From IMG/VR virus record IMGVR_UViG_3300046467_001260, positions 1 through 28,124 of that record: a stretch of DNA of 28,124 nucleotides. One strand, 5' to 3'. Both the position numbers and the translations under genes were made by a program. Below, piece after piece: positions 1-28,124 of the stretch (positions are counted from its first letter, which is position 1; each line of letters begins with the position of its first letter). The notes below the pieces were generated by a model that was not told the origin of the DNA, did not search any database, and saw only the letters and a list, made by a program, of their open reading frames with translations. The DNA is from a virus.

Positions 1-82
1 GAAGTATATCCTGAGAAATATCTGCCATAATTCCTCCAAACAAAATCAGGGGAATTGGAAAATATTCTTTAATTTTAGACAT
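1..82 (-). CDS. Partial gene running off the window edge, unknown product
   Basis: An open frame enters the window end with no stop. The upstream ATG at 80-82 directly abuts the stop codon of the previous gene. A second in-frame ATG at 26-28 is preceded by a strong ribosome site (GGAGG, then AATT), so the true protein may begin MADISQDIL, with 29-82 as leader. If the upstream ATG is used, the product starts with a short hydrophobic stretch (FPIPLILFGGIM). Only 27 codons are visible, so no family can be assigned. A head gene such as the major capsid would fit the position after the proteases, but that is inference from gene order alone. Confidence 0.4.
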   Translation of the reverse strand, partial: MSKIKEYFPIPLILFGGIMADISQDIL

Positions 83-295
83 TTACTTCTTTTTACGGGT
101 TTTGAGAATGCCTAACTTACCACCAATTCGACCCCACTCTGGAACGGTTACCTGACCATCAGACAAAGCTTCCTTAATGTAAGCTAGAGCGTCAGCCCGT
201 TCCTCCTTGGTGTCCAAGTTAGCAAAGATTTGTTGACCTAAAGCCAATAAACCTTGATATTCCTTTGGAAGTAGTTTACTTATAAATGCGAGCAT
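83..295 (-). CDS. Small conserved-type phage protein of unknown function (70 aa)
   Basis: A 70-residue soluble protein. A hydrophobic and helical N-terminal half (MLAFISKLLPKEYQGLLALG) is followed by a charged helix and a segment DGQVTVPEWGRIGGKLGIL with a lysine-rich end (KTRKKK). Small phage proteins with a DG.VTV.EW...G..LG pattern are often seen in head-tail regions, but I know no assigned function. The start is well supported: GAGGAG sits about seven bases before ATG. It lies 12 bases after the 511-residue gene in the same run of head genes. It has no clear signal peptide and no convincing membrane span. Confidence 0.7.
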   Translation of the reverse strand: MLAFISKLLPKEYQGLLALGQQIFANLDTKEERADALAYIKEALSDGQVTVPEWGRIGGKLGILKTRKKK

Positions 296-307
296 AGTTG
301 TCTCCTC

Positions 308-1843
308 TTACCTTTGTCTACCGCCCTTGTTGGACAGCACTATCGGATCACGCCTCTTGTTATCCACGTTGTATTTCTGCATCATCTTTTCCATGAGAGT
401 ATACTCCCCCCCGTAGTCCCATGCGGATTCTTGCGCTCGTTCCCTAGAATACCTATCCGCATAGTCATATAACTTTGCTCCTAGTGAAGAGTCGGGATCT
501 ATACGATTCTCCTCCATCCAAGTCTTCGCCCCGTCAGCCGACATACCGGAGTCTGAACCGTAAGGACCTTCAGCCTCGATAACGGCTTCATGGAAATCCT
601 CTTGATCGAATCCGCTACGTTCCCAATCCAATTCACCACGGGCTACACTTCCCATACCAAAGGGGTTATCGTTTTCTAGCATATAGTTTTTTTCGCCAGG
701 AGTAGCATTTAGCGAAGGAGGTGGGGGTTCAGATGCAGCTCCAGTAGTATCTTTACTTGCTATCCAATCAAAGAGACTACCCGCTTGCTCAGAAATTCTC
801 TCTCCCTGAGAACCTAGTTCGTACTCTGCGGGTGTTTCTAATGTTTGAGCATAGGTTTGACCCCCATAATCCTGATCGTATAGAGCATCTACTAGAGCCT
901 CACTATTAAGAGGACCAGTATAATTCTCAACGAACTCCTTATCATCAATAGTCTTTCCTGTCTCAGCTTCATATTGCCTCATTAGGGGGACAGGATCAGC
1001 GTATTCAAATCCTTCATGAACTACCTGACTTATTAGTACAGGATCCTGTCCTGGAGCGTGCATCGCCCCGTCAGAAAATACAGGTTCGGATACGTCTTGA
1101 AGATATCCCCTCTCATCTCTTTCTAATATTCCGTCGAATTTACTAGCTAGTTCATCGTATTCAGCATCTCCAGTAGAAACTTGCCCTGCTAGATTATCAA
1201 CAGCAGCCTGACTCTGAGCGTCAAGTGCCTGTTGTTGTTCTGGTGTTGTTTCTTGTCCTACTGTCATAGGGACACTACCTATATCATAGGTAGCTGGTCG
1301 GTCAGCTTGTTGCTGACCTAAGTTGGCGACAGCCTCCTCTCGTTTAGCCCTTCGTTCTTCTCCAGTAGGGGAAGCTCCAGCAGGGAAGCCATCTTCATCT
1401 GTGGCGGCAGCCGGACCATAATCAACATCTTCTGGTTTAATTTCTGGTTTAACTGGACCGTAATCAATTCCATCAACTACATTCCTGTCTTCAGAAATTT
1501 CAGGACCAGCTTCAGGTGCGGGAGGAACTCCTATACCTTCTTGATCTAAATCTTCCCTAACTTGGGCGGAACGTTCTGGGTCGCCATAATCTATATCGTA
1601 CCCACCTTGAGCAGATGGGTCTTCCGTAGCTCCACCGCCACCACCTACTTCATCGTAGTATTGTCCACCCTGAGGACCAGTTTGTACATTCGCTCCTTCA
1701 GGAGCTTGTTCGCCAGGTTTGAGATAAACCCTTTTGCCTTGTTTTGCCAACAATCCTTCGCCAAACGGTCCTTTGGCTAGATGTTGGATTTGCGCCTTTT
1801 TTACAAAATTAGGAAATAGCTCGGTTAGGAGGAGCTTCGTCAT
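308..1843 (-). CDS. Acidic, low-complexity head-module protein with a GP.GG.YYD motif (511 aa)
   Basis: Function unknown. Residues 38-64 carry a motif built from RVYLKPG, APEG and TGPQGGQYYD that recurs in the 911-residue protein encoded at 6371-9106. A Gly stretch (67-71) follows, then a long acidic, Pro/Glu-rich and probably disordered region. DYG-centred repeats occur at about residues 82-90, 125-132 and 139-146, with further DYGG copies later. The C-terminal third (about 390-511) looks more ordered and ends in a basic tail. The ATG overlaps the stop of the XkdF-like protease gene by one base (TAATG), so translation is probably coupled. Its position just after the proteases suggests a virion or injected protein, which is inference. 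I recognise no catalytic domain. Confidence 0.75.
   Translation of the reverse strand: MTKLLLTELFPNFVKKAQIQHLAKGPFGEGLLAKQGKRVYLKPGEQAPEGANVQTGPQGGQYYDEVGGGGGATEDPSAQGGYDIDYGDPERSAQVREDLDQEGIGVPPAPEAGPEISEDRNVVDGIDYGPVKPEIKPEDVDYGPAAATDEDGFPAGASPTGEERRAKREEAVANLGQQQADRPATYDIGSVPMTVGQETTPEQQQALDAQSQAAVDNLAGQVSTGDAEYDELASKFDGILERDERGYLQDVSEPVFSDGAMHAPGQDPVLISQVVHEGFEYADPVPLMRQYEAETGKTIDDKEFVENYTGPLNSEALVDALYDQDYGGQTYAQTLETPAEYELGSQGERISEQAGSLFDWIASKDTTGAASEPPPPSLNATPGEKNYMLENDNPFGMGSVARGELDWERSGFDQEDFHEAVIEAEGPYGSDSGMSADGAKTWMEENRIDPDSSLGAKLYDYADRYSRERAQESAWDYGGEYTLMEKMMQKYNVDNKRRDPIVLSNKGGRQR
1652..1732 (-). other. Shared peptide motif, copy 1 (residues 38-64 of the 511-aa protein)
   Basis: Reads RVYLKPG at 38-44, APEG at 47-50 and TGPQGGQYYD at 55-64. 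It matches copy 2 at 7214-7294 at most positions, and the DNA is also visibly similar over the LKPG..APEG part. I recall similar VQTGP.GG.YY motifs in head-region proteins of other viruses, including haloarchaeal ones. No function is known to me. Confidence 0.8.
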
Positions 1844-3453
1844 TAGTTACACCCACAGTCATTGGACTTATTTATATCGAGAGTTTGGTTTTCTTCTCCT
1901 GCCGTAGTGACAGAAGTTCCACGCTGAGTAGTTCCCCTAGATGTAGGGTTATTCTTCATATCAGCCAGTTCGTTCAAAGCCTCTTTTTCTTTAGGCCAAC
2001 CATATTTCTCTCGAATTTTCTCAGTTTCTTCAATAATTTCCTCTGGAGTATCGTAAATGTCGGTCAAAGTACCTTTTGGTCCAACCTCAGCCTTTACAAA
2101 ACTTTTAAGTCGCTCCAAAGAGGAACTTTTTCCCGTAACCATTTTAAAAACCTCCTGTAGGCGTTTATTTAACTCTTCATCATATTCAATAACTTCTTCT
2201 ACCTTATCTTCATTATACTCAGAATATGACTCCAAGCCTGGAGACATACTTCCTTGAGTACTATTATCCATAGATAGAGCATATTCTTCTACCGTTTTAC
2301 CCGCATTGGGTAAATCTTTGTCGGGGTCAAATCCGCCATAGAACTTATTATAGTTCCCGCCAGTGACTCCCCCGCCAGCAACTCCTGAACCAGGTCCAGC
2401 CTGTTCCTTTTCGATACTTATAAGACAACTTCCATCTATACAAGTTCCAGATTGTTTGGAGCCATGTGCCTTTAGCAAATTAAAGTGCGCCCCTTCGTTT
2501 ACGCCTTTTTCACATACAGTAACTTCCGCTAGTTCCAATTCGGTTACTTTGGTAATAATTTTATCTCTACCTTTTTCTTGTACCAACTCGGAATCAGTTT
2601 CTAGAGCGGATCCTGCAATAGAGTAACTACGTATACGTCCTTCTTTTACCTGCTCTTTTACTCTATCGGCAATTTTTGTGTCGTTACGCATCTCTGTTAT
2701 AAAGAACAGATGATTTTCATATACTCCACTCTTAAATATTTGCCCTGCCTTATTTATATATGCGGGTAACGCCCAACCTACCTGAACGTCGGAGTGAAGA
2801 ACCATGGCGTTACGGGTTCGTATATTACCCATAAATTTCCTAAAGGCTCTGTCCATGGCATCCATAGTTATTAGATGCCCTTCCCGATCAACTACTTCAA
2901 CCGATGCGGGTCCACCGACCACCATAGGTTCACCGTTTTCTAGTACATCCCCAGCTAGTTGAGCATATACTTTATTCTTAGGATAATATCTAGAAAGGGT
3001 TAAGATTTCTGCGCCCGTAGAGAATCCGGCTTTATATAACCGTTCATATTCATCAATAGCGTCTTTGATACTGCCTTTAGTAGTCATTCCCCCTGAGGGG
3101 GCAGCTTTAGATAGGTTTAGAAGTTCACCTGTTTGAGTATTTGAGAAATCTAAATAGGTAGATTTTTGAGTTACGACTTCTTCTAGAATCTCATCTTCTT
3201 CTATGTAATCCTGCATAGCTTTAGAAAAATAAGGGTAGTCCCCTTGAGGATACGCTCTAGTAAAAAAGGATTTATCTAGTGAAAACTGGGAAGCCGTATC
3301 AACTAGAAAATCTGCGGAAGATTTAAAATTATTAGTCTTAGGAAACGCTAAAGTTCTAGTAGAAACATCTTTTACTAGGTGTTTTATTTCATCATTAGTA
3401 ACACTATAATTCTTTATGTCTTTACACACCCTAAGCAAGGTGAATTCGTTCAT
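1843..3453 (-). CDS. XkdF-like prohead serine protease with long acidic C-terminal extension
   Basis: A 536-residue protein whose centre (about residues 160-330) matches the XkdF-type putative phage serine protease fold, related to HK97-type prohead proteases. His220 lies in LHSD. Strands follow (GVYENHLFFITEMRND), then a serine in RIRSYSIAG (Ser276 or Ser278; Ser278 fits the family's FSI-like motif). The closing ELELAEVTVCEKGVN segment resembles the family's EVS-like end. Residues 1-155 are an extra N-terminal region. Residues 335-536 are acidic and repetitive and end in CGC, as in a scaffold-like or cleavable tail. Such proteases cleave scaffold and capsid delta domains inside the prohead. 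GAGG lies five bases before the ATG. It directly follows the ClpP-like gene, so two protease folds sit side by side. Confidence 0.82.
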   Translation of the reverse strand: MNEFTLLRVCKDIKNYSVTNDEIKHLVKDVSTRTLAFPKTNNFKSSADFLVDTASQFSLDKSFFTRAYPQGDYPYFSKAMQDYIEEDEILEEVVTQKSTYLDFSNTQTGELLNLSKAAPSGGMTTKGSIKDAIDEYERLYKAGFSTGAEILTLSRYYPKNKVYAQLAGDVLENGEPMVVGGPASVEVVDREGHLITMDAMDRAFRKFMGNIRTRNAMVLHSDVQVGWALPAYINKAGQIFKSGVYENHLFFITEMRNDTKIADRVKEQVKEGRIRSYSIAGSALETDSELVQEKGRDKIITKVTELELAEVTVCEKGVNEGAHFNLLKAHGSKQSGTCIDGSCLISIEKEQAGPGSGVAGGGVTGGNYNKFYGGFDPDKDLPNAGKTVEEYALSMDNSTQGSMSPGLESYSEYNEDKVEEVIEYDEELNKRLQEVFKMVTGKSSSLERLKSFVKAEVGPKGTLTDIYDTPEEIIEETEKIREKYGWPKEKEALNELADMKNNPTSRGTTQRGTSVTTAGEENQTLDINKSNDCGCN

Positions 3454-3466
3454 TAAGCCTCTTGGG

Positions 3467-4090
3467 TTATTTACCCTTGAAAGTATTTTGAGTAATAAAC
3501 TTATCTGCCAATCCGTACTCTATGGTTTCTTCAGCATCTAAGTAAAATTCCCTATCTATATCTTTCATTATAGTTCGTTCTTCTTTAGATACTCCCCATT
3601 CCTTTATCAGTCCAACCAAAGTTCTCTTGACTTTTTGCATCTCTTTACTTTGTATCTCTACTTGCTTCGCATCCCCTCTAGTAGTTCCAGATGGTAAATG
3701 TAACATGGTGTGAGCATTAGGATACACATACCTGCGACCCGGTTCACCCGCAGCCAATAACATAGCCCCCATACTGTAGCAGTTAGAACCAACTGTCCAA
3801 ATAGGAGCCTCAACTGTGTTCATTACATCTATCAATCTCAACCCATCCCTCACCGAACCCCCTGGTGAGTCAATATGTAGAACTATAGGTGTCTTAGAAT
3901 CCTCTAAACTAAGGGCTATAATGGTATCGGCTGTAAAACCAGGATTCCAATTATCTACCCTATCTAGAGGTCCTACTATAGTTCCATATATAAATAAATT
4001 ACGATACTTAGTAGCTAGTCCTTCGTAAAGGCTTTGCATTTCATCCTGCTTAACTACTTCTCCGTCTACTTTTCTTACGGACTGATACAT
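3467..4090 (-). CDS. ClpP-like serine protease (phage head-maturation type)
   Basis: A 207-residue ClpP-fold protein, close to ClpP in length. The oxyanion segment is IDSPGGSV (73-80), the nucleophile is Ser106 in CYSMGAM, and the general base is His131 in HTMLHLPSG. The C-terminal block DIDREFYLDAEETIEYGLAD aligns with the ClpP block that carries the third catalytic residue. At that position Glu181 replaces the usual Asp, although Asp179 is close by. Phage ClpP-like proteins usually mature capsid or scaffold proteins rather than work with a Clp ATPase, and the head-gene neighbourhood supports that here. AGGGG lies about six bases before the ATG. It sits between a small helical gene and the XkdF-like protease. 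Confidence 0.9.
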   Translation of the reverse strand: MYQSVRKVDGEVVKQDEMQSLYEGLATKYRNLFIYGTIVGPLDRVDNWNPGFTADTIIALSLEDSKTPIVLHIDSPGGSVRDGLRLIDVMNTVEAPIWTVGSNCYSMGAMLLAAGEPGRRYVYPNAHTMLHLPSGTTRGDAKQVEIQSKEMQKVKRTLVGLIKEWGVSKEERTIMKDIDREFYLDAEETIEYGLADKFITQNTFKGK

Positions 4091-4099
4091 AATGTTCCC

Positions 4100-4339
4100 C
4101 TATTTACTAGTCTTTTGCTCTATATCTAACTCAACCGTAGCCCTAAGAATACTGTCTCTGTACTCATACAAAATATCTTCTACCAACTGCTTCAGTTTTT
4201 CCAGTTGCTTTCCTTCGGACATAGACGACTCTAGTTGATCTAAAGTCTGTCCCACCATTCGGGATGCTCCCCGCATTATATACTCTTGAAAAGGTGTAAT
4301 ATTATCTAAAATTTTCTGAATTTCTTGTTTACTTGGCAC
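4100..4339 (-). CDS. Small helical protein of unknown function (79 aa)
   Basis: A 79-residue, mostly helical and charged protein (for example SMSEGKQLEKLKQLVEDILYE) with no recognisable domain. It starts with GTG at 4337-4339; AGGAAAGAGATA precedes it, and the GTG shares one base with the stop of the gp10-like gene (TAGTG). The gene lies between the gp10-like gene and the ClpP-like protease, so a minor head or assembly-factor role is possible but unproven. Confidence 0.7.
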   Translation of the reverse strand: MPSKQEIQKILDNITPFQEYIMRGASRMVGQTLDQLESSMSEGKQLEKLKQLVEDILYEYRDSILRATVELDIEQKTSK

Positions 4340-4929
4340 TATCTCTTTCCTCCAAACTTATTCTTATGTTTTGATCCCTGTGACTGAGGTTTTCCACCAG
4401 ATTTAGATGTAGGATTCCCACCGGAAGATGCTGGTTTTCCCCCCGTCGAAGACGATAACTTTACCTTACCAAATTGTTTCTGTAATGCCTGAAACACATT
4501 CTTAGTTAAATCTGGAAGCTCCATTTCTGCGGCTCTAGTAAGATATTGTCCACCTTGTCTAGGGTCACGACGCATCGCCTTTCCCGAAGGAGAAGTATAA
4601 TACCCTTTTACTTGAGTAGCTTTTACCTGAGTTCCATCCTTACGTCTAAAGGCTTTCCTTATATGCGTCCCAACTGATTTAGGTTGTTCTTCATCATCGG
4701 AACTATATGGTCTACTGTGTACATCGGCAGCATAAGGAGCTTTATAATTTAAAATCCAACCATCTTTTTTAGCGACAAAACCTCCGCTCTTTTTTAGTTG
4801 TCCTGTTCGCACAGGAACATATTCTTGTGATCTTTTGAACACAAACTTACCGTTGACCTGAACTCCCTTAGTGATAGCTTTCAACAGTTTATCTTTAATT
4901 CTTCTATGCGTAGCCCGGTCAACTGGCAT
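4339..4929 (-). CDS. HK97 gp10-like / minor capsid, neck-type protein
   Basis: A 196-residue basic protein with the typical HK97 gp10 family layout. A helical N-terminus leads to PVRTGQLKKSGGFV (about 39-52), then a strand and NYKAPYAADVHSRP, and later GGQYLTRAAEMELPDL. These match the PVRTG.L..S, YA..VH and L..A motifs of the family, which sits at the head-tail junction and is often called minor capsid or tail-completion protein. The last roughly 38 residues are a Ser/Gly/Lys-rich disordered tail. GGGAGG lies about nine bases before the ATG. Its place upstream of the proteases, rather than after the major capsid, is a little unusual. Confidence 0.8.
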   Translation of the reverse strand: MPVDRATHRRIKDKLLKAITKGVQVNGKFVFKRSQEYVPVRTGQLKKSGGFVAKKDGWILNYKAPYAADVHSRPYSSDDEEQPKSVGTHIRKAFRRKDGTQVKATQVKGYYTSPSGKAMRRDPRQGGQYLTRAAEMELPDLTKNVFQALQKQFGKVKLSSSTGGKPASSGGNPTSKSGGKPQSQGSKHKNKFGGKR

Positions 4930-4964
4930 TAGGAAAATCCTCCCTAATGATATTATACTAGGTT

Positions 4965-6218
4965 CTATTCAATAAGGTTTGACCAAATCTCAGGTACGTA
5001 ATCCTTGAAGTCATGTTTCTCTTCATCGTATTTCTCTAAATAGATAGTATCTCTACTAATCAGCCCATATTTAGGATGGAAGAATGTTAGAACATGGGTG
5101 GCTCTAGACGCTAATCCTTGTAAGAAAGCATACTCATCTGTACCTTTCAAACACCCGCACATGAGGGCTGTACCTGTTCCTATGTCGTGTTCTTCTATAT
5201 GGTGGTAATGCCCCATAAACATGTATTGGAACGCTTTACCCTGCGGCTGTAAGGCTTGTCTAAGGGAATGCACTTTCTGTTGCATAGACGAACCACGCAT
5301 AGCGTCCCCATGGTGAATCAGTACGTCCCATCCCGCTACATCTATCAATTGGTAGAAGGTCTTAGGAATAGTGAACTTAATATTCTTTTGATTCTTACAG
5401 AATGCAGCTACCCACTGATAAAATAGGAAATCCCATCCAACGTATTTATCTTTATAATAAATTTCTTTCCTTAGTCGTTGGTGGTTACCTACAACAGCAT
5501 CTATATTGACCTCTTCAAAATGCTCGGCAAGGGTCAGCATGGATTGAGCAGTAATGTACGCCCCACGAGCCATGGTCATAATAACGTTGTCTAAATTAGT
5601 TCGGACTAATTCTTCGTGAATTTCTCCCGACACCATATCACCAAGCATTGGTACTTTAAGCGTAGGGATTTGGGCGAAGGACCTTCGAAGACTAACCAAA
5701 TCCAATACTTGATTAGTCCAACCATTAAGCCTTCTAGTAAAGATTTCAAAGTTGTAAGCATTCATGCCCCCCATCTGATCGGAGTCTATGAACTCCCCGA
5801 TATGCAGATCTGTTAAGGGAGCTACGGCTACGATAGGGCTTTCCGAACTAGATTTCGGATTAGAGTAAGAGCGTATCTCAACAGGAGGTAACGCTTGGGT
5901 AGAGTCTTTGATGACATCTACAATGTTTTCATGGGAGAGTTGTTTATTGACTAAATCACTGACACGCTTCTTGAAGTGTGTACTTTCTAATTTAGCTCTT
6001 TTGGTATTTACTTCGTCTTGAAGTAATCCCTCATCTCCCTGAAGTTCAAATATTTTTTCTTCTCTGAGGAGTGAAAGAACCCACCTTCTTATGGTAGAAC
6101 GGTGTCTCCTCTCCCCAAATACTTCTTCATACTGCCTAGCTATTTCTGTCCAATTAGGGTCACCAAAGCCAAACTGCTCCAATAACCAATCTTTCTTTTC
6201 TTGTTCTATAATAAGCAC
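4965..6218 (-). CDS. HTH plus calcineurin-like metallophosphoesterase
   Basis: A 417-residue protein. Residues about 8-58 look like a helix-turn-helix (WTEIARQYEEVFGERRHRSTIRRWV in two helices), and a linker follows. From about 128 on, metallophosphoesterase motifs occur in order: DLH (Asp137, His139), GD (193-194), GNH (244-246), HHGD (302-305) and GHYHH (336-340). This is the full metal-binding set for a two-metal phosphodiesterase or nuclease such as Mre11/SbcD. The GNH is followed by Gln instead of the common Asp/Glu. A DNA-binding domain joined to a phosphoesterase suggests a nucleic acid substrate, which is inference. It starts with GTG at 6216-6218, five bases after GCGAGG. It sits inside the head module, an odd place for such an enzyme. 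Confidence 0.85.
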   Translation of the reverse strand: MLIIEQEKKDWLLEQFGFGDPNWTEIARQYEEVFGERRHRSTIRRWVLSLLREEKIFELQGDEGLLQDEVNTKRAKLESTHFKKRVSDLVNKQLSHENIVDVIKDSTQALPPVEIRSYSNPKSSSESPIVAVAPLTDLHIGEFIDSDQMGGMNAYNFEIFTRRLNGWTNQVLDLVSLRRSFAQIPTLKVPMLGDMVSGEIHEELVRTNLDNVIMTMARGAYITAQSMLTLAEHFEEVNIDAVVGNHQRLRKEIYYKDKYVGWDFLFYQWVAAFCKNQKNIKFTIPKTFYQLIDVAGWDVLIHHGDAMRGSSMQQKVHSLRQALQPQGKAFQYMFMGHYHHIEEHDIGTGTALMCGCLKGTDEYAFLQGLASRATHVLTFFHPKYGLISRDTIYLEKYDEEKHDFKDYVPEIWSNLIE

Positions 6219-6229
6219 AGTAACCTCGC

Positions 6230-6358
6230 TTACTTAGTGTTTGCGTTCTCTTCTTCGGCTTCTACTTCTTCTTGTATAGGCTGTTCCTTTGATTTTGTCG
6301 ATTCACGTAACCAATTATGGTTACTAGGGTCAAGTTCAGTTATATCAATAGTTTTCAT
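6230..6358 (-). CDS. Small acidic peptide (42 aa), unknown function
   Basis: A 43-codon frame fills the gap between the 911-residue gene and the metallophosphoesterase gene. It starts MKTIDITELDPSNHNWLRES and ends in a strongly acidic Glu-rich tail. AAAGG lies nine bases before the ATG. It starts 12 bases after the upstream stop and ends 11 bases before the GTG of the next gene, so it exactly fills the space, as expected for a real gene in this packed layout. No family is recognised. Confidence 0.6.
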   Translation of the reverse strand: MKTIDITELDPSNHNWLRESTKSKEQPIQEEVEAEEENANTK

Positions 6359-6370
6359 TATATCATACCT

Positions 6371-9106
6371 TTACATATTACCTAAATGTTCTACGGTAGT
6401 CTCAACTCCAACATCTGGAGTATGAACAATAAATTCCATCTCCTCTACGGGTAATTTCTCTACGCATGATGCTATCACATCTCGTATATCAAAAGTTCTA
6501 GAAACTACAACATCTCCATACATAGTAGCTTGCCTAGGATGAGCAGTCCACGAAGCTAGAGGCAAATCTTTTGTTGCTACCCTCTCACCCTTTTTAAGAG
6601 GAACTTGCCTTTTAGTTTGTATTCCTCTATATAATTTTAGCTCTGTAATACCCCGCTCCTCAAAACTTCTTTGAGTATTAGAATAGAGATTTTCTAGGTA
6701 TTGCGTAGCTTGTGTAACCGCCTCAGGAGATGTAAAAGCCTCTGCATTATTACTAACAGATGTTCCCCTATATTCCTTAGACCCATCCTTGAACGTCGTA
6801 TACATAGGTTCATGAACAATGAAATCTTTACTAACCCTATCTACTCTGTCTGAAGAACTGTTAAAGAGGGAAGTCGCAGCATATTGCAGACTAATAGCAT
6901 TTTCAGCTATCGAAGAACCTAACCAAGGCATCAGAAATTTATTGTCTTCAGAAGTAAAGTCAGCGTGTGGATCGCCAGCTTCCGGGTCGTCGTCATATCC
7001 ACTCCCCATCTGTTTTTTATCCCACTCTTCTGTAGACATCCCTATTTCTTCCCGAACTCTTTGGGTTGTTTCATCCCAATCTTGATGAAGTTCCCATTGG
7101 AACCCCCCTGTGGAACCTGTTCCTCTCCCCGCCACTGGTTCAACGTTTCCTTCAGGAAGATCCCGGGTTGATTCGGGAACTTCTAGTTCTTGCAACGAAG
7201 AATCAACTTCTGCATCATAATATTTACCGCCCGCTGGTCCCGTTTCAACTTGAACTCCCTCAGGAGCCTCTTGTCCAGGTTTCAGATAAACTCTATCTTT
7301 CTCTAACTCCATATAGTCGGGTAGGGTATCTACAATTTCCAACGCTAACTTCTTTCCCGCCGTATGATCCATGGGGAAGTGCCACCCAGCCTTTACTCTA
7401 TTAACGCCTATATCGTCGGCTATTTCACGGAAGTTCTCTAGGTGATTAGGGTATATATTACCTAATATTTCAGCAATAACTAAAGCCTGAGTAGAATGCC
7501 CTGAGGGATAGGAAGGGGTATCTATACTAGGACGTATAGCATTTACTACATCATATATGAAATAAGGTTCATCCATTTCGTATTGCCACGGTCTAGGATA
7601 ATTGATTTTATACTTTTTATCCAGAACTATGGTATTGACATCAGATAATATATCTTCCAATAAAGATTCATACTTATCTATACGTAGTCCATGATCTCTA
7701 GCGTATTCATTAAAAAGTCTTAGCATAGTCGTATCCGACTTATTTACTACCTCTTCTAGCCTATCTTTACCCTTATCAGATAAATACCTATAGTCTATTT
7801 GAACTTGTTCTAGGTTGTCCAAAACTTCACTAGAGTTAGGAGGAGGGGGTTCAGCAATGACGTAATTATTAGGGGTTCCTAGCAAGATTTTAAAGGGGCG
7901 ACTTATAATATTTTGATGTTCTTTATTCACAGGTCGATAGAATTTCATAGGGATGGGTTGCGTTTTCCACTTCTCAAGTACCCAATCAAAATCTGATTCT
8001 TTACCTTCGGGAATCAACATAGACTGATTTTCTAAAAAGTCATCTTCCTCTATATTTAGTAAGTCCCCGGTTTCTTCCGACGCTGGCCAAGGCTCTTGTT
8101 TGAAAACTTTTCCGTCACTCTTTACTAAATACATCCCATCCGAAGCTAAAGCAGTTTTATCTCCAGATTCATCTGTATGGATTACCATAGCTTTATCTAG
8201 ACGATTCAAAGCATCGGATTGGGTTTCTGTGTAAAGCTGACCAAGGTTTTCATGCGTTCCTTCGGAGATAAATCTCGATACGTACCTAATTATAGGTTCC
8301 CACACACCTAAGTTATAGTAGTATGTTTCATCCATGCTGATCCAAGCATAATCAGTATGCTCGTCACTAAGGAGAGGTTTAGGGGAATCTAGGGGGACAG
8401 AAGCAATTAGGAATAAACCTAATTTATGCCCTAAATCTGTATCAACTTCTTGTCCTATAACTAAATCAACTTCATTTAATTTTATACCTGTCTCTTCTTC
8501 AACTTCCCGCAACGCTCCTTCCTCAGGAGTTTCCTCTGTATGGATATGACCACCTGGTAAATCCCACCAATCAGATAATCGGTCTTTCAATATTAAAACT
8601 TTATCGGATTCATCTCTGATAAGTACTTTTGCGGTAATCTGAAGGTCGTCAATTTCAGCCTTTTGAAAGATATCTTCCCAATTTAATATAGCATCATGCT
8701 CAAAGGGTATTTCGGGTGGATTTAGAACCTTATATTGGTTTTTCCCGCCTACTTGTGCGGTTCGAGTATATTTGCGATTATCCCCACTACGAGAAGATTG
8801 ACCTAAATCGGTATTTCTCATGTCTTTATGTCCGATACCCATAGACATGTTTTTCTTTAATTCCACTGACTTATCAAGGGCGAATTTCATCAACTCTTCA
8901 GCAAAATTTTCAGGAGAAGTTTTCTTAATGTTTTTCTTTTTTGGTTTTTTAACCTTCCCACCGCCATAGGTAGGAACGAATCCTGAGGATTCTACAGTAA
9001 AAACTGTGCCACCACCATCACCACCATTTCCTCCGCCGCCGTTGCCGCCACCGCCGCCTTCTTTTTGTAGGAAAGTTTTTAGCTGCTCTAATTTTTTAGA
9101 GGTCAT
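6371..9106 (-). CDS. Multidomain Nudix / PAP2 phosphatase / ADP-ribosyltransferase-like protein (polyvalent-type)
   Basis: A 911-residue soluble protein. Residues 17-33 are almost pure Gly/Asn, followed by a Lys-rich patch (51-62). A Nudix domain spans about 155-280 with a perfect Nudix box: Gly186, Glu192, then REVEEETGI at 200-208. A soluble PAP2/vanadium-haloperoxidase-type phosphatase follows, with K498-x6-R505-P506, PSGH at 534-537, and R570-x5-H576-x3-D580 (Asn569 replaces the usual Ser). The motif shared with the 511-residue protein is at 605-631. The C-terminus (about 765-911) resembles R-S-E ADP-ribosyltransferases: Arg827 in LYRG, Ser852 in SWT, and an ExE at 889-891. Residues 285-430 match nothing I know. 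It overlaps the portal stop by 11 bases. Multienzyme proteins next to the portal fit the described phage 'polyvalent' proteins injected with DNA; that role is inferred. Nudix and PAP2 are secure; ART is likely. Confidence 0.85.
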   Translation of the reverse strand: MTSKKLEQLKTFLQKEGGGGGNGGGGNGGDGGGTVFTVESSGFVPTYGGGKVKKPKKKNIKKTSPENFAEELMKFALDKSVELKKNMSMGIGHKDMRNTDLGQSSRSGDNRKYTRTAQVGGKNQYKVLNPPEIPFEHDAILNWEDIFQKAEIDDLQITAKVLIRDESDKVLILKDRLSDWWDLPGGHIHTEETPEEGALREVEEETGIKLNEVDLVIGQEVDTDLGHKLGLFLIASVPLDSPKPLLSDEHTDYAWISMDETYYYNLGVWEPIIRYVSRFISEGTHENLGQLYTETQSDALNRLDKAMVIHTDESGDKTALASDGMYLVKSDGKVFKQEPWPASEETGDLLNIEEDDFLENQSMLIPEGKESDFDWVLEKWKTQPIPMKFYRPVNKEHQNIISRPFKILLGTPNNYVIAEPPPPNSSEVLDNLEQVQIDYRYLSDKGKDRLEEVVNKSDTTMLRLFNEYARDHGLRIDKYESLLEDILSDVNTIVLDKKYKINYPRPWQYEMDEPYFIYDVVNAIRPSIDTPSYPSGHSTQALVIAEILGNIYPNHLENFREIADDIGVNRVKAGWHFPMDHTAGKKLALEIVDTLPDYMELEKDRVYLKPGQEAPEGVQVETGPAGGKYYDAEVDSSLQELEVPESTRDLPEGNVEPVAGRGTGSTGGFQWELHQDWDETTQRVREEIGMSTEEWDKKQMGSGYDDDPEAGDPHADFTSEDNKFLMPWLGSSIAENAISLQYAATSLFNSSSDRVDRVSKDFIVHEPMYTTFKDGSKEYRGTSVSNNAEAFTSPEAVTQATQYLENLYSNTQRSFEERGITELKLYRGIQTKRQVPLKKGERVATKDLPLASWTAHPRQATMYGDVVVSRTFDIRDVIASCVEKLPVEEMEFIVHTPDVGVETTVEHLGNM
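7214..7294 (-). other. Shared peptide motif, copy 2 (residues 605-631 of the 911-aa protein)
   Basis: Reads RVYLKPG at 605-611, APEG at 614-617 and TGPAGGKYYD at 622-631. It lies in the linker between the PAP2 and ART-like domains. Copy 1 is at 1652-1732. Confidence 0.8.
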
Positions 9107-11111
9107 CTAATTCATCCGGCAAATCTAGTTTGTCTGGTTGGTATATAGCATTCATATGCTTATTTTTAGCCCTATCTTCTGGAGGCTTAGGGAAATGGGC
9201 AGTTTCGATGTCCATTAAATCGCCAGCTTTGTTGAAAGTAGCGACATAATCATCTCCACTAGACTTGAACCACATTTTACCCATATCGGTAGTTACATCT
9301 TTTATTTCTGGAATATGTCCTTTATCCATAATCTGCTTCATCATAGTTTTTGCACCACTATAATTACTATTAAAAGCATTTTGGATATTGGGTTGCATTT
9401 CAGGAAGATCGGAATTCACTTGACCTGTTTGATCTCTAGCTGCCCCACCTATACCAGGTTGACCTTGAGCAACGGGAGCTTCTTCCACACCTTGTTGAGC
9501 TTCTCCCATTCCCTCAGCCATACCTTCCATGCCCATGTCCATACCTTCCATGCCACCACCCATCATTTGCTGCTGTTGTTCCTGCTGCATTTCCATCTGT
9601 TCTTTTGGACCCATTCCTTTACCAGATATTTCAAAGTCTAAGTTCATGATTCCAGAATCCATGGACTTCAATTTTACGTCGTATCCGTCTTGCAAAAGCT
9701 GACTAGCAACCATAACTTTTTGTTGGACAAATTGTAACTGGGTAGCTTCAGCTTTCTCTTCTGGAGTTAGTAACTCTAGCGTCCAATCAGTAATTCCGAA
9801 CATCTCCAAGATAATTGGGAATACCTTCTCGTGGAAAATTCGTTGGTCGCCCTCAACAACTCTACTCATAACTACTAATTGTTGAGTCTGAGTTGATAAT
9901 CCACCGAATCCTTCAGGTGCGCCTTGCCATGCTGGAGTTACACCCCACATAGCAGATATACGCTCTCTAATCTCCTGTCTGACTGGCAGGTAATCCATTT
10001 CTTGCAAATTATGGAACAAACGAATCATATCAACCTTTCCACGTTGAGATTCGTTGCTAACTGCAATCATTGGTATATATTCTGGATTCTGACGTATTTC
10101 CTGCTCTACTCGCTCCCGTTCTGCTCGTAAGCTATCGGGATCATCCGTAGATATCAAAATCATGGATGCTGGCATCTTACGCTCAAAGAAGTACCGATAT
10201 AACGTTTTATCCATACCTATAATGGTAAGAACTTTATCAAATAACGTCAGAACTGGCGACCACCCATAAGTTCGGGTGGGCATAAACTTTGATACGTGAA
10301 GAACTTCAGAATCTAGTAGGTAAACTTCTTTACCACGATATCGGTACGTAAACATGGCGGGAACCAATGATTTGCCGCATGAATCACATCCCTGAGGTAC
10401 TTCTGAAGCCGTACTTTCCCTATGTATATAGCAAACGTAATGTAATGCCTTAGGAACCCCTGTGGACTTGTCTAAATCATATTCTATGAGAGCAGGATTT
10501 AGCCGTTCTACAGAAATAACCTTAGACCGGATTTTATCGCCATAATCTTTGTATTCTTTGGCAAAATAAATAAACCCGTCGTCAATTGTGTTGACATCCC
10601 ACCAGAATTCTCGTAAAACATCTTCTAAACTTTGATCGAATACGTTACAGTCTTTAGTGAAGGCTTGTAGTTGCTTATATTGGTCAGTATCAGGCTCTAC
10701 TAAAGCCTCAGGACTATCTTTGTAAGCACAACCGTCTGTGGTACAAGCTTCGGGCTTGTTCTTGTATTCAGTTTCACAACTAGAGCATTTTACTGCAAAA
10801 GCGGGTCGCCAAGATACACCTCGGCGGAAGATTTCAGAAATTATATGGTTTACAGGAGATCTAACTTCTTCAACTGATTGAGAAATCTGCTGAATATCCT
10901 GAATCATATGTTGCCTGAAGGCAGCTTGTTGTTGAACCCAAACGTTTACTACTTGGTCTACCCCAAAAGTTGGGTTTCTATAAGTTTCTCCGCTTTTATT
11001 TATTAGAGCCTGTTGCCCCATCGTATTGAGGAGGCTACTTAACTCATATTCCTTTTGGGCTAATGATCCCGCTTCGGGAGCAAAATCATTAAGCGTTAGT
11101 CGTCCTGCCAT
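9096..11111 (-). CDS. Portal protein with two zinc-knuckle-like Cys/His motifs
   Basis: A 671-residue portal protein, identified by its position after TerL and by portal-type segments: VRSPVNHIISEIFRRG near 83-98, VERLNPALIEYDLD, EVLHVSKFMPTRTYGWSPVLTLFD (about 269-292), the stem-like helices, and ISAMWGVTPAWQG...GGLSTQTQQL (385-411). It forms the dodecameric DNA gate at one head vertex. Unusual additions are C-x2-C-x10-C-x4-C at 109-128 and C-x2-H-x11-C-x2-C at 227-245, each able to bind zinc. Residues about 505-540 are a Met/Gln/Gly-rich low-complexity run. A further domain (about 580-671), with strands such as DYVATFNKAGDLMDIETAHF, ends the protein. The class II reductase gene and one small gene separate it from TerL. 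Confidence 0.88.
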   Translation of the reverse strand: MAGRLTLNDFAPEAGSLAQKEYELSSLLNTMGQQALINKSGETYRNPTFGVDQVVNVWVQQQAAFRQHMIQDIQQISQSVEEVRSPVNHIISEIFRRGVSWRPAFAVKCSSCETEYKNKPEACTTDGCAYKDSPEALVEPDTDQYKQLQAFTKDCNVFDQSLEDVLREFWWDVNTIDDGFIYFAKEYKDYGDKIRSKVISVERLNPALIEYDLDKSTGVPKALHYVCYIHRESTASEVPQGCDSCGKSLVPAMFTYRYRGKEVYLLDSEVLHVSKFMPTRTYGWSPVLTLFDKVLTIIGMDKTLYRYFFERKMPASMILISTDDPDSLRAERERVEQEIRQNPEYIPMIAVSNESQRGKVDMIRLFHNLQEMDYLPVRQEIRERISAMWGVTPAWQGAPEGFGGLSTQTQQLVVMSRVVEGDQRIFHEKVFPIILEMFGITDWTLELLTPEEKAEATQLQFVQQKVMVASQLLQDGYDVKLKSMDSGIMNLDFEISGKGMGPKEQMEMQQEQQQQMMGGGMEGMDMGMEGMAEGMGEAQQGVEEAPVAQGQPGIGGAARDQTGQVNSDLPEMQPNIQNAFNSNYSGAKTMMKQIMDKGHIPEIKDVTTDMGKMWFKSSGDDYVATFNKAGDLMDIETAHFPKPPEDRAKNKHMNAIYQPDKLDLPDELDDL

Positions 11112-11580
11112 TTACCACCTTGTCGATCTGACTTTGACCTGTTATCGTTGTGAGGGCATTTATAGCTGCTAGCGTCACTTGCGATTGATCTGATAATTGT
11201 TCCTTCACGATTAAAGGTTCGCTAGGTTCATTGAGCTTTTCGTTATTTACTGTTCTAGCTAATTCTAGTTGTTCTTTCAGAGTTTCTATAGTAGCCTCAG
11301 AAACAGTTAATTTTTCTTGCACCTCAGCTACATCGTCTTCAGAAACTCCCCCAAACATATGTTCAAGCAAATTTAATTCTTCTGCTGATCTTACTACCTC
11401 GATCATAGCCGACATGGGCAATAACACCATAGCCTTGTGATCGTCTGGTATCTCGTCTTCGGCTTGGAGATTCTCAAGGGTTTTATCCCATGTGTCTAAA
11501 ACTCTCCAAACGTGACTAGCTTCATCATACTTTACTGCGAACTGAGAAACCCTCTGTCGCAACTGCTCTCCTGCTGGCAT
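11089..11580 (-). CDS. Helical/coiled-coil protein between reductase and portal, unknown function
   Basis: I place the start at the ATG at 11578-11580 (MPAGEQLRQR), because AAGGAGG lies about five bases before it. The longer frame to 11619 would overlap the upstream reductase gene and has no such site. The 163-residue product is helical. A first half carries Trp and Asp/Glu (ASHVWRVLDTWDKTLENL), and a coiled-coil heptad-like stretch follows (EVQEKLTVSEATIETLKEQLELA, about residues 87-109). The C-terminus is Ser/Thr-rich. It overlaps the portal start by 23 bases. A scaffold or portal-assembly role would fit the position, but the sequence does not show it. Confidence 0.7.
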   Translation of the reverse strand: MPAGEQLRQRVSQFAVKYDEASHVWRVLDTWDKTLENLQAEDEIPDDHKAMVLLPMSAMIEVVRSAEELNLLEHMFGGVSEDDVAEVQEKLTVSEATIETLKEQLELARTVNNEKLNEPSEPLIVKEQLSDQSQVTLAAINALTTITGQSQIDKVVNGRTTNA

Positions 11581-11590
11581 AATAGCCTCC

Positions 11591-13894
11591 TTATCTAATC
11601 GGGCATACGCCCGATTCACATGCTTCGTCTATAAGTTCAGTTTCTACTTCGACTTTTTCATATTTATATAACAAGGACGGGTCAAAGTCTTTAAATGAGG
11701 AACTAATATTATTATACTCCTCTTCGGTGATTTCTTCGTATGGAGCCAATTCGTAAGTTCCACCATCATGTGATAAGAACGATGCCCCCATCCATCTATC
11801 CCAGTTTTTCCACGCCAAGTCTTTTGCTAAATCCCACTCATTCTCCTTAACAGTCATAGTTATAGAAGTGTTGTGGTCGGTATAATTTTCCTGAAATTGG
11901 AAATATGTCTCCATTTGATCCGCTAATGAGACATCGTTTTTAGTGTCACTAACGGTAGCTTTAACGGGAAAATCAATAACTAACGTTCTAGCATTATCCA
12001 TTTTTTCTTCAAAATTGTCGCCGGGTGTACCCACTTCTGGGGATATAGGCCAATCTAAGTCTCTAATGACTTGTACCAAGGGGTCTATTGAACTAATACG
12101 CATACGCCGTATATAGTACGGGCTATGCGACATATGAATTCCTGCTGATACTCCCCCCGCTACTAAACTAAGAGTTCCCTCTGGTTTCACAGTTGTTACC
12201 AATAAAGGGGAGTTGACCCGTAATTCAGCGGCATATCTTACAGCTTCTTCATTAGCTGCCTCTCTTAAGAGTTGCAAAATAGAATTTTGTTTCCTCTTAT
12301 TATATGATACAGCAGAAAACGCATCTTTGACCCCAGTTAGGGACGTTCCTAGCAATCTATCTCGCTGTTGGACATCATTCCACGAAGGCAACTCTAAATC
12401 TACCAACGTCATCCGTAATCCCGCCCTAGCCGACATTTTTTGGGCTTCTACCAAACCCTGCACATCTAAATCTCCACCTTCTACAAAAGCAGTCATATTT
12501 ACAGTAGTTAAATTACATACCCCATGGCTATCTAATAAGATTTCGCCACAAGGATTAGTTCCTACGGCATTTGGTCGCCTTCGAGCGGCTTCTTCTTCAT
12601 TAAAGAATCCAGGTTCGCCCTCGTACCTCATCATATCAAAAACCATATCCAAATATTTTTTATTGGGCTGTTCTGAAAATACTATGGAATTATTGGACAT
12701 TCTACGGTGGTCTAACCCCTCTCTAGAATTTTCCCCATTTTCTACCTTAATGGAATCCCACCACTCAGGCTTCTCGCCCACAGCATCCAGTTGTTTACCT
12801 AATCTCTTATGGGCTTTAAACTGTTCATCTGTCCATAGTCCATTTATGGCATATTTAGCCAATAATGACTCGTAATCGCCTTCACCCATCAAGAATATCT
12901 CTGCGGTTCTCCTAACGCCCCCAACTACCACATTATTTCCGATCAAATTCCCCATATCTAATATGTGGATAGGTCGTGCTTTGTAATACCCCTGATAGGC
13001 TCTTTGTAGAGGAGCAAGAGAGGGATCAATTTGGTTAGTTAGAACTTGATGAAATCCTTCAAACATTTCTCTCAGCGGTTCGGGACCTGAAGCAGTTCCA
13101 CCAAACGTCTTTAATTTTTCCCCTCTAGGACGAACTGAATTATAGTCGAATTTAACTGTTTTTATATGCTCGTATTCATGTGTGGTTAAAATCTCTAAAA
13201 ATAACCTTAAAGCCTCAACCCATCCTTCTTTAGAATCCCCGATATAGATCTTGGCATAGCCTTGTTCTAAATCTATCCACTTAGTATGCTCTAATCGCTT
13301 TTCGGGTGGAGCAGGAACATAGTCATCATGCAATACTTCTAGATTAGCCCTAATAGGTGAAAGTTTTTCCGCCATCTCAGGAGTACATTTGAACCCTACC
13401 CCTGTACCCACTAATAGTAGGTAAAATAGATCTGCTAAATCTTCCCATTTTTCTATTGCTGTAAATGAGCAATTATAATTGGCTAAAGGGTACTTGTCCG
13501 CAACATGATTTTCTCCCCCACCAATCCATAGGGTTCTTCCACTAACAAATTGCTTAGTATTGTACATAGAATCGAAAAGAGATTCAGCCTCTTTATTTAA
13601 ATCGGCTAAATTAGGAGTATATCCTATTTTAATCATGTGGTTGTACGCCAACCCCACGTTATATTCCACAGCTCTTTTACAAGCTTCAGCCCAAGTTTCT
13701 CTTCGACCCAATTTATTAGAAAATCTTGAATAAGTTCTATAAAATACAAAAGTTCCCATCGGACTTAAAGGAGACTCTTCTTGTTCGTATTTATTTATAA
13801 AATCGGGAGGAAGTTTAATGGGGGTATGTGCGTCGTGATCGTGATAATGGGGGCGTGATTCGGTTTGGGTAGATGGGGCAATAGATGTCGTCAC
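11591..13894 (-). CDS. nrdJ: Adenosylcobalamin-dependent (class II, RTPR-type) ribonucleotide reductase
   Basis: A monomeric class II ribonucleoside-triphosphate reductase that makes dNTPs for phage DNA synthesis using coenzyme B12. Numbered from the GTG at 13892-13894 (767 residues; the Lactobacillus RTPR is about 740), the redox cysteine pair is Cys142 (NYNCSF) and Cys460 (GVCNLTTVN). The radical Cys449 and Glu451 are in NPCGEI, and the C-terminal reducing pair Cys759/Cys764 is in CESGVCPIR. The N-terminal FVFYRTYSRF segment is typical of RTPR. The GTG start is chosen because TAGGAGA lies six bases upstream; an earlier TTG frame to 13933 overlaps terL with no site. It stands between terL and portal, an unexpected place for a nucleotide enzyme. 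It is apparently intact, with no intein. Confidence 0.93.
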   Translation of the reverse strand: MTTSIAPSTQTESRPHYHDHDAHTPIKLPPDFINKYEQEESPLSPMGTFVFYRTYSRFSNKLGRRETWAEACKRAVEYNVGLAYNHMIKIGYTPNLADLNKEAESLFDSMYNTKQFVSGRTLWIGGGENHVADKYPLANYNCSFTAIEKWEDLADLFYLLLVGTGVGFKCTPEMAEKLSPIRANLEVLHDDYVPAPPEKRLEHTKWIDLEQGYAKIYIGDSKEGWVEALRLFLEILTTHEYEHIKTVKFDYNSVRPRGEKLKTFGGTASGPEPLREMFEGFHQVLTNQIDPSLAPLQRAYQGYYKARPIHILDMGNLIGNNVVVGGVRRTAEIFLMGEGDYESLLAKYAINGLWTDEQFKAHKRLGKQLDAVGEKPEWWDSIKVENGENSREGLDHRRMSNNSIVFSEQPNKKYLDMVFDMMRYEGEPGFFNEEEAARRRPNAVGTNPCGEILLDSHGVCNLTTVNMTAFVEGGDLDVQGLVEAQKMSARAGLRMTLVDLELPSWNDVQQRDRLLGTSLTGVKDAFSAVSYNKRKQNSILQLLREAANEEAVRYAAELRVNSPLLVTTVKPEGTLSLVAGGVSAGIHMSHSPYYIRRMRISSIDPLVQVIRDLDWPISPEVGTPGDNFEEKMDNARTLVIDFPVKATVSDTKNDVSLADQMETYFQFQENYTDHNTSITMTVKENEWDLAKDLAWKNWDRWMGASFLSHDGGTYELAPYEEITEEEYNNISSSFKDFDPSLLYKYEKVEVETELIDEACESGVCPIR

Positions 13895-13904
13895 AGATTG
13901 TCTC

Positions 13905-15605
13905 CTAAAGGGATTCTTCGCCGTACATTTCAACGGATTTAGCGTAAATATTGCCCAGCGCAGCAGTCAGCTCTTCGTCTTCAGGCATGTCTTCATTATA
14001 CGCTACATGATCGGATATTGGGTCTTGTTTTTCAGCGAATTTACCACTAAAAACTTGAGCATCCCCGACTCCTGTATAAGATGCGGGACCTTCTAATTTA
14101 TCTGCCGCCAAACATGCCAACCCTATACTCCAAAATGAGTCCCCGTGACCATTCGGTGTCTCTGCTGCGTATAAGTCTCTGTTTACCACCAAAATTTGCT
14201 CTTTCTGCACAGCATCAGGTATTAAATGAAGTTTTTCGCTAACAACATAATGTTCAAATTTTGTAGCCATATTATTTTTGGCTCTACGAGTAAAGTGCAT
14301 CAAATCCCACTTTCTATTCAATCCTCTTAAATGTCTTATTCGTTCAGTGTTCTCTTGCTCGCTTAATCCCTGCTCATTATCAGTTTGCAAGCCCCTTTCT
14401 TCTAACGCCCTGTCGGTGTTATCTATAAAACCTTTATCTATTTGGAAATTAGTCGCTACTTGGTTCAATATATCAACTTGTGCCTGATAGGACATTCCTC
14501 TGATAAATTCATGGTAAAGTTGAATAATATGCCCATCAGTTTTACGCTTTCCAAATATAGATAAATGAGCCGGATGGCGACGTTTTCCTACGTCGTACCC
14601 TGCCACAACCCATTCATAATCTTCTGTCAAATCTTCAACGTGATCCAACGTCCTTCTATATATTTTTAGGGAATCATCTTCACATTTTTCAATTTCTTCA
14701 TCCGTAAAATATCCATCAGTTCCAAAATGGGGTTGCAACATGTATTCTGAAGCAAAAGAACTTCTATTACTTTTCTTGTACGCCTCTAGCCATTCTTTAT
14801 CCCTAATTTCAGGGGCTAGAACATGCCTACCTGGAACAGGATCAAACGCTGGTAACACTACGCTATTAAATTTATCGTCACCTATTAAAGTAGCTAGCAA
14901 ATCACCGGGAGCCATTGGAGTTCCTACCACAACAGTCGGAGTTCCAGGATTAGGAATAGGCATCAACGCTCTAAAAAATAAATCTTTAATTTTGGGGAGT
15001 TCGCCAGGATCTATAGGAGAATTAGCGTCTTTCAAAATATCGTCAACTACCATTCCCGCATTAGTGTGTAACCCTCTTTTGAATTGGGTCACTCCAGCCA
15101 TTTCTACCCGTACAATTCCCCCATCTGCTGTCTGATATCGTATCGAGTTATCTGCGCCTCTAGCCAAATCTCTAGTAAACCACTCATTAGATAAAATAGG
15201 GTTTGCTCTAATTTCATCCTTCATAGTTCTAACGTGATATCTCACCATATCATGGTTATATGAGGCATACAATAAACTTTTACTATTTGCCTTAGTTCTC
15301 ATGAGTTGCCAAATAGTGTATCCATGACCTAAAAGGGTGCTTTTCCAGTGACCACGGGGTAAAACACAAACAAAGTTCTGACCTTCATCTAAAGCCCTAT
15401 CCAATTCATCACATATAAACCCAACATGCCAGATATCAAATAATTTAGGTTGAGGAAAACTCAATCTCCAAATATCTAGCACAAAATCTTTAAAAGATGC
15501 AGGAACATCAATAGTTGTATCATTAGTTAAATCTGAAACTAACTCATTTACGGCATCTGTCCACGATAATTTGGCATTTTCGTTTTTGGAAGCAATGTTA
15601 GCCAT
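13905..15605 (-). CDS. terL: Terminase large subunit (TerL)
   Basis: The ATPase/nuclease packaging motor, 566 residues from the ATG at 15603-15605 (MANIASKNENA), which has GAGG six bases upstream; an in-frame TTG at 15617 is less likely. The Walker A motif is PRGHWKST (about 83-90), with adenine-binding and motor segments around LLYASYNHDM. The Walker B is MVVDDI (about 185-190), with coupling motif GTPMAPGDL. The nuclease domain starts at VVAGYDVGKRRHPA (Asp about 338), continues with GFIDNTD, and closes with GHGDSFWSIGLA. All catalytic acids appear present. It overlaps terS by 8 bases, and the reductase follows after 10 bases. A headful or cos mode cannot be decided from this sequence. Confidence 0.93.
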   Translation of the reverse strand: MANIASKNENAKLSWTDAVNELVSDLTNDTTIDVPASFKDFVLDIWRLSFPQPKLFDIWHVGFICDELDRALDEGQNFVCVLPRGHWKSTLLGHGYTIWQLMRTKANSKSLLYASYNHDMVRYHVRTMKDEIRANPILSNEWFTRDLARGADNSIRYQTADGGIVRVEMAGVTQFKRGLHTNAGMVVDDILKDANSPIDPGELPKIKDLFFRALMPIPNPGTPTVVVGTPMAPGDLLATLIGDDKFNSVVLPAFDPVPGRHVLAPEIRDKEWLEAYKKSNRSSFASEYMLQPHFGTDGYFTDEEIEKCEDDSLKIYRRTLDHVEDLTEDYEWVVAGYDVGKRRHPAHLSIFGKRKTDGHIIQLYHEFIRGMSYQAQVDILNQVATNFQIDKGFIDNTDRALEERGLQTDNEQGLSEQENTERIRHLRGLNRKWDLMHFTRRAKNNMATKFEHYVVSEKLHLIPDAVQKEQILVVNRDLYAAETPNGHGDSFWSIGLACLAADKLEGPASYTGVGDAQVFSGKFAEKQDPISDHVAYNEDMPEDEELTAALGNIYAKSVEMYGEESL

Positions 15606-16107
15606 TATTATCCTCAAACTCTAACAAGAAGTCTTGTAACCTAGTTCCTAACCTTTGCCGTAAATCCCGATCATTTACCTCTTCCATGATGATAGTGACG
15701 ATTCCTTGAATAAATTTACGAGAAATCAGCCCCTCTAAGATAGTTCGCTCACCTTTTATAGCCATATCTACGGCTTTAGCAGCGTCAGAGGCTCTATCAA
15801 ATTGAAGAACATCTAAAGCCCCTGCTGCCTTATCAGTTATTTTCTTATATTGATCTAAATGAACTTCTGAATCCAATCGCCTATGATCGGCTTCTATTTC
15901 TACCATTTTATCTCTAGCTCTAGAAATAGCTTTGGTTCGTAATTCTTTCCAACCCTGTTCTTTAGACCATTGATACAAAGTATCTTCTGGGATATTAACC
16001 TCATATTTTGCTAAAATATTTTCTTTTATTTTAGGGATTATCACATCGTCATGAATATAAGTTTTAGCGGCGAAGTCTTTAACTTCTTGAGAGTATTTTC
16101 GGTTCAT
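15598..16107 (-). CDS. terS: Terminase small subunit-like DNA-binding protein (TerS)
   Basis: A 169-residue protein directly upstream of terL, overlapping it by 8 bases. The N-terminus has a helix-turn-helix typical of small terminase subunits, ending in PEDTLYQWSKEQGWKELRTKA (about 40-60). A long helical oligomerisation region rich in Asp/Arg follows (DKMVEIEADHRRLDSEVHLDQY onward), and then an acidic end. TerS recognises the packaging site and feeds DNA to TerL. AAGGA lies seven bases before the ATG. Identification rests on the HTH, the length and the position. Confidence 0.82.
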   Translation of the reverse strand: MNRKYSQEVKDFAAKTYIHDDVIIPKIKENILAKYEVNIPEDTLYQWSKEQGWKELRTKAISRARDKMVEIEADHRRLDSEVHLDQYKKITDKAAGALDVLQFDRASDAAKAVDMAIKGERTILEGLISRKFIQGIVTIIMEEVNDRDLRQRLGTRLQDFLLEFEDNNG

Positions 16108-16116
16108 TAAAATTCC

Positions 16117-16620
16117 TTAATCGTGGAAGGGGGAGTTGTCCATTACCCAACCTTCATCTCTAGCCATTGGATCTTGGCTATCATCAATAGTATAAGATTC
16201 TCCCATGCGTTTACTAAAGTCTATGTGACCTGAAGAAGTTAGTCTAGGAGTGAAACAAGCGGGTACTTTAGCTGCTGCTCCAGATTTGCCGTAAGAGCGT
16301 TCCAAATGAATTACTACCTCATCTCTAGTGCAAATTGCCTTCCATACCTTTTCTTTAAATAGTGGCTTCCAACCTTTGCTCTCTACATACTGATTTCTAA
16401 CAGTCGTTTCGGTATGAGATAAATCTGGAATATGCTTATTGAAAGCACACCCGTCAAAATTACAATATACTACTTTTTTATAGTTATTGACTTCATTTGG
16501 AACATTCTCTACAGGATTGGTGTAAGTATTTTCTACTTTTCCTTGATCTGTCATATTATTTTTCACCACAAAAGTAGCTTTTTTGGGTTTCCTACGTAGT
16601 GATCCTGGCTTTTTAGGCAT
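16117..16620 (-). CDS. Cys/His-containing protein upstream of terminase, unknown function
   Basis: A 167-residue protein with a basic N-terminus (MPKKPGSLRRKPKKA). It has a possible zinc site C-x4-C-x4-H-x5-H at residues 53-69, plus Cys97 and Cys122. The remainder shows no known fold to me. GGAG lies eight bases before the ATG, which overlaps the 3' end of the ruvC-like gene by 8 bases. It is the last gene before terS, so it may act in DNA processing or packaging; this is inference from position. Confidence 0.7.
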   Translation of the reverse strand: MPKKPGSLRRKPKKATFVVKNNMTDQGKVENTYTNPVENVPNEVNNYKKVVYCNFDGCAFNKHIPDLSHTETTVRNQYVESKGWKPLFKEKVWKAICTRDEVVIHLERSYGKSGAAAKVPACFTPRLTSSGHIDFSKRMGESYTIDDSQDPMARDEGWVMDNSPFHD

Positions 16621-17059
16621 TTCTTTTACTCCATTCGGCTATACAGGCTGCATCAGCCCAATCTTGTTCTTCAAACTCTGTACGAAAATATTTAGTCGCA
16701 TACTTAATTATATCGTCTTTAGAGGCATTCCCCATACCTATAATTTCTTTCTTCCATACTCTATTATCTACAGTTTTATAGGCTATATCTGCCAATTCTA
16801 AAACTTCCTTAACCGCCCCAACTACTTCTGATATAGAAATAGTAGAATGGGGGTTTTTAAAATACAAAGGCTTTTCAATAGCCACTGTTCCGCCTTCTAC
16901 TAAACTAGGTAAAACGCCTAATCCTTTAGCTATATCTGGAAATCTGTCTAAAGCTTTTTTACCTTTAGCATCAAATTTTATACACTGTATGATATTGCTA
17001 TTATCGTCTATAATTGTAGCATGGACGGCTTTAGAACTACAATCTACTCCTGTATGAAT
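16613..17059 (-). CDS. ruvC: RuvC-like Holliday junction resolvase with apparent ATT start
   Basis: A 148-residue RNase H-fold resolvase, close to RuvC in length. Read from an ATT at 17057-17059, the acidic residues are Asp6 (GVDCSSK), Glu62 (AIEKP), Asp133 and Asp136 (DWADAA). This almost exactly reproduces the spacing of E. coli RuvC (7, 66, 138, 141). The ATG/GTG/TTG frame seen by simple ORF calling begins only at a GTG at 16885 and would lose Asp6. The ATT lies six bases after GGAGGA and shares one base with the preceding stop (TAATT). The junction just upstream is the same shape with ATG (TAATG). The frame is open throughout 16886-17059, so no frameshift is needed. It would resolve recombination or branched packaging intermediates. 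It sits next to the MazG-like gene. Confidence 0.82.
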   Translation of the reverse strand: MHTGVDCSSKAVHATIIDDNSNIIQCIKFDAKGKKALDRFPDIAKGLGVLPSLVEGGTVAIEKPLYFKNPHSTISISEVVGAVKEVLELADIAYKTVDNRVWKKEIIGMGNASKDDIIKYATKYFRTEFEEQDWADAACIAEWSKRNA

Positions 17060-17523
17060 TAGGATTCCTCCAAGGTGAGTCCTCTATCCGCCCACTCTTC
17101 TACTAATTGCTTCCGTGCGCCTTCCCACTTTTCAGGCTTATGAATAGAAATAAGTTTACCAGTATCTTTACGTATGGCGTAATTTTCTATATTCTTAGAT
17201 TCATTTTTATCAACTACTAATTTAACAATTCTATCTCTAGCGTCGGAAGTAGCTACAGCCATCAAATTACCCATGGTTACCCACAACAAATCTCCTGTTT
17301 CCTCATCGAAATTGGCGGGATCTTTACGAAAATTTTTAATGGCGGCTTGCCACTCCTTGACTTCTTCCTTAATAATAGGAATGCGCTCTTTAGCTAGAGC
17401 CTGATCGCTTTGATCTTTATAAGCTTCGGCGTGAGTGAAGCCCCAACGATCATGAAAGTTATAAACAGCTTCGGCTATAACAGTCATAACTTCTACAAAT
17501 CTATCTTTTTCTAGAATATCCAT
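17059..17523 (-). CDS. MazG-like all-alpha NTP pyrophosphohydrolase
   Basis: A 154-residue helical protein with the metal-binding signature of all-alpha NTP pyrophosphatases: EEVKE (Glu53, Glu54, Glu57), then ETGD (Glu75, Asp78) about 20 residues later and an LLWVTMGNLMA helix. The family hydrolyses (d)NTPs to monophosphates, and in phages it may adjust nucleotide pools or lower host ppGpp; the substrate here is unknown. The ATG overlaps the previous stop by one base (TAATG), with GAGAGG close by. It belongs to a nucleotide-pool group with the DUF3310 gene and the class II reductase. Confidence 0.75.
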   Translation of the reverse strand: MDILEKDRFVEVMTVIAEAVYNFHDRWGFTHAEAYKDQSDQALAKERIPIIKEEVKEWQAAIKNFRKDPANFDEETGDLLWVTMGNLMAVATSDARDRIVKLVVDKNESKNIENYAIRKDTGKLISIHKPEKWEGARKQLVEEWADRGLTLEES

Positions 17524-18023
17524 TAACCTCTCCCCGATTCTAAGCTTCTAGCTGATAACACTCTACTAGAGGTATTGAATAATCCTTTAAAAGCTTCCTT
17601 ACGACCCAATAATTTATCGTAGGCTGCTCTAATTTCAATAAGAGTTTTCATGCTAGTATTCAGCCGTTTGTTATCTCTTAGTATTATACCCTCCATTTCA
17701 TCAATGGTGGGTTTACGAGTTCCTTTGGCTAAATATTCTTCAGCTAAATTAGCTTTTTCAACCTTCATCCCGGTTTCAAAAGCTGTTTCATACGCACCCT
17801 TTTTTGCGCCTAGAGCAGCCAAGTTTAATTCTACAAAAGCCAGCCATGCCCCTGATACAGATAGATATTCTTGCAACTCTGTATTAGAAGCTTCTGATAA
17901 ATTACCAAATGTAATATCTTCACGGGAATTATTTTCTATTTTCAAGAAGGGAATTTCCATATCCTCTACATATTGATTAGCTTTATTATAGCCTTTTTCA
18001 ACTGTCCAAGTTTCGTCTACCAT
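17523..18023 (-). CDS. Helical protein of unknown function in recombination cluster (166 aa)
   Basis: Almost entirely helical, with a core rich in Ala, Leu, Glu and Lys (GAWLAFVELNLAALGAKKG) and a second long helix pair (NTSMKTLIEIRAAYDKLLGRKEA). The length, the helical make-up and the position beside RecA, nuclease and RuvC genes recall UvsY-like recombination mediators or similar phage proteins. There is no diagnostic motif, so I leave it unassigned. The ribosome site is GGGGG seven bases before the ATG. Confidence 0.7.
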   Translation of the reverse strand: MVDETWTVEKGYNKANQYVEDMEIPFLKIENNSREDITFGNLSEASNTELQEYLSVSGAWLAFVELNLAALGAKKGAYETAFETGMKVEKANLAEEYLAKGTRKPTIDEMEGIILRDNKRLNTSMKTLIEIRAAYDKLLGRKEAFKGLFNTSSRVLSARSLESGRG

Positions 18024-18233
18024 TTATATTCCCCCTTCTCCTTCTATTAGTAATTCAATATAACGTATCGCTTTCTTCAAATCCTCTACACCGTTTTTCT
18101 CACGCCATCTACAAACATACTTTATAACATTACCTTCTGCAAATCCTAACCCATTCTTATGTATAAAGTCAAACGGTTCTATCTCAAACTGTTTGTAATG
18201 GTCAGGACTTATTCCACTACTGAGTTTAGCCAA
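18024..18233 (-). CDS. DUF3310-family protein (T7 gp1.7-type nucleotide kinase-related)
   Basis: A 69-residue protein matching the DUF3310 core: PDHYKQFEIEPFDFI, then EGNVIKYVCRWREKNG and VEDLKKAIRYIELLIE. The family includes a domain of phage T7 gp1.7, a nucleotide kinase, but this short stand-alone version may only be a partner or regulator. It starts with TTG at 18231-18233, overlapping the nuclease gene by 8 bases; no other Met exists in the frame, and GAGG lies about nine bases upstream. It sits with MazG-like and recombination genes. Confidence 0.8.
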   Translation of the reverse strand: MAKLSSGISPDHYKQFEIEPFDFIHKNGLGFAEGNVIKYVCRWREKNGVEDLKKAIRYIELLIEGEGGI

Positions 18234-18924
18234 AACCTAATTCCTCATCTTTTACTAATTTGCAATCACAATAATGATAATGAATTGCCTCTACTTCTGC
18301 TAATTTAGGAGGAGACACCATATTCGCTATAGTTTTCGCCCTAGATAAAATACCATCCCATAAGTCATCATTACGTTTGACCACAAATGTCTTAATTTGT
18401 TGGGTATTTTTATTCTCATATAAAATTACGCCCTCAGAGTGTCCTAACATGTGTAAATAACATTGTAATTGGGTAGAATGCTCCACCTTAGGACCATTCG
18501 CTATATCGTTATCCCAACCTCTTTGGTTTATAGTTTTTAACTCTAGTACAAATAACTTACCGTCATGGTGTAAAATAAAGTCTGCCCTACCTGATAGGGC
18601 GACAGGACTAGCTATCTTACAGGATTGCTCTCTATACAACATCATATTGCCAAAATATTTTGTGTACCGATCTTCCGCAGCACTTCCCACGCCAAATATA
18701 CGTTGTAATGTTGCCGAAATGGGCTTTTTAGGGATTAATCCATTATAGTGCAACCATAGATATCTATCACAGGGATTTCCTATAGCTGATACAAAGAATT
18801 TATTTTTACTCGTGCTTTTTTGGGGATGTGCTAATTGCTTATCTAACTGCTTTACTAGCAGTTGACCCAAATCCTTAGTATCCCATGATTTAGTTACTTT
18901 TTCGGTTATTTCTTTTACGCCCAT
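18226..18924 (-). CDS. PD-(D/E)XK nuclease, RecB/Cas4-like
   Basis: A 232-residue nuclease. The core is SGRADFIL (Asp115), then VLELKT (Glu128, Lys130) and the QxxxY-type helix STQLQCYLHMLG (Gln152/Gln154, Tyr156), as in RecB and Cas4 nucleases. Cys52 in NPCDRYLWL and Cys219/Cys221 near the C-terminus (YCDC) resemble part of the Cas4 iron-sulphur cysteine set, but only three of the four are obvious. In phages such enzymes resect DNA ends for RecA or single-strand annealing recombination. There is no cas1/cas2 or CRISPR array nearby, so a phage recombination role is favoured. AAGGA lies before the ATG. Confidence 0.85.
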   Translation of the reverse strand: MGVKEITEKVTKSWDTKDLGQLLVKQLDKQLAHPQKSTSKNKFFVSAIGNPCDRYLWLHYNGLIPKKPISATLQRIFGVGSAAEDRYTKYFGNMMLYREQSCKIASPVALSGRADFILHHDGKLFVLELKTINQRGWDNDIANGPKVEHSTQLQCYLHMLGHSEGVILYENKNTQQIKTFVVKRNDDLWDGILSRAKTIANMVSPPKLAEVEAIHYHYCDCKLVKDEELGFG

Positions 18925-19248
18925 TTATTTCCTTTCCGAAGCGATATTAACTAAAAATATATCAATATCGTGATGAATTTCCTTAGCATTTTCAGTAGTA
19001 ATGTGTAAAATATATTCTACTCCACTCTCTAATAGAAATTCATTACGTTCTTTATCTTTTTTAGCAAAATGTCCATATACTCCATCAGCTTCAATAACAG
19101 TTCCTATTTCGGCAATCCAAAAATCTACAAAATATTTACCTATTTGTCTTTGGGATTCCCATCTAAGCCCTAAACTACTTAAGTAATTTGCTATTTTGGT
19201 TTCTTGAGGAGTCATCTCCGTCGGTGCTTGTTGAATGTTGAGAGGCAT
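18925..19248 (-). CDS. Vsr/DUF559-like restriction-fold endonuclease
   Basis: A 107-residue protein with the DUF559/Vsr-type PD-(D/E)XK pattern: QRQIGKYFVDFWI (Asp42), GTVIEADGVYGH (Glu53, Asp55, His60), KDKERNEFLLESG (Arg68), then a hydrophobic strand. Members include very-short-patch repair nucleases and small unassigned nucleases. Related 'EDxHD' homing endonucleases are also possible. AAGGA lies eight bases before the ATG, and the gene overlaps the RecA 3' end by 74 bases. A later Met at residue 12 has no spaced ribosome site. The product may cut or repair DNA within the recombination module; the substrate is unknown. Confidence 0.75.
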   Translation of the reverse strand: MPLNIQQAPTEMTPQETKIANYLSSLGLRWESQRQIGKYFVDFWIAEIGTVIEADGVYGHFAKKDKERNEFLLESGVEYILHITTENAKEIHHDIDIFLVNIASERK

Positions 19249-20185
19249 CTACTTGTTCCTTAAGTTTTTCTCCTAGTTCGGGTTGTTCAGTTACCAATAA
19301 AGTTTTCAAACCATTAAGTCCCATAACTTTATTTTCAGCGTAGTTATACCACGCCCCAGATTGTTTTATGTACCCATACGCCAACCCCTCACGCATATAG
19401 CTTTCCATAATGTCTATCCCCCCATCTACTTTGAAGGGAACTACTACTTTTTGCCAATGATCCGCAGAGGTTTTGTTTTTCTTCAAGGTGACTTCCATAT
19501 CAAAGCCTGTCTTGACTTTCGTTTTTTTATCTTCGATCCATCCTGATCGTCTAACTTCTAACATCAGATGGTTCCAATAAACTTGTCCTTTTCCACCAGG
19601 CATCTCTTTTATTGCCACAGGACCAATAGATGAGCGTTGTTGGTTGATACATATCAACGATGACCCATGCTGTAGCCTACTCATTAATCTGCTTAGTGAG
19701 TCATTTACAAATCTAGCTAACCACCCCATAGGATGTTTATCAAAGTCTGCTAGTTCTGCCGCAGGAACCATGCCAGCAATACTATCTATAACTACTAAGT
19801 CTACTCCTGCTTCCATAACGGCTCTAGCAATTTCTATGGCTTCTTCACCACTCGTCGGTTGAGAAGCTAACAGCAAATCGGGGTCAACTCCACATTTACG
19901 GAACCAAGACTCGTCTAGGGACATCTCGGTATCAATCCATACCGCAGTACCTCCTGACTTCTGTACCGACTCTACAGCCTTCATAGCTAGGTAAGACTTA
20001 CCTCCACTAGGCTGTCCAGTAAGTAACGTAAATCTCTTTTTAGGGATTCCACCACCTGTTAGCTTATCTAGCTGAGGTATTCCAAAAGGAATTCGCTCAA
20101 ATTTAAAATTTTTATCGGACGCTAACGTAAGCCCATCAACGCCCTTTAGGAGTTGATCCATAAGAGGGGTGTCTGTTTTAGCCAT
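19175..20185 (-). CDS. recA: RecA/UvsX-type recombinase
   Basis: A 336-residue strand-exchange ATPase. The Walker A is GQPSGGKS (57-64), the catalytic Glu87 is in DTEMSLD, the Walker B is VVIDS (131-135), and the L2-region NQQR is at 181-184. The final roughly 30 residues are polar and probably flexible, and are encoded in the overlap with the next gene. It lacks the usual length of bacterial RecA N- and C-terminal domains, as in many phage versions. It would drive recombination-dependent replication and repair with the adjacent nucleases and RuvC. GGAG lies eight bases before the ATG. Confidence 0.92.
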   Translation of the reverse strand: MAKTDTPLMDQLLKGVDGLTLASDKNFKFERIPFGIPQLDKLTGGGIPKKRFTLLTGQPSGGKSYLAMKAVESVQKSGGTAVWIDTEMSLDESWFRKCGVDPDLLLASQPTSGEEAIEIARAVMEAGVDLVVIDSIAGMVPAAELADFDKHPMGWLARFVNDSLSRLMSRLQHGSSLICINQQRSSIGPVAIKEMPGGKGQVYWNHLMLEVRRSGWIEDKKTKVKTGFDMEVTLKKNKTSADHWQKVVVPFKVDGGIDIMESYMREGLAYGYIKQSGAWYNYAENKVMGLNGLKTLLVTEQPELGEKLKEQVDASQHSTSTDGDDSSRNQNSKLLK

Positions 20186-20387
20186 CAGCGAGACTCCTTA
20201 TTTTTGATACTTCGGCATCAGCCGCAGACAGAACCAAAGGCCATGCCTTATTGATTGCAGTTTTAGCTTTTGCCATTTGTTCGTCTAAATCTTCTTCTGT
20301 ATCTATATCTCGTATAGTCACTTCAATTTTAGCGTTATTATAATCGCCTAAATTGACTGTGAATCCTAATGATTGATCTATCTTCAT
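20178..20387 (-). CDS. Small acidic protein between polymerase and RecA (69 aa)
   Basis: A 69-residue protein with an N-terminal beta-rich stretch (LGFTVNLGDYNNAKIEVTIRD) and an acidic helix. No family recognised. Its ATG overlaps the polymerase stop (ATGA), and its 3' end overlaps the recA start by 8 bases, which argues that it is a real coupled gene. Confidence 0.7.
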   Translation of the reverse strand: MKIDQSLGFTVNLGDYNNAKIEVTIRDIDTEEDLDEQMAKAKTAINKAWPLVLSAADAEVSKIRSLADG

Positions 20388-22492
20388 AATACTATTACCT
20401 CTTCAGTCTTAGCTAAATCTTCGTACTTTTGTCTCCATATACAATAGTGATCTTCCAATTGCTCCTTCTCTCTGTCAGCCGGATATTGCACTTCACGAAT
20501 TGCCTTATCAGCGTCTACTACATGCGCCCATGAGGGGTCATGGATTTCTACATCTACTAGTAACGGAATTCCTATGGAATTTTCTTCCATCAAGGTTCTA
20601 ATATTTGCTACAACCTCTTCTTCCCCTTTGTAAACCTCTACTAATAATTCATCATGTACTTGCATTATCAAAGCAGACTTTTTATCCTTGAGGTAATCAT
20701 GTACCGCAATCATCCGCTCAGACATTATATCAGCAGACGTACCTTGCACTAGGTAGTTAATGCCAGCATATGCGAAATCTTCAGGAAGCCAATACTTTCG
20801 TCCATACCTATTCTGAACCATTCCAGCCTTGGTAATTTTAGCCATGACATCCTTAATAAACTTTTTAGATCCCGGTAATCCATCTAAGAAATTAGCTTTG
20901 TAAGTTCTAGCTTCCTTAATAGTACAATCTAAGGAATTAGCTAGGTTTTCTAACCCTAATCCGTATAAAATACCAAACGATAAATTCTTTGCTGCCTGAC
21001 GATAGAACTTCCACTCTGCGTGAGTTTCGTCTACATGAAATGCTGCCTTAGCTGAGTTATCATGCAGATCAACGCCTTTATCTTTCAACTCTGATAATTC
21101 TTTTTCGTTCATAAAGTATGATAAGAATACCCATACTTCCATTTGCTTATAATCAAACCCATATAAGGTGTACCCATCTCTAGGAACAAAGGCTTTCCTA
21201 GTCGCAAATTTAGTGGGGTCGCCATCTACAAAGGTTTCTTCCCCAACGAATGCCCATGCAGAGATATCTTGATCGTCAAGAGATATCCTTCCCTTGTTTG
21301 CTTTTACTATAGCCTCTAGTCGCCCCTGTAATGCCTTCATTTCCTCTTCGTTGAGGATTTGTTCCACGGTATTAATTATACCTCTAGGGATATTTTGTAG
21401 ATTAGGATTTCTAGACGATAGCCTACCTGTTACGGTTCCCCAATTACAGTAGGTGCAATGTAGAACATCGGTTTTAGCAAGGGGTTCAATATAAGTACTC
21501 AACATCTTACCTAATGTTCTATACTCTCTTACTCGTCCCGCTAACTCATGGTTAATTTTGACTAAGGCTTTTTCTCCCCACGATGGATTACCTTTTTCAG
21601 TTTTATCAGGGGATGCGATACCTAGAGACTCAAACACCTTACCTAACTGTAGATTAGATGCCACATTAAATTCTTGACCCGCTATGTCATAGATTCGTTT
21701 CAGTACCGCTTCTTGTCTAGTCCCAATACGTTTAGCCCCATCTAAGGCGTAGTCCGTGTCAATCTTAACTCCCCTATATTCCATGTCGTATAAAACAGAA
21801 GTTAGTTTGATGCTTTGTTGCCAAATTTCAACTTGATTGGTTTCTTCTATAACTTGTTTTCTAGCAAAATATAATTCTCTAGTCCAAAATACATCATTAC
21901 AACAATAAGGACCTAATAAACTGATGGGGGCTAGGGAGAAATTTTTATTCCACTTATTTTTTCTCAAGAGTTCTTTACAATTAGCGTCATACTGAGAAGC
22001 TTCTTCTCCGAATTCACGGGTAATGGTGTGAGTTAGATCTAATCTTTCGTGCTTGGCTTTCTCAGTCAATCGTGCCATCACTAAAACGTCAATCAGAGTT
22101 TTCTCCTGAGTATTCAACCACGTAAAATTATGTTCTATGTTGGTCAATCCACACTCGTACTCTAAAAACTTCAAGTCAAACTTTAGATTATATCCAACTA
22201 ATGTTTTAGTATGCTCTATGGTTCTCAACACCTCAAACATTTGATCCTCTGAAAGGTTGCCATAGACTTCAGGATGGTCAGAATGTCGGAACGGGAAATA
22301 CATGACCGCACTATCAGGTGTGGCTAACCCTATTCCACATATCTCATTTTCATTAAATTCAAATCCATTACTCTCAATATCTAAGAAGAGAGTATCTGAC
22401 TCATTTAATTTTTTTAGAGCGTCACCAAAATCATCAGGAGTGATGATTTTTGATTCGTTAGTGAATAATGTGTCTGTGCCGTACTTTATCAA
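20384..22492 (-). CDS. polA: Family A DNA polymerase with 3'-5' exonuclease
   Basis: A 702-residue replicative polymerase. The exonuclease residues are Asp38 and Glu40 (LDIE), Asp106 (NLKFD) and Tyr196-x3-Asp200. Polymerase motif A is DYKQMEVW from Asp447, motif B is R498 to Y510 (R..AK...FG..YG), and motif C is QVHDELLVEV with His613, Asp614 and Glu615. The residue matching E. coli Phe762 is Phe506. There is no 5'-3' exonuclease domain, as usual for phages. Between TGRLSSRNPNLQNIP and RKAFVP there is an extra segment of about 60 residues (371-430). A TTG at 22490-22492 is the best start I can see, with only a weak upstream GAG. It overlaps the next gene by four bases. Confidence 0.93.
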   Translation of the reverse strand: MIKYGTDTLFTNESKIITPDDFGDALKKLNESDTLFLDIESNGFEFNENEICGIGLATPDSAVMYFPFRHSDHPEVYGNLSEDQMFEVLRTIEHTKTLVGYNLKFDLKFLEYECGLTNIEHNFTWLNTQEKTLIDVLVMARLTEKAKHERLDLTHTITREFGEEASQYDANCKELLRKNKWNKNFSLAPISLLGPYCCNDVFWTRELYFARKQVIEETNQVEIWQQSIKLTSVLYDMEYRGVKIDTDYALDGAKRIGTRQEAVLKRIYDIAGQEFNVASNLQLGKVFESLGIASPDKTEKGNPSWGEKALVKINHELAGRVREYRTLGKMLSTYIEPLAKTDVLHCTYCNWGTVTGRLSSRNPNLQNIPRGIINTVEQILNEEEMKALQGRLEAIVKANKGRISLDDQDISAWAFVGEETFVDGDPTKFATRKAFVPRDGYTLYGFDYKQMEVWVFLSYFMNEKELSELKDKGVDLHDNSAKAAFHVDETHAEWKFYRQAAKNLSFGILYGLGLENLANSLDCTIKEARTYKANFLDGLPGSKKFIKDVMAKITKAGMVQNRYGRKYWLPEDFAYAGINYLVQGTSADIMSERMIAVHDYLKDKKSALIMQVHDELLVEVYKGEEEVVANIRTLMEENSIGIPLLVDVEIHDPSWAHVVDADKAIREVQYPADREKEQLEDHYCIWRQKYEDLAKTEEVIVL

Positions 22493-22499
22493 AAAATTC

Positions 22500-22697
22500 T
22501 CAATTCTGATGTTTAAGATTTAATTCTTTTTCTACTCTTTCAATAATATCATAAATATGAACCAAAGTGAGGGTTTGCGGGCTAACAATTTCTCTCTGGG
22601 GGTCCTGTTTTATAACTTCTTTAATTTCTTGCAACGCTTGTGTTAAAATACTTAACCTTGAGGGTACAGGTGCGAAATACTCTTTTCCTATTTCCAT
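22500..22697 (-). CDS. Small helical protein upstream of polymerase (65 aa)
   Basis: The frame opens at 22706 with three close Met codons. I choose the third (MEIGKEYF, ATG ending at 22697) because AAAGGA lies eight bases before it; the first two ATGs lie inside or directly against that site. The product is helical and charged (ILTQALQEIKEVIKQD...IYDIIERVEKELNLK). No family recognised. It lies between the inverted repeat and the polymerase. Confidence 0.65.
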   Translation of the reverse strand: MEIGKEYFAPVPSRLSILTQALQEIKEVIKQDPQREIVSPQTLTLVHIYDIIERVEKELNLKHQN

Positions 22698-22717
22698 ACT
22701 CATCATCCTTTATTAGA

Positions 22718-22748
22718 GTAGAGGGGGACAGGTTATGTCCCCCTCTAC
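22718..22748 (-). terminator. Perfect 13-bp inverted repeat (RNA hairpin; terminator or 3' stabiliser)
   Basis: Arms GTAGAGGGGGACA (22718-22730) and TGTCCCCCTCTAC (22736-22748) are exact complements around a 5-base loop. On the minus-strand transcript the hairpin begins three bases after the stop of the small basic protein gene. It is followed by TCTAATAA rather than a run of T, so classic termination in that direction is doubtful. On the plus strand CTTTT follows. It is the clearest intergenic structure in the window. Confidence 0.7.
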
Positions 22749-22751
22749 CTT

Positions 22752-22964
22752 TTACGCCTCAGATACAAATTGACCTTTGGCGTTACGTTTTCGGGGTTTA
22801 CGACTACTACTGGTAGTCGGAACGGACATAGTTGGGCGATGTAACTGGCTAGCTACATTCCGACTATTGAATCCATCTTCTAAAGATGCCCGTTTAGGTT
22901 TTACTAGATCTGGCTCAGTGGCAGTCTGAGTAAAAAACCCCTTTACAAAACCAAGTATACCCAT
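22752..22964 (-). CDS. Small basic protein (70 aa), unknown function
   Basis: The start is placed at the ATG at 22962-22964 (MGILGFVKGFF), which has AAAGGAG about eight bases upstream. A longer frame to 23084 would overlap the ssDNA-binding gene by about 100 bases. The product has a short hydrophobic start, a Ser/Thr-rich middle and a basic C-terminus of RKPRKRNAKGQF type, which is common in small phage proteins. It may bind nucleic acid; no family is recognised. The inverted repeat follows three bases after its stop. Confidence 0.7.
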   Translation of the reverse strand: MGILGFVKGFFTQTATEPDLVKPKRASLEDGFNSRNVASQLHRPTMSVPTTSSSRKPRKRNAKGQFVSEA

Positions 22965-22980
22965 ACTTGTTTCTCCTTTA

Positions 22981-23832
22981 CTAGAATAACGATTCTTCGT
23001 CGTTATCCACAGAAGATGTGTTGAACGAAGGAACTTCCGACGAACTATCCACATCCCAAGGTGACTTATTAGAGGAAGTCCCATTCAACGAAGTTGTTTG
23101 GGTGTCCGAATTCCTCTTTTCTATAGCTTCGGCTATAGAACGTTCTTTCTGTAGGAAAAAGTCTACAGGTCGGATGAGAGAATCTGCTGATTGCCCCCCT
23201 GCCTCAGACGGAACACTGGCTTCGTCAGTAACAGTTTTTATGGAGTATGAAGTGTCATCTCTTCCACTTCCTGTGCGACGAATCCTAACCTTATGTTTAT
23301 TCAAGGCTCCATCTTCATCGTAGATATCTACAATTTGATTCCATAGATATTTACTACGCCCAAAACCTTGTGACCACATCTGGAAATTTTCTGCGGACTG
23401 TTTTAGGAAAGACTTTCCACTAGGACTCTGAACTGTCTCCCAAGAAGCCACGGTATCTTCCCCGAAGTTCTTGTCCAAAGTTTTAGAGTTAGCAGGGTTT
23501 CTCATAATGTTTTCTACATACAACCACACGCCAAATTTAGTCCTGAGTTGTGTCCCAGAATCTACCTCGGCAGCTTTATAGTCACCCTCTTGGGATTGAC
23601 CTTCAGCCATAGCGTCGTAGGTATATGCGCCATTACGACCCATACCAGTGGCACGATAAGTTGAAAAGTCTTGAATCCTATAATCTTCAGGATCACCCGA
23701 CGGAACTATAGATACTGTGGCAATATCTCCGTCATACAACCAAAGTTCAGAACCAGGTCCTCTCCTAGAGGATCGTTCCTGTTCTTCCTTGTCGGCTCGC
23801 TGACTAATGCCAGCAATTCCACCACTTACCAT
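22981..23832 (-). CDS. Probable phage single-stranded DNA-binding protein
   Basis: A 283-residue protein. The core (about 28-190) is rich in aromatic residues and strands (ELWLYDGDIATVSIVP, KFGVWLYVENIM, FQMWSQGFGRSKYLWNQIVDIY, HKVRIRRTGSG). A Ser/Asn-rich linker follows, and the protein ends in an acidic tail DNDEESLF. An acidic tail with a terminal Phe is the hallmark of bacterial SSB and T7 gp2.5, where it recruits partner proteins. The position between primase and polymerase supports the call. I do not see a diagnostic OB-fold motif, so the assignment is an inference. GGGAG lies six bases before the ATG, and it overlaps the primase stop by 7 bases. Confidence 0.68.
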   Translation of the reverse strand: MVSGGIAGISQRADKEEQERSSRRGPGSELWLYDGDIATVSIVPSGDPEDYRIQDFSTYRATGMGRNGAYTYDAMAEGQSQEGDYKAAEVDSGTQLRTKFGVWLYVENIMRNPANSKTLDKNFGEDTVASWETVQSPSGKSFLKQSAENFQMWSQGFGRSKYLWNQIVDIYDEDGALNKHKVRIRRTGSGRDDTSYSIKTVTDEASVPSEAGGQSADSLIRPVDFFLQKERSIAEAIEKRNSDTQTTSLNGTSSNKSPWDVDSSSEVPSFNTSSVDNDEESLF

Positions 23833-24779
23833 TTTAAACTCCCTTCCAAACCTAAATCGGTTCGGTTAGCTATTATGGAATGCAAAAGGTTTACATCCCT
23901 TATTTCCTGAATGTCTTTATAGCCATCAGGGAGTCTAGCAAAACTGACTAACCTATGCTTCGATAATTTAGACGCAATCCGCTGTGCAGCGGCTATTCCT
24001 GTCTCATCATTGTCCAAACATAGGACTAGTTCAGAGGTATGGAGTGTATTGATGAGGGACTCCTGTTTTTTAGACATGGAAGCCCCAAGTATTGCTATTG
24101 ATTCGAAGTTATGTTGTTTAAGCCATAATGTGTCAAGTATGCCTTCAGTTAGACAAACAAAGCTAGACTCATTTATATTATACAGCCCATAAACGATTTT
24201 GCTCTTTTTCAAGCCAAAACTGTATAAATATTTGGGGTGTAGTCCCGATGGTTGTCGAGTTACACTACCCACAATAACGCCTCTATTATCTCTGATGGGA
24301 AGAACTAATCCTCCACGACCGTTTGTTCCAGCCTCAGCGTCAATCAGAGTTTGTGCTGTGAATTCTCTATCGAAAATCCAGTTAGGTACTTCTCCTTTCT
24401 CATACTCTATGTTTACTTCTTCTAACGGAGCGTCCTCTTCTTCAATTACATTCCATGTGTCATGAAGTTTGAACTCTACGTTGTCAGAAAATTTCCTAAT
24501 AAATACATCGGTTTGTAACCGTGACCATCCTGTATATTTAGCTATAAATGAATCTAAATGCCCTGCGCCACAATTAGCATAACAAATCCATTGCCCACTA
24601 TCTAAATTAATAGAGAGCGAAGGTAGTTGATCGTCATGGAACGGACAACGAAAAACCCTTTGGGCTATTCGCTCAGAATTTCCTTTAACCTCGGTTTCGA
24701 ATCCTGCTTCGTTGAGGATGTCTTCCCACGGGTAAAATTGAACTTCCGTTTTCTGTTCCGACTTTTCTTTTCTAACCAT
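23826..24779 (-). CDS. DnaG-like DNA primase (CHC2 zinc finger and Toprim)
   Basis: A 317-residue primase. The zinc finger has Cys45, His48, Cys66 and Cys70 in CPFHDD...CYANCG, the CHC2 arrangement. A Toprim domain follows, with Glu212 in LTEGILD and Asp256/Asp258 in LCLDNDETG. It lacks the C-terminal helicase-binding domain of full bacterial DnaG, as expected for a phage version working with a separate DnaB-like helicase. The ATG at 24779 lies inside the RNase H gene, giving a 115-base overlap. The CHC2 domain needs sequence from about residue 16, so most of this overlap must be real. No good ribosome site is seen at the ideal distance. Confidence 0.9.
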   Translation of the reverse strand: MVRKEKSEQKTEVQFYPWEDILNEAGFETEVKGNSERIAQRVFRCPFHDDQLPSLSINLDSGQWICYANCGAGHLDSFIAKYTGWSRLQTDVFIRKFSDNVEFKLHDTWNVIEEEDAPLEEVNIEYEKGEVPNWIFDREFTAQTLIDAEAGTNGRGGLVLPIRDNRGVIVGSVTRQPSGLHPKYLYSFGLKKSKIVYGLYNINESSFVCLTEGILDTLWLKQHNFESIAILGASMSKKQESLINTLHTSELVLCLDNDETGIAAAQRIASKLSKHRLVSFARLPDGYKDIQEIRDVNLLHSIIANRTDLGLEGSLKW

Positions 24780-25216
24780 TCCTTCAAATCTCCAGACGCA
24801 TTTGTAGCTAAAGTGTCTGCAATCTCTTGTAAAGGATGTCCTTTATGACCTGGAACCCATACATGGCTAATATCCTTTAATAAATCCCTTATTGTGAAAT
24901 ACCTCTCCCACAAATCTGCCTCATCAACTGGGTAGTTAGTAAACTTAATGCAATTATCTATTACATACTTACTGTCTGAATAGATGGAAACCCTATCCGA
25001 TAAATCATATAAGTGTACCACTTCTAAACCCTTAATAACCCCCATTAATTCCATTCGGCTATTAGTAGTATTGGGTTCACCGCCTGACATAGTAGAAACA
25101 ATATTTTGGTCGTCATCCGTTATTACAACACCCCATCCACCTACACCACCAGGATTAGTTCTACAAGAACCATCGGTATATATTTTTATTTTAGAATTTG
25201 GCATCGTGTTGTACAT
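24665..25216 (-). CDS. rnhA: Ribonuclease HI with basic C-terminal tail
   Basis: A 183-residue RNase HI. The catalytic set is Asp15 (YTDGSC), Glu56 (RMELMG), Asp81 (SDSKYV), His124 (VPGHKGH) and Asp134 (ADTLA). It removes RNA primers or RNA in hybrids at the fork. Residues after about 145 form an extra Lys/Arg-rich tail, part of it encoded inside the primase overlap. The start is uncertain between the ATG at 25216, very close to AGGA, and the ATG at 25204 (MPNSKIKIYTDG). Both overlap the helicase 3' end. Confidence 0.92.
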   Translation of the reverse strand: MYNTMPNSKIKIYTDGSCRTNPGGVGGWGVVITDDDQNIVSTMSGGEPNTTNSRMELMGVIKGLEVVHLYDLSDRVSIYSDSKYVIDNCIKFTNYPVDEADLWERYFTIRDLLKDISHVWVPGHKGHPLQEIADTLATNASGDLKEWLEKKSRNRKRKFNFTRGKTSSTKQDSKPRLKEILSE

Positions 25217-26459
25217 CTTCCTGCATTAACTCTTGAACATCTCCAATATCTACATCCCAGTGTAGCACACTTTTATCTTTTATTTCTACATCATCTCGTT
25301 GCTTCATATAATACAGGTATCTTTGGTTATCCTCATCTTCAACTTTACTCATCGCAAAAGCTATATCACTAGCCCTAACTAAAGCATCCCCATTAGCCAC
25401 TTGATTCAACTTGGGTGGTTTAAATAAATCCACCGCTTCTCTACCTGCTTGAGTGGTACAGAACACAGGAATCTCATGCGCCATTGCTATATTTTTCAAA
25501 CCTTTAAATAGATTGTCGTTCTGTTCCCACTTAGCTCTACTGGAATCGTCACTAAGTAAGTAAACCCCATCCACTACTACCAAATCAGGAGAATATTTTC
25601 TCACCAAATTTCTAATAGTAGACACACTCAACGCATCAAATCCTAAGTGGTGGGGGAATAAAATGTTTCTGGAATCCATGGCAGTAAGGAATTCTCTGTA
25701 CTGCTCTTCATCTATACCTTCTTCACCTCTACGAAGTTTAGTTAGGGAAAACTCATATCCTAGTAATTTCCCCAAGAAAGAGTCCATTCTCATAGACATA
25801 GCTTTCACAGGCATTTCTGTGGATATTAATAACGTTTTATACCCTTGCTTCATAGCTACAGCAGCCACCTTTACAGACATGAAAGATTTACCCACCGTAG
25901 GTCGAGCAAAAAGTGAATATAATTCACCAGGCATCCATCCTACACCAAGCCTATTTAGAGTCTTGAAGGGGGTTGGTATACCCAACATACCTAAAGACCT
26001 ATCCTTACGCTGTGCGACCCTCTGAGAGTACTCTGATAGCCTGTCTATACTCCCTGAGTCATACACTTCTATATCATCATCTACCGTAGCAGTTACAGAC
26101 TCTAATTCTTGTATTAATTTCTCTACCGCTTGCTGTGGATTATCACCTTTAATTTTAGGAACCCACTCAGTAGCAGACTGCACAGCAGTTCTATACATAA
26201 GTTGATGTTTCAATTGACCTGAAAAGAAACTTACATCGGCTGCATCAGCAGTACTTTGGTCTAACTCAGGATATTTAGCCGTTAGTATAGCCCGTGAAGG
26301 CACTTGGCGACTTTCATCTAACTCATCTAAAATAAATTGAAACGCTTCACCAAAAACTGCAAAATGTTGTGGGGTTACGTTAATCTTCTTCAAATCGGCA
26401 TAAGATGAGATATTTAAAACTATCCCGCTTTCTACATAATTGTAAGAAAGGTTGCTCAC
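25191..26459 (-). CDS. DnaB-like replicative helicase
   Basis: A 422-residue RecA-fold hexameric helicase. A helical N-terminal domain spans about 20-125. The ATPase domain follows: Walker A ARPTVGKS (185-192; Ala replaces the usual first Gly), the STEM motif (213-216), Walker B LVVVDG (293-298) and the sensor TTQ (335-337). It unwinds the fork in partnership with the primase encoded two genes downstream. It starts with GTG overlapping the preceding stop (GTGA), eight bases after AAGGAG. It ends a few bases into the RNase H gene. Confidence 0.92.
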   Translation of the reverse strand: MSNLSYNYVESGIVLNISSYADLKKINVTPQHFAVFGEAFQFILDELDESRQVPSRAILTAKYPELDQSTADAADVSFFSGQLKHQLMYRTAVQSATEWVPKIKGDNPQQAVEKLIQELESVTATVDDDIEVYDSGSIDRLSEYSQRVAQRKDRSLGMLGIPTPFKTLNRLGVGWMPGELYSLFARPTVGKSFMSVKVAAVAMKQGYKTLLISTEMPVKAMSMRMDSFLGKLLGYEFSLTKLRRGEEGIDEEQYREFLTAMDSRNILFPHHLGFDALSVSTIRNLVRKYSPDLVVVDGVYLLSDDSSRAKWEQNDNLFKGLKNIAMAHEIPVFCTTQAGREAVDLFKPPKLNQVANGDALVRASDIAFAMSKVEDEDNQRYLYYMKQRDDVEIKDKSVLHWDVDIGDVQELMQEDVQHDAKF

Positions 26460-26869
26460 TTAGCCCACTCCTTTAACTCTTCTTCTATTTCTGATATCCG
26501 TTTTCGGTCAGATGCAGATGGGAACCACCTAGTAGATGCTTCTTCATACTCATACCAAAGATTTTTTTGCCTCTTGTTGCCTCTATCTTTTACTAACCAC
26601 TCTAGCTTAGGGTGAGCAGAGTGAGGATCATAATCCGCAAAGTTCGAGCAGAATTCGGAGATAATAGTTCCCGATTTAGTTGCAACCTCTATAGCAAGTA
26701 AAATAGTATACACATTATAAGTATCAAATAAAACCTTTAGGTCGTGTAAATCTAACCCTCCCCATCGTAATGAGACATACGAATTAGATTGATGCAATTT
26801 AAACTGGGAGTTCCAGCAAGCCAATAAATCCTTACTAGTATATTTCTCAGGATTTTTTCGTCTAGGCAA
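26456..26869 (-). CDS. Small protein upstream of the replicative helicase, unknown function
   Basis: A 137-residue protein with a basic N-terminus, TSKDLLACWNSQFKLH, and several Trp and Tyr residues. It ends in a charged helix (RKRISEIEEELKEWAK). It contains no internal Met; the only usable start is TTG at 26867-26869, with a weak ribosome site, overlapping the upstream gene by 8 bases. Its stop overlaps the helicase start (GTGA). Translational coupling to a DnaB-like helicase would suit a loader or accessory factor, but there is no sequence signature for that. Confidence 0.65.
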   Translation of the reverse strand: MPRRKNPEKYTSKDLLACWNSQFKLHQSNSYVSLRWGGLDLHDLKVLFDTYNVYTILLAIEVATKSGTIISEFCSNFADYDPHSAHPKLEWLVKDRGNKRQKNLWYEYEEASTRWFPSASDRKRISEIEEELKEWAK

Positions 26870-27266
26870 TTTCGCTTCTAACTTTCATGAGGATAGAACC
26901 TAACTCAGCCTCGTTTTTACCACCCAAAAGTTGCGTCCCTGTACCCATCAGTATCTTAGCCAACTCTTTGTTAGATTCAAATTTTAATTTTACTAATTGA
27001 TGTAGTGTAGCATACTTTACATCATTCCAGTTGGGTCTTATCCAAATATCTTCTAAAAGGTTTCGCACTTCTGCTAAAGAAGTTTTAGATATTTGAAATT
27101 TTATCGCCCTATCGGAAACTTTAGCAGCTTGGAAAGCATGTTCAACAGAAGGGTAGGTAATACCTTCCACTATAATGGAAGATAGATGAGAATTCCTCAA
27201 GCACTTGTAAGAACCTTTTAGTTCAAGTCCTTTACTTCTCCAATTCTTACTCACGGTAACCACCAT
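26862..27266 (-). CDS. NADAR-family (YbiA-like, DUF1768) protein, probable ADP-ribose N-glycosidase
   Basis: A 134-residue protein with the NADAR core. IIVEGITYPSVEHAFQAAK (31-49) carries the family's YPS.EH..QA signature. RPNWNDVK (77-84) follows, then KFESNKELAKILMGTG (95-110) and the closing ELGSILMKVR (121-130). Family members cleave N-glycosidic bonds of riboflavin intermediates or remove ADP-ribose from guanine bases; the latter can counter DarT-type toxins. This copy is short: the usual stretch with a WG motif between the TG and LG.LM blocks seems contracted, so activity needs proof. It starts with ATG inside the upstream SNF2 gene (20-base overlap) and has a weak ribosome site. Confidence 0.8.
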   Translation of the reverse strand: MVVTVSKNWRSKGLELKGSYKCLRNSHLSSIIVEGITYPSVEHAFQAAKVSDRAIKFQISKTSLAEVRNLLEDIWIRPNWNDVKYATLHQLVKLKFESNKELAKILMGTGTQLLGGKNEAELGSILMKVRSEIA

Positions 27267-28124
27267 CTATTAACTTGACATAATCTCTAACAGATAATTT
27301 TACTTCTTGCATTTGTTCTGCGCCTTCCATAAAATTATTAGATTCCGCTAAACGAGAATTATATACTTTTTGTATTCCTTCATCTATTGTACCAATTAAA
27401 TATGGTAAAAGTACGTTAACCGTCTTTTCTTGCCCCATACGCCATAATCTATCCTCACGCTGAACCATAGTACCAGGATTATGGACATAGCCATAATGAA
27501 CTAAGGTATCTGCCCCTACCATATCCAATCCAAATTTTCCAGCGTCCGTGGATACCAAGATTCCCTTTTTAGCTTTATTAAAATCTTTAACCACCTCAAA
27601 ACGGTTATTCTTTTCTTTTCCTGATATGTAATAAGGAGTATCAAAATACTCTTTCAACATTCTAGCACTTCTTTCAAAGAAGGTGAAGACAACTAATTTA
27701 TCTACAGTATCATATAATTCTTCAAGCCATTGTCTTTTAGCCTTATTTTGTAGGTTCCCATACATCCCCTCAACAAAATACCTAACATCTAGCGTAGCCG
27801 ATCCTACAGTTTTATGCTCTTCTTTACTACCACTTTCTACCCACGCCTTAAACTCAGAAGATAATTTAGAGTACTCTGTTTTTTCTTCTGAAGACATCTC
27901 CAAAGGAACGGGGGTGTAAATTTTGGGAGGCAACTCTGATAGCTTCTCTAATTTGGTTCTACGTAAAACAAACGGAGAAGTTAAAGCGTGTAATTCTGGT
28001 AACTTTTCTTTCTTAGCACCAATTACTTTCCCATTCCAATCGACTTCACAATACCTTTTAGTAAATGTATATACATTATCAGGGATTACCTCAGGACGGA
28101 TAAATTTCATTATAGAGAAAAATT
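27247..28124 (-). CDS. SNF2-family helicase, C-terminal part (cut by window edge)
   Basis: The frame stays open through an ATG at 28110 to the window edge (FFSIMKFIRPEV), and this reads as normal SNF2 sequence, so the gene continues beyond the window and its N-terminal half is missing here. Visible parts are LTSPFVLRRTK; a helicase_C lobe with LVVFTFFERSARMLKEYF; motif V GILVSTDAGKFGLDMVGA; and motif VI MVQREDRLWRMGQEKTVNVLLPY with the Q..DR..R.GQ pattern. SNF2 proteins in phages are DNA translocases involved in replication or recombination. It is the first gene of the visible run. Confidence 0.92.
   Translation of the reverse strand, partial: FFSIMKFIRPEVIPDNVYTFTKRYCEVDWNGKVIGAKKEKLPELHALTSPFVLRRTKLEKLSELPPKIYTPVPLEMSSEEKTEYSKLSSEFKAWVESGSKEEHKTVGSATLDVRYFVEGMYGNLQNKAKRQWLEELYDTVDKLVVFTFFERSARMLKEYFDTPYYISGKEKNNRFEVVKDFNKAKKGILVSTDAGKFGLDMVGADTLVHYGYVHNPGTMVQREDRLWRMGQEKTVNVLLPYLIGTIDEGIQKVYNSRLAESNNFMEGAEQMQEVKLSVRDYVKLIDGGYRE

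What the first reader, a model, noticed from the sequence alone, without database searches (positions are those of the whole stretch)
26862..27266. NADAR protein in the same phage as an ART-like and a Nudix domain: a possible ADP-ribosylation circuit
NADAR-family proteins can remove ADP-ribose from guanine, which reverses DarT-type DNA modification, a known anti-phage attack. Here the NADAR gene is early (next to helicase genes) while the ART/Nudix protein is encoded in the head module. The phage may defend its DNA against host ADP-ribosylation, or manage modification made by its own ART domain. The link between the two loci is inference.
Basis: partly seen in the sequence, partly recalled or inferred. 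Interest (0 to 1): 0.75.

Follow-up and report, generated by a model that had tools for sequence, protein, structure and literature searches.

The report
Phage NADAR missing its catalytic strand
A phage gene of a family whose members can strip ADP-ribose from DNA is really there, but in this phage lineage the protein has lost half of the known active site, so it probably does something other than the expected DNA clean-up.

Summary
In detail: window 26862-27266 (-) encodes a NADAR-fold protein (Pfam E=4.7e-14; AlphaFold model matches YbiA, TM 0.78) in a replication operon, and the same phage carries a 911-aa head-module protein with Nudix and PAP2 domains and a motif-level RSE/ExE ART candidate. 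Phage NADARs against host ADP-ribosylation, and head-packaged ART/Nudix beside early NADAR, are already published. This particular NADAR carries an internal deletion, shared by all four distinct sequences of its lineage, of the last catalytic strand and the GDxxWG loop. The Glu/Asp/His needed for guanine-ADP-ribose hydrolysis is gone, and so are two phosphate-site residues; at least 69 of 72 comparison NADARs keep each. E42, K49 and W80 remain, F26 became Ser, the protein is strongly basic, and dN/dS is about 0.1. So it is a selected, derived, single-origin variant, probably a poor or non-canonical hydrolase; I favour an ADP-ribose or nucleic-acid binding role. NADAR and the Nudix-PAP2-ART gene co-occur in 5/5 records spanning both loci, but these are one lineage. 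An ExE-type ART would be expected to modify proteins, which NADAR is not known to reverse. New variant of a known kind; moderate interest.

The parts
26862..27266 (-). NADAR-fold protein, 134 aa
   Evidence: Pfam PF08719 E=4.7e-14; AF2 pLDDT 82.7, Foldseek YbiA TM 0.78 and 8bau TM 0.76; dN/dS about 0.1
27141..27143 (-). codon of E42, equivalent of P. nicotianae E43 / C7 E88 (distal ribose); retained
   Evidence: 72/72 comparison sequences and 4/4 lineage sequences have E
27120..27122 (-). codon of K49, equivalent of K50 / C7 K95 (phosphate); retained
   Evidence: 72/72 and 4/4 K
27027..27029 (-). codon of W80, equivalent of W89; retained
   Evidence: 72/72 and 4/4 W
26913..26927 (-). residues 114-118: site of the internal deletion of the last catalytic strand and GDxxWG loop
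   Evidence: E125 equivalent kept in 69/72, D130 72/72, W133 70/72 comparison NADARs, 0/4 in this lineage
26456..26869 (-). conserved unknown ORF, 137 aa, overlaps the NADAR stop by 8 nt; syntenic partner
   Evidence: no Pfam/PHROG family; 80% identical in G001, dN/dS about 0.08-0.09
25191..26459 (-). DnaB-like helicase (assigned by reading of the sequence), replication module
   Evidence: 92% identical in G001
27247..28122 (-). SNF2-type helicase, C-terminal part (runs off the record)
   Evidence: Pfam Helicase_C E=1.9e-16, SNF2-rel E=2.3e-7; PHROG 62 DNA helicase E=6e-48
6371..9106 (-). head-module protein, 911 aa, directly after the portal gene: Nudix + PAP2 + ART candidate
8324..8641 (-). 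Nudix domain with complete Nudix box
   Evidence: Pfam PF00293 E=4.8e-17; Nudix box GX5EX7REUXEEXGU read
7355..7624 (-). PAP2 phosphatase domain, K-x6-RP, PSGH and R-x5-H-x3-D motifs present
   Evidence: Pfam PF01569 E=2e-6; motifs read
6374..6973 (-). ART candidate with R (LYRG), S (SWT) and ExE (EME/EFE)
   Evidence: motif residues invariant in 6 homologues; weak DRAT matches in 5/6; no fold support

Best explanation
The gene encodes a NADAR-fold protein of a phage replication operon that descends from an ordinary hydrolase-type NADAR. In a single ancestral event (or series) the lineage lost the last catalytic strand and the GDxxWG loop, changed the SNF phenylalanine to serine, lost the GR loop and became strongly basic. 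It keeps the E42/K49/W80 half of the ADP-ribose pocket. Most likely mechanism: it is made with the replication proteins, binds nucleic acid through its basic surface, and still recognises an ADP-ribosyl or related nucleotide moiety without hydrolysing it efficiently, so it works as a reader, shield or sponge rather than as an eraser, in counter-defence against host NAD+/ADP-ribose-based attack. Shown: fold, synteny, deletion, retained residues, charge, purifying selection. Inferred: ligand binding, nucleic-acid binding, early expression, counter-defence role. It is not shown to act together with the Nudix-PAP2-ART head protein.
For: Family and fold. Deletion in 4/4 distinct lineage sequences, while comparison NADARs keep E 69/72, D 72/72, W 70/72. 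C7 D171 and K95 are needed for activity, R79/W133/D130 bind the pyrophosphate: PMC11543638. Single-origin clade on a long stem (100/97 support, stem 0.93). Purifying selection, omega about 0.1. Net charge +7 to +11 against mean 1.6, SD 4.1 in 77 comparison sequences. Fixed position SNF2-NADAR-ORF137-DnaB in every relative that spans it. NAD+-related genes in the lineage: NadA about 4 kb upstream in 4/4 relatives, Nudix and ART candidate.
Against: No binding or activity data. E42 and K49 are intact, and in C7 the E88A mutant was only mildly affected in vitro, so some hydrolysis on another substrate is possible. Charge alone does not prove nucleic-acid binding. dS values are near or beyond saturation, so omega is approximate. 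A purely structural replisome role without any ADP-ribose ligand is not excluded.
Confidence: 0.4

Rival explanations
1. Ordinary AdfN-like counter-defence: it still hydrolyses guanine-ADP-ribose made by host DarT1-type toxins, using E42 and other residues in place of the lost acid.
For: [quoted passage not shown] 2025, title seen). E42, K49, W80 retained. Early/replication context.
Against: The acid-bearing strand and the D130/W133 clamp are deleted in all lineage members; loss of the equivalent acid abolished efficient activity in C7 NADAR. No conserved acidic replacement in the shortened loop: E/D/D/N across the four sequences.
Confidence: 0.22
2. Replication-accessory scaffold: the fold was co-opted as a DNA- or protein-binding subunit next to SNF2/DnaB helicases, with no ADP-ribose ligand.
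For: Fixed slot between helicase genes, overlapping ORF137; basic charge; lost pocket residues.
Against: E42, K49 and W80, which line the ligand pocket, stay invariant while the lineage diverges to 51% identity.
Confidence: 0.25
3. One reading: it reverses modification made by the phage's own head-packaged ART.
For: Both genes present in 5/5 records that span both loci; T4 carries the same pair, head-packaged Alt and NADAR gp30.3.
Against: One lineage only; T4 Alt modifies protein. The ART candidate has ExE, a protein-arginine type signature by established knowledge, whereas NADARs cut guanine N-glycosidic ADP-ribose (PMC11543638). NADAR is common in viral contigs without this ART gene: at least 496 NADAR stretches against 5 ART-gene loci.
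Confidence: 0.07
4. Riboflavin-intermediate N-glycosidase (YbiA-type metabolic enzyme).
For: TIGR02464 match E=9.5e-11.
Against: Far below that model's curated cut-off (42 against 73.7 bits); same lost catalytic segment.
Confidence: 0.04

Closest known systems
Phage orphan NADARs (T4 gp30.3, T5-like phages, AdfN of Johannesman et al. 2025)
   Same: NADAR fold, stand-alone phage gene, replication/early neighbourhood, E and K of the pocket
   Different: the close phage homologues keep LxEGNxxGDxxWG; this lineage has it deleted, F26 to S, strongly basic
DarG1 NADAR antitoxins (BC4488 subfamily) / E. coli YbiA
   Same: fold (TM 0.78 to YbiA), E88/K95 equivalents
   Different: no catalytic D171 / Glu equivalent, no linked DarT in the window, too short for the N-terminal DNA-binding extension of DarT1-linked NADARs
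T4 Alt plus gp30.3 arrangement; head-packaged ART/Nudix proteins of Iyer et al. 2022 (PMC9503650)
   Same: ART and Nudix attached to the head module, NADAR elsewhere in the replication/early region
   Different: one polypeptide joins Nudix, PAP2 and an ART candidate; ART not related to Alt by profile comparison

Membership tests
NADAR superfamily (PF08719) | profile match over curated cut-off | tested here: met
   53.4 against 35.1 bits, E=4.7e-14
NADAR superfamily (PF08719) | YbiA fold | tested here: met
   AF2 pLDDT 82.7, TM 0.78 to 2b3w and 0.76 to 8bau
Catalytic NADAR hydrolases | E88/E43 and K95/K50 equivalents | tested here: met
   E42 and K49, invariant
Catalytic NADAR hydrolases | Glu (YbiA), Asp (BC4488) or His (T4-type phage) in last strand | tested here: not met
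   strand deleted or replaced in 4/4 lineage sequences
Catalytic NADAR hydrolases | D130 and W133 phosphate clamp | tested here: not met
   absent 4/4; present 72/72 and 70/72 elsewhere
Catalytic NADAR hydrolases | hydrolysis of guanine-linked ADP-ribose | not testable with these tools
   needs assay
AdfN-type anti-DarTG1 factor | rescue of phage from DarTG1 | not testable with these tools
   needs plaque assay in laboratory strains
RSE-clade ART (second locus) | R, S and (Q/E)xE in order | tested here: met
   invariant in 6 homologues
RSE-clade ART (second locus) | ART fold or profile match | tested here: inconclusive
   DRAT E=0.0036 to 0.028, below cut-off; model pLDDT 58, no fold hit

The most novel reading that the evidence does not exclude
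A NADAR turned from eraser into reader: an active-site-deleted NADAR that binds ADP-ribosylated phage DNA or an ADP-ribose-type alarm molecule and shields or sequesters it during replication, a non-catalytic counter-defence in a phage lineage that also carries its own NAD+ synthesis gene (NadA) and a virion-module Nudix-PAP2-ART protein.
Probability: 0.2. Interest if true: 0.75.

Novelty: new variant of a known kind. Interest (0 to 1): 0.42.

Why it matters
Phage NADARs are being annotated as DNA de-ADP-ribosylases by homology. This lineage shows a conserved, selected NADAR that lacks the residue and loop needed for that reaction, so family membership alone does not give the function. If it binds without cutting, it would be a sponge- or shield-type answer to ADP-ribose-based immunity.

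Tried and rejected
Alignment A1 was too diverse for a collection scan. ART fold test: AF2 with 6 sequences gave pLDDT 58 and no Foldseek match; PDB profile search gave only matches at E above 0.1; hhalign to T4 Alt gave no relation. Considered that the short C-terminus is a frameshift or truncation: rejected, because the C-terminal helix (ELGSILMKVRSEI) is intact and the lineage's separate contigs all lack the segment. Considered a replacement acid in the loop: rejected, residues vary. Looked for the same deletion in cellular NADARs: the motif scan recovered the DxxW/DxxY segment in most of 40 genome loci; the rest were not matched by the pattern or are cut by contig ends, and none was shown to lack it. 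Pseudogene: rejected, omega about 0.1. Johannesman et al. 2025 could not be read.

Full report
Observation. The ORF at 26862-27266 on the minus strand (134 aa, ATG start) is a NADAR: Pfam PF08719 E=4.7e-14 over the curated cut-off, PHROG 1017 E=5.6e-14, YbiA as closest solved relative (E=6.3e-8). An AlphaFold model with 57 sequences has pLDDT 82.7 and its only significant PDB matches are YbiA (2b3w, TM 0.78) and the ADP-ribose-bound NADAR of Phytophthora nicotianae (8bau, TM 0.76). The window is a 28,124-base IMG/VR fragment. All main genes run on the minus strand; in that direction the order is SNF2-type helicase, NADAR, unknown 137-aa ORF, DnaB-like helicase, RNase H, primase, then polymerase, recombination genes, terminase, B12-dependent RNR, portal, the Nudix-PAP2-ART protein and proteases (some names are from reading the sequence).

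Second locus. The 911-aa protein after the portal has a good Nudix domain (E=4.8e-17) and a PAP2 domain (E=2e-6), both with complete motifs. The ART call is weaker: Arg (LYRG), Ser (SWT) and ExE (EME/EFE) are invariant in six homologues, and DRAT, an ART family, is matched weakly in five of six (best E=0.0036), but the fold model is poor and finds nothing, and hhalign to T4 Alt is negative. I treat it as a motif-level ART candidate.

Co-occurrence. Twenty lineage records were searched. NADAR is found in five, the Nudix-PAP2-ART gene in thirteen; all five records that hold NADAR also hold the other gene. The remaining records are short and do not show absence. G013 and G015 have identical NADARs, and G001 and G004 are 93% identical, so this is a single lineage and the co-occurrence is not independent evidence. 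NADARs are common in viral contigs generally: at least 496 stretches, 229 INPHARED records, while the 911-aa gene has relatives only in this lineage by the same kind of scan and only Nudix-length matches in cultured phages.

The new point: half the active site is gone. In Schuller et al. 2023 (PMC11543638) the ligand is held by E43, K50, R79, W89, R93, D130, W133 and E125; in E. coli C7 the residue at the E125 position (D171) and K95 are essential for efficient guanine de-ADP-ribosylation, and the E125 position is Glu, Asp or His in the three known subfamilies. Aligning the window protein, its relatives and the closest viral NADARs shows that all 72 distinct comparison sequences keep the E43, K50, W89 and D130 equivalents, 69 keep the last-strand Glu and 70 keep W133. 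The four distinct sequences of the window lineage keep E42, K49 and W80 but lack the last-strand acid, D130 and W133 altogether, because a stretch of roughly 14 to 20 residues is deleted (in G013 less is missing, but an unrelated basic stretch YPKKHRRKRNK stands there). The GR loop is changed and F26 (F in 68/72) is Ser in 4/4. No acid in the shortened loop is conserved. The C-terminal helix after the deletion is intact, so it is an internal deletion and not a truncation. Caveats: the comparison set was gathered with two peptide patterns, one of which lies just after the deleted segment, so it leans towards complete NADARs; and T4 gp30.3 aligns poorly.

It is a maintained gene. dN/dS between the window and G001/G004 is about 0.1, compared with 0.08-0.09 for ORF137 and 0.03 for the helicases in the same comparisons (dS is high, values approximate). 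The four sequences form one clade with 100/97 support and a long stem among Glu-type NADARs (the bootstrap had not fully settled), which fits a single derived loss. All four are basic (net +7 to +11, pI 9.6-9.9, against mean +1.6, SD 4.1, median pI 8.6).

How it probably works. The retained half of the pocket and the basic surface suggest a protein that binds nucleic acid and an ADP-ribosyl-type group, made alongside the replication machinery, without efficient canonical hydrolysis. A shield, reader or sponge in counter-defence is my preferred reading (0.4); co-option as a replication scaffold (0.25) and retained AdfN-like catalysis (0.22) are serious rivals. The own-ART circuit is unlikely (0.07), because ExE-type ARTs generally modify protein and NADAR acts on guanine-linked ADP-ribose.

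Known background. That NADAR, Nudix and ART proteins serve phages in NAD+/ADP-ribose conflicts, that ART and Nudix are often fused to head proteins, and that NADAR, Macro, SLOG and Nudix domains co-occur more than by chance is described in Iyer et al. 2022 (PMC9503650). T4 gp30.3 hydrolyses guanine-ADP-ribose in vitro but does not rescue DarT1 toxicity (PMC11125620). Phages carrying orphan antitoxin-like enzymes against DarTG1 are reported by Johannesman et al. 2025 (cited in PMC12548467; paper not held; the name AdfN and its content are from my own knowledge). T4 itself has head-packaged Alt and gp30.3 close by.

Verdict. New variant of a known kind.

Noticed in passing
L002:4234-5463 (G001) and G004, G013, G015: A full-length quinolinate synthase NadA (PF02445 E=8e-95) lies about 4 kb upstream of the NADAR in 4 of 4 relatives, beyond the window's end; NadA is rare in phage records (9 matches, mostly short or unannotated records). 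Suggests phage support of NAD+ synthesis.
   Followed up: partly
window 7214-7297 (-) and about 1646-1738 (-); L015:9836, 10792, 15969: A 30-residue motif RVYLKPGQEAPEGVxVETGPxGGxYYD recurs in two to three otherwise unrelated head-module proteins per phage; possible head-targeting or processing tag.
   Followed up: partly
L014:3941-7939 (G001): A 1332-aa structural-region protein with no Pfam match; by reading, a kinase-like stretch and a C-terminus with FRG / STS / EQE that resembles another RSE ART.
   Followed up: no
window 11591-13933 (-): B12-dependent ribonucleoside-triphosphate reductase (TIGR02505 E=8e-108) sits between terminase and portal genes, an unusual place for it.
   Followed up: no
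window 4965-6218 (-), 3467-4090 (-): By reading, a metallophosphoesterase-like protein and a ClpP-like protease in the head module between the Nudix-PAP2-ART protein and the S78-type prohead protease (1843-3453).
   Followed up: no
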